From NCBI GenBank assembly GCA_002110465.1, contig NEED01000078.1, positions 1 to 64,000 of the forward strand: a stretch of DNA of 64,000 bases. The letters are read 5' to 3'. Under the pieces are notes generated by a model, which was given only the letters and a program-made list of their open reading frames with translations, had not been told where the DNA came from and made no database searches. The position numbers and the translations under genes were made by a program. The DNA is from an unicellular cyanobacterium SU2. Lineage in GTDB: Bacteria; Cyanobacteriota; Cyanobacteriia; Cyanobacteriales; Microcystaceae. This document shows, in pieces, positions 1-64,000 of the stretch (position 1 is the stretch's first letter; each line of letters begins with the position of its first letter).

Positions 1-2
1 GT

Positions 3-227
3 ATTTGGTTCACCGCAATGGGTGTATCCACCATGGCTTTCAACCTCAACGGATTTAACTTCAACCAGTCGATTCTAGACTCTCAAGGTCGTGTAATCGG
101 AACCTGGGCTGATGTATTAAACCGTGCAGGAATCGGAATGGAAGTAATGCACGAGCGCAACGCTCACAACTTCCCCCTAGACTTAGCTTCTGCTGAGCCT
201 GTAACCGCTCCTGCTATCAATGGTTAA
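3..227 (+). CDS. psbA: Photosystem II D1 protein, C-terminal end (partial)
   Basis: The reading frame enters from the left edge and encodes the last 74 residues of D1, the reaction-centre subunit that binds P680, the Mn4CaO5 cluster and QB in the thylakoid membrane. The segment [13 protein letters not shown] carries the known Mn-cluster ligands (His332, Glu333, His337, Asp342, Ala344 in standard numbering). After LDLA, where CtpA cleaves precursor D1, 12 residues remain ([12 protein letters not shown]); from memory the usual cyanobacterial tail is about 16. A strong terminator follows. Identity is secure; only the 3' end is visible. Confidence 0.97.
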
Positions 228-288
228 TTCCTGTTGATAACAATTAAATATTAACAAAAAGCACTCTCTGATACAGGGGGTGCTTTTT
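222..288 (+). repeat. psbA 3'UTR direct repeat, copy 1
   Basis: This segment covers the psbA stop codon, the trailer and the terminator. It matches 9054-9120 almost base for base: 42 of the first 48 positions are identical, then the AGGGGGTGCTTTT terminator arm. Copy 1 belongs to the intact psbA end. Confidence 0.85.
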
Positions 289-289
289 T
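256..289 (+). terminator. Rho-independent terminator of psbA
   Basis: AAAAAGCAC pairs with GTGCTTTTT, extended inward by UCUC/GGGG wobble pairs, with a loop of about 7 nt and a T-run. It begins 28 bp after the psbA stop codon. Confidence 0.85.
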
Positions 290-375
290 GGTGTTTTTGC
301 TCAGCTATGAGCCATTGAAATATTTTACTCACCGTTCGCTCATTACCACCGCGAGGTTGCTTAGGACATCCTAAA

Positions 376-3249
376 CTAAACTATTGTTTCAAGAGAGCTA
401 TCGTTTTGGCGATTGGTATAGTTTTTATTCCAGAGACGTTGAAAATCCGAATAACCTAGCTCTTTCGAGTAATCCCAAAGAAGTTTATAGCAAGCGCGTT
501 TACTGGGGATACGGGTTTGAGGATTGAGATAAATATCGCGAACTTTTGGGAAAATCACTACTAGGCGATCGCCTTCTACTATTGAACTAAGGGTTTCGAT
601 AATAAGTTTAAGGGTTGTTTTGCGGCGAGTGATGGCTAACCCTTCGATTAAATTTGGGATAATTTCAGGGTGAGATGGATTATAGGTAGCCAGTTTAGAA
701 ATTAGATAAATACGCTTATGAAGTGGCAAATTATTATCTAATTTTTTCAAGATTGTTTCCGCCGCCAGTTGCAATTCACGGGAAGATTTTTGCTTAGACT
801 TGCGAGGTTTGTTAGACGTAAATTTTGAACGAGGATAAGAGGAAACTAACGGATGCTGGGGAGCAATTTGGGACAATGTATCAATAATATTACTGCGTTG
901 ATGGGCTTCAGTAGCTTCTTGTAACAGCGTTTCCAGGGTTTGTATAGCCAGAGGATGATTAGGAGACAATTTTCCTAAACGCAACGCTGTCTTCCGTAGG
1001 ATACTCACGTTCGCTTCCGTTTTCAGCAGATGGGTGAGGGTTTGCAATAGGGTTTGATTCTTAGGTGCAATTAACCCTAAACTACGGCAAAAGTTGAGTT
1101 TCGCCGAAACATCAATCTCTTCAACCAGTAATTGTTCAAGCGTTGCGATCGCCATTGGACTGCCGAAATCATGATTTTTACCAAGACTATGAGCAGCTAA
1201 CCATTTTTCAAAGGGATTTTCGCTGTGCTGTAGAAAGGCTTCAAGGGCGGGAATTGTTAATCGGCGATCGCTTCGTGATAGGGCAATACCAGCTTGTTCA
1301 ACGATAGGCGTGGGTAAAGCTTCTGCCCCTTTGGGTATCGAAAAACGCCATTGTACCAATTGAGTAATCACCGTTTGAGCGGCAGAAAAATCAGAAAATT
1401 CAGCTAACCCTTGCCCCACCAGACAAATTGCTCGCACGTCATAAAATCCCCCACAATTATCTTGCCATTGCATCAAGGTTTGTAGAAAGGCTTCTTTGTC
1501 TGTATGATCAATATCTTCTCGTCCTAACCACAAGAGAATAATTTCTTGCCAGCTAAATTCAAAAATCGGATAGATTGTTTGTTCATCACCTTCAAAACGA
1601 ATAAAATCTTGCCAATGGGCGATCGCCGTTGCTGCAAAATACTCCTGAAAGGTTGGATGATAAAAACGGTAAACTTTTTCCCCTGTCGCTTCAGCGTGAC
1701 CCACCACATCTAACCATCCCAACTGTAACGCAAGGGTTAACAACTCTGGATCAATCGGATCAAAACATTGCTCGATTTCCCCTTGCTGAAACCGAAACCG
1801 AGGGGGATTTTGTCTCATTCCTTGTAATGCTAACTGCGCCAACGTTTGGTTGAGAGATTGTCGTTGGCTTCTTCTAGTGGGGAAGGCATCCTGTTTCCAG
1901 TCATAAAGGGCTTCTACAAATTGACGATACAAAATCGCTTTGGTGGTGGGCAATTTCCCTTTTGTAAGTTGCCATGTGCGACAAAGTAACGTTAGATAGA
2001 GAGGATGTCGAACCACCTCTCGAATACGCCGATTTACCCGTCTGTCGAGTTCTTGGGATAGGCGATCGCCAAGTTCTGGTTTGGGCTCGAACCATTGCTT
2101 AATAAACAGTTGAATTTGGTTATTATCAGAAAGTTGATCATCGGTGAAACTCTGACAGCGATAGGTTTCAAAATAGCCTAAAGCATTTTTGCCGCCATTC
2201 CAAATGGTATTACGACAGGTTAAGATAATAGACGCATTACCGAGCCAGCCTTGTATTTCTCGTTCTAGGTTGGTAGCAACACGGCTAGATTGTCCACCTA
2301 TTTCATCTAGGGCATCTAACAGTAACCATATCCGACCGGCTTCAATTAAACCAGCAAATTCCCTTAAGGTGTCTGGTGAAATCGTGAATTGTTTTAACCC
2401 CTTGCGTAACCAAGTGGTAGTGAGATAATCTTCGAGCGATCGCCCTTCCAAATCCGCCAACGTCACCCAAACGGGCAGACAATTCGGGGTTTGTGCCAGT
2501 AATAGAGCAAGCTGTTGTAAAAATGTTGTTTTACCTCCCCCTGGTTCCCCGACGATGGCAATGCGAATTTCTGACTCATTAGCATAACGTGCGAGTAACG
2601 CCTGGGGTTCATAGCTAGGGGACTCAGAATTATCCTCTGATAAATCATCAGTTACCACTCCTAACGGAACATATAAATCCCGTAACTCAAACACCATGCC
2701 ATCCCCAGCCGTGAGGGGATTACTGGTCAGACGAGTGTTGAGGGCTTCTTGGCAAATTTCTCGCCATTTTTTGAGAATGTCTGACGCTTTGTCTTTGGCA
2801 TTAGCGACTTGTTTGTCTGACATTACTTTGCCAGACGCACCCGATCGCCGAGTTTCCCAAGTCTGCTCAAAACCTTGAAGATTACCTTCTCGATCCCAGC
2901 GATCACGCCAAAATGTTAGGGTAAAATGCCAATTCTCTGATCCCCGTGTCATGGTGCGATTATCTTCAAGAATGCCTAAAAAATCAGCTAAATGCTTCAA
3001 AGCCATTTTAATCTGCGGCAAGGTTAAGGGTGCATCAGGATTTGAGAGTAGACTGAGGGTTTGCAGATATCGTAGCTTAGTTCGGATAACCAGACGAGTC
3101 GAACTTTGCCAATGGGTTTTAATTTGAGACTGTAACCGCTCAACTGTTGCTTCATCCCCATCCAGGGAATCATTGGCCAAATCAAGCAAGGCAAAAAGTA
3201 GCGACTGCGATCGCCCTTTGGGAACGGCTCCATAACTTTGCTTTGGCAT
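376..3249 (-). CDS. NACHT-domain STAND NTPase with C-terminal HEAT-like repeats
   Basis: A 957-aa signalling ATPase. A Walker A motif GEPGGGKTT lies near residue 235, a NACHT-type Walker B LLLDALDEIGG near 311, and the typical FYHPTFQEYFAATAI segment near 535. Residues from about 560 onward are helical HEAT-like repeats, probably the sensor. The first 200 residues form a separate domain that I cannot name. It contains a WHFTLTFW segment and may be the effector. Bacterial NACHT proteins include anti-phage sensors (family knowledge); defence use here is an inference, supported by the neighbouring reverse transcriptase and Uma2 genes. It is read away from psbA, last in a minus-strand gene run; the upstream Uma2 gene ends 5 bp from its start. 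Confidence 0.85.
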   Translation of the reverse strand: MPKQSYGAVPKGRSQSLLFALLDLANDSLDGDEATVERLQSQIKTHWQSSTRLVIRTKLRYLQTLSLLSNPDAPLTLPQIKMALKHLADFLGILEDNRTMTRGSENWHFTLTFWRDRWDREGNLQGFEQTWETRRSGASGKVMSDKQVANAKDKASDILKKWREICQEALNTRLTSNPLTAGDGMVFELRDLYVPLGVVTDDLSEDNSESPSYEPQALLARYANESEIRIAIVGEPGGGKTTFLQQLALLLAQTPNCLPVWVTLADLEGRSLEDYLTTTWLRKGLKQFTISPDTLREFAGLIEAGRIWLLLDALDEIGGQSSRVATNLEREIQGWLGNASIILTCRNTIWNGGKNALGYFETYRCQSFTDDQLSDNNQIQLFIKQWFEPKPELGDRLSQELDRRVNRRIREVVRHPLYLTLLCRTWQLTKGKLPTTKAILYRQFVEALYDWKQDAFPTRRSQRQSLNQTLAQLALQGMRQNPPRFRFQQGEIEQCFDPIDPELLTLALQLGWLDVVGHAEATGEKVYRFYHPTFQEYFAATAIAHWQDFIRFEGDEQTIYPIFEFSWQEIILLWLGREDIDHTDKEAFLQTLMQWQDNCGGFYDVRAICLVGQGLAEFSDFSAAQTVITQLVQWRFSIPKGAEALPTPIVEQAGIALSRSDRRLTIPALEAFLQHSENPFEKWLAAHSLGKNHDFGSPMAIATLEQLLVEEIDVSAKLNFCRSLGLIAPKNQTLLQTLTHLLKTEANVSILRKTALRLGKLSPNHPLAIQTLETLLQEATEAHQRSNIIDTLSQIAPQHPLVSSYPRSKFTSNKPRKSKQKSSRELQLAAETILKKLDNNLPLHKRIYLISKLATYNPSHPEIIPNLIEGLAITRRKTTLKLIIETLSSIVEGDRLVVIFPKVRDIYLNPQTRIPSKRACYKLLWDYSKELGYSDFQRLWNKNYTNRQNDSSLETIV

Positions 3250-3254
3250 ACCCT

Positions 3255-3818
3255 CTATTCTAGGAGCAAGGCAAAAATATCATTAACCGTTAATTGTAAT
3301 TCTTGTGCAAACGTTGGCAAGGGAATTTTCTGTTCTAGACGATCAAAGACTAAGATTTGCTGTTTGGGGAAGTAGACAAAAACGGTTTTTTCATCGGGAT
3401 CAATTAACCATCCTATTTCCGTGCCATGATCTAAGCAGTGCAGAATGTTTTTGGTTATTCTTGTATGACTTTGGTTAGGTGAAAGAATTTCAATTGTCCA
3501 ATCTGGCGCATTACTAAACGCATTGGCAATCTCACCATTTTCATCCCGTGAAATCCGTGACCACTGGAAAACTGAAATATCGGGAATAAGTGAGCGATCG
3601 CCAAAAGTACACCGCAATTCAGAAAATGCCCTCGCAATTTTTGGTCGTCTTAACGCAAAATTTAGCATTGCGGCTAACTCAGTTTGAATAGAACTGTGTT
3701 TCCCTTGAGGCATCGGCTTTTGAATGATTCGTCCGTTGATATATTCACTAGCGGGTTTCGTTTCGGGTAGTTGAAGAAACTCATCTAGAGAAATCGGTTT
3801 GATCGATGTCTGTAGCAT
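3255..3818 (-). CDS. Uma2 family putative endonuclease (DUF820)
   Basis: A 187-aa single-domain protein of the PD-(D/E)XK-like Uma2 family, which is greatly expanded in cyanobacteria. Visible family features are PDISVF (first acidic residue), WTIEILSPNQS (acidic strand) and the closing GTEIGWLIDPDEKTVFVY segment. The usual lysine position reads N in ITKNILHC, so catalysis is uncertain. It sits 5 bp upstream of the NACHT gene, so the two are probably co-transcribed. No substrate is established for the family. Confidence 0.85.
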   Translation of the reverse strand: MLQTSIKPISLDEFLQLPETKPASEYINGRIIQKPMPQGKHSSIQTELAAMLNFALRRPKIARAFSELRCTFGDRSLIPDISVFQWSRISRDENGEIANAFSNAPDWTIEILSPNQSHTRITKNILHCLDHGTEIGWLIDPDEKTVFVYFPKQQILVFDRLEQKIPLPTFAQELQLTVNDIFALLLE

Positions 3819-3875
3819 TTGCCAGATTTAAGCAGTGAATTATCCCATGCAATTTCTATTTTAATCGTCGAAAAA

Positions 3876-4442
3876 TTAAACAAAAATTTCTGCAACTTTA
3901 AGGCTAAATTCTGGGAAAAGAGGAGACTTTAATTCATCTTCAGTGAATAAAGTATAAGCGAGTTGTAAGCGGGCTTCTTGTCGCCGATAAATTTCTACTA
4001 TTTGCTGTTGCCAATCTACAATCCAATATTCTTTTACGCCAACCCGTGAATAGAGCTTTAATTTCACTTGGCGATCGCGGGCAATATCTTTAGGGGTTTG
4101 TGACAGCACTTCAACGATTAATTCAGGGGCAATCGTAAAATGTCCTGATTCATCAACACTCGTTGCTAACTTGGCGTTACTAATCCAGATTAGATCAGGA
4201 ATCACATTATCATCATCAGCCAAAATCAAGCCTGGTGTCTGTAAAACTTTGCCTTGTTGATACTTTTTTGACCAAAGAGTTAGATAGGTTCCTAAGTTAT
4301 TGATAGCATCCTGATGTTTCCAGTGGGGAGCATGGGTCACGTAGAGATCTCCATCAATAATTTCGTAACGCTTATCGTTCTCAGGGAACAGTTCTAAATC
4401 TGCCCTTGTCCAACGAAGTTGGCTGTCAGTCGTCGTAACCAT
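3876..4442 (-). CDS. Uma2 family putative endonuclease (DUF820)
   Basis: A 188-aa Uma2 protein of normal family length. The core is well kept: VIPDLIWIS, then PELIVEVLSQTPKDIARDRQVKLKLYSRVGVKEYWIVD, in which the D, E and K of the PD-(D/E)XK-like site can be seen (quoted here as separate blocks PELIVEVLS, VKLKLYS and GVKEYWIVD). It shares orientation with the next Uma2 gene 57 bp downstream but is not a close copy of it. Transcription direction and spacing suggest an operon ending with the NACHT gene. Confidence 0.85.
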   Translation of the reverse strand: MVTTTDSQLRWTRADLELFPENDKRYEIIDGDLYVTHAPHWKHQDAINNLGTYLTLWSKKYQQGKVLQTPGLILADDDNVIPDLIWISNAKLATSVDESGHFTIAPELIVEVLSQTPKDIARDRQVKLKLYSRVGVKEYWIVDWQQQIVEIYRRQEARLQLAYTLFTEDELKSPLFPEFSLKVAEIFV

Positions 4443-4606
4443 GAGGTCAACCTTAATCAGCTTTTCAATAGCTTTATTGTAATAAATACCTGAATGATCT
4501 AAGGATGAAGCGATCGCACTTTGGGTATTTCTTTATAATTGTGCTTCAGCATAATTGCAAGGTTCTCACAAAGCTATGGATGATCTGCACGCTTTATGTG
4601 AATTAT

Positions 4607-6103
4607 TTATTCTTGCGAAATAATTTCGGCAATTAGAGCATTTATACGACTTCCTTTCGCAAAATATTTAAGCACATAATTTCTTAAATCTCGATTCTCC
4701 GTTCGGCTTCCAACTGCGGAACTCCAGCTCAACCAATCCGAAGCTCCACTACGTAATATTTCTTCTCTATACTCTCTTAATCCATAACGATGATCTGGAA
4801 TTTCTAAAATCTTTGCTTTTGAAATTTTTGAAGCATCGGGATGTTCAATTAATTCTGAGATAAGCTTATCAACACCTTGTTTTCCCATTAAATAAGTCTC
4901 GACAATATTAGCTATCCAAAACAGAGAATAATCTGAAATAACATCATTTTTGTTAACAAAATCTAACAAAGTTTTTAACAGTGATTGTTTGTCTTCCACA
5001 AACCTTACAAATAAAAAAACATTCTTTGATAAGTAAGGGAATCTCCAAAGAATAGCACTAAGATGCTCTAAAAGATTCTCAGCTTCATCTCTCAGATATG
5101 TGAGAACTAAATCAGCATCATCTTCATTAAAATTAGGAGAGTCTAATAAATTTAGTAGGTAATTAGTTTCTTCCGTTGTCAAAAATTGAGAATCATCAGA
5201 ATTTTCATCCTCTTCTTCCATTGGATCACTGTAAAGACTTTGAAAGGCAGAGCTTCGTTTACGAAGTAATCCTAATCGAACAACATCAATTTGGTTTTCA
5301 AGAAAACCGGTAACACTATGGTTTTGATGAAAATTAAATTTTGTTTTTGAAGGATTGACCGATAATCCCTTTCTCCCTAAAAGTTTCTGTATAAGAATAA
5401 AGTCCTTTTGCAGCTCATTTAAATTATTTGAGAACAAAACAAAATCATCCATAAACCTAAGTAGACAAGGACTTTTAATTCCTGGAAAATTATCAATAAA
5501 CTTCAAAAAATGACTTCCTATCATTTTTGTTGGATATAAACCCTGAGTCAAACAGTCAATAGATCTTCCACCATTAATTTGACGAAGAAATTTTCCAAAG
5601 ATATCTGTATCGGAGTCTTGTATTGCTATGTCCCTAAACCACGAAGATAAATCATGGTGGTAAATTGAGTTGAAGTATGAAGAAATATCAAAAGACAGAC
5701 TAAACTTATATTCGGATGTCTTCTCTAAAATCTTTAGCCTGTATTGCTTATAACTTAAAGATGAGGATATAGGAGTCCCTTCTTCAAAACGATATCCGAA
5801 GTTGCATCGAGCCTTGTCGAAGTCTTTTCTGAATTTTGAACGATGCCTATATACAATGTCATAAATAAATATTTCTGAAACAAAATCTAATTTATGAGTT
5901 CTTCTAAGATGATGGTTATGCTTAGAAGCAAATACTCTTTCTTGCTGTTGGAAATCTCCACTATCAGATGATTCCTTTGATTTAATCTCCTGATAAATAT
6001 AATTAAGGATGATTTGTAATCCACGCTCTATCAACCATAAGTTCGTATTTAAAGGAAATAGTGTTTTAGGTAAATCATCTCGATAGAATTCAAGCAAGAT
6101 CAT
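4607..6103 (-). CDS. Reverse transcriptase of the UG/Abi (defence-associated) type
   Basis: A protein of about 498 aa starting at the internal ATG; a TTG 12 bp upstream is also possible. RT motif A reads SFDISSYFN near residue 140. The catalytic motif C is LLRFMDDFVLFS near residue 219 (FMDD in place of YxDD), followed by GLSVNPSKTKF. Motif B is odd: the usual PQG is replaced in QGLYPTKMIGSHFL. The last 200 residues are helical with no nuclease or maturase signature. There is no group II intron, retron msr/msd or Cas1 beside it. Abi/UG reverse transcriptases with helical C-termini act in phage defence (family knowledge). The assignment to that group, and its exact subclass, are my inference. 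Confidence 0.8.
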   Translation of the reverse strand: MILLEFYRDDLPKTLFPLNTNLWLIERGLQIILNYIYQEIKSKESSDSGDFQQQERVFASKHNHHLRRTHKLDFVSEIFIYDIVYRHRSKFRKDFDKARCNFGYRFEEGTPISSSLSYKQYRLKILEKTSEYKFSLSFDISSYFNSIYHHDLSSWFRDIAIQDSDTDIFGKFLRQINGGRSIDCLTQGLYPTKMIGSHFLKFIDNFPGIKSPCLLRFMDDFVLFSNNLNELQKDFILIQKLLGRKGLSVNPSKTKFNFHQNHSVTGFLENQIDVVRLGLLRKRSSAFQSLYSDPMEEEDENSDDSQFLTTEETNYLLNLLDSPNFNEDDADLVLTYLRDEAENLLEHLSAILWRFPYLSKNVFLFVRFVEDKQSLLKTLLDFVNKNDVISDYSLFWIANIVETYLMGKQGVDKLISELIEHPDASKISKAKILEIPDHRYGLREYREEILRSGASDWLSWSSAVGSRTENRDLRNYVLKYFAKGSRINALIAEIISQE

Positions 6104-6444
6104 TGTATGAAGCAAAAGTTTTTAATCTTCTCAGATGATAATTAGCTATTTCTATCACAGCAAGAATGAATTGGCAATAAGTAATAAAGTGAATTCTTTT
6201 TTCAATCGGCAAGCATAGCGCAAAGTATCTCTCGTCATACAAGTTTTGGGCGCAAGGTCGGCGATCGCCCTCATAATTTCCATCAAATTTTAAACAAAGT
6301 TAGGGGGATACCTCAACTTTTAACATTCCCCCTAATTCAAAAGGCTCATTCAATAAGCGTTTCAGGTGATTCAGCACAAATTGGAATAGGGGTAAAACTA
6401 GCGCGTAAATTTAAGACATCGAAAGGGAAACAACCCAATCGCAA
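6104..6444. other. Gap between the RT gene and the tRNA-like array
   Basis: This stretch separates the divergent RT gene and the plus-strand RNA array and should hold both promoters, although no clear -35/-10 pair stands out. The only strong structure is the inverted repeat TTAGGGGGA/TCCCCCTAA at 6300-6335 (9-bp stem, 18-nt loop, no T-run). One HIP1 octamer is at 6262. Confidence 0.5.
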
Positions 6445-6628
6445 GTAGCAGATAGCCAAATCTGGTAAGGCAACAGTTAAAAGAAATGCCTTGTTCACTC
6501 CCTTACCCATTTTGGGTCGAAGAATGAGGGTTGCGGTGCGACCCCGCGACGACGAAAGTCGCAAGGGAACGCGCACCAAGACAATCGAAAGGTGCTGTGA
6601 CTTGGAGGTTCAAATCCTCCTCTGCTAC
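6445..6628 (+). ncRNA. tRNA-like element A (tRNA-Gln-type body, Y-RNA-like insert)
   Basis: The acceptor stem TAGCAGA (6446-6452) pairs with TCTGCTA (6621-6627), and an extra G-1:C73 pair flanks it. Then come T8 A9, a GCC/GGC D-arm with the conserved GG, a stem ACAGT (6473-6477)/GCTGT (6594-6598), a 5-nt variable region and a perfect T-arm GGAGG-TTCAAAT-CCTCC. The body strongly resembles tRNA-Gln. Where a 7-nt anticodon loop should be there are 116 nt, including GGTCGAAGAATGAGG (6515-6529) in a stem closed by ACCC/GGGT, and a second GC-rich hairpin at about 6535-6576. No anticodon loop can be recognised. Probably a Ro60-associated Y RNA; a degenerate tRNA is the alternative. Confidence 0.65.
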
Positions 6629-6639
6629 ACCCAAATCTT

Positions 6640-6741
6640 GGGCGAGTCTTTCTCCTTTATTGATCACTCACCCGAAAGGGACGCACAGTGGAGGTTATCG
6701 GTAGCTAGAAAGGCGGGGTTCAAATCCTCTCTCGTCCACCA
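6640..6741 (+). ncRNA. tRNA-like element B (acceptor and T-arm, no D-arm)
   Basis: GGGCGAG (6640-6646) pairs with CTCGTCC (6731-6737), followed by an encoded ACCA 3' end. The T-loop TTCAAAT is closed by CGGGG/CCTCT (four pairs). There is no D-arm or anticodon arm. Instead one long arm begins CTTTCT/AGAAAG (6648-6653 with 6707-6712), continues through TTATTGAT/ATCGGTAG-type pairing and CACT/AGTG, and ends in CCC-GAAA-GGG. It carries CCCGAAAGGGACGCA (6671-6685), found again in element E, and GGTTATCG (6693-6700). It starts 11 nt after element A, which suggests a single processed transcript. Confidence 0.6.
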
Positions 6742-6754
6742 AAACCAAACAAAT

Positions 6755-6878
6755 GAGCGGATAGTTTAATGGCAGAACACCTTTCCCTTGTTCACTAACT
6801 TACCCACATGGGTCGAAGAATTGAGGGTTATCGCCTGTCACGCGGGAGGTAGGGGTTCGATTCCCCTTCCGTTCACCA
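6755..6878 (+). ncRNA. tRNA-like element C (tRNA-Asp body with 50-nt insert)
   Basis: GAGCGGA (6755-6761) pairs with TCCGTTC (6868-6874), followed by ACCA. T8 A9, a GTTT/GAAC D-arm and an AGGGG-TTCGATT-CCCCT T-arm are all in place. The canonical tRNA-Asp anticodon loop CTGTCAC (anticodon GTC) is at 6835-6841. Leaving out exactly 6782-6831 joins CC to CGC and gives a perfect CCCGC/GCGGG anticodon stem. The insert holds GGTCGAAGAATTGAGG (6811-6826) and GGTTATCG. The discriminator is A rather than the G73 that marks tRNA-Asp. It is either a Y RNA built on tRNA-Asp or an interrupted tRNA gene. Confidence 0.65.
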
Positions 6879-6966
6879 ACCGCTTTGCGGAAGGCAAAAG
6901 GTAAAAGTCTTATAGAGTCAAGATTTTAACGCTAAAAAACTTACCTTATTGACTTGCAAATTGCTG
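6875..6966 (+). repeat. Array spacer repeat, copy 1
   Basis: Starting at the ACCA of element C, a segment of about 92 bp follows that is nearly repeated after element D. It holds a CCGC-TTT-GCGG hairpin, AAGGCAAAAGG heptad-type repeats, a GTAAAAGTC/GATTTTAAC stem and TTACCTTATTGACTTGC. Confidence 0.8.
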
Positions 6967-6975
6967 TAAATCATG

Positions 6976-7085
6976 GGGGCGGGTAGCTCAGTGGGTAGAG
7001 CAATTTTACCTTATTCGTTTACTAACCTTTTAGGTCGAAGAATGAGGATTACCGGTCGGGAGTTCGAGTCTACCCCACTCCACCA
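6976..7085 (+). ncRNA. tRNA-like element D
   Basis: GGGGCGG (6976-6982) pairs with CCACTCC (7075-7081) with one mismatch, and an encoded ACCA follows. The D-arm GCTC/GAGC is canonical. The T-arm GGGAG-TTCGAGT-CTACC has one mismatch. Between D-stem and T-stem lie 56 nt instead of 23, with no recognisable anticodon arm. They contain the hairpin ACCT-TTT-AGGT and the shared GGTCGAAGAATGAGG (7033-7047). Compared with A and C (ACCC/GGGT) the hairpin pair has changed on both strands (C-G to U-A), which supports a conserved stem. Confidence 0.6.
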
Positions 7086-7181
7086 ACTGCTTTGCGGAAG
7101 GCAAAAAGCAAAAGGTAAAAGTCTTATTAAAGTCAGGATTTTAACTCTAAAAAACTTACCTTATTGACTTGCAAATTGCTG
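7082..7181 (+). repeat. Array spacer repeat, copy 2
   Basis: The second copy follows element D. It is 8 bp longer because it carries one more A-rich heptad unit, and its first hairpin (CTGC-TTT-GCGG) uses a G-U pair. It indicates that a unit of 'tRNA-like RNA plus spacer' was duplicated in tandem. Confidence 0.8.
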
Positions 7182-7188
7182 CATTTAT

Positions 7189-7314
7189 GGAGACGGTAGC
7201 TCAATCGGTAGAGCGCAATTTTTGCCCGAAAGGGACGCAGGACTAAAGGTTATCGCTTTTGAACGAAATCCCCTTTTGTCCGCCGAGATGGGAGTTCAAC
7301 TCTCCCTCGTCTCC
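7189..7314 (+). ncRNA. tRNA-like element E
   Basis: GGAGACG (7189-7195) pairs with CGTCTCC (7308-7314). Read in standard register, the acceptor is GAGACGG/TCGTCTC with an added G-1:C73 pair, as in element A. The D-arm GCTC/GAGC has a normal AATCGGTA loop and the T-arm GGGAG-TTCAACT-CTCCC is perfect. No CCA is encoded. The central region repeats CCCGAAAGGGACGCA (7225-7239) and GGTTATCG (7248-7255), and also has a hairpin ACGAAA-TCCCC-TTTTGT (7263-7279). It lies 54 nt upstream of the Ro60 start codon and is probably on the same transcript or just before its promoter. Confidence 0.6.
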
Positions 7315-7342
7315 CTTCCCATCTAGGGTCTGTCTATTATTA

Positions 7343-7355
7343 TCCCGTAACGGGA
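7343..7355 (+). promoter_or_regulatory. Hairpin just upstream of the Ro60 ribosome binding site
   Basis: TCCCG-TAA-CGGGA forms a 5-bp stem that abuts the GGAG ribosome binding site of the next gene. It could influence translation or stop read-through from the RNA array; there is no T-run. Confidence 0.4.
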
Positions 7356-7368
7356 CGGAGTGGTTAAG

Positions 7369-8967
7369 ATGTCATATAAATTTTTTACTTCTCGCAAGCA
7401 TACACCGCAATCTGCGCCTATTCCTGGTCGTGCGGCTGAAATGTTGAAAGGGCGTTCAGGGGGTTATCATTTTGACCCTGGAATTTGGGCAATGTTGCGT
7501 CGTTGTCTGTTGATTGGAACTGCTCAAAGTACCTTTTATGCGGATAAACATGAGTTAACAGGGGAGTTTACCCAAGTTGTTAATCAATCTGTGGCTGAAG
7601 ATCCCGCACGAGTGGCTAAAGAAATCATTTATGCTAGTGATGGACGCTCCATTAACAATAGTGCGCCGTTGTACGCCTTAACTTTGCTCTCTATGGGGGA
7701 TTCTCCTGAAGCCAAACGAGCATTTATGGAAATTTTTCCTCAAATAGTGCGGACAGGTAGTCATTTCTATGAGTGGTTGAGCTACTCCAAGGCTTTACGG
7801 GGTTTTGGAAAAGTTGTCCGCGAGTGCGGTAAAAGTTGGTTGAGTAATGCTGATGTGAAAGGGTTAGCCTACCAACTGCTGAAATATCAACAACGTCAGG
7901 GGTTTACCAACCGCGATGCGTTGCGTCTATTTCATGTCAAACCTGTTACGGCTGAGCATCAAGCTTTGTATGATTGGGTGGTGAATGGTTGGGAAACCTT
8001 ACCGAAACAAACCCCTTTTGATTCTCTGGCACAAATCTGGTGGTATGAATGGCTCAAGCGTCATCCAACGGAAACCAAAAAGGCGATCGCCGAAGGTCAT
8101 TTAACTCACGAAATGGTTGCACCTATCGGCCAGATGGATGAGCAAGCGTGGAAACTATTGATGAAGGAAATGCCCATTGGTGCATTGTTGCGTAACCTCG
8201 GTTCTTTAACAGAAATTGGGGTTTTACGGATGAATCGTCAAAAAAACCTCAACCATGTGGCATCTGTTCTCAATAGCCGCGATCGCCTTCGTAAGGGTCG
8301 CATCCATCCTATTGATGTGTTAAAAGCCTTGAAAACTTATCAATCTGGGGGGCGTTTGGGTCGGAGTCAAAAAACATGGCAACCTGTACCTCGCATTATC
8401 GACATTCTCGAAAAAGCGTTGGAGATGTCTTTTGAGACGGTTCCAGCGACGGGGAAAACCTTTCTCCATGCGGTGGATATTTCGGGTTCTATGTCCTATT
8501 ATTCCGTGAGTTCCGTCGGGTTGACCTGCTGTGAAATTGCTACGGTGATGGCCTTGGTGACAGCAAAAGCGGAAAAAAATTATGCGATTCGGGGTTTTTC
8601 TACTGCTTTTAAAGATTTAGGGATTACAGCCTCTGATAGTTTTCATTCAGCAATGAAGAAAGTGAGTGATCAAAATTTCGGGGGGACTGATGCGTCTTCT
8701 GCTTACAAATGGGCAATCAAACATCAATTCTGGGCGGATGTGATTTGCTTCTGGACGGATTCTGAGTCTTGGGCGGGTACTCAGCCGTGTCAAATGTTGG
8801 CACAATACCGCCGTCAGGTAAATCCAAATGTCAAGGCGATTTATGTAACATTGGCTCCCTACCAATTAACTTTAGTCGATCCTAAAGATCCTCAATCTTG
8901 GGATTTTGGTGGCTTTGATCCTTCTATGCCCCGTGTTATTCAAATGATTGCTAATGGTGATGTTTAA
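7369..8967 (+). CDS. rsr: Ro60/Rsr ortholog (TROVE domain plus vWA domain)
   Basis: A 532-aa ring-shaped RNA-binding protein. The first 340 residues are the TROVE HEAT-type domain, with SNADVKGLAYQLLKYQ and GFTNRDALRLFHVKP. Residues 360-532 are a von Willebrand A domain with an intact MIDAS site: DISGSM (Asp370), GGTDAS and WTDSES. Bacterial Rsr proteins bind misfolded RNA and Y RNAs, and pair with PNPase or Rtc repair enzymes in other bacteria; none of those partners is next to it here. I chose ATG 7369 because GGAG lies 8 nt before it; GTG at 7360 overlaps that site. The tRNA-like array directly upstream, in the same direction, is the probable RNA partner. Confidence 0.93.
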   Translation: MSYKFFTSRKHTPQSAPIPGRAAEMLKGRSGGYHFDPGIWAMLRRCLLIGTAQSTFYADKHELTGEFTQVVNQSVAEDPARVAKEIIYASDGRSINNSAPLYALTLLSMGDSPEAKRAFMEIFPQIVRTGSHFYEWLSYSKALRGFGKVVRECGKSWLSNADVKGLAYQLLKYQQRQGFTNRDALRLFHVKPVTAEHQALYDWVVNGWETLPKQTPFDSLAQIWWYEWLKRHPTETKKAIAEGHLTHEMVAPIGQMDEQAWKLLMKEMPIGALLRNLGSLTEIGVLRMNRQKNLNHVASVLNSRDRLRKGRIHPIDVLKALKTYQSGGRLGRSQKTWQPVPRIIDILEKALEMSFETVPATGKTFLHAVDISGSMSYYSVSSVGLTCCEIATVMALVTAKAEKNYAIRGFSTAFKDLGITASDSFHSAMKKVSDQNFGGTDASSAYKWAIKHQFWADVICFWTDSESWAGTQPCQMLAQYRRQVNPNVKAIYVTLAPYQLTLVDPKDPQSWDFGGFDPSMPRVIQMIANGDV

Positions 8968-9053
8968 TTAACACTTACCTCTACTCTTTATCTGACGAAA
9001 TGGGTTAAAGTGACTCCGAGGCTCCACTTCGACTAAGCTCAGTGTAAAATGAT

Positions 9054-9120
9054 GGTTGATTCTTGTTAATAACAACTCAATATTAGCAAAAAGCACTCTC
9101 TAGTTTTAGGGGGTGCTTTT
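9054..9120 (+). repeat. psbA 3'UTR direct repeat, copy 2 (orphan)
   Basis: A copy of the psbA stop-codon/trailer/terminator segment with no psbA coding sequence before it. It reads GGT-TGA-TTC where the real psbA end reads GGT-TAA-TTC, and the terminator stem is preserved. Upstream it joins the dispersed repeat ending CTTCGACTAAGCTCAGTG. It now probably ends Ro60 transcription. Confidence 0.85.
9088..9120 (+). terminator. Terminator downstream of Ro60
   Basis: AAAAAGCAC/GTGCTTTT with the same inner wobble pairs as the psbA terminator and a loop one base longer. It begins 120 bp after the Ro60 stop codon. Confidence 0.75.
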
Positions 9121-9173
9121 CGTCTGATGTTTTATAATGAAAAAACATTATAGAATTATCCAAGGAATAAAAG

Positions 9174-9623
9174 ATGAATAGTTCTCTACAAAGCTTATCA
9201 TCAATTTATCAAAGCGATTATCAACAATGGCTCGAAGAAACGATTGTAATGCTTAAAAAACAACAATTTGATTGCCTAGATTATGAACATCTGATTGAGG
9301 AATTAGAAGCGTTGGAAAATGAACAAAAGCGTGCTGTTGAAAGTTTAGTTATTCAAGTAATACAACATCTCTTACTTTACCAATATTGGAACAGGGAAAG
9401 GAATTATAATGAGAGACATTGGCGAGGTGAATTAATTGCGTTTCGGACTCAACTAGAATTAAGGTTAACCACTAATCTAAAAAATCATTTACAAAACCGC
9501 TTAGATTATCTGTATTCTAAAGCGAAAAAAATGGCAGAAGTTAAAACCGATTTACAGTTACCATCTGAAAATCCTTATTCTTTAGCTGAAATTTTAGATG
9601 AAGATTGGCTTCCTCAAATTTAA
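9174..9623 (+). CDS. DUF29 family protein
   Basis: A 149-aa all-helical protein of the DUF29 family, common in cyanobacteria and of unknown function. Family hallmarks are the N-terminal YQQWLEETIVMLKKQQFD, then DYEHLIEELEALENEQKRAV, and LLLYQYW followed by a W-rich turn. The length is normal. It stands alone on the plus strand behind the Ro60 terminator and is convergent with the next gene 30 bp away. Confidence 0.85.
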   Translation: MNSSLQSLSSIYQSDYQQWLEETIVMLKKQQFDCLDYEHLIEELEALENEQKRAVESLVIQVIQHLLLYQYWNRERNYNERHWRGELIAFRTQLELRLTTNLKNHLQNRLDYLYSKAKKMAEVKTDLQLPSENPYSLAEILDEDWLPQI

Positions 9624-9653
9624 CCTATAACAATAGGTCTTATCCTAGTCCAA

Positions 9654-10076
9654 TTATTCTAAAATCAATTCCATCGCTTGATTAATAATTGAATTTTTAT
9701 CAACCATTTTTACAATTTCTTCTGCTTCGTATTTCCCTTCAAATGCTTCCAAGGCGGCTTGTCTTAACGCTGAGCAATAGGCATCCTCTAAAGTCTCTTT
9801 TAATTCTGGTGGGGTCAGATAATTGCCACCTGTTTTCCGTCTTTTATTTGTTCGTTGAATCTGCCGAACGGAGTTAGTAATAGATACTTCCCATGAACGG
9901 GTACTTCGTTTTTCTGCGTGCTGTTTAATGAGATGTAATATTAAAATAATGCTAAAGCTAAAAATCTTATTGAGCTTATCATCCTTGCTCATTTCCGTTA
10001 ATTCCTCTACCAATAACAAGGCATCAGAAACATTGCCCGCCAGTAGCAAATCTTTTAGCTCTAATAGTTCTTCCAT
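9654..10076 (-). CDS. DUF29-like helical protein
   Basis: A 140-aa helical protein with MEELLELKDLLLAG, the ALLLVEELTEMSKDDKL segment and LHLIKQHAEKRSTRSWEVSI, which I recognise as a second DUF29-type branch widespread in cyanobacteria. Function is unknown. It is not a copy of the DUF29 gene facing it and may simply share the accessory neighbourhood. Confidence 0.65.
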   Translation of the reverse strand: MEELLELKDLLLAGNVSDALLLVEELTEMSKDDKLNKIFSFSIILILHLIKQHAEKRSTRSWEVSITNSVRQIQRTNKRRKTGGNYLTPPELKETLEDAYCSALRQAALEAFEGKYEAEEIVKMVDKNSIINQAMELILE

Positions 10077-10283
10077 TTTGAACCTTCTTCTAGATTCATT
10101 GAATGTTCCAATAATATGTTACCTCTCTTCTCTGACTCTAGGTGATGTCAACGAAAGCAAGCTATTTCAGCAAAGGATAAACCACAGTTCTCCCCCAGTC
10201 TGACAGAAGAGAGTCATCGATTAATTCTCAAGTATCATACAATGGTTCTAAGTAATATAGGCTTCTAACCTGTGATCGTGATC

Positions 10284-10988
10284 ATGACTTCCTTAATTTC
10301 TACAGAACAAATATCCTATTCTTCACCCCCCCTATTAGAATGGAATGCTGCGACTTGGAATGATTATGTTACTGATCGTGAAACCCTAGAAGACCAAAGA
10401 ATCAAACTATATTATTATCAAAATCAACTATTGATTTCAATGGGAAAAGAAGGAATTAATCATACTTCTATCAATGATTTATTTACAATGATCTTGTTTA
10501 TTTGGTTTAATCAATATCCAGAAACACAAATGAATACGTTTGGAGGAGCCTTATTAGAAAAGCCAAACCAATGTGCAGCTTCACCAGATTTAGTAGTTTA
10601 TTTAGGAGAAGATTATCCCCAATGGAAACCGAGAGAAAGCCGTTATATTAATTTGGATAAGTGGCGTGTTCCTAACTTAGTTGGAGAAATTTCTGATACT
10701 ACTATATCGATTGATTTAGATAGGAAAAAACATCTCTATGAAGATTTAGGAATTTCCGAATATTGGGTGATTGATTTCCGAGCAAAACGGGTATTTTTGT
10801 TTCAATTGCAAGAAAATAAAAAGTATCGAGAGAATGATAAATCTTTAGTATTAAGGGGATTACCTGTTAGTTTATTAGAGCAAACAATAGAACGTTTAGA
10901 ACAAGAAAGTAATGTTAGTTCAGCTAATTGGTTTGCTCAAGAAATTTTAAACTTAAAAGCAGATATTCAACAACAGAAAATCGACTAA
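10284..10988 (+). CDS. Uma2 family putative endonuclease (DUF820)
   Basis: About 234 aa from ATG 10284; in-frame GTG codons at 10272 and 10278 are less likely, and no clear ribosome site supports either. Core motifs are CAASPDLVVYLGED, VPNLVGEISDTTISIDLDRKKHLYEDLG (seen as LVGEISDTT and RKKHLYEDLG) and SEYWVIDF, so the D, E and K pattern is complete. It ends in a 30-residue tail (LKADIQQQKID), as in longer family members. dusA starts 4 bp after its stop codon, so read-through is likely. Confidence 0.85.
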   Translation: MTSLISTEQISYSSPPLLEWNAATWNDYVTDRETLEDQRIKLYYYQNQLLISMGKEGINHTSINDLFTMILFIWFNQYPETQMNTFGGALLEKPNQCAASPDLVVYLGEDYPQWKPRESRYINLDKWRVPNLVGEISDTTISIDLDRKKHLYEDLGISEYWVIDFRAKRVFLFQLQENKKYRENDKSLVLRGLPVSLLEQTIERLEQESNVSSANWFAQEILNLKADIQQQKID

Positions 10989-10992
10989 TTTA

Positions 10993-11985
10993 ATGGCTGT
11001 TAATTCTATTAATCAAAAATCTTTAGGAAACCCGCTAAGTGTTGCACCGATGATGGATCGCACCGATCGCCACTTCCGTTATTTTATGCGTCAGATTACG
11101 CGCCATACTCTACTTTACACCGAGATGATTACCACAGCGGCTATCCATTACGGCGATCGCTCTAAATTACTGGGGTTCTCACCAGAAGAAAAACCTCTCT
11201 CTTTGCAATTAGGAGGAGATAATACTGAAGAATTGGCAGAATGTGCGGTTATTGCTGAAGATTTGGGGTATGATGAGGTTAACTTAAATGTAGGATGTCC
11301 GAGCGATCGCGTCCAAAGTGGCAATTTTGGAGCTTGTTTGATGGCGCAACCGGAATTAGTGGCTAAGTGTGTTCAAGCAATGCAAAAACGGGTTACTATT
11401 CCTGTAACGGTGAAGCATCGTATCGGAATTGATGAGTGCGATCGCTATGAAGATTTATCTAATTTTGTCCGAATAGTTTCAGAAGCAGGATGTCAAAGAT
11501 TTACGGTACACGCTCGTAAAGCTTGGTTAAAAGGATTAAGTCCTAAAGAAAATCGCACTGTTCCCCCCCTAAGATATGGTGATGTTTATCGCCTTAAGCA
11601 ACAGTTCCCCCACCTTTTTATTGAGATTAATGGGGGTATTGTTACTCTAAAACAAATACAAAAACATTTACAATTTGTTGATGGGGTTATGATTGGTCGA
11701 GCAGCCTATGATAATCCTTATTTATTTGCTACGGTGGATCGGGATATTTATGGGGAAATAATTGATCCACTAACACGCCATGAAGTCATTGAAAAGATGT
11801 TACCTTATATTGATGATTGGAGCAGTAAAGGGTTAAAACTTCATAGTATTAGTCGTCACTTACTCACTATTTTTGGAGGAGTTCCAGGGACAAAAGCTTG
11901 GAAAAGACATATTAGTGAAAATGCTCATTTACCTGGAGCAGGAGCTAAGGTTATTCAAGAAGCATTAACTAAAGTTTCTCGATAA
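10993..11985 (+). CDS. dusA: tRNA-dihydrouridine(20/20a) synthase DusA
   Basis: A 330-aa FMN enzyme that reduces U20/U20a in the D-loop of tRNA, using NADPH. The N-terminal APMMDRTDRHFR, MITTAAIHYGD, LQLGGDN, the active-site cysteine in NLNVGCPSDRVQ, the GNFGACLM segment and VKHRIGID are all present, as in E. coli DusA. Length is normal. It follows the Uma2 gene by only 4 bp. It lies 3 kb from the tRNA-like RNA array, which contains tRNA-type D-arms; any link is speculation. Confidence 0.95.
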   Translation: MAVNSINQKSLGNPLSVAPMMDRTDRHFRYFMRQITRHTLLYTEMITTAAIHYGDRSKLLGFSPEEKPLSLQLGGDNTEELAECAVIAEDLGYDEVNLNVGCPSDRVQSGNFGACLMAQPELVAKCVQAMQKRVTIPVTVKHRIGIDECDRYEDLSNFVRIVSEAGCQRFTVHARKAWLKGLSPKENRTVPPLRYGDVYRLKQQFPHLFIEINGGIVTLKQIQKHLQFVDGVMIGRAAYDNPYLFATVDRDIYGEIIDPLTRHEVIEKMLPYIDDWSSKGLKLHSISRHLLTIFGGVPGTKAWKRHISENAHLPGAGAKVIQEALTKVSR

Positions 11986-12111
11986 ATGCGACAGAAACTA
12001 AGCCAGCCTTTGCTGACTAGATAAGAGTTTGTGCAGAGAAGCTTTGTTTGTATAGTTACACTATTCAGAGTTGAATTATATTATTTATAGTGTTTCTTAA
12101 ACTTATGAAAA

Positions 12112-12771
12112 TCATCCTCCCAATTTATATTTACCAATTTCTAGTAAATCTCTAGTGCCGGTTATGCCTTGTCCCATAAATAATAATAACGCGACGCAAT
12201 TCAAAATGATGTGAACATTGCGCCAACGGTTAGAGCGATCTTGATAAATATCTTCGATAATAGCTAAAGAAAAAATCATTAGTAAAGCCGCTAAAATCCC
12301 AAAATAAAAATGAGAAATATACCATTCATTATCTCGGCGAAATACTCCGTCTTGAAGTCCCAAAATAACTAATCCCATTCCGGTTAATGTAGCAAAAATC
12401 CCCCGCCAATTTTTTTGTCGTGTTTTTTGGAGAATTACTAAGGAAGTAATAGTCACAACAAACATTATGATAATAAAAAGAAATTGAAATAAATTCTCTG
12501 ACCAAAGCTGATTTTTAATAATATTTTCTCCAATAGGATAGGCTAGTCCTAACAAACTAACCCCAACCACCGAACTCGATAACCATCGTCCAATTGAAAC
12601 GTGTTCTCGTCCTACTACTGGTGGGATTTTACTTTTTTTATTTTCGGTGAGAGTTTGTAAGCGTCTCTGACGAGTTTGCCAAGCAAAATAGGAAACAATT
12701 CCAATCAAGGGAAAGACAAAAATCACAGCAATGGCGGGATGAATGATTAGGAGAAAATCAACAGGCTTCAT
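12112..12771 (-). CDS. DUF4079 family membrane protein
   Basis: A 219-aa integral membrane protein with about five predicted helices, starting near FLLIIHPAIAVIFVFPLIG. His pairs in the membrane segments (IIHPAIA, SHFYFGILAA, NVHIILNCVALLLFMGQ) and GRWLSSSVVGV match the cyanobacterial DUF4079 family, some of which resemble cytochrome b561-type proteins. Function unknown. It converges with dusA. Confidence 0.75.
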   Translation of the reverse strand: MKPVDFLLIIHPAIAVIFVFPLIGIVSYFAWQTRQRRLQTLTENKKSKIPPVVGREHVSIGRWLSSSVVGVSLLGLAYPIGENIIKNQLWSENLFQFLFIIIMFVVTITSLVILQKTRQKNWRGIFATLTGMGLVILGLQDGVFRRDNEWYISHFYFGILAALLMIFSLAIIEDIYQDRSNRWRNVHIILNCVALLLFMGQGITGTRDLLEIGKYKLGG

Positions 12772-13699
12772 AAATTCCTCTAGAACTAATTTGGGTTACA
12801 ATCGTAAAAGATATTTGATACAGTTTCCTGTTCTTACTTCCCATATTTTAGTACGTTATGCTTAAAATTAGATGAGAGAATGGGATAATTAAGAGACTAT
12901 TTGTAAAGTAAATCTTAAGAAAACTTTAGGGTGTATTAGCGTAGCGTAATACACCAAAAAACAACATTTTTGTGCGTTACGGCCTAAAAAAATGAAAGAA
13001 ATTATAGTCATTTCAATTAAAAGTGAGACACCTGCTGCTTGTAATAATAGTCTTCATAGCTCAATTTTTGTATCATTCTTATTTGAAATAACTATATCTA
13101 AAAAACTGTGGTTTGCCTAACGGCCCCAACAATCATGTTTTGTTTAAGAACAGTCTCTAAAATTAATAATAGTACATGTCCGTTAATTACTAAAATTTTC
13201 TAGCTTTGTTTCTTGTCAAAAGAGTGCATAATTATTTCCTTATTTATTGACCTTGATTTGGGAACAGTCCCGTCAATTTAATTAGGATTTATGCAATACA
13301 ATTGATAGTAGCAATCATTTTGCTATTGGTTAAAACTAAAACTTTTAAGAAGTTTAGCTTAAGGGATTTTTTTATATTACAGCAGTTTGTGACTTAATGA
13401 GGTACGGTGTTCATTGTAGGGGCGCAAGGCTTGCGACCAAAAGTGTATGATATTAACTCGCAATTTGCTGTATATATTTTATCTCCTATTATTCATGGTT
13501 GGCATTTTATTTGGATAGTTCCCTTTACTGTTCCTACTTAAAATTTAAGTTTATTTAACTTTGTTGATTTGACTTTGCAATATTGCAAAGCATTAGAAGA
13601 TATGAGTTGGATGTTAAGTAATGGGAAAAAGCATTTATGATATCTTTCTTTTTTAGTCGGCTATTTATAGACAATATTGCAAGCTTTTAAAAAAATAAC
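12772..13699. other. Gene-free A+T-rich gap with repeat fragments
   Basis: No convincing ORF is present on either strand. It contains the perfect inverted repeat at 12930-12955, a partial dispersed element (GTAGGGGCGCAAGGCTTGCG near 13417) and a stretch near 13485-13535 in which a short open frame can be read without a start or homology that I know. Probably decayed mobile DNA. Confidence 0.5.
12930..12955. repeat. REP-like palindrome
   Basis: GGTGTATTA-GCGTAGCG-TAATACACC is a perfect 9-bp inverted repeat followed by an A-run. This type of GTGTATTA...TAATACAC repeat occurs in many copies in cyanobacterial genomes (recalled, not searched). Confidence 0.7.
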
Positions 13700-15643
13700 C
13701 TAAATTTTTAGTAATCCTTCTGGTGTTACTGTTAATAATGTACGTCTTTGTAACCCTTCTTTGTGTAAAATCTCATTAGCTGCTAATAGTCCACTACTAA
13801 CCGCTCGCTCCATTAAACCACAGGGAAACGGCATTTTCACCCAATCTCCTGCCAAGAATAGATTATTAATTTTTGTCGTCGTTTTTGGGCGATTTTTATA
13901 ACTATTCGGAGGATAACCAGAGAAATTATTTTGATTAACTAATTCCCGATGTAAGCAATTAGCTTGTGCTAAGTCTGGAATAATTTCATACAATTCCTTT
14001 TCAAAAGTGATTAAAAGAGAATCTTGAGTAGGAAAATCTTTTTCTTTATAACAATAAGCGTGTAATTCTACTACGCTTCCTCCTGTACGTTTGGACCACT
14101 CAATAAACTGATTTTGAATATGATGATATAGGGTAATACTATCGGTTAATTGATATCCTGAAAGTGAGGTAAAATCGCTATGTTTCCACTCAAAATCACG
14201 ATCAAACCAAAACCGTCCTACGGCAAAGGGATCAGCAATTGCTAAAGTTTCTATTTGTTGGGTTGTTTTAGGATTAATATTGCCTTGTATTAACTTCCAT
14301 AATTGTTTAGTTCCAGGGACATCAGTCGCTATTACATAATAATCTGCTTCTAAAGTTTTAGTTTCTGCTGAAGATATAGAATAAGCTCCAACTAATTGAA
14401 CCGATTTATCTTTTTTTTGTTGTATTTTATAGTGAGGTAAATCTCGTTTTGCAGGTCCTTGTAATAGTTTTCCTTGCTGATCATACAATGCCCCATGACA
14501 AGGACATAAAAAAGTTCCATCGGTTTGTCTATTTACAGTACAACCTTGATGAGTACAGGTTAAAGAAATCGCTTCTTGGTCATTTGAATTAGCTATAAAA
14601 ACACGATCACTTGACCCATAATAAGTAATCTGATTATTGCTTAGATAGTTATTGCGTTTAACCCAAAATGGAACATCAGTTTGTGAATTTCCTTGGTAAA
14701 AAGTAAGAGCGATAATCTTATTATGATTTTCAATAAGTTTACTAACTGTTGCTTCGTTAATAACCTGTCCTCCATTATTCTTAATTGCTTTAACCATAGG
14801 TTGAACTAAACTGGTTCCCATATCATCCGTTGTTCCATTAAAAGCTAGTCCTTCAGGGTTTCCAAAAAAGTAAAAATGGAAAAACTGTAATAATTCCCCC
14901 ACACTCAAAACATCGGGAGAATTCAAGCTAGATTTAGCAAAAGGAAGAAAATACAAATCATAAAGTCCTTGAGGAAACCCTTTTTCAACCCATTCGGTTA
15001 CAGAAAGGCTATCAAATCTTTCAAAAGTTTTAGGGATTTGAACCCCTGTAATTGCTTGAAAAACTTGCCAATGAGATAATTTTAATAAATTAATTCCCCA
15101 TTGAAAACGATTAGAAGACCATATTCCAAGATCAATAATATTCCAGGGAAACGCTGAATGACTCGGATAAAAATTTTCTGGTTGATAAAAACTATCTTTA
15201 AAGACTACTGAATAAAAGTCTAGGGATTTAAAATTATTAGTAATATTTAATTCTTTTATGATACTATTTAGGTTATAATAGTGAGGGAAAAAACCATGAA
15301 ATCCATGTTCCATTTTGAACGTTTCACTCCCTACTTGAATGATCCAACTGGCAATTTTCCCTCCTAAATTAGGCGATCGCTCTAACAAGGTTACTTGAAA
15401 CCCTCGCTGACTTAATTCATAAGCACAAGCTAATCCTGCTAACCCTGCACCAATAACAACCACGGATTTAGGTTTAGATAGACGAAAAGGCAAACTTAAG
15501 CTATCTTGTTGATAGACAGAAGGTTGAGGTTTATTAAAACGAGAATACCCTAAGATTGCTCCAGGTATTCCAACCCCTAACAATTTTAAGAGAGTACGAC
15601 GGGAAAGTTTAGGTAAGGTAGAAGAATTAGATGATTGGTGCAT
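13700..15643 (-). CDS. Tat-exported FAD oxidoreductase with inserted Rieske [2Fe-2S] domain
   Basis: A 647-aa protein. Residues 14-30 (LSRRTLLKLLGVGIPGAI) are a twin-arginine signal. A dinucleotide-binding fold VVVIGAGLAGLACAYELS near residue 62, followed by LLERSPNLGGK, marks the amine-oxidase/phytoene-desaturase superfamily. Inserted near residues 380-400 is a Rieske cluster site, CTHQGC and CPCHGALYD. The closing FLAGDWV...GLMERAVSSG segment completes the FAD fold. CrtU/CruE-type carotenoid desaturase/methyltransferases have a comparable architecture as I recall, so a carotenoid role is possible, but the substrate is not shown by sequence. The gene is isolated, flanked by repeat-rich gaps. 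Confidence 0.8.
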   Translation of the reverse strand: MHQSSNSSTLPKLSRRTLLKLLGVGIPGAILGYSRFNKPQPSVYQQDSLSLPFRLSKPKSVVVIGAGLAGLACAYELSQRGFQVTLLERSPNLGGKIASWIIQVGSETFKMEHGFHGFFPHYYNLNSIIKELNITNNFKSLDFYSVVFKDSFYQPENFYPSHSAFPWNIIDLGIWSSNRFQWGINLLKLSHWQVFQAITGVQIPKTFERFDSLSVTEWVEKGFPQGLYDLYFLPFAKSSLNSPDVLSVGELLQFFHFYFFGNPEGLAFNGTTDDMGTSLVQPMVKAIKNNGGQVINEATVSKLIENHNKIIALTFYQGNSQTDVPFWVKRNNYLSNNQITYYGSSDRVFIANSNDQEAISLTCTHQGCTVNRQTDGTFLCPCHGALYDQQGKLLQGPAKRDLPHYKIQQKKDKSVQLVGAYSISSAETKTLEADYYVIATDVPGTKQLWKLIQGNINPKTTQQIETLAIADPFAVGRFWFDRDFEWKHSDFTSLSGYQLTDSITLYHHIQNQFIEWSKRTGGSVVELHAYCYKEKDFPTQDSLLITFEKELYEIIPDLAQANCLHRELVNQNNFSGYPPNSYKNRPKTTTKINNLFLAGDWVKMPFPCGLMERAVSSGLLAANEILHKEGLQRRTLLTVTPEGLLKI

Positions 15644-15696
15644 AGAGTAACTCTTAGATTTAATTGATCAAAGGTAACTTAAACTAGCAATACTTC

Positions 15697-15726
15697 TATT
15701 TTAGTCTTGAAGTTATACTTTCCCAT
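15697..15726 (+). repeat. 30-bp direct repeat, copy 1
   Basis: The 30 bp from TATTTTAGTC to TTTCCCAT recur exactly at 16836-16865, with similar flanks (AGCAATACTTC versus AGCAGTATACTTCG). The pair brackets the Uma2 gene at 16082. Confidence 0.85.
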
Positions 15727-15861
15727 TGATATAATTTCCTAAAAATCATGAGTAATTCTGTCCCACTAGGATTATAGGATTATCTGTCAATATTAATCCC
15801 ATTTTTTTCAGAAAATCTCCTAATTTTCCTGATTTACCAAGATTTTTCAGGAGGAACTCAC

Positions 15862-15972
15862 ATCTTGCACCAAGCTTAAAAAGTACACAAAACCCCATTG
15901 TTAAGGGCTGAAACCCTATTAAATTCGTTGCCATTTAGGTCAAAATCGAGTTTTCAACGTCAGGTGCAAGAT
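15862..15972. mobile_element. MITE-like element with 10-bp inverted ends
   Basis: ATCTTGCACC (15862-15871) and GGTGCAAGAT (15963-15972) are perfect inverted repeats around about 90 bp of non-coding sequence. A 62-codon frame across it has the look of a repeat-derived spurious ORF. Confidence 0.5.
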
Positions 15973-16081
15973 CTCAGAGGAAAGACAATCGCTTTCAGCG
16001 CACTAAAAGTGATCGCAGATTCGTCTATTTCATCGAAATACTTGATCTCCAAAAATCTCTAATCAAAAAAAGAATAATCTT

Positions 16082-16702
16082 TCAATTTCCTGCTTGAAAA
16101 ATTTGGTTGGCTGTTAAAACTAATTCAGGAAAAATCCTAGAAATGAGACGTTCTTCTCTCTTAAATAAATTAACTTGGTATTCTCCATCCATTAACTGAT
16201 AAATAGAAATTGTCGGTTCTTTGGGAGTTCCAATATATCTAGCTGAACCTTTTGCCAAATAATCAATAATCCAATATTCTTCAATCCCTAATGCTTCATA
16301 ATCATCAAATTTTTTAAGATAATCGTCACGCCAATTAGAACTAACAATTTCAATCACTAATTTAGCAGATGTTCCCAGAGAAATTGATGAGGCTTTTTCC
16401 CAATAGGGATCATTAATTAAATTTTCTCGATCTAAGACAATCAAATCGGGGACATAGCCAGTATGAGGAGGATTAGGCTTAAGTGCAGCAGTATTAGGAA
16501 TAAAATAGGGTAACTGTAGTCGTCTGATTTCTAAAAACAGTGTACCAGAGATAAATCCACCAATTTCTTCATGTTTTCCAATAGGGCGCATTATTTCGAC
16601 TAATTTTCCCTCAATTAATTGATATTGTTGACCATCCTCTGGATAATCACTAATATAATCGTCAAAGGTAAGCAGTTTAGGGATACTTTGGGTGGTAGTC
16701 AT
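16082..16702 (-). CDS. Uma2 family putative endonuclease (DUF820)
   Basis: A 206-aa Uma2 protein beginning with the family-typical KLLTFDDYISDYPEDGQQYQLIEGKLVEI (seen as FDDYISDYP and YQLIEGKLVEI). GYVPDLIVLD, KLVIEIVSSNWRDDYLKK and ALGIEEYWIIDYLAKG supply the D, E and K pattern. It is one of four apparently intact Uma2 genes in the window and the only one lying between a pair of 30-bp direct repeats, with a small inverted-repeat element beside it. Its mobility as a cassette is an inference. Confidence 0.87.
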   Translation of the reverse strand: MTTTQSIPKLLTFDDYISDYPEDGQQYQLIEGKLVEIMRPIGKHEEIGGFISGTLFLEIRRLQLPYFIPNTAALKPNPPHTGYVPDLIVLDRENLINDPYWEKASSISLGTSAKLVIEIVSSNWRDDYLKKFDDYEALGIEEYWIIDYLAKGSARYIGTPKEPTISIYQLMDGEYQVNLFKREERLISRIFPELVLTANQIFQAGN

Positions 16703-16835
16703 TGAAGATCACTTATCACTAGCAATATAGCAGTACAAAAAAAGGTTAGGACATTAGCAAAAGCTGAAATACTATAATAATCTACTTTTGCCTTTTGCCT
16801 TTTGACTTCTGCCTTTCGCGTAGCAGTATACTTCG

Positions 16836-16865
16836 TATTTTAGTCTTGAAGTTATACTTTCCCAT
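16836..16865 (+). repeat. 30-bp direct repeat, copy 2
   Basis: Exact match to 15697-15726. It is preceded by the heptad-type string TTTTGCCTTTTGCCTTTTG at about 16787-16805. Confidence 0.85.
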
Positions 16866-16872
16866 CACAAAA

Positions 16873-16894
16873 CCCTCGTTATCAAGAACGAGGG
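16873..16894 (-). terminator. Terminator of the GH57 gene
   Basis: CCCTCGTT/AACGAGGG with a 6-nt loop. Read on the minus strand it is followed by TTTT and lies 22 bp after the stop codon of the GH57 gene. Confidence 0.75.
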
Positions 16895-16915
16895 AAAATC
16901 AACAAGCTTCTAAAC

Positions 16916-18505
16916 CTATAAAGGTCGGTAGACTCGATAATTAATATTAGGGAAAATATTATCAATTTTTTCTACTTTTTCTAACCAACCGGAATCAACT
17001 TTTTGTGCTTTAACATCATCATAAAGTTTATTAAACCGAAGTAAATGCGATCGCGTCCGACGAACCGCATAGGGAACCATAGTTCCTGTCCGCATAATAA
17101 ACGCCCAGTCAGAAGATTGAGCTAATAATAACTCTCGCGCTGCTTGATTTAACGCCTTCGATTGCAACTCATCAGCCGGTTCTAAGTCACTAATTTCAAT
17201 CATGCGTTCGGCCGCTTTGTGAAGATGGGGATAAATCCAAGCATTGGTATGATTTAACCAATATTCATGGAACCCCTTGTAACCCCAACTCGACTGAGAC
17301 GGACGGCACACTTGTTGAGTAGGATTACTTTGTAAATAGTCCGCTAAGTGAGTCATATCGAAGGTATTTTGATCGTACCAAGCCTTGCGGAAGAGATAAT
17401 CAATAAACCAAGGACCTTCATACCACCAGTGACCAAACAACTCTGCATCATAAGGAGATACCACAATAGGTGCGCGTTGCATGATTCCTGCCAAATTTCC
17501 CACCTGTTGCTCTCGATTGTACATAAAATTTCCTGCGTGCTCGGCGGCCTTTTCTCGCGCCCAATAGGGGTCATAAAGAGCCTTATCTGAGAGTCCCGCC
17601 TGACGACTGGTAATCTTATGGTATTTAATCCCGATATTTTTCCGTTGACCGTTGGGCATGATATAGGGTTTTATATACTCGTAGTCAGCTTCCCAACCCA
17701 AATCCTTATAAAATTCCCGATATTCGGGATCTCCTGGATAACCCACCTTAGAAGACCAAACTTGTTGAGATGATTCGTGATCTCGGCCAAAAGCAGCCAC
17801 CCCAGTTTCAGTAAAGATAGGAGCATAGGTTCCGTAGCGAGGGCGAGGACGGGCATACAAGACACCATGGCCATCTACCAGGAAGTAACGTAAACCAGCA
17901 TCAGCCAACATCCGTTCTACGCCTTCATAATAAGCACATTCAGGCAACCAAATTCCTTTGGGGGGGCGGCCAAAGTTTTCCTCGTAATGTTCACAAGCAA
18001 CCTTAATTTGCGCCCAGACTGCTTCCGGGTACATTTTCATCAGAGGAAAATAACCATGGGTCGCACCACAGGTAATAATCTCAAGGTTATTGCTATCGAG
18101 GAATTGTTTAAAAGCGAGGACTAAATCACCATCATAGCGTTCCCAGGTTTCTCTAATGTGAGCGAATTCCTTATGATAATATTCTGCTAAATAACGAATA
18201 TGTCCGTTATGTTCGTTATATTTAATTTCCTTTTCAATCAGTTCTTGGAGTTTCGCTAAATGTTCATCGTAGCGTTCTTGAAGAAGAGGATCTCGTAGCA
18301 TAGACACTAAAGGGGGTGTCATGCTCATAGTCATTTTAAAATCAACACCGTCCCGTTTTAGTCCTTCAAAAACATGAAGGAGAGGAACATAAGTTTCAGT
18401 AATGGCTTCATAGAGCCATTCTTCCTCTAATACATAGTCACTTTCTGGATGACGAACAAACGGTAAATGGGCGTGGAGGACGAGGGCAACATAGCCAAGA
18501 GCCAT
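16916..18505 (-). CDS. GH57 family 1,4-alpha-glucan branching enzyme
   Basis: A 529-aa cytosolic enzyme that makes alpha-1,6 branches in glycogen. The N-terminus LVLHAHLPFVRHPE is GH57 region 1. The nucleophile Glu lies in GIWLPECAYY (about residue 187) and the acid Asp in SPYDAELFGHWWYEGP (about 350). A C-terminal helical DUF1957-type domain with SSDWAFIMRTGTMVPYA completes the standard length. The gene has its own terminator and is divergent from sasA, so the two may share the 335-bp promoter region. Confidence 0.93.
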   Translation of the reverse strand: MALGYVALVLHAHLPFVRHPESDYVLEEEWLYEAITETYVPLLHVFEGLKRDGVDFKMTMSMTPPLVSMLRDPLLQERYDEHLAKLQELIEKEIKYNEHNGHIRYLAEYYHKEFAHIRETWERYDGDLVLAFKQFLDSNNLEIITCGATHGYFPLMKMYPEAVWAQIKVACEHYEENFGRPPKGIWLPECAYYEGVERMLADAGLRYFLVDGHGVLYARPRPRYGTYAPIFTETGVAAFGRDHESSQQVWSSKVGYPGDPEYREFYKDLGWEADYEYIKPYIMPNGQRKNIGIKYHKITSRQAGLSDKALYDPYWAREKAAEHAGNFMYNREQQVGNLAGIMQRAPIVVSPYDAELFGHWWYEGPWFIDYLFRKAWYDQNTFDMTHLADYLQSNPTQQVCRPSQSSWGYKGFHEYWLNHTNAWIYPHLHKAAERMIEISDLEPADELQSKALNQAARELLLAQSSDWAFIMRTGTMVPYAVRRTRSHLLRFNKLYDDVKAQKVDSGWLEKVEKIDNIFPNINYRVYRPL

Positions 18506-18840
18506 AATAATTTCCGAAGATTTATGATTTAAGTTTTTACAGTTGAACTTTAAGATTAAGTCTTATAGATTTTATACTATCTTTAGATTCTAAAATAGTA
18601 GGGGCACCAAAAAAACGATTGATTTATGTAAGCCCTTCTCTATTGAGTCTGTTTGATGGGTGTCAGTTTAACAGATTTAACTCCTTGGCTTCATTGTCTA
18701 ATTATGCCAATGGATATTAAAATCAATCCAATTCTCTATGTCCGAGTTCTGTTACCGATCAACTCCTTCCCCTTGTAAGCCTATAGTCTTGACTTCCAGT
18801 GATAGAACCTACCAACCTCGAAACAACATCTGGCTCTGAT
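18506..18840. other. Divergent promoter region, GH57 / sasA
   Basis: 335 bp between divergently read genes. Nothing beyond A+T-rich promoter-type sequence and one dispersed GTAGGGGCACC fragment near 18599 stands out. Confidence 0.4.
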
Positions 18841-19977
18841 ATGTCGTCGTCCATGTCGATCCAGCTTTTGTTGTTTGTCGATGAGCGTCCGAGTTCCCAT
18901 GAACACATTCAAGAAATCCAACAGTATTTTAAACAGGTGAAGGCAGATTCACCCTATCAACTACAAGTTATTGAAATTCAGGAACAGCCCCACCTAGTGG
19001 AGCATTTTCGTCTTGTGGCAACTCCTGCCTTAGTCAAAGTGTCCCCAGAACCCAGGCAAACCTTAGCCGGCAGTAATATTGTTAACCAACTCAAGAAATG
19101 GTGGCCAAGATGGCAATTATCTCTTCAACAAACCAGTCCTAAACCTGGTAATAATGGACAGACACAGACAGCCCCATCTTCTCATCCGATCAACTCCCTA
19201 GGACATTCGGCGGAACTGATGCGGTTATCCGATGAAATTTTTCGTCTCAACAGAGAAAAAGAAGAACTGGTACAACAGTTAAAATTTAAAGATCAGGTGT
19301 TGGCTATGCTGGCCCACGATCTGCGAAGTCCACTAACAGCAGCTTCGATCGCGGTTGAAACCCTAGAACTCGCTCAAAATCACCAAAATCCTCAACGCCG
19401 TGCGACCTTAAAAGAGCAGCTTTACCAACAAGCTAGACGACAATTTCGGATCATGAACCGCTTAATTACCGATATTCTTCAAGCGTCCCAGACCATGAAC
19501 GCTGAGTTAGTGGTTCACTATCATGATATTCTTTTACAGGTGTTATGTGAAGAAATTATTGAGCAATATACTGACTTATTTGCAGAAAAATCCTTAACCT
19601 TAGTAAAAGACATTCCCCAAGATATTCCTCCAGTTTATGCCGATGAAGAATTAATTCGCCAAGTGATTGTTAACTTATTAGATAACGCAATCAAATATAC
19701 TCCCGAGGGAGGGAAAGTCACGGTCTCGGTTCTTCATCGCACCACCCAGAAAGTCCAAATTAGTGTTTGTGATACCGGGCCTGGTATTCCTGAAGAAAAA
19801 CGTGAGAGAATCTTTGAGGGTCACTTCCGCCTCAAACGTGATCAAGCAAAAGATGGTTATGGATTGGGCTTGTCTTTATGTCGCAAAATTATTCGTGCCC
19901 ACTATGGACAAATTTGGGTCGATAGTGTTCTGAACCAAGGTAGTTGTTTTCAGTTTACGTTACCCGTCTGTCGTTGA
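18841..19977 (+). CDS. sasA: Circadian-clock output histidine kinase SasA
   Basis: A 378-aa kinase that senses KaiC and phosphorylates RpaA. Residues 1-100 are the KaiB-like thioredoxin-fold sensor (QLLLFVDERPSSHEHIQEIQ, then LVATPALVKVSPEPRQTLAG). The HisKA box LAMLAHDLRSPLTAA holds the phospho-accepting His near residue 158. HATPase boxes are NLLDNAIKYTPEGG, DTGPGIPEEKRERIFEG and GYGLGLSLCRKI. I chose ATG 18841; a GTG at 18799 would add 14 residues not expected in the family. Its stop overlaps the start of the next gene (TGATG). Confidence 0.95.
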   Translation: MSSSMSIQLLLFVDERPSSHEHIQEIQQYFKQVKADSPYQLQVIEIQEQPHLVEHFRLVATPALVKVSPEPRQTLAGSNIVNQLKKWWPRWQLSLQQTSPKPGNNGQTQTAPSSHPINSLGHSAELMRLSDEIFRLNREKEELVQQLKFKDQVLAMLAHDLRSPLTAASIAVETLELAQNHQNPQRRATLKEQLYQQARRQFRIMNRLITDILQASQTMNAELVVHYHDILLQVLCEEIIEQYTDLFAEKSLTLVKDIPQDIPPVYADEELIRQVIVNLLDNAIKYTPEGGKVTVSVLHRTTQKVQISVCDTGPGIPEEKRERIFEGHFRLKRDQAKDGYGLGLSLCRKIIRAHYGQIWVDSVLNQGSCFQFTLPVCR

Positions 19978-20771
19978 TGAGTGCCCTAAACATTAGGGTG
20001 ATTGAGCTAAAGTTTGGGCTTTTGTCCCCTGAAACCCCAAAATATATCCGTCGTATCTTAAATCTCGAAATGCACAAGGTTATTGTTATTGTTAATGCTG
20101 AGGTGAACACACAAGGAGCTATTTCTCTAGGTTCCCCTGCTACAAAAACTATGGTAACAGCCCTGCAAAGGGCAATATCAGAAGATTTTGAGCCGACCGA
20201 AGTTGAAGTTATCTCAGCAGCTTCCCTATGGTCTAATACTTTTACCCTTTCAGAGTCTAACCCTAATCTCATTTATTGTCCCTTAACCATCGAAATGCCT
20301 CCTCAATGGTCATTTACTGGTCAAAAAGTTTTCCAAGCTTGTAAAGATATTCAAGGAAGACGACAATGGGTTGAACAAACCTTAGGCTACAAAACCAGTA
20401 TTAGAGATTCTTGGTTGGGGGATTTGTGGTTACCGGTGATCGTGACGGGGAAAGAAACTTTATTTAGTCCAGTTATTGGTGAAGGGGCTATTCCAAATTC
20501 CTATGAGCAACCGGTTGAGTTGAGTCGTAAAGTAGAAAAATCTCTTCACCGTTTGGCTCAGAAGTTGCTAAGCTCCCTTAAAGCTCCTCCTTCAGTGTAT
20601 TTAGTTCAGTTTCGGTTATTAGCCAATGAGATTGTTTTTGATCGGCTGTGGCCTTTTCCGGCGGCTCCAGCGATCGCTTCTTTAAGATATCAGCAACCCG
20701 ATTTATTCACTTGTTATTGGTATTGCCTAACCCAACAACCAATATTAGAGGTGACCACGCTTTCTTCTTAG
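19977..20771 (+). CDS. Conserved cyanobacterial protein of unknown function, coupled to sasA
   Basis: A 264-aa soluble protein that I do not recognise. The start chosen is the ATG sharing one base with the sasA stop codon (TGATG), which implies translational coupling; a later ATG (MHKVIVIVNAE, at 20070) is possible. Visible landmarks are WSFTGQKVFQACKDIQGRRQWVEQ, SWLGDLWLPVIV and FDRLWPFPAAPAIASL near the end. No signal peptide, membrane segment or catalytic motif is evident. Confidence 0.6.
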   Translation: MSALNIRVIELKFGLLSPETPKYIRRILNLEMHKVIVIVNAEVNTQGAISLGSPATKTMVTALQRAISEDFEPTEVEVISAASLWSNTFTLSESNPNLIYCPLTIEMPPQWSFTGQKVFQACKDIQGRRQWVEQTLGYKTSIRDSWLGDLWLPVIVTGKETLFSPVIGEGAIPNSYEQPVELSRKVEKSLHRLAQKLLSSLKAPPSVYLVQFRLLANEIVFDRLWPFPAAPAIASLRYQQPDLFTCYWYCLTQQPILEVTTLSS

Positions 20772-20968
20772 ATACAGACGACAAGGGAAACGAACAAGTT
20801 CCTCAGATTTGAGGGATGTTTTTCCGCTTTTCTCTTTTCAGCCACTCAGTTCAAAGCTTTGTTGATTAAAACGAAGATCTATCCCAATAACTTTGAATAA
20901 AGTTTACTCTTTAGCTATATTAAAGTCGAAAACAACCTTAGAAAATCTTCAATAGGTTAAATAAATTT

Positions 20969-22570
20969 ATGACTCTACTTGTACCCTGGGTTCTAGCTCA
21001 GCTTGATGAATCTCCCGTTTCAGCGATCGAACAAATTAGTGCTGTTTTGGGACAAGATCTTTTTACCTTAATCAAAGCCATTGCCACTTTGCTTGTAGGT
21101 TGGATTGTGGCGTCGGTTTTTAGGAGTGTCGTCTACAAACTTCTCAAACAAACTGACGTTGACAACAAAATTGCTAACTGGATGGGCGGCCAAGAAGACG
21201 AATCAATCCCCATTGAAAAATGGATTGGTGAATTTTTCTATTGGCTGGTTCTCTTGTTTGCGGTAGTTGCCTTTTTAAACACTCTTAATCTGCAAGAGGT
21301 GTCTCAACCGCTTAATGCCTTAATCGCAGAAATCACAGCCTTTCTACCGCAAATTTTAGGGGCTGGAATTTTACTGGGTGTTGCTTGGGTGTTGGCAACC
21401 CTCACCAAAATGATTGTTACCCGTGTTCTATCAGGGTTAAGGATTGATGAACGCTTGAATTCATCTGCACAGACATCAGAGCAAAGCAATCAACTTTCTT
21501 TACAAGACACGATTGGGAATGCTCTTTATTGGTTTATCTTTCTCCTATTCTTACCATCAATTCTCAGCACTCTTAAGCTCGAAGGAACCTTAGTGCCAGT
21601 GCAGGAACTCCTCAACGATATTTTAGGGATTCTACCTAATATCTTAGCGGCGGTACTGATTGGAGCAGTTGGTTGGATCATTTCTCAGGTAGTGCAGCGA
21701 GTTGTGACTAATCTTCTATCAGCGACAGGGGTCAATCAAATCGGGGCTAAATTCGGCCTGTCTACAGACCAAGATGGACAATCCTTATCACAAATTTTGG
21801 GAACCATTGTCTATATCCTAATTTTAATTCCAGTTGCTATTACCGCTCTCGACGCGCTGCAAATTGCCGCGATTTCCCAACCAGCAACGGCAATGCTCAA
21901 TCAAGTGTTGAACCTCTTGCCTAAATTGTTTGCGGCGACGGTCGTGTTAGCAATTGCCTATGGGTGTGGACAATATCTTTCGGAAATGGTAAGCAATATT
22001 CTTACCAGTGTTGGGTTTAATAATATTTTGCAATGGTTAGGCTTGTCTGGGTTGGGAGTAAGCTCTTCTTCCCCGGAAGAAACAGCCACAGACTCTGAAT
22101 CAACAGAGCTTCTACCGAAATCCCCCAGTCAAACTCCCTCGGAATTCGTCGGAATCATTGTCTTAGTAGCAGTAATGTTGGTGGCTGCTTTAACCGCCGT
22201 TGATATCTTGCAAATAGAGGCACTTAAAACCGTTGTTGGTACTTTATTACTAATTTCGGCTCAAGTATTGGTAGGGATTGTTATTTTGTCATTGGGGCTA
22301 TACTTGTCCAATCTAGCGTTCAATTTGATTACCAGTTCAGGAACTCGTCAAGCTAAGTTTCTTGGTAATACGGCTCGAATTTCTATTATTATCCTGGTGG
22401 CTGCTATGGCACTACAACAGATGGGATTAGCGACTAATATCGTTAATTTAGCCTTTGGTTTATTAGTAGGAGGAATTGCAGCCGCGATCGCTCTCGCTTT
22501 CGGCTTAGGCGGACGAGAAGTAGCCGCTGAACAGTTACGAGAATGGTTGAATAATTTAAAACAAGATTAA
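20969..22570 (+). CDS. Mechanosensitive-channel-like membrane protein (TM-helix repeats)
   Basis: A 533-aa membrane protein made of repeated units of about 80-100 residues. Each unit contains a membrane helix and the phrase NILPKLFAA- or LPNILAAVLIGAVGW-like, followed by a basic stretch; this is the TM_helix repeat family near small-conductance mechanosensitive channels. The C-terminus FGLLVGGIAAAIALAFGLGGREVA resembles the MscS pore helix. A short Ser/Glu-rich linker sits at about residues 370-390. It has its own terminator. A role in osmotic response is family knowledge only. Confidence 0.82.
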   Translation: MTLLVPWVLAQLDESPVSAIEQISAVLGQDLFTLIKAIATLLVGWIVASVFRSVVYKLLKQTDVDNKIANWMGGQEDESIPIEKWIGEFFYWLVLLFAVVAFLNTLNLQEVSQPLNALIAEITAFLPQILGAGILLGVAWVLATLTKMIVTRVLSGLRIDERLNSSAQTSEQSNQLSLQDTIGNALYWFIFLLFLPSILSTLKLEGTLVPVQELLNDILGILPNILAAVLIGAVGWIISQVVQRVVTNLLSATGVNQIGAKFGLSTDQDGQSLSQILGTIVYILILIPVAITALDALQIAAISQPATAMLNQVLNLLPKLFAATVVLAIAYGCGQYLSEMVSNILTSVGFNNILQWLGLSGLGVSSSSPEETATDSESTELLPKSPSQTPSEFVGIIVLVAVMLVAALTAVDILQIEALKTVVGTLLLISAQVLVGIVILSLGLYLSNLAFNLITSSGTRQAKFLGNTARISIIILVAAMALQQMGLATNIVNLAFGLLVGGIAAAIALAFGLGGREVAAEQLREWLNNLKQD

Positions 22571-22580
22571 TACTTTATAA

Positions 22581-22606
22581 GGGGTTAGTTATTTCTAGCC
22601 CCTTTT
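22581..22606 (+). terminator. Terminator of the channel-like gene
   Basis: GGGGTTAG-TTATTT-CTAGCCCC followed by TTTT, 10 bp after the stop codon. Confidence 0.85.
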
Positions 22607-22697
22607 AGTAGGAAAACGCTTTAATCTTAAGTGATTCTGGTACACTAATTCTAGTCAAGGATTTATCTCCTATATCGCTTAAGAAGGAATTTTATCC

Positions 22698-23582
22698 ATG
22701 GGATTAGTGATTAGTACCGTTAACATGAAAGGGGGAGTGGGCAAAACAACCCTGACAGTAAATTTAGCTACTTGTTTGGCTAAATATCATGGAAAACGGG
22801 TACTGGTGTTAGACTTAGATTCTCAAATTAGTGCAACCCTTAGTTTAATGTCGCCCCATGAATTTGCTCATACCCGAAAGAAACGCCGCACCCTGAGCTA
22901 TTTACTTGATAATATTATTCAACCAAATCCCTATAGTAAATTAGATATTCATGATATTATTCAACCCTATATTTGCAATATTGAAGGGTTGGATTTGTTA
23001 CCAGGAGATTTAGAACTTTATGATGAATATATTGTTTCAGAAACGTTACATAAACAAGCGGCAATTATTGATAATCCAGATTTTGAAACGGTATGGAATC
23101 ACTTTGAAAGGGTTTTAATTCAGAAAATTCTGACATCAGTGATAGAATACTACGATTTTATTATCATGGACTGCGCCCCAGGTTATAATCTTTTAACCCG
23201 TAGTGGTCTCGCTGCGAGTAATTATTATCTACTTCCTGCTCGTCCCGAACCTTTATCCGTGGTGGGAATGCAACTTTTAGAACGACGCATTGCTAAACTG
23301 AAACAAAGCCATCAAGGAACTCAAGCATTAAACCTTAATTTGTTAGGAGTCGTCTTTATTTCATCAGGAGGAGGGTTACTGAGTCGCTATTATAATCGCG
23401 TTATGAGGCGAGTTCAACAAGATTTTACCCCTCATCAATTATTTAATACCTCCATTCCTATGGATGTTAATGTTGCTAAAGCGGTTGATAGTTTTAGTCC
23501 AGTAGTAACAGCAATGCCTAATTCTAGTGGTTCTAAAGCGTTTATTAAACTAACGGAAGAGTTTTTAAGTAAGTTACCTTAA
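22698..23582 (+). CDS. ParA/MinD-type ATPase (orphan)
   Basis: A 294-aa deviant-Walker ATPase: KGGVGKTTLTVNLAT at the N-terminus, VLDLDSQISATLSL (A' motif) and FIIMDCAPGYNLLTRSGL (Walker B). It resembles chromosomal ParA homologues of cyanobacteria that position cargo on the nucleoid. No parB, parS or McdB-like partner is adjacent. Downstream lies intron/IS debris, so a former neighbour may have been lost. Confidence 0.85.
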   Translation: MGLVISTVNMKGGVGKTTLTVNLATCLAKYHGKRVLVLDLDSQISATLSLMSPHEFAHTRKKRRTLSYLLDNIIQPNPYSKLDIHDIIQPYICNIEGLDLLPGDLELYDEYIVSETLHKQAAIIDNPDFETVWNHFERVLIQKILTSVIEYYDFIIMDCAPGYNLLTRSGLAASNYYLLPARPEPLSVVGMQLLERRIAKLKQSHQGTQALNLNLLGVVFISSGGGLLSRYYNRVMRRVQQDFTPHQLFNTSIPMDVNVAKAVDSFSPVVTAMPNSSGSKAFIKLTEEFLSKLP

Positions 23583-23625
23583 CTATAGCATTACGCATGA
23601 ATGTGTGCGATTCGTTGAGATGGAA

Positions 23626-24048
23626 AGTCTAGGGAATCATCCCAAAACGTACATCTATTTCAAGCTGCCAAACTCCGACAAAAAGCTAAAGCGCGTAAGC
23701 TCCAGAAACTTCTGCTCAAATCATATTATGCAAAGCTCTTAGCCGTAAGAAGAGTAACCCAAGATAACCAGGGCAAGAAAACTGCGGGCGTGGATGGCAT
23801 CAAAGTCATTTATGATTACCAAAGAATTCTATTAACTCAACAACTGGAAATCAAAGGTTATAAATCTAAGGCACTTAGAAGGATATGGATTCCAAAACCT
23901 GGGCGGGATGAAAAACGCCCCCTAGGGATTCCCACCATCAAAGACAGAGCAATGCAAGCCTTGGTTAAATCAGCCTTAGAACCATACTGGGAACTCCTCT
24001 TTGAAGGAACATCATATGGATTTAGACCACGTAGAAGCGCACATGACC
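23626..24048 (+). pseudogene. Truncated group II intron reverse transcriptase
   Basis: An open frame without a good start encodes the N-terminal third of a group II intron-encoded protein: LLAVRRVTQDNQGKKTAGVD, IWIPKPGRDEKRPLG, IPTIKDRAMQALVKSALEPY and FEGTSYGFRPRRSAHD. The frame then switches into an unrelated sequence (QKSGFQ...), with the catalytic YADD region, maturase and endonuclease missing. It is a dead remnant directly behind parA. Confidence 0.85.
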
Positions 24049-24285
24049 AAAAATCTGGGTTTCAAGCCCCGTCCTTTAGCGATAGCGGAGGACGGCTTTA
24101 TATTTATTGATGTCATTTTAAGCAAGGTATAGGAACGCTTAAATTAGTAGGTTCTAGAGACATTAACTATTTTCAACCTGAACAAATAAAGAGAGTTAGG
24201 ATACTAAACGGAAACTCGTTGAATGAAGAATCCCCTCGCCGTGATAGCAGGGGCGAACGTCAATCAGTCTGAATTGCTCTAGTTA
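24049..24285 (+). mobile_element. IS200/IS605-type end fragments
   Basis: Two sequences resemble the right ends/omega-RNA ends of TnpB elements. One has CTGGGTTTCAAGCCCCGTCC with a CCGTCCT/AGGACGG hairpin (24069-24095). The other has GTTGAATGAAGAATCCCCTC with a CCCCT/AGGGG hairpin (24232-24253) and CGTCAATC. No tnpA or tnpB remains. The first joins the broken group II intron ORF. From 24286 to 24572 I see no gene. Confidence 0.6.
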
Positions 24286-24572
24286 CAAGGGTACAAACTA
24301 TCAACTGATGTCGGGGATATTAGGTCTATATCCTTACGGAGTAAACAAGAAGCCTACGGTTAAACCTTAATTTGAGACTCATACTTGTTTAAGTCTCAGT
24401 AGTTAAACCTCGTCTATCTTAAAACCTGGAGTTTTGGAGCAAGATCAGATATTATGCTCTCAAAGTCAAACAAAGCAGCAAATCAGATCAAAGCCCGTGA
24501 AGATGTCAAAGTTTCGTCAATGGTTGGGTAATATGTAAAGTAGTTTTCTCATAGACTAATAATTGAACCAAT

Positions 24573-25655
24573 ATGAACAAATTACCGTCAATTCTCATGG
24601 TGAGTACCTTAGCTCTCAGTTTAGGCGGGTGTGGGCTATTTCAGCAATCAGAAGAGACTTCCGAATCTCCTACTCAACCTCCCGAAGCTCCTCCCCCACA
24701 ACAAACCTTTGAAGAAGAACCAATCCCACCGACTTCCTCGGTTTCACCCCTTCCCCTCTTTAGTTTAACCCCCTCGACTGATCCGACTCAAAGAACAGAA
24801 GAAATACAACCACAATCAGGACGTACCAACCCCTTCGGGATTATTCCCGTCACCCCAACAGTAACCAAAAAAGTGGCCGCCAATGGAGTGGATGATCCTG
24901 AAAGTCTGTGTAAAATTGAAGAACCTCAACCAGCAGCAGACGTTGCTCAAAAGCCTCAAGGTTCTTCAGGGAGTGACGCTGAATCTGATGTTCCTCCACC
25001 AGAGCCAGTATTACCTATTCCTAATGAAGCCAGGGGTGTTTTAGTATCAGGGATAGTGAAGCTCAGAGGAACACCAGTTGCTATCGTTAAAGCACCAGGG
25101 GAAAGCGTGGCGCGTCAAGTAACGGCTGGTTCTACTCTTTCTAATGGCCAGGTAAGGGTTAAAGCCGTTAATATCAATGGTGGTGAGCCTTTTATTGTTC
25201 TAGAACAGTATGGCTTAGATATTTCTCGGTATGTTGGGGAAGAACCCGAAGAACCCATTGAACCGCCTGTAAAAGAAACGGAGAAGGAAGGCGAGGCTAA
25301 AGCTCCTGAACCTGAACTTCCCCCTCCAGGTCCTGACGGCTTTGGTAAGGTTAGAGATTTAGTTTTGTTAACCTTGAATATCGGTCAAGTCATTTTAGGA
25401 GAAGATGAGGCTCAAGCACGTAATGCAGCCAGTGGGATTCTTTGTAATGCAGGCTATTCATCTATTCGAGTTGATGAACTTCTTTTACAAGTAGAAGACA
25501 AGAATACAGGCGTAGTGATCGACAGTTTTACGATTCAGTTAGGAAGCTCCTACACTTTGCAATCGGGTCAGAAAGCTGAATTTGATGGAGGAATTCCCAA
25601 ACTCCGAGGCCGTAAACGGGGTGATGTTAATATCAAATTGGTGAACTGGGGTTAA
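24573..25655 (+). CDS. Putative lipoprotein with Pro/Glu-rich linkers
   Basis: A 360-aa exported protein. The signal ends in the lipobox LSLGGC (Cys20). Residues 25-150 are Pro/Ser/Glu-rich and disordered. A small beta domain (VLVSGIVKLRGTPVAIVKAP through FIVLEQYGLDISRY) follows, reminiscent of pilus-assembly lipoproteins such as PilP, but I cannot confirm this. After a second acidic Pro-rich linker comes a C-terminal domain (FGKVRDLVLLTLNIGQVILG). Unique to cyanobacteria as far as I recall. Confidence 0.65.
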   Translation: MNKLPSILMVSTLALSLGGCGLFQQSEETSESPTQPPEAPPPQQTFEEEPIPPTSSVSPLPLFSLTPSTDPTQRTEEIQPQSGRTNPFGIIPVTPTVTKKVAANGVDDPESLCKIEEPQPAADVAQKPQGSSGSDAESDVPPPEPVLPIPNEARGVLVSGIVKLRGTPVAIVKAPGESVARQVTAGSTLSNGQVRVKAVNINGGEPFIVLEQYGLDISRYVGEEPEEPIEPPVKETEKEGEAKAPEPELPPPGPDGFGKVRDLVLLTLNIGQVILGEDEAQARNAASGILCNAGYSSIRVDELLLQVEDKNTGVVIDSFTIQLGSSYTLQSGQKAEFDGGIPKLRGRKRGDVNIKLVNWG

Positions 25656-25686
25656 TTCTAGGGTAAAGCAACAGTAAGATTAAGAC

Positions 25687-25974
25687 GTGAAACCAACAAC
25701 AGTTAAACAACAACAAGAGCAAATTACCTATCCTAATTTACCCCTAGCGGTATATCGAGAATTAGCTGCTCATTTACAACAGGTGGAGAAGGTAACTACT
25801 GAGTTAATTCCCCAACAATCAAAACAGTTTGATTACGATCAAAGTCAAGTGGAAACCTTACAAATTGAGTATCCCAGTTCTCTTGGTGATCTAGAAAAAA
25901 ATCAGATTCAAGAAATTTTAGACTATTACGCTCAAGTTCATGGAGCCTATGAACGGAAGTTTCTCAATAGCTAG
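25687..25974 (+). CDS. Small conserved cyanobacterial protein, unknown function
   Basis: A 95-aa acidic helical protein starting at GTG, 31 bp after the lipoprotein gene and probably co-transcribed. It includes LAVYRELAAHLQQVEKV and ILDYYAQVHGAYERK. No known motif. Length and composition look genuine. Confidence 0.55.
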   Translation: MKPTTVKQQQEQITYPNLPLAVYRELAAHLQQVEKVTTELIPQQSKQFDYDQSQVETLQIEYPSSLGDLEKNQIQEILDYYAQVHGAYERKFLNS

Positions 25975-26062
25975 TTTTAAATAAATTCGTTTTTTACTCC
26001 TTACTTTTTTTCTTCATTAAGCAAAAGATATTAAACCAAATTCGTCAATTACTAATTGACAC

Positions 26063-27343
26063 CTAAAATGTTTTTTTAGGACGATAATTGGCAACAGATT
26101 CAACCAAACCCAAACCAATAAAGTTAGTTAACAAAGCTGATCGCCCATAACTTAACCAAGGTAAAGGAATCCCTGTAATCGGTGCCAAACCAACAGTCAT
26201 ACAGATATTAACAATAACCTGAAAAGCAATCATGGATAACATCCCAACGGCTAATAAAGAACCAAAATTTTCCTTAGCTTGACAAGCAATAATTACCAAG
26301 CGAAAACAAATTATCCAGAAGGCTAGTAAAACAAAAAGGCTACCAATGAAACCGAACTCTTCCCCCACTGCTGAGAAAATAAAATCCGTATGTTGTTCAG
26401 GGATAAAGTTAAGTTGAGTTTGGGTTCCTTGATGAAGTCCCCGTCCGAATAATTCCCCCGAACCGATCGCAATACGAGACTGAATTAATTGATAACCGCC
26501 ACCAAGGGGATTTTTTTCCGGCTCTAAAAAGAGGGTTAGACGATCTTTTTGATAGTCTTTGAGTAACCCCCATAACACACCACTTAATTGTCCTGCCACA
26601 ATATTAACGGCGATCGCCACTATTGTTGCAATAAAACGCAAGGGCAAGGTAAACCAAGCAATCAACCCCATAGCTACTGCCCAGATAATCCAGCCAACGG
26701 GCAAAACATTAGCTAAAATCGCAGAAACCAGGGGAGAAATAATTAAAATGAGCCATCCTGGGGGCATATTCGCCCAGTACAACATTCCCAAGGTAATCGC
26801 CGCAAAAACTAATCCTGTCCCTAAATCGGGTTGTAACATGATCAGCACCCAAGGAACTGCGGTTACAGCAAAAATTTTTAAGACGACTGGGATGGTGGTG
26901 GCTTGTTTTTGATGTAACAGAGCCGCTAATGTAATTATTAGACCGACTTTGGCAAATTCTGAGGGTTGAATATTAAAGCTACCAATACTAATCCAACTTT
27001 GCGCCCCATTAGCTGCCACCCCGATGATTATCACCGCAATGAGAGCAATATTGGTGATCGCGTAGGTTATCCAATGCAACTGCATTAAGGTTTCATATCG
27101 CCACCGAGCTAACATTAAGGCGATCGCTAATCCAATTGCGCCAAATACCCAATGTTGCCACCAGTCTACCGATCCTTCTAGGAGTTCGGTACTGCGGATC
27201 ATCAGTCCTCCTAAACTGGTTAACCCGACGATTAAAAATAGTAATAGCCAATCAACTTGGGATAAGTTAGATAACCACAAAGGTAAACGTCGTCTTCTAA
27301 CGGCTCTGGGCATCATTTTAAGAGAACTCCTCACACGAAACAA
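26063..27343 (-). CDS. rodA: Rod-shape SEDS glycosyltransferase RodA
   Basis: A 426-aa polytopic SEDS protein that polymerises peptidoglycan with a class B PBP during elongation. About ten membrane helices are visible. Signature segments are GAQSWISIGSFNIQPSEFAKVG, QPDLGTGLVFAAI (catalytic Asp region), NPLGGGYQLIQSRIAIGSG and TDFIFSAVGEEFGFIGS (quoted as separate motifs). A basic N-terminus (RRRRLP) precedes helix 1. The gene follows mrp by 8 bp and is likely in its operon. FtsW, the division paralogue, is at 51590. Confidence 0.92.
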   Translation of the reverse strand: MFRVRSSLKMMPRAVRRRRLPLWLSNLSQVDWLLLFLIVGLTSLGGLMIRSTELLEGSVDWWQHWVFGAIGLAIALMLARWRYETLMQLHWITYAITNIALIAVIIIGVAANGAQSWISIGSFNIQPSEFAKVGLIITLAALLHQKQATTIPVVLKIFAVTAVPWVLIMLQPDLGTGLVFAAITLGMLYWANMPPGWLILIISPLVSAILANVLPVGWIIWAVAMGLIAWFTLPLRFIATIVAIAVNIVAGQLSGVLWGLLKDYQKDRLTLFLEPEKNPLGGGYQLIQSRIAIGSGELFGRGLHQGTQTQLNFIPEQHTDFIFSAVGEEFGFIGSLFVLLAFWIICFRLVIIACQAKENFGSLLAVGMLSMIAFQVIVNICMTVGLAPITGIPLPWLSYGRSALLTNFIGLGLVESVANYRPKKTF

Positions 27344-27351
27344 TCTCTACT

Positions 27352-28413
27352 TTAGGCTAAAGCAGCTACCGATACCTTAGCAGCAATTTGTTGAGCGATC
27401 GCGGTTAATGCTTGGGCCGAGGCCGACTCTGGGGCAGCCATAACAATGGGAACCCCCTTATCTCCTCCTTCGCGTAAGGCAATTTCGAGGGGAATACAAC
27501 CGAGTAAGGGGACGTTTAATTCTGTTGACGCTTTTTCACCCCCCCCCGAACCAAAGAGATCATAGGTGCGATCGGGTAAGTCAGGGGGAATAAAATAGCT
27601 CATATTTTCCACCAGTCCTAACACATTAACCCCCAATTGTTGGAACATTTTTAACCCACGACGGGCATCTAATAGGGAGACGGTTTGAGGAGTGGTAACG
27701 ATTACAGCACCAGCCATAGGGACTGCTTGGGCAAGGGTTAACTGAGCATCGCCAGTTCCTGGGGGCATATCTACCACTAAATAATCTAACGCTCCCCAAT
27801 TGACTTGATAAAGAAATTGACGAATAATCCCGTTAAGCATCGGACCACGCCAGATAACGGGTTGGTCAGGGTCAATTAAAAAGCCCATGGACACCATTTT
27901 TACCCCATAGTTAAAGGCGGGTTCGAGGACTTCCCCTTGAGATCCTTGTTCTACTTTGACTTGGGCGTTGGCTAACCCTAACATAGTCGGAGCATTAGGA
28001 CCGTAAATATCGGCATCGAGTAAACCGACTTTGGCTCCTGTTTGGGCTAAAGCAACAGCCACATTCACCGCAACCGTGCTTTTTCCTACACCCCCTTTAC
28101 CACTAGAAATGGCAATAATATTTTTGGTTCCAGCGACAGATTGTTGATTCGGTAACGCCTTTTGTTGAGGGGTTTCGGCCGTGACTTCCACTTCAACGGT
28201 TTCAACCCCTGGTAATTGTTTAACGGCTTTTTGGCAATCTTCAACGATGAATTCTCTTAAAGGACAAGCAGGGGTGGTCAAAACTAGGGTAAAACTGACT
28301 TGACTGCCATCAATGGCTACATTACGGATCATATTCAAGTCTACTAAGCTTTTTTGCAGTTCGGGATCTTGAACTGGACGTAAGACTTCTAAAACTGATT
28401 GGGTATCGAGCAT
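27352..28413 (-). CDS. mrp: Mrp/NBP35-type iron-sulfur carrier ATPase
   Basis: A 353-aa cytosolic P-loop protein. The N-terminal MIP18/DUF59 domain (VLRPVQDPELQKSLVDLNMI) is joined to an ATPase with deviant Walker A SSGKGGVGKSTVAVN and VVDMPPGTGDAQLTLAQ. In E. coli ApbC a CxxC cluster site follows ENMS; here that segment reads ENMSYFIPPDLPDRTYDLFG and has no cysteines, as I recall for cyanobacterial Mrp. Fe-S transfer is therefore less certain than the fold. Confidence 0.88.
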   Translation of the reverse strand: MLDTQSVLEVLRPVQDPELQKSLVDLNMIRNVAIDGSQVSFTLVLTTPACPLREFIVEDCQKAVKQLPGVETVEVEVTAETPQQKALPNQQSVAGTKNIIAISSGKGGVGKSTVAVNVAVALAQTGAKVGLLDADIYGPNAPTMLGLANAQVKVEQGSQGEVLEPAFNYGVKMVSMGFLIDPDQPVIWRGPMLNGIIRQFLYQVNWGALDYLVVDMPPGTGDAQLTLAQAVPMAGAVIVTTPQTVSLLDARRGLKMFQQLGVNVLGLVENMSYFIPPDLPDRTYDLFGSGGGEKASTELNVPLLGCIPLEIALREGGDKGVPIVMAAPESASAQALTAIAQQIAAKVSVAALA

Positions 28414-28618
28414 TGTAATTTAGGTTCTCCTGGTGAGGCAACTTTAAGGATTTCTTCAGATTGCATCTATGAAAATGTTAACGGTTTTGGGGACATGACA
28501 GCTATCCCAAGCCCCACTAGGAGAAAATCAGATGAACATTTCATTCAATCTTTTGAAGTTCGGAAGAGTGCTTATAATAAAGCAATTTACCATTTTTACC
28601 GAAAAGTAACTAATAGTA

Positions 28619-28777
28619 ATGAAAATCTCCATCAAAAATAAATTCAGTCTTTTCTCCTCTAGTGTCCTGTCTCTCAGTTTACTATTCAGTGCCTTCACTG
28701 CTAAAAAAGCGGCGGCTGCATTAATCATTACGGCCGAGGAAACTGGAGGAAATGTCATATTCTCTTACAATAGATAG
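28619..28777 (+). pseudogene. Truncated exported PEP-CTERM-type protein, N-terminus only
   Basis: A 52-codon frame encodes a clear Sec signal (FSLFSSSVLSLSLLFSAFTA, then KKAAAALIIT) and a few mature residues before a stop. The start resembles cyanobacterial PEP-CTERM exported proteins. The rest of the gene is missing; the following 200 bp have no frame. Confidence 0.5.
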
Positions 28778-28979
28778 GAAACTTAGCTTGAGGAAGCTTC
28801 CGGCTAAGGTGGCGATCGCTAACTGAGAAGCTGTACCCGATGAATACCTGAAAGTAGAGGTAACACCTTGTCTATCAGAGATTAAGAAAGCGATTAAGGC
28901 TAATCCTCTAGTTAATTAAGTATTGGGGGACTGTATTCCCTAATTACACCTGATGACAGCTTCGCCGTATTTTCTCCTA
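28778..28979. other. Non-coding gap with unidentified remnant
   Basis: No ORF. A HIP1 octamer lies at 28814. The sequence looks like decayed coding or element DNA, but I cannot name its source. The preceding 28414-28618, upstream of mrp, is likewise gene-free. Confidence 0.35.
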
Positions 28980-29447
28980 TTAAGAGTTAGAGTTGTTACT
29001 ACCAATTCTCACATCAGTGTCCAAATTAGCTGCAAAACCTATTTCTACTCCTCCGGTTTCGATTATCCTATTAAATTGATCTGGTGTAAGTAAAAGTACG
29101 TCTCTTTCTTCTCTTACACCACGTATGTCAAGACTTAAGAGGAATGTAGCAAGAGATATAGCTGCTCCAAGACCAAAAAAGCCATCTCGTAAAGCATTAA
29201 AAAATGTTCTATCTATTTCATTTCTTTTATCTATTGTTTCGTTTAATCTTCCATATTTCTGTTCTGTATTGTTGCCAAAATTTAGTCCTTCATAATGACT
29301 AATAACTGTCGTAACTTGATCTTTGGCTTCAAGCCAGTTTTGGTAAGCCGTGATAGTGTACAAAACTCCTCCCCCAATACCTAAAATTAGTAGTAGAAGT
29401 ATTCCTACTATCTTGGAAACTTTTAAGAAATTAAACCACGTATTCAT
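28980..29447 (-). CDS. Small membrane protein, unknown function
   Basis: A 155-aa protein with two predicted membrane helices (IVGILLLLILGIGGGVLYTI and FGLGAAISLATFLLSLDI) separated by about 60 residues with a coiled, charged segment. The C-terminal 45 residues are cytosolic or lumenal. Not recognised. Confidence 0.55.
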   Translation of the reverse strand: MNTWFNFLKVSKIVGILLLLILGIGGGVLYTITAYQNWLEAKDQVTTVISHYEGLNFGNNTEQKYGRLNETIDKRNEIDRTFFNALRDGFFGLGAAISLATFLLSLDIRGVREERDVLLLTPDQFNRIIETGGVEIGFAANLDTDVRIGSNNSNS

Positions 29448-29558
29448 TTTCTTGTTCTTCCTTTTTTATACAACCTTTTATCTAGAGATACTTTAAGATC
29501 CTTCTAATATTAATAGGGAGATTAATCCAGGCTTTCTGATTCAGGTTAAAATGTTTTT

Positions 29559-29894
29559 TTAAAAAAGATAATATAGCTTTTCCCGTACAGTTAGACGGAC
29601 AGGCTTTTCTTTAATTCTTTCTTTTTGAGATACTAATTCCTCTTTAATACATTTAGGAAGATCAATCCACTGTGAATTTGTCAGTTTTAGTTTTTGGATT
29701 ATTTCTTCTTCACAAGGTTTTCGTTCTCTCCATGACTTTAATAAGGAAGCAATTCCATTATGTGAACCTCGATCATCTTTATCATCATTAGATACTTTGC
29801 CACTATTATGGATTGGTGAAAGTGTTTGATGTAGTGTACTTGTCAAACCCTTAATGGATGCAAATGAGTCGATGGCTGATGGTTTAACAGGCAC
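29559..29894 (-). CDS. Hypothetical protein, unknown function
   Basis: A 111-aa soluble protein: a Ser/Asp-rich disordered first half and a helical second half (EEIIQKLKLTNSQWIDLPK, then VRLTVREKLYYLF). No recognised domain. The A+T-rich surroundings and lack of conserved context make even its expression uncertain. Confidence 0.4.
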   Translation of the reverse strand: MPVKPSAIDSFASIKGLTSTLHQTLSPIHNSGKVSNDDKDDRGSHNGIASLLKSWRERKPCEEEIIQKLKLTNSQWIDLPKCIKEELVSQKERIKEKPVRLTVREKLYYLF

Positions 29895-30210
29895 ACCAAG
29901 CCGTCTATCTATAAGCTAGTAGATAAGCTAAGATGATAATAACCCGACATTCTACTATATCTTAAATATAGTTTAGATTGCCATATATTACTCTATAAAT
30001 AATAAATACCTTAAAATAGTAATATAATATTATATTAATTAATATAACTTGATACAGTTTGGCAAAATTGAAAATTTCGTCCCTAATGGAACCTGGATAA
30101 TTTGGCTCTACTGAACTTAGAGGGGTAACAGGGTAAGCTCATCTTAAAGTGTTCGCTTACCTGCCGTAAAGCAGCTAAAAATCCATTAGATTTAGGTGGG
30201 GATGGGGATT
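29895..30210. other. A+T-rich gap
   Basis: 316 bp upstream of the hypothetical gene and downstream of the fibrillin gene. It has strings of TATTA/TTAAT and no ORF or clear RNA structure. Confidence 0.4.
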
Positions 30211-30810
30211 TTAAATCCCTTTTTCTTTAGATAATACAAATACATTACCTTCATTCCCTCTTCCTACTCGAAGATCATCATCTAAATAAGTAATTTCTAA
30301 CCATCCCTGTTGTTCTCGACTTTCGATACTAAAATCTAGGGGAAAGAACTTTTTGCCAGCTTCAAGATCTTTGATTAATTGATTCGGTGATCGATATCCT
30401 AATAACCGTTGGGAACCAATAATATACCGTTCAAACTTAACATTAACTCGCTTTTCAGAGACTGCTTCAAACCTAGCCCCAACACTAACTAATCCTTCTA
30501 AAAAAGGAACCCCAATAATCTCAGCGATGTTGTAAAGTTTTCCCTCAGTCATGCGAAGACATTGATAAATTTGCCCTAATTGCAAGACAGGAAAGCGATC
30601 AAGTCCTAAAATTCCTTTACTGGTAGTATAAAGTAACCGCCAATTGCCATCGAGTAATTCTTGTGCTTCTAAAGGTTTAGGAGTGGGGTTATGATCTTCG
30701 AGTTGTTCAAGGGCTGAAAGAACCCTAACTCGATCCATTTCGCTGGCTAACAACCCTCTATTTTTCCCAGCGATCGCTTCTAACAGTCTTGCTTTTTCAT
30801 TCATTCTCAA
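30211..30810 (-). CDS. PAP/fibrillin family protein
   Basis: A 199-aa lipocalin-like plastid-lipid-associated (PAP/fibrillin) protein, a family shared by cyanobacteria and chloroplasts and linked to thylakoid lipid or plastoglobule functions. The family landmarks LDGNWRLLYTTSKGILGLDR, IYQCLRMTEGKLYNIAEI and the closing WLEITYLDDDLRVGRGNEGNVFVLSK (split motifs) are intact. Start at ATG 30810 or two codons later. It lies 143 bp downstream of pcyA in the same direction. Confidence 0.9.
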   Translation of the reverse strand: MRMNEKARLLEAIAGKNRGLLASEMDRVRVLSALEQLEDHNPTPKPLEAQELLDGNWRLLYTTSKGILGLDRFPVLQLGQIYQCLRMTEGKLYNIAEIIGVPFLEGLVSVGARFEAVSEKRVNVKFERYIIGSQRLLGYRSPNQLIKDLEAGKKFFPLDFSIESREQQGWLEITYLDDDLRVGRGNEGNVFVLSKEKGI

Positions 30811-30953
30811 ATCTTTCCTCTAATTCATCAATTTTCGCTTCAAGCTAGTTATTGTTGAAAAATATCTCTCTCTTTCACCTTCTCCCCTTGGGCTGAGCGA
30901 CAGTCGAAGTCCTCTCCCATTTCTTAATTTTAGACTTACTGCAAAATAGTCTG

Positions 30954-31697
30954 TTAATCCTGGGGAGGTAAGTCAAACAAGACTTGAGTCATATATTTGT
31001 TAGCCCATTCTTGACCAAAAGCTTTTTCGAGAACCCGACGGGTTTTATCATTTTGTTGTTGCTTGGTGCAGTAATAGTGTTGTCCGGCTAAGTTAGACAC
31101 TTGGTGTTCACTCGAAACGGGTTGAGAGTCAATAGCGGTTTGACAATGAATTTTCAAAAATCCAGCCACACGGGACAAAAACTGGGTTTCTTCTTCTGGG
31201 TTAGTCGGACGAATAAATAAACAATAGTCTGAGAAAATATCGCCCCATTCGGGTAGTTCACGGGATTCAGAAAATTCAAAAACTGGTAATTGGGATAGGG
31301 CTTGGTGGTATTCTGAAGCAAGGGTCAGTTCTTGGTTAGCGGGGGATAAATCCGCGATCGCTGCACTTACTCCCCTAGGACCTGCGACGATATCACAGCC
31401 AAACATCGGTAGAGAATAACTCGGATGAGGAAACATAACACAGTGAAGAATATCTAATCCCTGTCCCACCTTTGCCAATTCTAAATGGAGTTTTCGGAAT
31501 TGAGGGGTTTGGTAACATCGATTTTCAATCACCAGTTTTTCCCCTTCAAGTTTTCCTTCCACATATCCTAACCCATCAGGTAATTCATAGGGGGCTAGGG
31601 GGAGATACTGTTCCCAATGAGATAGGATAATATCAGCTAGTTGTTGGATCAAATGGTTGAGTTGGGGGCGAATAGAAACGGGTGAAGTGTCTAACAT
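30954..31697 (-). CDS. pcyA: Phycocyanobilin:ferredoxin oxidoreductase
   Basis: A 247-aa bilin reductase that converts biliverdin IXalpha to phycocyanobilin for phycobilisomes and phytochromes, using ferredoxin electrons. The substrate-binding residues known from the family can be seen: Glu in [10 protein letters not shown], His in FRKLHLELA and Asp in [13 protein letters not shown]. Length is standard. It is read away from tatA. Confidence 0.96.
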
Positions 31698-31932
31698 ACC
31701 GCTTATTAGCTACGATTTTCGGATAGTTGGCGAGGAGTGCTACACAAGGCAAGGTTTGTCTAGGCAATTGTCCACTAGCATCAAACTCAATTGTTGCAGC
31801 CCTAGTCATTTTACCATTGCGAGGACATCAATCTAGTTAGTTTTTTGGGTTAAACTCTGATTTTTTTCTGAGATACAATATTGTTACTCGGTTTTCGATA
31901 AAATTTAGCTTTTTTGAATATTTGGAGTTGAT

Positions 31933-32100
31933 ATGTTTGGATTAGGATGGACAGAAGTACTGGTTATTCTGGGTGTTGCTTTATTGATTTTTGGGCCAAA
32001 AAAAATTCCTGAAATTGGGTCTACTTTAGGAAAAACCCTACGGGGATTTAAAGATGAAATAAATCCTTCTGGGGATGAGGATTTTGAGAATAAAGATTGA
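31933..32100 (+). CDS. tatA: Sec-independent translocase subunit TatA (short)
   Basis: A 55-aa protein with the classic layout: a short N-terminus MFGLGWTEV, a membrane helix LVILGVALLIFGPKKIP containing the conserved FGP hinge, an amphipathic helix EIGSTLGKTLRGFKDE and an acidic tail. GGAG precedes the ATG by 5 bp. It would form the Tat pore used by the two twin-arginine proteins in this window (13700 and 62204). Confidence 0.92.
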   Translation: MFGLGWTEVLVILGVALLIFGPKKIPEIGSTLGKTLRGFKDEINPSGDEDFENKD

Positions 32101-32267
32101 GTCTTATTGTCAGCTAAGATTTATTCTTTTACATAGGTTGTGACCAGCAAAACCTGTCTAAATAGGTTTAATTTAGTCTCTGAAGCATGGAACTAAAGGG
32201 AACTAAATCAAGATGATATAGACTAAATAATCAAGTTCATCTCATGGTTGAGGAGTGAAAAGCGTCG

Positions 32268-33032
32268 ATGAATTGGTCTTTATTATCATTCAAACAAGCT
32301 AGTGTGACCTTACTAGCATTAACGTCCCTTGCTGCTGTTATCGAGTTACCTGCTAAAGCGCAACGGTTGACCCCCCCACCTCCTGTCAAAATGGTACAGT
32401 CTAAGGAAGTTAACCAAGAAGTCTTAGAAAAGAAAGCTGCCGAGTTAATCACCCTCTTAAGTCAAGAAAAATACGAAGAAGCAAGAAAGTCCTTGAGTCG
32501 TGATCTTGCTGTTGAACTGACTGCCGATAAAATTGGGGAAATTTGGGAAGGGTTAATCGAAATCACCGGACCAGTTAAAAAACAATTGAGTTCTCGTGTG
32601 ATATCCACTATCAATGCAGACTTAGTGGTAATTGAAACGGAATTTGAAGGCGAGACTGATGAATTTATTGTCACCTTCAATAAAAAGGGAGAAATTATCG
32701 GGGTGGATTTTCCGACGGTTGAAGCCATTGAAGACATTGCCCAAATTTTGATCAATTCCGTAGCTGCTAATGACTTTGCTCGAGCTAGAGGGTACTTAAG
32801 TTCTGCCCTGAAAACTGAGATTCTCCCTACCAGACTTCAAACCGCTTGGCAACAAATTCAGAAGGAAAACGGTTTATTTGAACGCATTGTTAAGACAGAG
32901 GTGCGATCAGGGTCAAGTGTTGATAAGGTAGATGTGGTGATTGTGGAGGCACAATTCCAAAAAGCGACTAAAGAATTTTTCTTCATTTTTGATGAAAATA
33001 GCCGCATTGTCGGGATGGATCTCACCGAATAG
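32268..33032 (+). CDS. Exported protein with two DUF3887 domains
   Basis: A 254-aa secreted or lumenal protein. A Sec signal (VTLLALTSLAAVIELPAKA) is followed by two copies of a domain of about 95 residues: LITLLSQEKYEEARKSLS...GEIIGVDF and ILINSVAANDFARARGYLS...SRIVGMDL. These match DUF3887, a small fold resembling NTF2. Function unknown. It lies 33 bp before eno and may be co-transcribed. Confidence 0.8.
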   Translation: MNWSLLSFKQASVTLLALTSLAAVIELPAKAQRLTPPPPVKMVQSKEVNQEVLEKKAAELITLLSQEKYEEARKSLSRDLAVELTADKIGEIWEGLIEITGPVKKQLSSRVISTINADLVVIETEFEGETDEFIVTFNKKGEIIGVDFPTVEAIEDIAQILINSVAANDFARARGYLSSALKTEILPTRLQTAWQQIQKENGLFERIVKTEVRSGSSVDKVDVVIVEAQFQKATKEFFFIFDENSRIVGMDLTE

Positions 33033-33062
33033 TCAGATTTCTCTATCATTGGATACACTTAA

Positions 33063-34355
<1,293 letters not shown>

Positions 34356-34383
34356 TAACTTAGGGTTTGATTGATTTATTTTG

Positions 34384-34410
34384 CCCACCTTTTGAGGTGG
34401 GTTTATTTTT
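34384..34410 (+). terminator. Terminator of eno
   Basis: CCCACCT-TTTG-AGGTGGG followed by TTTATTTTT, 28 bp after the stop codon. Confidence 0.88.
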
Positions 34411-34597
34411 ATGAAAAAAACATTAAGCTAGGCAAGAATACGAAGTTTTAGTAGTAATTTTACAGTTGTTAATCAACCAATTTAACCAAATTTAAAAATA
34501 TGGCAGATAAATTGACGATAGATAAATTTCCCAATTCCCATAAATCACTTGGTTGATAGTGGAAAGCTAAATCATTAATTTATACCAATAAGTAATC

Positions 34598-35149
34598 ATG
34601 AACAAATTTGTAAAATGTCTAGCACTGACTAGCGCAACCGGCGTTGCAATTTTAACTACATCTTCTCCCGCAAAAGCAGCATTATTAACTTGGTATCTTG
34701 ATGGTGTTACCTTTGATGATGGGGGAACCGCTAGTGGGAGTTTTCAGTTTGATTCTGATACAAACCAAGCTGGGAATGTAAATATTTCCGTGACAGGTGG
34801 AAGTGCATTATCAGCTTCAGATTATGAATTGTCTGGATTGGTTAATGCTAATATTGCTAATTTTTTTGGGTTAAGAAATTCTGATAATAGATTTTTCCAA
34901 GTAGTGTTTGAATTTGATTCTTCATTGACCAATGCGGGGGGAACTGTTGCTATCAATACTACTAGAAATTTGAGTTTTGAAGCCACTTGTGGTGATTTAA
35001 ACTGTTCTTTTCTCACAGATCCTGGAAGATTCATTACTGCAGGGACTGTAACCGCAGTACCCGAACCGCTAACTATTTTAGGTGTGGGAACCGCACTGGC
35101 TTTTGGAACAGGATTTAAGCGTAAATTAGGAAAAGGCAAGAAAAAGTAA
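34598..35149 (+). CDS. PEP-CTERM sorting-domain exported protein
   Basis: A 183-aa secreted protein: Sec signal ending SSPAKA, a beta-rich middle with LDGVTFDDGGTASGSFQFD, and a C-terminal sorting tag VPEPLTILGVGTALAFGTGF followed by KRKLGKGKKK. The tag (PEP motif, helix, basic end) is the substrate for an exosortase, which is not encoded in the window. It may be an outer-surface or matrix protein. Confidence 0.9.
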   Translation: MNKFVKCLALTSATGVAILTTSSPAKAALLTWYLDGVTFDDGGTASGSFQFDSDTNQAGNVNISVTGGSALSASDYELSGLVNANIANFFGLRNSDNRFFQVVFEFDSSLTNAGGTVAINTTRNLSFEATCGDLNCSFLTDPGRFITAGTVTAVPEPLTILGVGTALAFGTGFKRKLGKGKKK

Positions 35150-35190
35150 AATCAATAAATCCATACAGGCTAAAGCCTTATTCTATCAGC

Positions 35191-35216
35191 ACAAAGGCTG
35201 TCTACACAGCCTTTGT
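35191..35216. terminator. Bidirectional hairpin between convergent genes
   Basis: ACAAAGGCTG-TCTACA-CAGCCTTTGT is a 10-bp perfect stem between the PEP-CTERM gene and the PBP gene. There is no long T-run, so factor-independent termination is uncertain. Its left part resembles the 166-bp repeats at 45294 and 55672. Confidence 0.5.
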
Positions 35217-35322
35217 AGATCTAAGTCTGTCCATTAAGCAGAAATCTAGCGTAGCACACGTTACTACAACCATCAAATTAATTTTGCTTACCTTAATGGT
35301 TTGAACTCGAAAAAAAACTCTC

Positions 35323-37746
35323 CTAATCAGCTTTACGGGATGCAGGGGGTGCAGGAGGTGCAAATCCAGCCGCAGGAGCCGCAGGTTGAGGTTTTCTAGC
35401 GGCATTAGGGGCAGGAAGCGGATTAGAGACAGGGGGCTTAGGTTGGGGGGAAACTGCTGTTTGTGGGGGAGAACTTGATGGGGCAGTTGGCTGTCTTCTG
35501 GTCCGAGTTGGGGTTGTTGTCCGTTGGGGGGGTGAATAGGTGCGCCGCCGGCGGGTTACGGTTCCTCTGCTGCGACGGGTACTTGCCCTAGACCGTGATC
35601 GTGATGGTTGAGACCGAGTTACTACTGTATATGATCTCTTTTTCGGTTTAATCGGTTCAGCCTTAATCGTTGGTTTACGTCCTTTTAATGAAGGAACAGG
35701 AGGAAAAGACTCAATGGGAGTATCTTCAACCGCTTCTTTCATAAATTCTTTCCAAATAGCCGCCGCCGTGGTACTCGATCCCCAGGTGGGACGGTTATTA
35801 TCGTTTCCTAACCACACCCCTGCCGTTAACTGGGGAATATAGCCAATAAACCATAAATCCCTGGCTTTATCAGAGGTTCCAGTTTTTCCGGCTACCGGTC
35901 GCTTTCCTAATTGAGCAGGGGTTCCGGTGCCTCCAGTCACGACTCCCTGTAACAGAGAAGTCATAACCGCGCTGATGTCAGGATCAATGGCTTGTGTGGG
36001 TTTAAACTGAGCTTGATAGAGAACCTGACCATGGCGATCAAGGACGCGATCAATCCCGTAGGCGCGTTGATGGACACCCTGATTAGCTAAAGTCCCGTAA
36101 GCACTGGTTAATTCGAGTAAATTAACTTCCCAGGCTCCTAATGCTAGGGAATAGGTCGGTTTTAACTCGGATTCAATACCCATTTTTTGGGCAACTTCAA
36201 TAATAGGGTTCCATCCTACTTTTACTAATACTTGAACTGCCACCACGTTCAATGAAGAGGATAGAGCTTTACGAATGGAGACGGGAACCCCACTATAGCG
36301 ATCGCCATAATTTTCGGGTCGATAACCATCTACCACGTAGGGGGAGTCCTGAAAAGTGTCATTCGGGGATACTCCAGCAGTGATCGCCGTTGAATAAACA
36401 AAGGTTTTAAAGGTAGACCCAGGTTGACGTTGAGCTTGAGTGACCCGATTATATTGATGATTTTCGTAATCATTGCCACCAACCATGGCTTTAATTTGTC
36501 CGTTGCGTGGATCAACTGCCGTTAATGCTGCTTGTTTAAACCCTTGCCAGCGGCCATATTCTGTTACGGCCTTTTCAATAGCGGCTTCGGCGGCTTCTTG
36601 CCATTGGCTATTTAGGGTCGTTTCTACCACAATTCCCCCCTGTTTCAGTACCTCTTGAGAGACGTATTTCGGGAGTTGGCGTTGAATATAATCAGTAAAA
36701 TAGGGGGCTTTCCGTTGTAGCCGTTTAGGTTCACTGGGTTTTAGGGCAATGGGTTGAGCCATGGCTTGTTGGGCTTGGAAAGCACTAATAAACCCCTCAG
36801 CTTCCATTCGTTGTAATACCAGATTTCGGCGTTCGGTAGCGGCTGCTTTATTTTGGATGGGGGAATAAACACTAGGGGCGGGGACAATTCCTGCTAGGGT
36901 GGCGGCTTCGGCTACGGTGAGTTGATCAATCGGTTTACTAAAATAAACCCAAGCTGCATCAGCAACCCCATAAGCCCCTGAGCCCAAATAAACTAGATTG
37001 AGATAACGTTCTAAAATTTGTTCTTTGGTCAATTTTCCTTCTATTTTCTGAGCCAAGCGCATTTCCTTAATTTTTCGGGTCATGCTAATCTCTTGGTTCA
37101 AGAAAACAATCCGTGCTAGTTGTTGGGTTATGGTGCTTCCCCCTTCTACCACTTCTCCCGCAAGTAAGTTAGAAAAAGCCGCCCGCACAACCCCATGAAT
37201 ATCAACTCCTCGGTGGTTCTCAAAACGATGATCTTCACTGGCGATAAACGCTTGAATTACCGGCTCAGGAATCTGCCAAATTTTTAGTTTTTCGTGGGTA
37301 ACTGGCCCTACTTCTTCAAGAACAATCCCATCCGATGATTTAATGGTTAAGGTTTCAGGAGGGGCATAGACTAGAACTTCTTCAACCGGTTCGGTAATAC
37401 TGCTTTCAAGTTGATAGATCCCATATCCTAGGGCGATCGCGCTACTACTGGCTCCCACGCCTATCCCCAAGACAAGCCAAAATCTGGGATGATGGCGCAA
37501 GGACACCACTCGTTTAACAGAATTTACGGATGTTTGGGACACCTTTTGAGACAAGCTAACAAGTTGAGGCGGAATTTTAGGGGTTTTTACTGAAAACCGA
37601 GTTTTAGGTTGTTTTTTTTCTTGCCCAGATTTAATGGCATCAGGGTTATTTCCCAAATTTTGGTTAGTTTCTTCGGGGTTTTTCGGTTTTGAGTGCCAAA
37701 CTCGACCTATTTTTTCCTTAAACCTTGACCCTAACTGATTAAACAC
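35323..37746 (-). CDS. Class A penicillin-binding protein (PBP1A type)
   Basis: An 807-aa bifunctional peptidoglycan synthase. A cytosolic basic region of about 85 residues and one membrane helix (LVLGIGVGASSSAIALGYGI) precede the GT51 transglycosylase with EDHRFENHRGVD and GGSTITQQLAR. The transpeptidase has the serine motif PGSTFKTFVYS, SSLNVVAV and KTGTSDKARDLWF. The last 130 residues are an Arg/Ser- then Pro/Ala-rich tail with no fold, as in some cyanobacterial PBPs. It is a separate transcription unit. Confidence 0.93.
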   Translation of the reverse strand: MFNQLGSRFKEKIGRVWHSKPKNPEETNQNLGNNPDAIKSGQEKKQPKTRFSVKTPKIPPQLVSLSQKVSQTSVNSVKRVVSLRHHPRFWLVLGIGVGASSSAIALGYGIYQLESSITEPVEEVLVYAPPETLTIKSSDGIVLEEVGPVTHEKLKIWQIPEPVIQAFIASEDHRFENHRGVDIHGVVRAAFSNLLAGEVVEGGSTITQQLARIVFLNQEISMTRKIKEMRLAQKIEGKLTKEQILERYLNLVYLGSGAYGVADAAWVYFSKPIDQLTVAEAATLAGIVPAPSVYSPIQNKAAATERRNLVLQRMEAEGFISAFQAQQAMAQPIALKPSEPKRLQRKAPYFTDYIQRQLPKYVSQEVLKQGGIVVETTLNSQWQEAAEAAIEKAVTEYGRWQGFKQAALTAVDPRNGQIKAMVGGNDYENHQYNRVTQAQRQPGSTFKTFVYSTAITAGVSPNDTFQDSPYVVDGYRPENYGDRYSGVPVSIRKALSSSLNVVAVQVLVKVGWNPIIEVAQKMGIESELKPTYSLALGAWEVNLLELTSAYGTLANQGVHQRAYGIDRVLDRHGQVLYQAQFKPTQAIDPDISAVMTSLLQGVVTGGTGTPAQLGKRPVAGKTGTSDKARDLWFIGYIPQLTAGVWLGNDNNRPTWGSSTTAAAIWKEFMKEAVEDTPIESFPPVPSLKGRKPTIKAEPIKPKKRSYTVVTRSQPSRSRSRASTRRSRGTVTRRRRTYSPPQRTTTPTRTRRQPTAPSSSPPQTAVSPQPKPPVSNPLPAPNAARKPQPAAPAAGFAPPAPPASRKAD

Positions 37747-38013
37747 GCCTAGTCCTCATTAAATCTTAATAATGGGTGTGTGATGTATCTATGATAATAC
37801 CTAAATTTTTCTTGAATTATGGATATTGTAATCTATTTCAATCTGTCGGGTTGAATGACAACTTTGTTTCCCAGCTATGAATTCAATTAAAATAATGGTT
37901 GTGGTGAATTCTATTAAAAACAAAAATCTCCCGACAATAAAGCTTATCGGTGAGAATTTCAAGACTGCTTTTCATGTTTTTTAAATAAACTAGCTTGAGT
38001 CAATTTAATTATT

Positions 38014-38952
38014 TTATCCAGGATTTTGACGATACCAATCAATGGTATTTTTTAACCCTTGTTTAAATTCTACTTGTGCTTTAAATCCAAATCTTTCTTG
38101 TGCGCGACTGGTATCTAAACATCGCCGTGGTTGCCCATTAGGTTTATCTTTTTCCCAAATTATTTCTCCTTCAAATTCCATTAACTCACAGATTAATTCT
38201 ACTAAATTCCGAATAGAAATTTCGTAATTAGTTCCTAAGTTAACAGGATCTGGATCGTCATATAATTGAGTTCCCATCACGATGCCTCTTGCTGCATCGG
38301 TTGAGTAGAGAAACTCTCTAGTAGGTGAACCATTTCCCCAAACGGGAAGGGTTTGCTCTCCTTGTTGTTGGGCTTCATATACCTTACGAATTAAAGCAGG
38401 AATTACATGAGAACTTTGGGGATTAAAATTATCTTCTGGTCCATACAAATTAACAGGAAGTAGATAAATTCCATTAAATCCGTATTGCTGGCGATAGGAT
38501 TGAAGTTGCACTAATAAGGCTTTTTTAGCAATACCATAGGGAGCGTTAGTTTCTTCAGGATAGCCATTCCAGAGATCATCTTCTTTAAAAGGAACAGGCG
38601 TAAACTTTGGATAAGCGCAAATCGTTCCCACACAGACAAACTTTTCTATCCCTGCTTCATAAGCAGCATGAATTAATTGGGTTCCCATCATCAAATTATC
38701 ATAAAATAATTCGGCAGGTTTTTCTCGATTTAAGCCAATACCTCCCACATGGGCAGCCAAATGGATAATAATATCTTGTTGATTAGCCGCACGGTGACAA
38801 TTGTCCAAAACCCGTAAATCACAATCTTGAGAACGGGGAATGGTGATTTTCTCTGTATTTGCCCCTGCTTGGATAAGTTGTTCAATAACTTGTTTGCCCA
38901 AAAATCCAGCACCACCCGTCACTAAAATTCGCTTATTGGTTAAATCTAGCAT
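38014..38952 (-). CDS. fcl: GDP-L-fucose synthase
   Basis: A 312-aa extended short-chain dehydrogenase, the second step from GDP-mannose to GDP-L-fucose. The start was set at the internal methionine ([19 protein letters not shown]), which gives family length; an upstream ATG would add 11 residues. Other landmarks: [20 protein letters not shown], and the catalytic Ser and YxxxK in SVGTICAYP-type [11 protein letters not shown] and [10 protein letters not shown]. It follows gmd on the same strand, although 295 bp separate them. Confidence 0.93.
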
Positions 38953-39246
38953 TGGTTTATTTTCCCTAATATTTGGGGTTTTCAATTATCAAAAAATTAA
39001 TGCTAAAGGTTGAAGTAGGGAGATATTTATTGTTAACTTAATGGCTTATAGATAAGTAGTATATCCAAAACTTTGGTGTTTTTTATAAGGTTTGTTGTGA
39101 GGGCTTCAGCCCTATCACAGAAGTCTCAAAGGACTTACTACAAACAGAGGATTAATGGGGCTTATCTACTTATAAATATCACCAGTGATAACCTTTTCCC
39201 TACACTCAGACTACACCGAATTAATTGGGATTAATGTTACCATTAA

Positions 39247-40335
39247 TCAATCCACAGTGACACTCGTAGGTTGACGAATATAGGCATTATCTTTTTGGAG
39301 TAAAGTTTGGTTGTTGCTGGTTCGATTGGGGGAAGGAAGTCCCAAAACCGCTAAATCTGCTTCTACCATCAAATGGACTAATTCTCGAAAGGTAACAGAA
39401 GGTTTCCAACCGAGTTTTGTCTTCGCTTTGGTGGGGTCGCCAATTAAGATATCAACTTCAGCCGGACGGAGATAGCGTTCATCAAAGGCAACGTAATCTT
39501 CCCAGTTTAGATTAACGTAACTAAAGGAAATATAGAGGAATTCTCGGATAGAATGGGTTTCTCCTGTAGCGATCACATAATCATCAGGCCGATCTTGTTG
39601 AAGCATTAACCACATGGCTCTAACATAATCTTTAGCGTAGCCCCAATCCCGCTTAGAATCGAGATTTCCTAAATAGAGTTTTTTCTGAGTTCCGGCGACA
39701 ATACGGGCGATCGCTCGGGTAATTTTACGGGTAACAAAGGTTTCGCCACGACGAGGAGATTCATGGTTAAATAAAATCCCATTACAGCCAAATAAATTGT
39801 AAGATTCTCGATAATTTACGGTTTGCCAATGGGCATAAACTTTGGCACAGGCGTAAGGACTGCGAGGATAAAATGGGGTGGTTTCTTTTTGGGGAATTTC
39901 CTGAACTTTCCCAAACATTTCTGATGATCCGGCTTGGTAAAACCGCACTTCAATTCCTGTTCGGTGTTGGTAGTCTCGAATGGCTTCTAGTAGTCGCAAA
40001 GTTCCCATCCCCACTGAGTCCACCGTGTATTCTGGGGAATCAAAACTGACCCGAACGTGAGATTGCGCCCCCAAGTTATAAATTTCGATGGGTTTTACTT
40101 CTTCTAAGATTCGACGGAGAGTTGTGCCGTCAGTTAAGTCTCCATAGTGGAGAAATAGTCTAGCTTGGGGATCGTGAGGATCAACATACATATGATCAAT
40201 GCGATCTGTGTTAAAGGTTGAGGTTCGTCGAATGATCCCGTGGACTTCATATCCTTGTTCTAATAAAAATTCACTTAGATAAGAACCATCCTGGCCTGTA
40301 ATGCCCGTAATCAGAGCGCGTTTAGGTTGAGTCAT
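39247..40335 (-). CDS. gmd: GDP-mannose 4,6-dehydratase
   Basis: A 362-aa NADP-dependent dehydratase, the first step to GDP-fucose and related sugars. [19 protein letters not shown] forms the nucleotide site; [14 protein letters not shown], the catalytic Thr/Glu in AGSSEMFG and YxxxK in [12 protein letters not shown] follow, then [16 protein letters not shown]. It works with the fcl product just downstream, probably supplying fucose for exopolysaccharide or LPS. Confidence 0.96.
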
Positions 40336-40655
40336 AGATAAAATAAGTGTTATTTTTCAAGATTCAAGATTAAGTTCTTATCAATTATACGCATTCCTTT
40401 TAATTTTGTCTTTGGAATTTTAAATAACTTTTTATAAGTGCAAAACCCTTATTAGACAAAAGCTACACAGGTTTTTGGGATGATTTTTTACTCAAAAATA
40501 GGGTAATATTTCTCGAATAATTGGTAAAATATGGTCACTTTAATGACTAATGCTAATATTGTTACTAATTAACAAAAATCACTTAAGCAAAATTACTTAG
40601 AAAGTTCATCAAAAGAGATTTGTCTAAGATCTTCAACCAGAGAATTGAAGAATTA
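40336..40655. other. Divergent region, gmd / fumC
   Basis: A+T-rich, without ORFs or strong hairpins. It presumably carries the gmd promoter; the only clear promoter-like pair is that of fumC, listed separately. Confidence 0.4.
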
Positions 40656-40683
40656 TTGAGCTTGAGTAATATCATAATATAAT
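40656..40683 (+). promoter_or_regulatory. Probable sigma70-type promoter of fumC
   Basis: TTGAGC and TATAAT separated by 16 bp. The -10 box ends 26 bp before the fumC ATG; GAGG sits at about 40699-40702 as the ribosome site. Confidence 0.45.
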
Positions 40684-40709
40684 TGAAACTTCTGTTATGA
40701 GGAAATTAG

Positions 40710-42104
40710 ATGCGAACTGAAACCGACAGCATGGGAACTATTGAAGTCTCAGATGATTGTTATTGGGGGGCGCAGACTCAGCGATCACTCCGTTATTTTG
40801 CGATTGGCCGTGATATTATGCCCCCAGAAATGATTCGGGCTTTTGGTATTTTAAAAAAGGCGGCAGCTAAAGTTAATTGTGATTTAGAAAAATTGCCATC
40901 TGACAAAGCAAAATTAATCATACAAGCGGCTGATGAAATTATTGCTGGCAACCTTGATCCTCACTTTCCCCTAAGTATTTGGCAGACAGGAAGCGGAACC
41001 CAAACTAACATGAATGCTAATGAAGTAATTGCTAATCGAGCTATCGAATTAGCTGGGGGAATTTTAGGGAGTAAAGATCCCATTCATCCCAATGATCATG
41101 TTAATATGTCCCAGTCTTCTAATGATACTTTTCCCACGGCAATGCACATTGCAACTGTTGAAAAAATTCATCATAATTTATTACCAATGGTGACTGAATT
41201 ACGGGATGCCTTGGAAAGGAAACAAGATGAGTTTCAAGAAATTGTTAAAATTGGTCGCACTCATCTAATGGATGCGGTTCCTTTAACCTTAGGACAAGAA
41301 TTTTCCGGTTATGTTTCCCAACTCGATAAAAATATTGATCGCCTTCAACAAGTATTACCTGATCTCTATGAATTAGCTATTGGAGGAACGGCCGTCGGAA
41401 CTGGGTTAAATACTCACCCAGAATTTGCTCAACGGGTGGCGGATGAAATTGCTCAATTAACTAATTTACCTTTTAGTTCTGCCCCTAATAAATTTGCTGC
41501 TTTAGCGGCTCATGATGCTATTGTAATAACTAGCGGAACTCTCAAAACGTTAGCGGCTTCTTTGATGAAAATTGCTAATGATATTCGTTGGTTAGCATCG
41601 GGTCCTCGTTGTGGTTTAGGCGAATTAATTTTACCTGCTAATGAACCAGGCTCTTCAATTATGCCAGGGAAAGTTAATCCAACTCAATGTGAAGCAATGA
41701 CGATGGTTTGTGTGCAAGTAATGGGTAATGATGCAGCCTTAGGAATAGCAGGAAGTCAGGGGAATTTTGAATTGAATGTTTTTAAACCCTTACTCATTTT
41801 TAATCTTCTTAATTCGATTCGATTATTAGCAGATGCTTGTTCTTCTTTTACTGATTATTTAGTGGTCGGAATTAAACCTAATAGAGAAAAAATTGAAGAA
41901 TATTTGAATAATTCCCTCATGTTAGTAACTGCACTAAATCCTCATATTGGCTATGATAATGCAGCAAAAGTAGCCAAAAAAGCTTATGTTGATCAGACAA
42001 CTTTAAAGGAAGCTTGCGTTAGTTTAGGGTTTTTATCTGCTGAAGAATTTGATTTTCTAGTTAGTCCAGAAGACATGGCTTATCCTCTACAGAATGAACT
42101 ATAA
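40710..42104 (+). CDS. fumC: Class II fumarate hydratase
   Basis: A 464-aa oxygen-stable fumarase interconverting fumarate and malate. The superfamily signature [30 protein letters not shown] and [20 protein letters not shown] are all present. Length is standard. The stop codon lies within a run of 14-bp repeats that continues to the start of the next gene. Confidence 0.97.
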
Positions 42105-42131
42105 ACTATTAACTATAAACTATTAACTATT
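42097..42131 (+). repeat. 14-bp tandem repeat over the fumC stop codon
   Basis: AACTATAAACTATT occurs twice in tandem (42097-42110, 42111-42124) and a third time in part, reaching the next ATG. The first unit contains the fumC stop codon. Confidence 0.9.
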
Positions 42132-42302
42132 ATGTCAGAATCCGAAGCTTTCAATAAAGTGCAAGAACCAATTACGAATGCTCCACCAGAAATCAGAGAA
42201 ATTATGGAACAAGTTTTACGATTGGAAAAAGAAAAATTACATCAAACCAGTCCCCGTATTAATGATGATATTCTCAGAATTATTAAAGACGTAATTCAAT
42301 GA
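42132..42302 (+). CDS. Small protein coupled to a DndD-like ATPase
   Basis: A 56-aa, mostly helical protein (PPEIREIMEQVLRLEKEKLH, then INDDILRIIKDVIQ). Its stop overlaps the next start (ATGA), so the two are translationally coupled. Not recognised; it may be a small partner or adaptor of the ATPase. Confidence 0.7.
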   Translation: MSESEAFNKVQEPITNAPPEIREIMEQVLRLEKEKLHQTSPRINDDILRIIKDVIQ

Positions 42303-44377
42303 AACTTATTTCTATCAAACTGTGTAACTTTCGACAATTTTACGGTACAACTCCAGAGATTACTTTAGCATCTGGAGATAGAAATACAACCCTAATTCAT
42401 GGAAATAATGGTTCAGGCAAAACGACATTATTAAATACTTTCACCTGGGTATTATATGAAAGGTTTACTGCGGCTTTTGCTTCCCCTAATTTACTTATTA
42501 ATAAACGAGCAATTACTGAAGCGCAGGTGGGTGCATCGGTAGAATGTTGGGCAGAAATTTATTTTGAACATCAGAATAAACGCTATCAACTTAAGCGAAA
42601 ATGTTATGCTTACCGAGAGCCTGATAATACAATTCAATATAGTCAAACTAAGTTTTTTATGACTATTGCTCAAGAAGATGGACGATGGTATCTTCCTACA
42701 GAACAGCCTCATGATATTATTAATCAAATTTTACCAGAAAGTTTACATCAATATTTCTTTTTTGATGGGGAACATATTGACCATATTTTTCGCTCCAAGG
42801 AAAAAAACACGATTGCTGAAGATACTAAAGAATTATTAGGAGTAAAAATTTTTGATAGAGCCATCGATCATTTAAAAAAAGTTATAAAAACCTTGGAAAA
42901 TGAACTTAATATTATCGGTGATGTAGAAACTAAACAACTATTAAAACACCAAGCAAAGCTAGAAAACGAGCGCGAGGAGTTAATTCACCAAAAGCAAGAA
43001 AATTTAAAACAATTAGCACAGTTAGCAACCAATAAAAAAGAAACAGCAAAACAGTTGTTAGAGTTAAGTGGAGCCGAGGAATTAAAACAAGCAAAAGAAA
43101 ATTTAGAAAAACAGGAAAAATTTCTGCAAAGTAATCTATTAGAATCTAAAACAAATTTAAGAGCTTTAGTTTCTAGTAGTGGTTATATGGTTTTCCTCAA
43201 GGAGATGATTACTCAGTTTAATTTATTAATTAGTGATTTACGTCAGCGAGGAGAATTACCCAGTGGAATTAAACAACAATTTGTTCAGCAGCTATTAGAA
43301 CAAAAACAGTGTATTTGTGGTAATGAATTAACAGAAGAAACCATTGCTTATCATCACGTTAAAGAGTGGATGAATAAAGCAGGAATTGCTGAGGTTGAAG
43401 AGTCGGCGATTCGCCTAGAATCTCAAGTTAATGAAATAGACAAGCAAGTTGTTGATTTTTGGTTAAATGTAGATCGAGAACAAGAGAAAATTACTAAAAC
43501 AGTTAGAGAATTATCTCGCGTAGAAAGAGATTTAGATAATATCAAAGATAAATTACGTCACTATCCTAATGAAGATATTCAAGGGTTACAAAAACAACTA
43601 GATAAAAATGATCAATTAATCAGAGAATTCCATTTAGAACAGGGAGCAACTCAGCAGCAAATAGATGCTCTAAATCAACAAATTGAAGAAATCAATAAAC
43701 AACTAATTAAACATCAAAAAAAAGAAAAAAAACAAACTTTAGCCAAACATAGAATTGCAGCAACCCAAGAAGCTAGAGAGCGATTAATTGAAGTTAGAAG
43801 TCGTTTAGAAAAACAATTTCGTCTCTCTTTAGAAAAACGAGTTCAAGAAATTTTTAGCTCAATTTCTTTTACCCCTTATATTCCTCGATTAGATACTAAC
43901 TATGAATTAAACTTAGTTGAAAGAACTTCGGGAATAGCTGTTACTGTAGCTGCTTCCACTGGAGAAAATCAAATTTTAAGTTTATCTTTTATTAGTGGTA
44001 TTATTGATCGAGTTCGAGAATGGAGTCAAAAACATACTTTAATGGGATTTGATAGTAGTACCTTTCCTATTGTCATGGACTCTCCCTTTGGTAGTCTTGA
44101 TGAAATTTATCGAAGACAGGTTGCTAAATCCATTCCTACATTAGCCAATCAGTTAATTATATTAGTTACCAAAACTCAATGGCGTGGAGAAGTTGAAGAA
44201 GAAACCGCTAATTATATTGGTAAAGAATATGTTCTTGTTTATTATTCTCCTAAACCGAATTGTAAGGAAGATTCTATTAATTTAGGAGGTATTAATTATC
44301 CTTTAGTTAAACAAAGTCCTAATGAATTTGAATATAGTGAAGTGGTAGAAGTCACCAGAGAAAAGGAACACAACTGA
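42299..44377 (+). CDS. DndD-like SMC/Rad50-type ATPase
   Basis: A 692-aa ATPase of the ABC/SMC class. Walker A is IHGNNGSGKTTLLN near residue 38. FFFDGEHIDHIF is characteristic of the DndD family. Long coiled coils flank a hook with QCICGNELTEE near residue 340, and the C-terminal half ends with a signature ENQILSLSFISGI and Walker B PIVMDSPFGSLDEIYR. Real DndD works with DndB, C and E in phosphorothioate DNA modification; none of those is here. This is therefore an orphan DndD-like pair with the 56-aa protein, possibly for DNA repair or defence. Confidence 0.85.
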   Translation: MKLISIKLCNFRQFYGTTPEITLASGDRNTTLIHGNNGSGKTTLLNTFTWVLYERFTAAFASPNLLINKRAITEAQVGASVECWAEIYFEHQNKRYQLKRKCYAYREPDNTIQYSQTKFFMTIAQEDGRWYLPTEQPHDIINQILPESLHQYFFFDGEHIDHIFRSKEKNTIAEDTKELLGVKIFDRAIDHLKKVIKTLENELNIIGDVETKQLLKHQAKLENEREELIHQKQENLKQLAQLATNKKETAKQLLELSGAEELKQAKENLEKQEKFLQSNLLESKTNLRALVSSSGYMVFLKEMITQFNLLISDLRQRGELPSGIKQQFVQQLLEQKQCICGNELTEETIAYHHVKEWMNKAGIAEVEESAIRLESQVNEIDKQVVDFWLNVDREQEKITKTVRELSRVERDLDNIKDKLRHYPNEDIQGLQKQLDKNDQLIREFHLEQGATQQQIDALNQQIEEINKQLIKHQKKEKKQTLAKHRIAATQEARERLIEVRSRLEKQFRLSLEKRVQEIFSSISFTPYIPRLDTNYELNLVERTSGIAVTVAASTGENQILSLSFISGIIDRVREWSQKHTLMGFDSSTFPIVMDSPFGSLDEIYRRQVAKSIPTLANQLIILVTKTQWRGEVEEETANYIGKEYVLVYYSPKPNCKEDSINLGGINYPLVKQSPNEFEYSEVVEVTREKEHN

Positions 44378-44395
44378 ACCTTTTCCCTATAGTTT

Positions 44396-44698
44396 CTAAT
44401 TTAAACTCTTACGGATATGATCCTCAATTTGCTTCTTGCGTTTGTCGGAGGAAAGGGAAAAATCCCCAAAATCCCCACTACTACTTTGAACATGATTTAA
44501 AATCCGCCGTTTGCGATCGCTTACTTTTGGTGGGGTTGGTACTGGAGTTGGAGTGGGTTGGGGTTCAGGTTTTGGAACAGGGGTAGGAGTCGGAGTCGAA
44601 GTTGATTGGGTGCTTTTTTTCGGTTTTATATACTGCATCCCATCCGTACTACGGTTCAAATGTTCTAAAATTCGCCGTTTACGATCATCAGCTGCCAT
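44396..44698 (-). CDS. Small protein with three copies of a basic helix motif
   Basis: A 100-aa protein built from three related segments: DRKRRILEHLNRS, DRKRRILNHVQSS and DKRKKQIEDHIRKS, joined by Thr/Pro-rich linkers (PTPTPVPKPEPQPTPTP) and a short Gly/Ser piece. No signal peptide. Not recognised. The layout suggests three short linear binding motifs on a flexible chain, as in scaffold or linker proteins. Convergent with the DndD-like gene, 18 bp apart. Confidence 0.65.
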   Translation of the reverse strand: MAADDRKRRILEHLNRSTDGMQYIKPKKSTQSTSTPTPTPVPKPEPQPTPTPVPTPPKVSDRKRRILNHVQSSSGDFGDFSLSSDKRKKQIEDHIRKSLN

Positions 44699-44882
44699 AA
44701 TTGCCTTAAGTGTAAATTTTTCTAAAGTTTTGTAACTATTATGATTGTAGGGGATTTTGTCGATTCAGTCACGTTTGATTAGAAGATTCGTTAATTGATA
44801 TTTTGTTTACCACATTTTTATCGTTTCGCTTTACATCTATATCAGGTTTAAAGTTGCTGCTTAACCCAATTTCTAAAAGCTT

Positions 44883-45215
44883 TCATGGTTTGATTTCTTC
44901 CTTTTTGTTTAATTTTTTTAAAGATAATGGAATGATATCTTTGAGGGGAAATTTCGGAAAATAGGGACTAAATTCAACGGGTTGATAGATTCCATTGTTT
45001 AATATATTAATTTGCCAATTACCCTGGTTATCAAATTGCCATAATTCAGAGAGACCTAATTTAGCATATATATCTTGATTACTTCGATAAGTCAGATCAA
45101 TTTCCAAAGCTAAATCGGGACAAGAATCAATGGTTAAATCAAGTCTATTTTTTCCTCTAACTTTAGCTTAATTTTCAATATAAAAACAGTTATCTGGTTC
45201 AATTCCTGATTGCAT
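44883..45215 (-). pseudogene. Uma2 family pseudogene (C-terminal half, in-frame stop)
   Basis: The minus strand encodes the second half of a Uma2 protein: MQSGIEPDNCFYIEN, then a TAA stop, then AKVRGKNRLDLTIDSCPDLA, LEIDLTYRSNQDIYAKLG and LSELWQFDNQG. The N-terminal half is missing and the stop probably replaces a Glu codon (GAA to TAA). It lies beside the 166-bp MITE-like repeat. Confidence 0.8.
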
Positions 45216-45293
45216 TAATTAATTTTTAAAAATAGCCTATATTTTCCTTACCTATATTTTCCTTAATGGTACTAGATTAGATTAAAATAGTAT

Positions 45294-45460
45294 TTACTAT
45301 GCTAAGCTAATAACTAATAAAAGACTAAAGCCTAATTCTGCCAAAACCAAGCTTACCTTCGCGGACTAAATTAATTAGGTTGAGTAGGCAATCTTTATTT
45401 ATATAGCTTAACGCTTCAGCGTTTAAGTCCATTATTTGTGATAGTTTAGCGTAATTAATA
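45294..45460. mobile_element. MITE-like repeat R1 (about 166 bp)
   Basis: Similar over its whole length to 55672-55837. The ends are imperfect inverted repeats (TACTATGCTAAGCTAAT versus the complement of TTTAGCGTAATTAAT). An internal palindrome CTTAACGCT/AGCGTTTAAG is at 45407-45427, and CCTTCGCGGACT is shared. No coding capacity. It lies directly upstream of the sulfotransferase gene and may supply its leader. Confidence 0.7.
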
Positions 45461-45475
45461 CTGTAGAACCGAAAA

Positions 45476-46333
45476 ATGACAGTCAAAAAACCTCGATATT
45501 ATCATAATAATGGCTTTCGGATGCCGATGGGATTTCCACCAGAAGGGTTTACTTCTGGAATTACTTATCAAGCACAACCCTCAGATATTTTTATTGCTAG
45601 TTATCCAAAATGTGGAACCACATGGACTCAATATATTGTCTGGTTAATTCATAATAATGGACAACCTTTATCACCATCAAAAACCATCTCAGAAGTTAGT
45701 CCTCACTTAGAAGAAGTCGGCAAAGAAGTTATTACTAAATTACCCCATCCTAGAATTATCAAAACCCATTTACCTTATCATTTAACCCCTTATCACCCTG
45801 AAGCAAAATATATTTATGTAGCGCGTAATCCTTTTGATTGTGTGGTATCTTTTTATCATCATACTAGGGGTTTTATTAAACATTATGACTTCGCTGAGGG
45901 AACCTTTGATGACTTTTTTGAATGTTTTATCGCTGGAGAAGTAGACTTTGGAGATTATTTTGATAATTTAGTCCCTTGGTATCACCATAAAGATGATGAA
46001 AATGTTTTGTTTTTAACTTATGAACAGATGAAAGATAATCCCAAAAAAGAAATTATCAATATCGCTAGTTTTCTGGGTTCAAAGTATGTCAAAAAAATTC
46101 AAAATAAACAAATTTTAAACCAAATTATTACCCAAAGTAGCTTTGAAAATATGAGTAAAAATCAGCAACGTTGGTCAAGTAAACGACCTGAAAATATGCC
46201 CCAATTTATTCGTAATGGAAAAGTGGGAGATTGGAAAACTTATTTTTCTGTAGAACAAACAAAAAGATTAAAAGATAAATTTAAACAAAGAACACAAGGA
46301 ACTGGTTTAAAAACCCTTTGGTTAGATCTTTAA
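45476..46333 (+). CDS. Sulfotransferase (PAPS-dependent, aryl-sulfotransferase-like)
   Basis: A 285-aa cytosolic-type sulfotransferase that would move sulfate from PAPS to a hydroxyl or amine. The 5'-phosphosulfate loop ASYPKCGTTWTQYIVW is near residue 42. RIIKTHLPYHL is the catalytic-Lys/His region, and YVARNPFDCVVSFYHH is the 3'-phosphate site. The C-terminal RNGKVGDWKTYFSVEQ is typical of the SULT family. The closeness to animal-type SULTs suggests a small-molecule substrate. It stands alone between MITE-like repeat R1 and a terminator. Confidence 0.9.
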   Translation: MTVKKPRYYHNNGFRMPMGFPPEGFTSGITYQAQPSDIFIASYPKCGTTWTQYIVWLIHNNGQPLSPSKTISEVSPHLEEVGKEVITKLPHPRIIKTHLPYHLTPYHPEAKYIYVARNPFDCVVSFYHHTRGFIKHYDFAEGTFDDFFECFIAGEVDFGDYFDNLVPWYHHKDDENVLFLTYEQMKDNPKKEIINIASFLGSKYVKKIQNKQILNQIITQSSFENMSKNQQRWSSKRPENMPQFIRNGKVGDWKTYFSVEQTKRLKDKFKQRTQGTGLKTLWLDL

Positions 46334-46356
46334 TAAAATGCTATAGTATAAATTAC

Positions 46357-46373
46357 GGTGGGCATTGCCCACC
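46357..46373. terminator. Bidirectional terminator hairpin
   Basis: GGTGGGCA-T-TGCCCACC, with AATTT-type runs on both sides, between the convergent sulfotransferase and aminotransferase genes. The tiny apparent loop would open to GCATTGC in RNA. Confidence 0.55.
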
Positions 46374-46421
46374 AAATAACTTAATTTTTTTCTACAAAAT
46401 GGGATTTTATAATTAACGTTA

Positions 46422-47561
46422 TTAATGACTTAAACAGTCTTTTAAAGCATAAGCTACCTGCTGTTGTTCTTCAAAAGAAATATCAGGAAACATAGGCAAA
46501 GATAACACTTCATGGGCAGCTTTTTCCGTTACTGGAAATGCACCCACTTCATAACCTAACCCTTGATAAACCTTCTGTAAATGTAAAGGAATGGGGTAAT
46601 AAATCATGGAAATAATGCCCTGTTGCTGTAATTCTCCCCGAAGGCGATCGCGGAAAACTGCCGTTCCCTCTTCTTGATTTTCAACCAAAATAGTATATTG
46701 ATTCCAAACATGATGCCCCCCAGATAATTCTTGAGGTAGTTGAATTCCTGAGATGGGTTTGAGTAAATTATGATATTGTTGGGCTATTTCTCGCCGTTGT
46801 TGGTTCCAGCGATCCAAATAACCTAATTTCACTTGTAAAATAGCGGCTTGAATGGTATCGAGACGGCTATTAATTCCCACTAAATCATGATAGTAACGTT
46901 GACGGCTACCATGTTCTTTGATGGTGCGAATAGTATCAGCGATCACTCGATCATTGGTGGTGACAGCCCCCCCATCCCCACAGGTTCCTAAATTTTTCGT
47001 GGGAAAGAAACTAAAACAGCCAACATGGCCAATATTGCCCACTTGTTTCCCGTCCCATTTCGCCCCTGTTGCTTGGGCGCAGTCTTCAATTACATAAAGG
47101 TCGTAACGTTGGGCAATGTCCATCAGTTGTGTCATATTAACGGGTTGACCGAACAGATGAACTGGAATAATAGCTTTTGTTTTGGGGGTAATTGCCCTTT
47201 CTAAGAGGTCTACATTGAGATTAAAAGTCGTGCGATCAATATCGACAAAAACTGGGGTCGCCCCTGTCATAGAAATAGTTTCTGCGGTAGCAATAAAGGT
47301 AAACGGGGAAGTAATCACTTCGTCCCCTGGCCCAATATTGAAGGCGCGTAGGGCTAAATAGAGGGCATCGGTTCCCGAATTACAGCCTACACAGTGAGAG
47401 GTTCCCACATATTGGCTAAATTGTTCCTCAAAATCACTAACCGCAGCACCACCAATATAACGACCAGAGCGAACAACGTCGAGGACAGCTAGATCGACTT
47501 CTTCGCTAATTAGCTTGTATTGACGGACTAAATCGACTGGGGGAATAGTATTCACTCGCAT
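46422..47561 (-). CDS. DegT/DnrJ/EryC1/StrS family aminotransferase
   Basis: A 379-aa PLP enzyme of the nucleotide-sugar aminotransferase family. The N-terminus IPPVDLVRQYKLISEEVD, GCNSGTDALYLALRAF, VIEDCAQATGAKWDGKQVG and the PLP-lysine segment FSFFPTKNLGTCGDGG are all present. It probably aminates a keto-sugar for surface polysaccharide or glycan synthesis; the gmd-fcl pair 6 kb away may serve the same end. The exact substrate cannot be told. Confidence 0.9.
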   Translation of the reverse strand: MRVNTIPPVDLVRQYKLISEEVDLAVLDVVRSGRYIGGAAVSDFEEQFSQYVGTSHCVGCNSGTDALYLALRAFNIGPGDEVITSPFTFIATAETISMTGATPVFVDIDRTTFNLNVDLLERAITPKTKAIIPVHLFGQPVNMTQLMDIAQRYDLYVIEDCAQATGAKWDGKQVGNIGHVGCFSFFPTKNLGTCGDGGAVTTNDRVIADTIRTIKEHGSRQRYYHDLVGINSRLDTIQAAILQVKLGYLDRWNQQRREIAQQYHNLLKPISGIQLPQELSGGHHVWNQYTILVENQEEGTAVFRDRLRGELQQQGIISMIYYPIPLHLQKVYQGLGYEVGAFPVTEKAAHEVLSLPMFPDISFEEQQQVAYALKDCLSH

Positions 47562-47616
47562 TTACCCGAAATTTATATCTTATGAAAGCAAATTTTTTGC
47601 TTAAAAGCAATCAATC

Positions 47617-47766
47617 TTATCCATCTTGAAGCCTTTTTAACTGTTGTCGGAGTTGTCGGATAGCGGTACTGGGGTTGCGTTGGTAGGCTATCTCAAAACA
47701 TTGAGGGATTATATCCCGAACCTTGATGTCTGGGCGATATTGACTTTGAGAGTGGCAAACATGAAT
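47617..47766 (-). pseudogene. Possible gene remnant
   Basis: A minus-strand frame of about 50 codons without a start codon (IIPQCFEIAYQRNPSTAIRQ, LRQQLKRLQDG, stop) looks coding by composition and sits between purK and the aminotransferase. I do not recognise its family. Confidence 0.3.
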
Positions 47767-47773
47767 TAATCAA

Positions 47774-48934
47774 TCACGAAGGATACCAAATCGATTCTAC
47801 CTGTTGTGCAATTTCTAATAACTGTTGCTGTCGAATTTTTGGACTTAAAATTGCTTCGGTTTCTTCTAACAAGACCGTAACATGACCTAATTTTCTTCCT
47901 GGACGAACATCGGTTTTTCCATACCAATGAACATGAAAACTAGGGATTTCTGAGAGTTTCTGGCGTTTTTCTAGATAGTCTTGCTGTGAATATTCATAAC
48001 CCAATAAATTCACCATTACAGCCCCTAAACAGTTCAACTGAGTTGATCCTAACGGTAGTCCAGCCACTGCCCGTAACTGCATTTCAAATTGAGATGTTTC
48101 ACAAGCATCGAGGGTGTAGTGTCCTGAATTATGGGTACGGGGGGCAATTTCATTCACTAAAACCTGACCTTGAGGGGTTAAAAACAATTCAATGCCAAAA
48201 ATTCCCACCACTCCTAATTGGGTTAATAAATGAGTGGCTATCTGTTCAATTTCTGCTTGAATTTCCGTTGAAATATCCCCAGGGGCGATCGCCCATCGAC
48301 ACACTTGATCCGGTTGGTAAGTTTCCACCACAGGATAAACCACCACCTCTCCGGTCACGCTACGGGCGGCCATGACGGCTAGTTCCCGTTCAAAGGGGAC
48401 AAACTCTTCAACCATGACCTCTACCCCATTCAAGCTTTTAGCGGTAGCTTCTAACTCCTGTGAGGTTTGAATAATAAACGTTCCCTGACCATCGTAACCG
48501 TGGCGACGAACCTTTAGAACCATCGGAAAGGAAAAGTCTAGGGAGGATAGGGTTTCTAGAGTAGTAAATTTAGGGACAGGTAAGCCAATTTGCTGTAGAT
48601 AAGACCGTTGCTGATATTTATCCAATAGCGGAGTAAGAACCCCCAAACTAGGGCGAAAACAGACCCCTTTTGTTTCTAAGGGTTTGAGGGCTTCGAGATC
48701 TATAAACTCATTTTCAAAGGTAATCACATCACAACAGGCGGAAAGTTGCGCTGTAGCCGCCGCGTCCTCAATGGGGGCAAAAATGACCTCCGTTGCAATA
48801 GACACGGCAGGATCACCCTTCTGAGGCGTTTGGATGACCAAATCAAAACCTAACCGTTGAGCAGCCCCAGCCATCATCCAGGCTAACTGTCCTCCTCCAA
48901 TAACCCCAACGCGCTTCACTGTCATTTGACCCAT
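47774..48934 (-). CDS. purK: 5-(carboxyamino)imidazole ribonucleotide synthase
   Basis: A 386-aa ATP-grasp enzyme of purine synthesis that carboxylates AIR with bicarbonate. KRVGVIGGGQLAWMMAGAAQ at the N-terminus, DKYQQRSYLQQIGLPVPKF, KVRRHGYDGQGTFII, VEEFVPFERELAVM and VNEIAPRTHNSGHYT are classic PurK. The family-like start would be the fourth codon (MTVKRVGVIGGG). The pentapeptide gene lies 7 bp upstream of its start codon on the plus-strand map (minus-strand order reversed), so they are neighbours without overlap. Confidence 0.95.
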   Translation of the reverse strand: MGQMTVKRVGVIGGGQLAWMMAGAAQRLGFDLVIQTPQKGDPAVSIATEVIFAPIEDAAATAQLSACCDVITFENEFIDLEALKPLETKGVCFRPSLGVLTPLLDKYQQRSYLQQIGLPVPKFTTLETLSSLDFSFPMVLKVRRHGYDGQGTFIIQTSQELEATAKSLNGVEVMVEEFVPFERELAVMAARSVTGEVVVYPVVETYQPDQVCRWAIAPGDISTEIQAEIEQIATHLLTQLGVVGIFGIELFLTPQGQVLVNEIAPRTHNSGHYTLDACETSQFEMQLRAVAGLPLGSTQLNCLGAVMVNLLGYEYSQQDYLEKRQKLSEIPSFHVHWYGKTDVRPGRKLGHVTVLLEETEAILSPKIRQQQLLEIAQQVESIWYPS

Positions 48935-48941
48935 TAATTAA

Positions 48942-49448
48942 CTATTGACAACCGAGGGATTCACGGGTACTCATTCCCGTCTTAGAATTGACCCCATCAG
49001 CGCGATCGCACAGTTTTGCTACTTGTTGACTATCTAAAACCGCTAGACTAAAGTCAGCCCCCGTAATATTGGCATTATCAAAGGTTGTCCGTAACATAAT
49101 TGCTTCAGCGAGGACAGCATCTCTTAAATCAGCCCCTTTAAAGCTCGACAGATAAGCTAACCCATTGGTTAAATCAGCCCCCTGAAGGTTCGTTTCAATC
49201 AAGGCTGAACCATTAAAAACTGCTCCGCGTAAGTCAGCATCACTAAAATTCGCGTCAGTCAAATCTACATTTGTAAATTGCGCTGTCTTGAGATCTTGTC
49301 CCGAAAAATCTTTACCAATTAATTGCACATCTTCAAAACTAGCTGCCGCACCTGTCACCGCCGAAGAACTAGCCGCTAGGGCAGACAGGGGACTGATGAA
49401 CAATAGAAATAATAGGGAAAATAGTGCCAATCGCAAGAAATACTTCAT
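48942..49448 (-). CDS. Exported pentapeptide-repeat protein
   Basis: A 168-aa protein beginning with a Sec signal ([20 protein letters not shown], ending ALA), so the internal ATG at 49448 was chosen instead of a frame open to 49607. About eight A(D/N)LxX repeats follow ([20 protein letters not shown], then [13 protein letters not shown]). The C-terminal [22 protein letters not shown] carries two Cys, as in lumenal pentapeptide proteins. Probably thylakoid lumen or periplasm. Confidence 0.85.
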
Positions 49449-49590
49449 TAACTCAATCGCTGATAACGTACCGAAATCGCCATCTTCGATTGTAAAGGAA
49501 AACGGTATCCCATTCTTATGAAGTCGGTAGGAATCAACGGCCTGTTGACCCCTACACAAAGTAGAAAGTCCACCTATCTCCCTCTGGTCT

Positions 49591-50988
49591 CTAATGACTT
49601 CTGCCATAGAACAAATTTAGGGTTTTCACCGTCAACACTTGGGGAGGGGTCGCATCGGGGGGATAGAGAAAATCAACTTCGACTTCTCGCCTTTCTCCTG
49701 GTTCGAGATTTATTCTGACTAAAGCATCTCCCTGTTGTCCCCGTCGTTGAACCAAATGAAAATAACGTTCTTGGGGTTGACCGTCTCTAGTAGCATAAGC
49801 AACCTTTACCGTTCCTCGAAAAAATACCTGACCTTGGGGACGATGGGCAAATACCAAGCGATCGGCATATTCATTCTTTTTAAAGGGGGTTTGTAGGGAA
49901 ATTTCGACAGTTTGTCTCGCCGAAGTCTTATTAGTCATCGGAAGGATTAAATTGTAATGTACCCCATAATTCCCGTGAGCGCGGTAAGCGGTGTCAGGAT
50001 ATCGGACAACCATGGGCGCACTTTGAATTTGCTTAGTTCCATGGGTTCCCGTGGTGACGGTACTCAGGGGATAGGAGAAAGCTTGTCCCCGTTGGGGAAT
50101 ACTCAGATCGGTTTTATTGGGTTCATCGGTCAGTCGCGCTACCCATTCAGAACCCACTGAAATACCAGCCACTCTTCCGTAGATCGTGTCTTCTCCTAAA
50201 TCTTGATCCTTTGGTGTTGGAGGAAGATCTCTCGGGGTCACTAATCTTCCCGTGGTGACTAGATATCGCCATTCATTGAGAGTTGGTTTTCTATAGCTTA
50301 TTTTTTTGGGTTTATCCTCACCCTCATTCATATTTAGGTTAGGTACTTCATACATTGCTAAATTTGCCATGTAGACCGGACCATCACTATACAGACGCAT
50401 AAAAGTTGAACGACCATTACTAGGACTGATGGGCAAGGTAAACAACATCCGACTCTCCCTGGGTCTAAGGATGATGCGGGTAGGGAATTTATTATGATTG
50501 ACTCCCCGTAAAATATCCCCCATTAGTCGGGAACCTGGCCCTGAAAAAACCCGTCCTGATGGATCTTCGACCAAAGAGGGCAGGTTAATAAAAGGGGCAT
50601 CGGGAGAGGTGCGATAACTGGCTCCCTGTAAAACTTTAATAATAATTGTTTTGGATGTTGGATTATGAACCAGCAGTCCTTGATAAAGAGTTCTTTGTCC
50701 GTAAGCTGGCCGAGAAATATGATGCGTAAATACATCAAACCGCCCTTCTAGGGGTTGATTTAAGTGGGAGTTGGGCATTCTTTTCCCACTTGATGGAAAA
50801 GTTGACAATAGAATTCCTTCAGTTTCGATCACTTCAGGACTGTTGCTATTGAAAACCAAGACATCGTTAAGTTCTCCTGGGAGAGTACGAACCTCTTGAG
50901 GTTCAGCAATAAAGTTAGGACTTCCTTCCCGAAATGTTAACGGGAAACTGGTTTGAGCAATTAGGAATGATGATAGAAAGGACAGCAT
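49591..50988 (-). CDS. DUF3370 family exported protein
   Basis: A 465-aa protein with a short hydrophobic N-terminus ([13 protein letters not shown]) that may be a cleaved signal. It is a cyanobacterial DUF3370 protein: [30 protein letters not shown]-like [15 protein letters not shown] and HHISRP. Predominantly beta-structure; function unknown. The pentapeptide gene lies 140 bp downstream on the same strand. Confidence 0.8.
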
Positions 50989-51589
50989 AGGCTGAAAACA
51001 GCAGTTCTGAAAAAATAATTTGATTTTAGCTTTTCTTAAGATTGCCGTCTTTAACTCAAGATTGTCAATCCCTGGTAAAGAATATCAAATTTTTTTGCTA
51101 TCTTAGCCTATCAGATCTCCTTTCTGTTTACCTGAAACCTGAGCAGTCATCCGAGAGACTCGATTTCCCTCTTGTCTAACATCCGCGATCGCTCAATTTA
51201 TTAATAACTAGATTAATCACGAATAGTTCCCATTACTTTATTCTTCTTTTTTTCTCTTTCTAAACAACTTAAATGATTAAGAATTTTTAAGATAATTTTT
51301 TTGGATTTAGGGGGACTTTCAAAGTTACTTTTGTCCTTCTCTCCTTTCGGACTGAGTAACAGATAGGAAAAACTATTTCTGGCTCTATGAACTCTAGCAA
51401 ACATTTTCACAAAAATGGGATGCTTTCTAGCCAAAACATTTTTTAGTCAAAATTAAAATTTCTTTTGGGAACTTATAAGGCCTTTTTTAAGTCTGGGAAA
51501 TACCAGCATTATAAATAAAAGTAACGTTGATCAAAAATCTCTAAAGCCGGAAACCTAATAAAAACTATTTTTGACTCTCATTAAGTGTT
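50989..51589. other. Gap between DUF3370 and ftsW genes
   Basis: 600 bp with a 73-codon minus-strand frame (51213-51434) that is Lys-rich, overlaps hairpin-like CTCCTTTCGGAC repeats and has no recognisable domain. One HIP1-like site is at 51185. It probably holds promoters for both flanking genes. Confidence 0.4.
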
Positions 51590-52774
51590 ATGGTGTGGGT
51601 TAATCGATACTCCGAACCAACTGTGCTGCGTTATATTATTCCTATTTTCGATCCCGATGTTCAATATTGGTCAGGAGAAGCCCGCTTCTTACGCTGGCTA
51701 ACTTTCTTGTGGATATCCCTAGGTTTAATTACCATGTTTTCTGCGTCCTATGCCGTTGCTGAAGCCGAAACGGGGAATGGATGGTATTATATGATCCGTC
51801 AGTTAATCTGGACTTGGATCGGGCTGCAAGGGTTTAATGTAATCGTGCGATCGCCTTTACAGTATTTGTTAAAACTATCCCCTTGGTGTCTATTTTTAGT
51901 ATTAGGATTAATTCTGTCAACCCACGTTCCTGGTTTGGGCGAAAACATCAACGGTGCAACTCGTTGGATAAAATTAGGGCCAGTTTTGATCCAACCATCA
52001 GAATTAATGAAACCCTTTTTAGTTTTACAAAGTTCTCTAATTTTTGGACAATGGGAACGACTACCCTGGCGAATTCGCTGGCAATGGTTAATCACCTTTG
52101 CGGTTATTTTAGCTTCAATTTTATTACAACCTAATTTAAGTACCACTGCTTTGTGTGGCATGAGTCTTTGGTTAGTTGCTGTCGCATCAGGAATTCCGGC
52201 AATTTATTTAACTTCAACCGCTTTAGGGGGAGCATTAACTGCTTTTATTAGTATTAGTTTACGGGAATACCAACGGGAACGGGTCACCGCATTTCTTAAC
52301 CCTTGGGCAGACCCCATGGGTAATGGTTATCAATTGGTACAAAGTTTGATGGCAGTTGGTTCAGGGGGAACGTTTGGTACAGGATATGGGATGTCTCAAC
52401 AAAAACTTTTCTATTTGCCCATTCAATATACTGACTTTATCTTTTCAGTTTTTGCCGAAGAGTTTGGTTTTGTAGGAGGAATTATTTTATTATTATTGCT
52501 GTTTACCTATGCAACGTTTGCCCTACGAATTGCCATGAAATGTCGTCATCGAGTGAAACGGTTAATCGCTGTGGGTGTTATGGTCATCATGGTAGGACAA
52601 GCCTTACTTAATATCGGTGTAGCAACAGGGGCTTTACCCACAACCGGTTTACCATTTCCTTTGTTTAGCTATGGAGGGAGTTCAAGTTTAGCGAGTTTAA
52701 CCTTAGCGGCTTTATTAATTCGGGTGGCTAGGGAAAGCAATGAAGCTCCCGTTGTTCCTTTGTCAAAAGGATAA
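51590..52774 (+). CDS. ftsW: Division SEDS glycosyltransferase FtsW
   Basis: A 394-aa polytopic SEDS protein for septal peptidoglycan. Landmarks are GATRWIKLGPVLIQPSELMKP, LLQPNLSTTALCG (where RodA has QPDLGTG), NPWADPMGNGYQLVQSLMAV, QYTDFIFSVFAEEFGFVGG and PLFSYGGSSSLASL. An N-terminal cytosolic stretch of about 40 residues is typical of cyanobacteria. It is a paralogue of the RodA at 26063. Confidence 0.9.
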   Translation: MVWVNRYSEPTVLRYIIPIFDPDVQYWSGEARFLRWLTFLWISLGLITMFSASYAVAEAETGNGWYYMIRQLIWTWIGLQGFNVIVRSPLQYLLKLSPWCLFLVLGLILSTHVPGLGENINGATRWIKLGPVLIQPSELMKPFLVLQSSLIFGQWERLPWRIRWQWLITFAVILASILLQPNLSTTALCGMSLWLVAVASGIPAIYLTSTALGGALTAFISISLREYQRERVTAFLNPWADPMGNGYQLVQSLMAVGSGGTFGTGYGMSQQKLFYLPIQYTDFIFSVFAEEFGFVGGIILLLLLFTYATFALRIAMKCRHRVKRLIAVGVMVIMVGQALLNIGVATGALPTTGLPFPLFSYGGSSSLASLTLAALLIRVARESNEAPVVPLSKG

Positions 52775-52858
52775 TCTATCATCTTTAATCCTTTGATAAT
52801 ATAGTGCTAAAGCCCCTACTACGAACGTTGAAAAAATCAATAAAAAATCAACAAATTT

Positions 52859-53746
52859 ATGTTAAGGAAATTATCCAATCATGAATTATCTGATCTGATA
52901 ATCCAAGCAAATCACAATGCGAAAACTGGCAAACTTCCTGACTATATTCCTTGGTTAAAAAATGCTGATTTCAATTCGTTCGCCCTCTCAATATTAACCC
53001 TAGATGGTACATTACAAACGGTAGGGGATAGTAACAGAATATTCCCCTTGATGAGTGTGATTAAACCCTTAGTCTTGCTTTATATTCTTGTCCATTTTGG
53101 AGAAAACTTTGTCCGTCAACGGGTAGGACTCGAATCATCAGCTTTACCCTTTAATTCTTTAGCTCAATTACAGGCTGATGGCGGATTTCCTCGCAACCCC
53201 ATGATTAATAGTGGGGCGATCGCTTTAGCTTCTTTGCTTCCTGGGAGTGACGGAGTATCCCGTTGTCAAACCCTTTGTCGGTGGCTCAATCAACAGGCTA
53301 ATTGTCAGTTATCTTTAAGTGAACCTGTATTGCGATCGGTGTGTTCTCTCCCTAACCCTCGCAATCAAGCAATTGTAGGCGAATTGACCACTAGAGGCTA
53401 TCTAGAAGCCCCAGAAATTGCCTTAGATACTTACAATCATGTTTGCTGTTTGTCAGGAACGATTGTTGATTTAGTGAGGTTGGGACTGTTGTTAGTCAAA
53501 GGATCTGAAGAGTTATCGCTGAAACATTGTCAAATGGTAAGCCAGGTGATGAAAACCTGTGGTTTATACGAAGCTTCAAAAGAATTTGCCCATAAAGTTG
53601 GATTACCCACAAAATCAGGAGTGAGTGGCGCGGTTTTATCTTTGGTTCCTGAACAAGGGGCGATCGCTTGTTATAGTCCTCCTCTCGATCCCGAGGGTAA
53701 CTCAGTTGCGGGATTATGGCTTGTGGAACAACTTGCTAATAAATGA
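52859..53746 (+). CDS. glsA: Glutaminase
   Basis: A 295-aa serine-dependent glutaminase converting glutamine to glutamate and ammonia. The beta-lactamase-like site is visible as FPLMSVIKPLVLLYIL (Ser-x-x-Lys), with PRNPMINSGAIA, and the closing TKSGVSGAVLSLVPEQGAIA. It is slightly shorter than E. coli YbaS/YneH. It stands alone downstream of ftsW. Confidence 0.93.
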   Translation: MLRKLSNHELSDLIIQANHNAKTGKLPDYIPWLKNADFNSFALSILTLDGTLQTVGDSNRIFPLMSVIKPLVLLYILVHFGENFVRQRVGLESSALPFNSLAQLQADGGFPRNPMINSGAIALASLLPGSDGVSRCQTLCRWLNQQANCQLSLSEPVLRSVCSLPNPRNQAIVGELTTRGYLEAPEIALDTYNHVCCLSGTIVDLVRLGLLLVKGSEELSLKHCQMVSQVMKTCGLYEASKEFAHKVGLPTKSGVSGAVLSLVPEQGAIACYSPPLDPEGNSVAGLWLVEQLANK

Positions 53747-53980
53747 GGAAAGCTTAATTAAAAATAAAATACAAAAGTTTGTAGTCAAGGCTTTAGCCCT
53801 CAGTTGCCTTGAAAATCCCAATTTGAAGTTAGTTCTATTTTTTCACTTTATGGGACATTTTTATAAACTCTATATATTAGTAAGACATTGCAACTTTTTC
53901 AGTCACAATGTCCTACCGTTGGTGCGCGATAACCCTAAAATCTTCGGCCTTTTCAGGCAAGATAGCGATTGCAGGAATTT

Positions 53981-54063
53981 AATTAGGGCAGGACTCGAAC
54001 CTGCTTCTCCTCTTATTTTTGAGAACAAGCGGTATTTTTTCTCTTGTTAAACTACCTACGCTT
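53981..54063 (-). ncRNA. Degenerate tRNA-like sequence
   Basis: On the minus strand a perfect T-arm GCAGG-TTCGAGT-CCTGC is preceded by a TTCTC/GAGGA stem with an 8-nt loop lacking U33, and by TAGTTTAAC, which resembles a D-arm but lacks GG. Acceptor pairing is only about four pairs. It looks like a decayed tRNA rather than a working one. Confidence 0.4.
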
Positions 54064-54150
54064 TTCTAAGGTAACACACACAAAATTGTTATAATTAAAG
54101 TTTAGAAGTTATTGGCATCAAAAAACCTTTCCTAGTTCCCCAAAGCAATC

Positions 54151-55635
54151 ATGCAAAGTTTATTTAACCCCTTGCTATCAGAAACAGAAAAAAAATGGAA
54201 CCCCATCATTAAAGCGTTTGAAAAAGCCCTAGGTAAAGAGGGAGTAGTTCGCCGCAAAGAAGAACTCCTAACCTATGAATGTGACGGGTTAACTAGCTAT
54301 CGTCAACGCCCTGCGGTAGTTGTCCTCCCTCGAACTACTGAAGAAGTAGCCGCCGCCGTCAAAATTTGCCATGATTATCAAATTCCTTGGGTCGCTAGAG
54401 GGGCAGGAACGGGTTTATCAGGAGGGGCATTGCCTGTTGAAGATTGCGTTTTAATTGTCACCGCCCGTATGAAACAAATTCTTGAAATTGACTTAGACAA
54501 TCAACGGGTTACAGTCCAACCAGGAGTGATTAATAATTGGGTGACTCAAGCAGTAAGTGGCGCTGGTTTTTATTATGCCCCTGACCCTTCAAGTCAAATT
54601 ATTTGTTCGATTGGTGGTAATATCGCCGAAAATTCAGGAGGAGTTCATTGTCTTAAATATGGGGTAACAACCAATCATGTTTTAGGGTTAAAATTGGTCA
54701 TTCCTGATGGGTCAATTGTGGATGTGGGGGGAATGGTTTCGGAAATGCCTGGGTATGATCTCACGGGTTTATTTGTGGGGTCTGAAGGAACATTAGGAAT
54801 TGCCACGGAAATCACCTTACGGATTTTGAAAACCCCAGAAGCAATTTGTGTTTTATTAGCAGACTTTACCAATATTGAAGCTGCTGGACAAGCAGTGGCT
54901 GATATTATTAGTGCGGGTATCATTCCTGCTGGTATGGAAATTATGGATAATTTCTGTATTAATGCCGTCGAAGATGTGGTGGCTACTAACTGTTATCCTA
55001 GGGATGCTGAAGCGATTTTACTGATAGAATTAGATGGGTTAAAGGTAGAAGTGACGGCTAATAAAGAACGAGTTGCCCAAATTTGTCGCGATAATGGGGC
55101 TAGAGAGATTACTTCGGCCAATGATCCAGAGACTCGTTTAAAATTTTGGAAAGGACGCAAAGCAGCTTTTGCAGCAATGGGTAAAATTAGTCCAAATTAT
55201 TTTGTTCAAGATGGGGTTATTCCTCGGACTCAATTAGCAAAAGTTCTGCAAAAAATTGACCAATTAGGAGAAGAACATGGTTATCAAATTGCTAATGTTT
55301 TTCATGCAGGAGATGGCAATTTACATCCATTGATTCTTTATGATAACGCTGTTGCCGGAGCCTGGGAAGAAGTGGAAGAATTAGGGGGAGAAATTCTTAA
55401 ATTATGTGTACAATCTGGAGGAAGTTTATCAGGAGAACATGGCATTGGGGCAGATAAAAATTGTTATATGCCCTATATGTTTAATGAGATTGATTTAGAA
55501 ACAATGCAATGGATACGCCAAGTTTTTAATCCTGATAACTTGGCCAACCCTGGTAAAGTGTTTCCTACTCCCCGAACTTGTGGAGAAGCAGCTAATCTTA
55601 AACAAGAAAAGTTTAAGGATATCGAGTTATATTAG
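54151..55635 (+). CDS. glcD: Glycolate/D-lactate dehydrogenase FAD subunit
   Basis: A 494-aa FAD-linked oxidoreductase oxidising glycolate (photorespiration) or D-lactate. The PCMH FAD site is WVARGAGTGLSGGALP; VGSEGTLGIATEITLRIL, VFHAGDGNLHPLILYD and SGEHGIGADKNCYM complete the fold. GlcE and GlcF are not adjacent, as is usual in cyanobacteria. Confidence 0.93.
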   Translation: MQSLFNPLLSETEKKWNPIIKAFEKALGKEGVVRRKEELLTYECDGLTSYRQRPAVVVLPRTTEEVAAAVKICHDYQIPWVARGAGTGLSGGALPVEDCVLIVTARMKQILEIDLDNQRVTVQPGVINNWVTQAVSGAGFYYAPDPSSQIICSIGGNIAENSGGVHCLKYGVTTNHVLGLKLVIPDGSIVDVGGMVSEMPGYDLTGLFVGSEGTLGIATEITLRILKTPEAICVLLADFTNIEAAGQAVADIISAGIIPAGMEIMDNFCINAVEDVVATNCYPRDAEAILLIELDGLKVEVTANKERVAQICRDNGAREITSANDPETRLKFWKGRKAAFAAMGKISPNYFVQDGVIPRTQLAKVLQKIDQLGEEHGYQIANVFHAGDGNLHPLILYDNAVAGAWEEVEELGGEILKLCVQSGGSLSGEHGIGADKNCYMPYMFNEIDLETMQWIRQVFNPDNLANPGKVFPTPRTCGEAANLKQEKFKDIELY

Positions 55636-55671
55636 AAAGTTAATAGTCTAGTGTTTTCGATTTTACCATAT

Positions 55672-55837
55672 TTACTATGCTAAACTAATCAATAATAAAA
55701 GACTCAATCCTTATTCTATAAGAACCAATTCCGCCTTCGCGGACTGAATTAATGGGTTGCGTAGGCAGTCTCTGATTGTATAGCTTAACTCTTGAGAGTT
55801 TAAGTCTATTATCTGCAAGAGTTGAGCATAATTGATC
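55672..55837. mobile_element. MITE-like repeat R2 (about 166 bp)
   Basis: Second copy of the element at 45294. It shares CCTTCGCGGACT, the inverted ends (TACTATGCTAAACTAAT versus the complement of GAGTTGAGCATAATTGATC) and the central palindrome, here CTTAACTCT/AGAGTTTAAG (55784-55804). Against R1 the G-C pair in the palindrome has become T-A on both arms. Confidence 0.7.
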
Positions 55838-55902
55838 CTGTAAAACCGTGTTTTTTCAACTGACAGTTAACTTTATTTTGGTTCAATTACTTATTAATTA
55901 AT

Positions 55903-56313
55903 ATGTTAGGAAATTTTCAGCAAAGCAACCTCAGAATTGCAGTTGGTGCTAAAGAAAGTACCATCAGTGATAGTTTACTTAAAACTAAAAACCTTCGTCA
56001 ATGGCTCATTCCTCAAACCCTCTCTCCTGAACTTCCCGAGACCTTAGAAACAGGATTAACTTTTACCAGTTTCTTAGGATTTGTTTCCATACAACATAAA
56101 GTAGAAATTGCTAACGATAACAGTTTAAGACTGATATTAAGTGAAGGAATTGATGGTTATCATGAATGGGTTTGGGGAGATGGTTGGGTACAATCTCGCT
56201 TAGAAGGAATTTCCCTTTTACCGCTTAAATTAGGACAGACTTTTAGTTTACTAAAATTGCGTCAATTTGTCCTAAGTCAGGAGCAAGTTAAACTTGATAA
56301 AGAGGATCAATAA
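55903..56313 (+). CDS. Conserved cyanobacterial protein, unknown function
   Basis: A 136-aa soluble protein with a beta-rich core (LTFTSFLGFVSIQHKVEI, SLRLILSEGIDGYHEWVWGD) that looks like an SRPBCC/polyketide-cyclase-type small domain, but this is a guess. No signal peptide or membrane segment. It lies 65 bp downstream of MITE-like repeat R2. Confidence 0.6.
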   Translation: MLGNFQQSNLRIAVGAKESTISDSLLKTKNLRQWLIPQTLSPELPETLETGLTFTSFLGFVSIQHKVEIANDNSLRLILSEGIDGYHEWVWGDGWVQSRLEGISLLPLKLGQTFSLLKLRQFVLSQEQVKLDKEDQ

Positions 56314-56377
56314 TTATTATTGCAATAAACCCTTACTACAGATACTTTTTAGAAGTTATTCAGCAAGTCTATAAGCA

Positions 56378-58174
56378 TTAATTGTTAATTTCTAAATCGT
56401 TTAATATCTGTTGTTTCAGTTGAGGAAAAAATTCTAGAGTCTCAGAGATTGCTTCAGGATCAAATTCTTCTAAAGCTTGACTTAATTGAGCAACATATTT
56501 AGTTAAAAGATGATATTGATATCTTGTTTGCAATTCTTGCAGATTTCCTAGAAAGTTTTTGATGTCTTTAGTAATCATTGTTTGAGAAGCTTTTAGCCAT
56601 ATCTTTTCAGTAATATCGGTAATTATTTCTAGTAATTCGCGTAATTCATCTAAATTTTCTTTGGGTATTAAAATAGGACTATTTTCATTGAATGCTACCA
56701 GAAATTGAGGAACTTTTTGAGGTGAGTAAGACAATTTTTGGGATTCAGCAAATTGAGAAATAATAGTTACAGCAGGAAAAATCAGCGTAAATTTACTTCC
56801 TTTACCTAATTGACTTTCTAGATAGATTTTACCCCCTAAAATTTCTGTTAGTTTTTTTGTTATTGTTAACCCTAGCCCGGTTCCTTCATATTGACGGTTA
56901 AGGGTTACTGAAATTTGTTGAAAAGCATTAAAGATTATATTTTGATTTTCTGAAGAAATACCAATTCCTGTATCTTCAATTTCAATTTTTATTGAACATT
57001 GATCAGAATGATAAGCAGATAAACTACTGGTCACTCTCAATTTTATATACCCTTCTTCAGTAAATTTAATGGCATTGCTAATAAGATTAAAAAGAATTTG
57101 TCTTAGTCTAATCTCATCAAACTCAATTATTGTGGGTATATTTTTATCTATTTCACTTAATAATAACAGTTGCTTTTCATTAGTTTGGGCTAAAAATATA
57201 GATATAACTTCTCCTAAAAAAGATTTTATATCGAATATACTATATTTTAGATTAATTTTTCCAGCTTCAATTTTAGATAAATCTAGGATATCATTAATAA
57301 TGGAAAGTAAAAAATAACTATTTACATTAATTTTGTTGATATAAGAAATTGCTTTTGTGTCAGGAACTAACTTTCTAAGTAATTCTGAAAAGCCTAGTAT
57401 AAGATTAAGAGGTGTCCGAATTTCATGGCTCATATTGGCTAAAAATTGAGTTTTAGCTTGGTTAGCTAATTCAGCAGTTTTAGTAGCTTTTTCTAATGCT
57501 AAATTCTTGTTGGTTAGTTCTGTTTTGTGCTGTTTTTCTCGTTCTAATAAAATTTTTAATTGATTTTCTGCTTTAGTGCGAGCTATAAGATTGGTAGATA
57601 TATTCCGATTAATTAGCCAAATTACTATTAAAACTAAACTTTCAGATAGAAACAACAACAACTGAGTATTTTTGAGCTTTTTTACGTGATTAAAAGAAAC
57701 TTCTTCTGCTGCAAAAGTAGCTGCATTAGTTAAATCCCAAAACGCTTGACTTACTTCAATTAATTTTTCTTGATTTTGTGGATTGTTTCTGAAGATATAA
57801 ATTTCCCTTTTAAGATTATTCCATCCGTTTTCTACGGATTCCATTTTAGTGATATAATTGCTGTCTTTAGCAGTAGGAAGTTTTAAAGTTTGACTCCCAT
57901 AAATTAAACCTTTAATGATAGTATCAATTTTTAAGATATTTTCATTATTTCTACGTTGAGCAAGTTCATTTTTAATTAGTTTTTGACTTGACCCTCGAAC
58001 AATTCCTGAAAAATTGACAACTCTACCATCATTAACCATCTTATTAATTTGCCCATTAATTAACCATATATGTAAAATAGCAAAGGTAAAGAGCATCACA
58101 ACGATTAGTTTTAGCTGTTTAACAATACTCATGAGCTTTTTTGATGAGCTTTTTCGAAAGAAAATTTTGGGCAA
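56378..58174 (-). CDS. Membrane-bound hybrid-type sensor histidine kinase
   Basis: A 598-aa kinase. Two membrane helices ([18 protein letters not shown] and [17 protein letters not shown]) enclose an extracytoplasmic domain of about 145 residues, probably helical. A coiled linker leads to HisKA with [20 protein letters not shown] and HATPase boxes [21 protein letters not shown] and GTGLGLTI. The last 110 residues are helical without a receiver or Hpt His that I can identify. No response regulator is adjacent. The signal is unknown. Confidence 0.9.
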
Positions 58175-58186
58175 AAATAGTCTGTT

Positions 58187-58507
58187 TTAACGATATTCAT
58201 CAAAAGTGTTCATTAAGGTTTCATCAGGGTTGTCAATGCAGTAATCAGTTATTTTATCAGTCGCTTCTCGTAATTGAATTCGGTCAACAATCATTTGATT
58301 ATCTTTAGCACTCATAAAACCATGAAAAAATACTAAGGTTAACCTTCTATCTTCTCCTGGCATTTTAAGCAGTTCTCGGCAACTAATTTGAGTGAGATAA
58401 ACTTTAGTCTCTTCTGAATTATTTTGAGCATGACTAGAATTGGCTCCCAAATTAATAACAGCCATGGTCAATAATAAAATCTTTAATAATAATTGAATTC
58501 GTTTCAT
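58187..58507 (-). CDS. HdeA/HdeB-like exported protein
   Basis: A 106-aa secreted protein: Sec signal ending SSHA, then a small helical domain with SCRELLKMPGEDRRLTLVFF and DYCIDNPDETLM. The two cysteines and spacing match the HdeA family of periplasmic acid-stress proteins. Between the sensor kinase and a glycine-zipper gene, all minus strand, 12 and 34 bp apart, so an envelope-stress operon is likely. Confidence 0.8.
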   Translation of the reverse strand: MKRIQLLLKILLLTMAVINLGANSSHAQNNSEETKVYLTQISCRELLKMPGEDRRLTLVFFHGFMSAKDNQMIVDRIQLREATDKITDYCIDNPDETLMNTFDEYR

Positions 58508-58541
58508 ATTGATTAGGTGATTTATGAAATTTATCTGACAT

Positions 58542-58919
58542 TTACCTGAGAGGTTTTCCTCTCATACAATCATCAAAAGCCTGTTGATGAAGGGTATCAT
58601 AATCTGAGCTTCGTCTGGCACTTCCGCCAATAATTCCTACTATAGAACCAATTGCAGCACCTGTTCCTGCTCCTCTGCCACCATCAATAATAGCTCCAAT
58701 TCCGGCACCAGCAGCAGCCCCCCTAGCACCTCCTCTAAAAAAGCCTCCTTTAGCATAACGATCAGCATAATCTCTAGCATAACCATCACAAAAAGATTGA
58801 GAACGATAGGAATCTTGAGCTAGGGCTGAAGAAGGGGCAAAAAGAATAAGATCAGCCGCAATCATGAAGCTAACTGTTAAGATTGGGTGAAGCTGTTTTA
58901 ACATAGGCATCCTTTGCAC
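58542..58919 (-). CDS. Glycine-zipper exported protein
   Basis: A 125-aa exported protein: hydrophobic signal ending ALA, then FCDGYARDYADRYAKGG, a Gly/Ala-rich membrane-inserting zipper (GGARGAAAGAGIGAIIDGG, then GAAIGSIVGIIGG) and CMRGKPLR. Glycine-zipper proteins sit in the envelope. It is the first gene of the probable operon with the HdeA-like protein and the kinase. Confidence 0.8.
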   Translation of the reverse strand: MQRMPMLKQLHPILTVSFMIAADLILFAPSSALAQDSYRSQSFCDGYARDYADRYAKGGFFRGGARGAAAGAGIGAIIDGGRGAGTGAAIGSIVGIIGGSARRSSDYDTLHQQAFDDCMRGKPLR

Positions 58920-59095
58920 AGGAACAGACGGAAATTTTCTATTTTTCTATGAATTCAATCTTAATCTATTAAGAAAAAAGAAATTATTGAGTTTTCTTAA
59001 CTCCAGAAATTCCTTTGGCTTAGCATCAGGAAAAATTGCTATAATTGCGAAAAACACTACACTCCAATATTTCTAGGTTAGTGCGAAATTGAGCT

Positions 59096-60688
59096 ATGAG
59101 TAATCAATCGGACCGGATCATTATATTTGATACCACCCTACGAGATGGGGAACAGTCCCCTGGTGCAAGTTTAACGGTTGAAGAAAAACTGACTATTGCT
59201 CGCTCCCTCGCACGACTTGGGGTTGATATTATTGAAGCAGGATTTCCCTACGCTAGTCCTGGAGACTTTGAAGCAGTCCAAAAAATCGCCCAAACCGTAG
59301 GAACCGAAACCGGCCCTACCATCTGTGGGTTAGCGAGGGCAACCCAAAAAGACATTCAAACCGCAGGAGAAGCCCTGAAACCGGCTGCGAAACGACGTAT
59401 TCATACCTTTTTAGCGACTTCAGATATTCATCTTGAATACAAACTCAAAAAAACCCGTCAAGAAGTCCTAGCGATTGTTCCTGAAATGGTCGCCTATGCC
59501 AAGACGTTTGTAGATGATGTGGAATTCTCCCCTGAAGACGCAGGTCGCAGTGACCCAGAATTTTTATATCAAGTCCTCGAAACAGCGATCGCAGCCGGTG
59601 CAACCACTGTTAATATTCCTGATACCGTCGGTTACACAACTCCTAGTGAATTTGGGGCATTAATAAAAGGTATTAAAGAAAATGTCCTCAATATCGATCA
59701 AGCCATTATCTCGGTTCACGGCCACAATGACTTAGGGTTAGCGGTGGCTAATTTTCTTGAAGCAGTAAAAAATGGAGCCAGACAACTTGAATGTACCATT
59801 AATGGTATCGGAGAAAGGGCAGGTAATGCCGCCTTAGAAGAATTGGTGATGGCGTTGCACGTACGTCGTCAATACTTTAACCCCTTCTTCGGTCGTTCCC
59901 CTGACTCTACCGAACCCTTAACTCAAATTAACACCAAAGAAATATATCGCACCTCTCGCTTAGTCTCCCAACTAACAGGGATGATGGTACAACCCAATAA
60001 GGCGATTGTCGGAACTAACGCTTTTGCCCATGAATCAGGAATTCATCAAGATGGGGTACTCAAGCATAAGTTAACCTACGAAATTATGGATGCAGAGTCC
60101 ATCGGGTTAACCCATAATCAAATTATCTTGGGTAAGCTATCAGGACGCAATGCTTTCCGTAGCCGTTTAATAGAATTGGGCTTTGAATTGTCGGATACAG
60201 AGATTAACAACGCTTTCTTGCGGTTTAAAGAAGTTGCCGATAAAAAGAAAGAAATCACCGACTGGGACTTAGCCGCCATTGTTAATGACGAAATTCAACA
60301 AGCCCCCGAATTATTCCGTCTAGAATTAGTACAAGTATCCTGTGGCGATCATGCTGCCCCGACTGCTACGGTTACTTTACGGACTCCTGACGGTCGAGAA
60401 TTGACCGATGCCGCCATTGGAACAGGTCCGGTGGATGCCGTTTACAAAGCCATTAATCGTGTCGTTAATGTTCCTAATGAGTTAATTGAGTTTTCTGTCA
60501 AGTCTGTCACTGCTGGAATTGATGCCATGGGAGAAGTCACTATTCGGCTACGCCATGAAGACCGCATTTATTCAGGATACGCGGCTAACACTGATATTAT
60601 CACGGCTTCAGCACGAGCTTATGTTAGTGCCTTGAATCGTCTTTATGGGGCTATTCAACAGAAGTTACCACTGGTTGGGACTAAATAA
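59096..60688 (+). CDS. leuA: 2-isopropylmalate synthase
   Basis: A 530-aa enzyme, the first step of leucine synthesis. The TIM-barrel signatures [20 protein letters not shown] (20 residues), [19 protein letters not shown] (metal ligands) and [11 protein letters not shown] are present. The C-terminal regulatory LeuA dimer domain ([15 protein letters not shown]) is complete, so feedback inhibition by leucine is likely. Confidence 0.97.
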
Positions 60689-60762
60689 TAATCGGTCATT
60701 AGTCAAGTCAAGCAATAAATCTTTACAATGGAAGAAGATGTGTAACGCTTAACCTAAATTTT

Positions 60763-61542
60763 ATGCGACTTACTTGGCTTGATAGCAATTCCTGGTTAAT
60801 AGAAATCGCAGGAAAACGCATTCTTCTTGATCCTTGGTTAGTGGGGTCTTTGATGTTTAATAACCTAGAGTGGTTATTTAAAGGGATAAAATCTGCCTCC
60901 TATCCCATGGAGGAACCTATTGACTTAATTTTACTTTCCCAAGGATTAGAAGATCATGCACACCCCCCAACTCTCAAAGAATTAGATCATAATATTCCAC
61001 TTGTGGGTTCTCCTAATGCAGCTAAGGTGGTTAAAGAGTTGGGTTACACCCAGATAACATCCCTTTCCCACGGAGAAACGTACACTCTTGACAAGGCTGT
61101 TAGTATTAAAGCGGTTCCTGGTTCTCCCATTGGCCCTCAATTAACAGAAAATGGTTATATAATCACAGATTTAGTTAACCACAATCGTCTTTATTATGAA
61201 CCTCACGGGTATCATAGTCCCATCTTGAAGGATGAAACCCCCATCGATGTTGTTATCACCCCAGTAGTCGGAATTAGTATTCTCCATGTGTTACCAGTTC
61301 TTCAAGGACAAAAAACCACGTTAGAACTGTGTCAATGGGTTAAACCCCAGTTTGTTCTACCCACAGCAGCTGCAGGGGAGGTAGAATATGAAGGAATGCT
61401 GACGGCGGTACTTAAAACAGAGGGAACGATAGAAGACTTTCAACAAATGTTAGCGCAAAATAATCTATCAACCCAAGTCTTGACTCCTAAACCTGGTGAG
61501 TCTATTGATTTAGCCTTAGACAAAAAGCAGGTTAATGTGTAG
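60763..61542 (+). CDS. MBL-fold protein lacking the usual metal motif
   Basis: A 259-aa metallo-beta-lactamase-fold protein like the UlaG/DUF-type L-ascorbate-lactonase relatives of cyanobacteria and plants: MRLTWLDSNSWLIEIAGKRI, LLDPWLVG. The HxHxDH motif is altered: the matching segment reads LLSQGLEDHAHPPTL, with only the last D-H kept. Metal binding is therefore doubtful or different. It has its own terminator. Substrate unknown. Confidence 0.8.
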   Translation: MRLTWLDSNSWLIEIAGKRILLDPWLVGSLMFNNLEWLFKGIKSASYPMEEPIDLILLSQGLEDHAHPPTLKELDHNIPLVGSPNAAKVVKELGYTQITSLSHGETYTLDKAVSIKAVPGSPIGPQLTENGYIITDLVNHNRLYYEPHGYHSPILKDETPIDVVITPVVGISILHVLPVLQGQKTTLELCQWVKPQFVLPTAAAGEVEYEGMLTAVLKTEGTIEDFQQMLAQNNLSTQVLTPKPGESIDLALDKKQVNV

Positions 61543-61564
61543 ATTAGAGAAGATAGAAAGGGCG

Positions 61565-61591
61565 ATCAAAGGGCGATCGCTCTTTGATTTT
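61565..61591 (+). terminator. Terminator with a HIP1 loop
   Basis: ATCAAAG and CTTTGAT enclose GGCGATCGCT, followed by TTTT, 22 bp after the stop codon of the MBL-fold gene. Confidence 0.75.
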
Positions 61592-61599
61592 AGTCACAG

Positions 61600-62178
61600 T
61601 TAAAAAGAAGATCCAGGTTGTTGTAAAAAGTCTAATTCTTCTGGGGTACTAATACGACCCAAAATTAGGTTTCTGTGAGGAAAGCGACCAAAACGTTCAA
61701 TAACTTTTAAATGACGATAAGCATAGTCAATGGTACTAACACTATCAGGATCATCTCTTAAGGTTGAAAATAAAGCAACCGCTTGGTGTTGATGGGTTAA
61801 ATTTTCACTGTGTTCAAAAGGTAAATAGATAAACCACCGTTGCACCGGCAATAATTGACAATCAAACTCTTGAGAAATAGCATATTTAGCAAATTTTAAC
61901 GCTTGAGTATCTGTTGCAAATGACTGGGGTTGCTGACGAAATAGATTACGAGGAAATTGATCGAGTAAAATGATTAAAGCTAAGCAACTCAATGGAGACT
62001 TTTTCCAATTATCTAATTGATAAGAAGCGGCTAATTCATAGGTAGATAAAAACCGCGATCGCACTTCTTGATCAAATTTAGTATCTTTAATAAACCAAAA
62101 TTTTTTAGGCTTTCCATAATCAACAGTATCGGGTTTCCCAAACCAAAAATCTAAAATAGCTTGATAATCATCATTCAT
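61600..62178 (-). CDS. DUF924 family protein
   Basis: A 192-aa soluble helical protein of the DUF924 family: ILDFWFG...KFWF, LALIILLDQFPRNLFRQ, FIYLPFEHSENLTHQ and RFGRFPHRNLILGR. The family is widespread in bacteria and has no assigned function. 25 bp downstream of the PhoX-like gene, same strand. Confidence 0.9.
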   Translation of the reverse strand: MNDDYQAILDFWFGKPDTVDYGKPKKFWFIKDTKFDQEVRSRFLSTYELAASYQLDNWKKSPLSCLALIILLDQFPRNLFRQQPQSFATDTQALKFAKYAISQEFDCQLLPVQRWFIYLPFEHSENLTHQHQAVALFSTLRDDPDSVSTIDYAYRHLKVIERFGRFPHRNLILGRISTPEELDFLQQPGSSF

Positions 62179-62203
62179 CAGTAATTATTAACGATTAACT
62201 AAC

Positions 62204-63511
62204 TTACACTTTTGTCCAATTTCCCCAAATAGCCAAAGTTAAACCAGGGGAATAAATATTAACAAACATAGTTTGTCCATCGGGAGAAAAACAGACCCCC
62301 GCAAACTCACTATTGTTTAATCGATTATAGGCTAAACGATAATATTTACCTGCAGGGGTAATACCAATCAAAAATTGTTCTCCTGCCCCATCTTCACAAA
62401 CAATTAAATCACCGAAGGGCGATAAAATAAGATTATCGGGATAGTCTAACACCCCTTCCCCTGGAGATTCCACAAATAGACTAATTTTTTCTGCAACTGG
62501 ATTATAACGAAAGATTTGACCTTTTTCTGCTTTTCCTCCACTGGTACAAGTAAAGTAAAATTCTCCATTACCAATACAAATTCCTTCCCCTCTTTTAAAA
62601 ATAGCAGCCCCTTTACTTTGCGCTTCATAACGGAGGGTATCTTGTTCAGGATCAACCTCTTCGAGTTGAACCCATTTAACCGATTTTGGTTGATTTAAAG
62701 GGTAATTTATACTGGTATCAACTCTAGGCATTCCTTCAATAACTAATGCTTCAAGAATTCCTCCAGCCTTTAAATTCCCTGGTTTATTAGGACGAAAACG
62801 ATAAAAACAACTATCATTTTGATCTTCAGTTTGATAAACATATCCAGTTTTGAGATCAACCGCGATCGCTTCATGACGAAACCTTCCCATTGCGATTAAG
62901 GGAACAGGTTTGACAAGCTTTCTGATGGTGGGAACTTCAAAATTATAACCATGTTTGACCGAAACATTATTCGGGTTTCCTGTCTCATTAGTTTGGGGGG
63001 TAGAGGTTTCTTCTTCGCAACTAATCCAAGATCCCCAAGGAGTAGTTCCCCCTGAACAATTACGGTTAGTTCCTGCTAGAGAAACAAACTCTTGATTCAG
63101 GGTTCGATCGCGATTGACAATAACTGTTGTTGTCCCTCCTTGAGATAATTTATCGTATTTAAACTCATTTTTAGTGATTACCCCAGAAGACTGAACTGGA
63201 CTCAGTTCATGGTTACGAACTAAGATAGTTTGACCGTTTTTCCCCCGAAAACTTGCCATTCCATCGAAACTTGTAGGAACTGGCGTTCCATCACTCATCG
63301 GTTTTCCGACTTGGGAAATAATTCCATATCGTAACCCTTGAGGAAGATCTAAAATCCCGTTAGGATCTCTAACTAATTTTCCTAATCCTTTACTGAGAGG
63401 ATTTTGTCCCTTAGCAAGACGAGTATATAAATTATTAAGAGAAATAGATCCCATTCCTGTGGTCATACTCAAACCAGCTAACGTTAGAAAATTCCGTCGA
63501 GATAAGGACAT
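62204..63511 (-). CDS. PhoX-like (DUF839) protein with Tat signal
   Basis: A 435-aa exported protein. The N-terminus SLSRRNFLTLAGLSMTTG is a twin-arginine signal. The beta-propeller DUF839/PhoX features are SFDGMASFRGKNGQTILVRN, LAGTNRNCSGGTTPWGSWIS and SCEEETSTP, and a Ca-site type segment EDQNDSCFYRFRPN. PhoX enzymes are Ca/Fe alkaline phosphatases of the periplasm; many DUF839 proteins are not shown to be phosphatases. Confidence 0.85.
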   Translation of the reverse strand: MSLSRRNFLTLAGLSMTTGMGSISLNNLYTRLAKGQNPLSKGLGKLVRDPNGILDLPQGLRYGIISQVGKPMSDGTPVPTSFDGMASFRGKNGQTILVRNHELSPVQSSGVITKNEFKYDKLSQGGTTTVIVNRDRTLNQEFVSLAGTNRNCSGGTTPWGSWISCEEETSTPQTNETGNPNNVSVKHGYNFEVPTIRKLVKPVPLIAMGRFRHEAIAVDLKTGYVYQTEDQNDSCFYRFRPNKPGNLKAGGILEALVIEGMPRVDTSINYPLNQPKSVKWVQLEEVDPEQDTLRYEAQSKGAAIFKRGEGICIGNGEFYFTCTSGGKAEKGQIFRYNPVAEKISLFVESPGEGVLDYPDNLILSPFGDLIVCEDGAGEQFLIGITPAGKYYRLAYNRLNNSEFAGVCFSPDGQTMFVNIYSPGLTLAIWGNWTKV

Positions 63512-63678
63512 GGTTATTGAAACTTTTTAGAAAAAATCGGCTAGTATTTAGTCAGACGTAAAACTTCATCAATATATCCATATTGCCCTAGAAAAAAAAG
63601 GTTAATATAAAATCTTGATTAGGAACAGGGATTAGATTTGAATGAATTGCTGTCTATCTTTATCCCTGGTATTTTACC
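63512..63678. other. Short gap, PhoX-like gene to SGNH gene
   Basis: A+T-rich, no ORF. It must contain the promoter of the PhoX-like gene and the end of the SGNH transcript. Confidence 0.35.
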
Positions 63679-64000
63679 TTATGGATTTGTCTCTCCTTGT
63701 TCAATTAGGGGAACCAATGCTTCAGCAATTGCCCTATGTCCGTTAGCATCCATATGGCTAAAGTCAAATAGAATATACATAGGTTCTAAACTATTGGTCT
63801 TTGCCATAATTTTATGTCTGGCTTCACGCAAAACTGAAGTAGCATCGAGGTAACTAATCCCAATAGCTTGAGAGATTTCTTGTATTTTTATGGCTGGATT
63901 AAGGGCGATGCGAGATTTAGGGACTTGTTTTTCATTATCAAACCAATTATCGAAAACCATAAACCTTGTGGGAAGGTAGACGACAATTAACTCTTTTCCA
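63679..64000 (-). CDS. SGNH/GDSL-type hydrolase, C-terminal part (partial)
   Basis: The frame is open to the window edge, and 13 codons before the first ATG are in frame (ELIVVYLPTRFMVFDNWF), so this is the end of a longer gene. The catalytic block DFSHMDANGHRAIAEAL carries the Asp/His pair of SGNH hydrolases, as in acetyl-transfer or esterase enzymes of cell-surface polysaccharides. The N-terminal Ser block is outside. Confidence 0.8.
   Translation of the reverse strand, partial: GKELIVVYLPTRFMVFDNWFDNEKQVPKSRIALNPAIKIQEISQAIGISYLDATSVLREARHKIMAKTNSLEPMYILFDFSHMDANGHRAIAEALVPLIEQGETNP

Follow-up and report, generated by a model that had tools for sequence, protein, structure and literature searches.

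A tRNA-like array upstream of rsr

In the window, i.e., the whole 64-kb stretch of cyanobacterial DNA analyzed here, five tRNA-like elements (E1 to E5) are arranged head to tail upstream of rsr, the gene for Ro60, where the initial annotation had placed them, and the gene that follows them in the same orientation, annotated as TROVE-vWA, was confirmed as such by its TROVE and vWA_Ro60 domains. The features are listed below with the scores of two covariance models, R1 for the full unit (built from 20 units, E3 among them) and R2 for the Ro60-site hairpin only, hereafter Ro hairpin (its alignment includes the hairpins of E1, E2, E3 and E4; the second locus lies outside it).

6446..6627, plus strand: E1, tRNA-like unit with D-arm, no encoded CCA (R1 54 bits, R2 45.4 bits, fold z -4.95)
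6640..6741, plus strand: E2, acceptor and T-arm, ACCA encoded, without standard D-arm (R1 33.9 bits, R2 52.3 bits)
6755..6878, plus strand: E3, best-formed unit, ACCA encoded (R1 103.4 bits, R2 69 bits)
6977..7085, plus strand: E4, with D-arm, ACCA encoded (R1 51.4 bits, R2 50.3 bits)
7190..7313, plus strand: E5, type B, no encoded CCA (R1 48.2 bits, Rfam tRNA 39.5 bits, R2 only 15.9 bits)
7342..7360, plus strand: leader hairpin UCCCGUAACGGGA + CGGAG (from a comparison of 84 leaders, made without shuffle control)
7369..8967, plus strand: rsr (Ro60), TROVE and vWA domains (best solved match D. radiodurans Rsr, 2nvo)
53883..54061, minus strand: second Y-RNA-like locus, about 45 kb away (R2 49.3 bits)

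The site of the Ro hairpin differs between the elements. In E3, the hairpin (6784-6833) lies between tRNA positions 28 (6781) and 29 (6832), and an anticodon arm with the loop CUGUCAC is found at 6832-6846. In E4, the hairpin (7007-7054) replaces the anticodon arm and the acceptor is imperfect (5/7 pairs, counted by eye), in E2 a D-arm-like stem holds the hairpin (6653-6700), and in E1 the pairing ACAG/CUGU closes round a long insert that contains the hairpin (6487-6535) together with a second, GC-rich one. The Ro-site strands of E5, as read by eye, are rearranged into a tip hairpin, the motif and a partner strand 3' of the motif, and an extra pair 7189:7314 is possible. The D-arms described for four elements are present in E1, E3, E4 and E5, and the ACCA described for three is encoded in E2, E3 and E4, while E1 has ACCC and E5 none.

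Folding energies of the single elements were modest, with z values from -0.57 (E3) to -2.33 and full-length E1 (-4.95) as the exception; the case made here is therefore a comparative one and does not depend on folding energy. ARAGORN detected no tRNA anywhere in the window, and no Rfam family reached its gathering score in a whole-window scan. A short scan with the Rfam tRNA model yielded 39.5 bits for E5, above the gathering score of 29, as well as 26.5 bits for E4 and 24.9 bits for part of E3. No promoter-like site was found on the plus strand upstream of E1 by a promoter scan which performed overall at chance level.

The elements had also been described as Gln-, Asp- and other tRNA types. 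As sequence identity this is unsupported: the best tRNA partners of the elements were neither Gln nor Asp, and the assignment of E1 and E3 to these types was dropped. No clear parent of E1-E5 was found among the 39 tRNAs of the genome itself; for E1, E3, E4 and E5 the best alignment scores, obtained over the D- and T-side arms, were only 34-38 out of a maximum of 50, and E2 was compared over 24 T-side bases only. Only the anticodon loop of E3 matches tRNA-Asp (GUC), and its counterpart in Picosynechococcus PCC 7002 has the anticodon GUU.

For rsr, a start at ATG 7369 is more likely than at GTG 7360, and most Rsr homologues begin their alignment at residue 4 of the window protein. The encoded Ro60 retains equivalents of Xenopus K170, R174 and H187 (counted on the alignment), positions with a functional role. 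The leader hairpin overlaps the likely Shine-Dalgarno sequence of rsr and is similar to the tip of the Ro hairpin. The second locus, as judged by eye, has a tRNA-like 5' part followed, 3' of the T-arm, by a Ro hairpin (53927-53977) and then by a strong terminal hairpin, and a relative occurs in a different genome of the genus. A link of the array and rsr to a neighboring reverse transcriptase gene was considered and dropped, as rsr of PCC 7002 has other neighbors.

Unit architecture and association with Ro60

A typical unit combines a tRNA-like module with D- and T-arm (helices 2 and 7 of the covariation alignment) and a hairpin that bears the signature of the Y-RNA Ro60 site, a bulged C and GA opposite UU. 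C and G beside the tip helix were present in 20/20 units, followed by A in 17/20, and the opposite UU in 20/20; in a wider set of 21 hairpins the counts were 18 for C, 21 for G, 17 for A and 19 for UU. A bulged cytidine with an opposite bulge has been described for Y RNAs (PMC4726728). All seven acceptor pairs form within the unit in 174 of 204 units and between neighboring units in 17 of 106 pairs; when both pairings were compared over these 106 neighbor pairs, pairing within the unit was better in 74, equal in 19 and worse in 13. CCA is encoded after the acceptor in 87/204 units.

According to the initial annotation, the anticodon regions were replaced or invaded by longer structures. Insertion was borne out, simple destruction was not: E3 and the commonest class of units keep an anticodon arm. 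In 71 of 148 testable units the hairpin interrupts a perfect anticodon stem between positions 28 and 29, and all 71 possess U33 and R37; their anticodons are highly varied, the commonest being AGG (21 units). This fixed-position test superseded a looser one in which stems of 3 pairs anywhere in the linker were accepted (101/174 units as compared to about 39% in shuffles). The array is heterogeneous, with 36/213 units in an 'other' class, 33 of type B and 10 without standard D-arm, in a rough automatic classification of graft sites that counted some variable-region grafts as anticodon-loop replacements.

Covariation analysis of full units found 97.2% of cells paired and 105 double-change cells, where shuffles gave 28.3 and slid structures no more than 16, in an alignment of units picked by a scanner demanding acceptor and T-stem pairing and then at least 4/5 anticodon pairs, so that the acceptor, T-stem and anticodon helices are partly selected for pairing. 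Such selection does not affect the within/between test of the acceptor, the fixed-position anticodon test or the Ro hairpin; for the hairpin alone, 28 double-change cells were counted, as compared to 9.4 in shuffles and at most 7 in slid structures. Compensatory changes are present in every helix, and for 6/7 acceptor pairs double changes were seen within units.

The array is not peculiar to this genome. Of 84 cyanobacterial loci examined, 82 have units upstream of rsr, among them the one on plasmid pAQ7 of PCC 7002; many loci belong to related Nostocales, and the counts are not independent. In PCC 7002, three units precede SYNPCC7002_RS15900. With the same scanner, motif-bearing units occur in these 84 loci at 2.13 per kb upstream of rsr as compared to 0.078 per kb elsewhere in the loci, and none was found on 104 kb of reverse strand; all 298 hairpin matches (83 loci) are on the rsr strand. 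R1 was useless for counting genomes, matching 386/386 since ordinary tRNAs score about 50 bits, and R2 was made for this reason and run over 386 sampled genomes of the phylum. R2 matches were obtained in 32/32 sampled genomes with a Ro60 of at least 69% identity, which in close relatives is expected since R2 was built partly from units of the window and from loci of the same groups. These matches are no more than about 1.7 kb away from rsr (coordinates read by eye), barring one orphan each in genomes G000 and G143. Among genomes without a Ro60 match, R2 matched in 6/347, four of these weakly, and the copies in G048 and G385 appear degenerate by eye. A covariance-model check for clustering beside rsr had been proposed at the outset; matches do cluster there, which supports the earlier claim of a multi-RNA, tRNA-like system tied to Ro60.

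No convincing R2 match was found in three genomes of the phylum with a divergent Ro60 (G021, G041, G127), and no convincing permuted hairpin in nine outgroup Ro60 loci from phages and plasmids of other phyla, where the best R2 scores were 17.3 bits (minus strand, within a phage tmRNA; E 0.008, E-values being rough due to short calibration), 11.7 and 9.7 bits. Six of these nine loci have a YrlA match in its own register, three at full length and three confined to the tRNA-like part, and none of the six reaches the gathering score. A scan of viral_contigs with this Ro60, the reach of which is limited to close relatives, found nothing.

Relationship to YrlA and alternative readings

The closest known RNA is YrlA (RF02553), which is likewise encoded near rsr and whose parts (Ro-binding stem, T-arm, acceptor and D-arm) are shared with the units and follow one another in the same circular order. 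The chain ends of YrlA, however, lie on the Ro stem and its acceptor is closed by a loop, the Rfam model running from Ro strand through T-arm, closed acceptor and D-arm to the other Ro strand, whereas the units, judged by sequence, end on an open acceptor and hold both Ro strands inside one unit, joined by a short loop. YrlA is not known to have a free CCA end, in accordance with the closed stem of the Rfam model; the units often have an encoded CCA, often an anticodon arm and usually at least two copies per locus. Structure and covariation, Ro-site signature, rsr linkage and the order permuted relative to YrlA are evident from the sequence. The units appear to be a circular permutation of YrlA, and it is this wiring that is the new point. 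Circular permutation of a tRNA-like RNA has a precedent in the permuted tmRNA (RF04321), which is another RNA and does not involve Ro60. Vertebrate and Deinococcus Y RNAs are not known to have a tRNA body. They share the Ro site, which combines a bulged C with an asymmetric bulge in the opposite strand (for vertebrates, PMC4726728), but differ in that their own ends pair to form the Ro stem.

One might suppose that the array yields ordinary YrlA RNAs, with the 3' half of a unit forming one RNA with the 5' half of the unit that follows. Seven YrlA matches in the arrays of five loci (L008, L014, L022, L028, L081) do straddle two neighboring units, the best with 52.1 bits, out of register and below the Rfam gathering score of 69; the YrlA model matched neither in a further locus scanned (L045) nor in the organism's own genome at E 0.001. 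Since acceptor strands pair within units and seldom between neighbors, the Ro strands are adjacent in one unit and 6/7 acceptor pairs double-change within units, this reading is highly improbable. A decaying tRNA array of pseudogenes, for example of phage origin, placed near rsr by chance, might be suggested by damaged elements such as E2 and E4 and by the distant genome G044, where such units occur within a long ordinary tRNA array. Against it stand the compensatory changes in every helix, U33 and R37 in 71/71 units and the conserved place beside rsr, and the degenerate copies were seen in G048 and G385, both without a Ro60 match; decay is close to being refuted already by covariation, and its probability is almost negligible.

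It is also quite improbable that the units are tRNA genes from which a hairpin intron is removed, perhaps with ligation by RtcB, to give working tRNAs. The genome encodes RtcB, rtcB rose with a TROVE gene in one study, and upon in silico removal of the hairpin ARAGORN called a tRNA in 123/148 units (unspliced, 0/148). This result was not taken as proof, since ARAGORN proved permissive: 85-101/148 were still called with the anticodon region shuffled, and shifted cuts were equally good. Moreover, AGG, the commonest anticodon, has A34, which to our knowledge is not normally used for Pro in bacteria, no tRNA would result from units with the hairpin replacing the anticodon loop or lying in a D-arm-like stem or from type B units, and all 20 amino acids are already served by the 39 ordinary tRNAs of the genome. 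Cyanobacterial tRNA-Gly(TCC) and tRNA-Lys(CTT) 'group I introns' with the motifs CTTGxCT, AAGxC and GAAGAAT were published in 2017 (PMC5733544); the motifs fit the Ro hairpin, and the available part of that paper interprets them as introns and mentions no link to Ro60. Judged by these motifs, some units were probably printed there. The insert, however, bears the Ro-site signature and tracks Ro60, and no Rfam group I intron was detected in window positions 6200-7420 (E up to 5) or in five loci (E up to 0.5). The tRNA body could furthermore act as decoy or sensor, its anticodon loops baiting tRNA-cutting enzymes while Rsr collects the products or helps to repair them. The many different anticodons on display, the induction of a TROVE gene by a translation inhibitor and the competitive-inhibitor idea raised for YrlA (PMC7790460) speak for this role, whereas many units have no anticodon arm, counterparts drift in anticodon (GUC in E3, GUU in PCC 7002) and YrlA fragments were undetected in the Salmonella study (PMC7790460). 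Compatible as it is with the explanation favored here, we consider it rather unlikely.

Proposed mechanism and significance

We favor, with a probability of roughly 0.8, the reading of the array as inside-out Y RNAs, i.e., acceptor-ended tRNA bodies with a grafted Ro60-binding stem, for which we infer Ro60 binding, processing, autoregulation and function. In this reading the stem, capped by a small loop, is grafted into the tRNA body, mostly between positions 28 and 29, and we propose that units and rsr would form a single transcript from which RNase P, the 3' tRNA endonuclease and CCA addition would excise each unit. Rsr would bind the grafted hairpin, the tRNA-shaped body would gate Rsr or tether it to a tRNA-recognizing partner, and Rsr, bound to the hairpin-tip copy that overlaps its ribosome-binding site, would repress its own translation. 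Damage to translation or to tRNA is the stress to which the system probably responds. In published expression data, a TROVE gene was up together with rtcB in coculture and one of Chlorogloeopsis was up after erythromycin. It is possible, but doubtful, that these Ro60 RNAs are matured as real tRNAs with CCA ends and carry varied anticodon loops on Rsr as bait or tRNA-damage sensors, with feedback by Rsr via the copied hairpin tip.

The units bear on the question why bacterial Y RNAs mimic tRNA and offer a lead on the link between Ro60 and tRNA biology. Because its acceptor is closed, YrlA cannot be acted upon by ordinary tRNA end-processing, CCA addition or aminoacylation; with the open acceptor ends and frequent anticodon arms of the units, the tRNA side becomes directly testable in the model cyanobacterium PCC 7002. 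Moreover, the units would show circular permutation as well as repeated grafting of a protein-binding hairpin at different sites of the tRNA fold, and they would account for earlier-printed 'introns' in cyanobacterial tRNAs, while the hairpin copy in the leader suggests a simple autoregulatory loop for Ro60.

Five tRNA-like units and the Ro60 gene that follows them

The five tRNA-like elements described in the initial annotation were found at their positions in the window, and the next gene on the same strand encodes, as had been proposed, a Ro60 protein with TROVE and vWA_Ro60 domains. Likewise, a D-arm is present in four of the five elements and an encoded ACCA end in three.

Features of the window
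376-3249 (-): EAD4-NACHT-HEAT protein; no PADLOC match
4607-6115 (-): reverse transcriptase, divergent from the array; matches Drt5 defence reverse transcriptases (PADLOC E 7e-191)
6446-6627 (+): tRNA-like unit E1
6640-6741 (+): tRNA-like unit E2
6755-6878 (+): tRNA-like unit E3
6977-7085 (+): tRNA-like unit E4
7190-7313 (+): tRNA-like unit E5
7369-8967 (+): rsr, the Ro60 gene
53883-54061 (-): orphan Y-RNA-like locus, Ro hairpin 3' of the T-arm, then a strong terminal hairpin; a relative is present in a second genome of this genus (L157)

None of the five elements was called by ARAGORN on the window, and no family reached its gathering score in the whole-window Rfam scan; with a smaller search space, the Rfam tRNA model matched E5 (39.5 bits), E4 (26.5 bits) and part of E3 (24.9 bits). 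Xenopus residues K170, R174 and H187, which we take to be Y RNA contacts, are conserved in the window Ro60 as counted along the alignment. The protein matches the solved structures of D. radiodurans Rsr (2nvo) and Xenopus Ro60 (1yvp). The source genome holds a single Ro60 match, an RtcB gene unlinked to rsr and 39 ordinary tRNAs covering all 20 amino acids, and a YrlA search of it gave zero matches.

Bacterial and archaeal genomes were scanned with the protein, and the best 80 of 126 Ro60 relatives were kept; these 80 have identities of 69-73% and exclusively cyanobacterial names. Further Ro60 matches lay on four Picosynechococcus plasmids, three of which were fetched as loci. The set of 84 loci, which counts the window itself, was scanned over at most 1.3 kb on the 5' side of rsr for an acceptor stem, a T-arm and the start of a D-arm, yielding 222 units with the GGUUAUC-type motif, at least one unit in 82/84 loci and two to five in 75/84, counts that are not independent as many of the loci are related Nostocales. 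Unit density was 2.13 per kb upstream of rsr. With the same scanner it was 0.078 per kb in the remainder of the loci, a value that takes in units 3' of rsr, and the opposite strand gave 0. Matches to R2, a covariance model of the putative Ro60-binding hairpin (Ro hairpin) only, lay on the rsr strand in 298 of 298 cases (E <=0.01, 83 loci). Many loci carry one additional unit without D-arm immediately 3' of rsr, among them L006 (6689-6737) and L008 (6706-6754), in both of which a T-run follows the unit. In the Prochloron didemni locus (L070, 1808-4919), eleven R2 matches are spread over approximately 3 kb upstream of rsr.

Unit structure and site of the graft

In an alignment of 20 diverse units, 97.2% of the cells of 34 pairs were paired, and 105 double-change cells were counted as compared to 28.3 in shuffled alignments and at most 16 in slid structures; because the units had been chosen by the scanner, which required acceptor and T-stem pairing, and from 109 units with at least four of five anticodon pairs (24 dissimilar ones minus three longer and one shorter), only the Ro hairpin is free of pairing selection in this table. 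For this hairpin alone, 21 units of several classes gave 28 double-change cells vs 9.4 shuffled and at most 7 slid. Unaided RNAalifold returned the acceptor, the D- and T-arms, the Ro hairpin in both its parts and two inner pairs of the anticodon stem, to which three more were added by hand, one inner and two outer. Beside the tip helix stand C and G (both 20/20), then A (17/20), opposite UU (20/20); in the wider set of 21 hairpins the counts were 18 for C, 21 for G, 17 for A and 19 for UU. This arrangement is the same as that described for the vertebrate Y RNA Ro60 site in a review (PMC4726728), which lists a helix, a single bulged cytidine and an opposite-strand bulge.

The acceptor and anticodon stems were tested separately. 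In 204 units anchored by D- and T-arm motifs, where the acceptor was unused for choice, the acceptor strands pair within the unit at 7 of 7 positions in 174, an eighth pair G-1:C73 is possible in 139, and CCA is encoded in 87. Out of 213 distinct units, 148 were testable for the anticodon stem (linker of 13-22 nt and recognisable D-arm), and 71 of these form a perfect five-pair stem when the Ro hairpin is placed between tRNA positions 28 and 29, as compared to an average of 1.17 in linker shuffles and 0-4 at shifted sites. U33 together with a purine at position 37 occurs in every one of the 71, vs 14.5% in shuffles, and the outer pairs 27-28/42-43 covary (71/78 vs 46 in shuffles). The 71 units display 22 different loops and 16 anticodons. 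A decoding role is disfavoured because the commonest anticodon is AGG (21 units), to our knowledge not usual as a bacterial tRNA-Pro anticodon, and because counterparts differ in theirs (GUC in E3, GUU in the first PCC 7002 unit).

Rough sorting of the 213 distinct units by graft class
Hairpin at the 28/29 site, four of five pairs allowed: 96
Hairpin replaces the anticodon loop: 26
Hairpin 3' of an anticodon-like arm: 12
No standard D-arm: 10
Type B, rearranged Ro-site strands, as E5: 33
Left over: 36

Relation to YrlA and distribution in the phylum

In the Rfam YrlA model the order is Ro strand, T-arm, closed acceptor hairpin, D-arm, Ro strand, while in the cyanobacterial unit it is acceptor, D-arm, Ro hairpin, (anticodon arm), T-arm, acceptor; the two are thus circular permutations of each other. 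Searches with the YrlA model bear this out: it gave 7 matches of up to 52.1 bits in the arrays of L008, L014, L022, L028 and L081, each of which, from its coordinates, starts in one unit and finishes in the following one, and zero matches in L045, the rsr locus of Chlorogloeopsis fritschii PCC 6912. Yet the acceptor strands pair inside a unit rather than with those of its neighbours, for which the count was 17/106, as compared to 28% for randomly combined strands. Among nine outgroup Ro60 loci (phages; plasmids of other phyla), six contained YrlA in its own register, with the match restricted to the tRNA-like part in three, and R2 found no convincing permuted hairpin in the nine, the best match (17.3 bits, minus strand) lying inside a phage tmRNA. 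By kind the units are Y RNAs of the YrlA type; since they lack two of the features that define YrlA, a closed acceptor and chain ends on the Ro stem, they are set outside RF02553 as a variant.

R1, the full-unit model (20 units, E3 included), matches plain tRNAs too and is uninformative for genome counts. Of 386 genomes in the phylum, 39 had R2 matches at E <=0.01; Ro60 matches at E <=1e-10 were likewise found in 39/386. Among the latter, 32 show an identity of 69% or more, four are divergent (32-35%) and three are partial. Every one of the 32 genomes of the first group has R2 matches with E below 1e-8, which is expected for near relatives as R2 was built partly from E1-E4 and loci of the same groups; the weight thus rests on absence elsewhere and on distant cases. 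As read from coordinates, the matches in these 32 lie within approximately 1.7 kb of rsr, except for two orphans, of which one belongs to the genome of the window (53927-53977) and the other to L157. Genome G044, of another class and with a divergent Ro60, has R2 and R1 matches in units approximately 3 kb from Ro60. These units are embedded in a long array of ordinary tRNAs, with 23 Rfam tRNA matches over the 6 kb retrieved. A full-length YrlA match (L158, minus strand, 3420-3521, 38.4 bits) stands alongside these permuted units, and both wirings may coexist in G044. The other divergent-Ro60 genomes, G021, G041 and G127, gave no convincing R2 match. Among the 347 genomes without Ro60 match, R2 matched G048 (1.3e-6) and G385 (1.8e-5), both degenerate by eye, and four more weakly (0.001-0.006). 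One genome without Ro60 match, G122, contains a tRNA cluster (L161, C1:57400-58100, minus strand) in which at least two tRNAs have their D-arm and anticodon arm separated by an insert of approximately 45-55 nt. The insert holds a hairpin and repeats of an ACAGCA-type motif and is unlike the Ro hairpin in sequence; these are possibly an analogous family.

Earlier literature and proposed role

By titles and abstract starts, no paper among the literature matches listed treats permuted or cyanobacterial Y RNAs, and we regard a previous description as improbable. A 2017 paper (PMC5733544) reports 'group I introns' of 22-49 nt in cyanobacterial tRNAs. Those in tRNA-Gly(TCC) (Nostoc sp. PCC 7107) and tRNA-Lys(CTT) (Gloeocapsa sp. 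PCC 73106) have the motifs CTTGxCT, AAGxC and GAAGAAT in common; a third, from Nostoc sp. PCC 7524, is without them. Because the printed motifs fit the Ro hairpin, the PCC 7107 and PCC 73106 'introns' are very likely misread members of the permuted-unit family.

Immediately 5' of rsr, a hairpin such as UUUUUGCCCGCAAGGGCCGGGAG overlaps the likely ribosome-binding site; by plain pattern count the strict form occurs in 67/84 leaders, and a shorter version is present in the window and in PCC 7002. It resembles the Ro hairpin tip (UUGCCU-GCAA-AGGCCGAAG), and Rsr may bind it and thereby repress its own translation.

Taken together, the array is real, under selection and widespread among cyanobacteria with this Ro60. 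Array and rsr most likely form one transcript, in which tRNA enzymes would act on the tRNA-like ends and so free the individual units, yielding several Y RNAs for every Rsr message. Two expression remarks are the only basis for a possible tie to translation stress: a TROVE gene of Chlorogloeopsis fritschii PCC 9212, the same species as that of L045, is strongly up following erythromycin (PMC6424891), and in a coculture a TROVE gene is up together with an rtcB gene (PMC11423583). In D. radiodurans, Rsr is tethered to PNPase by a Y RNA. In the cyanobacterial units, the grafted hairpin would be bound by Rsr, and the tRNA body would either gate Rsr or connect it to a partner that recognises tRNAs.
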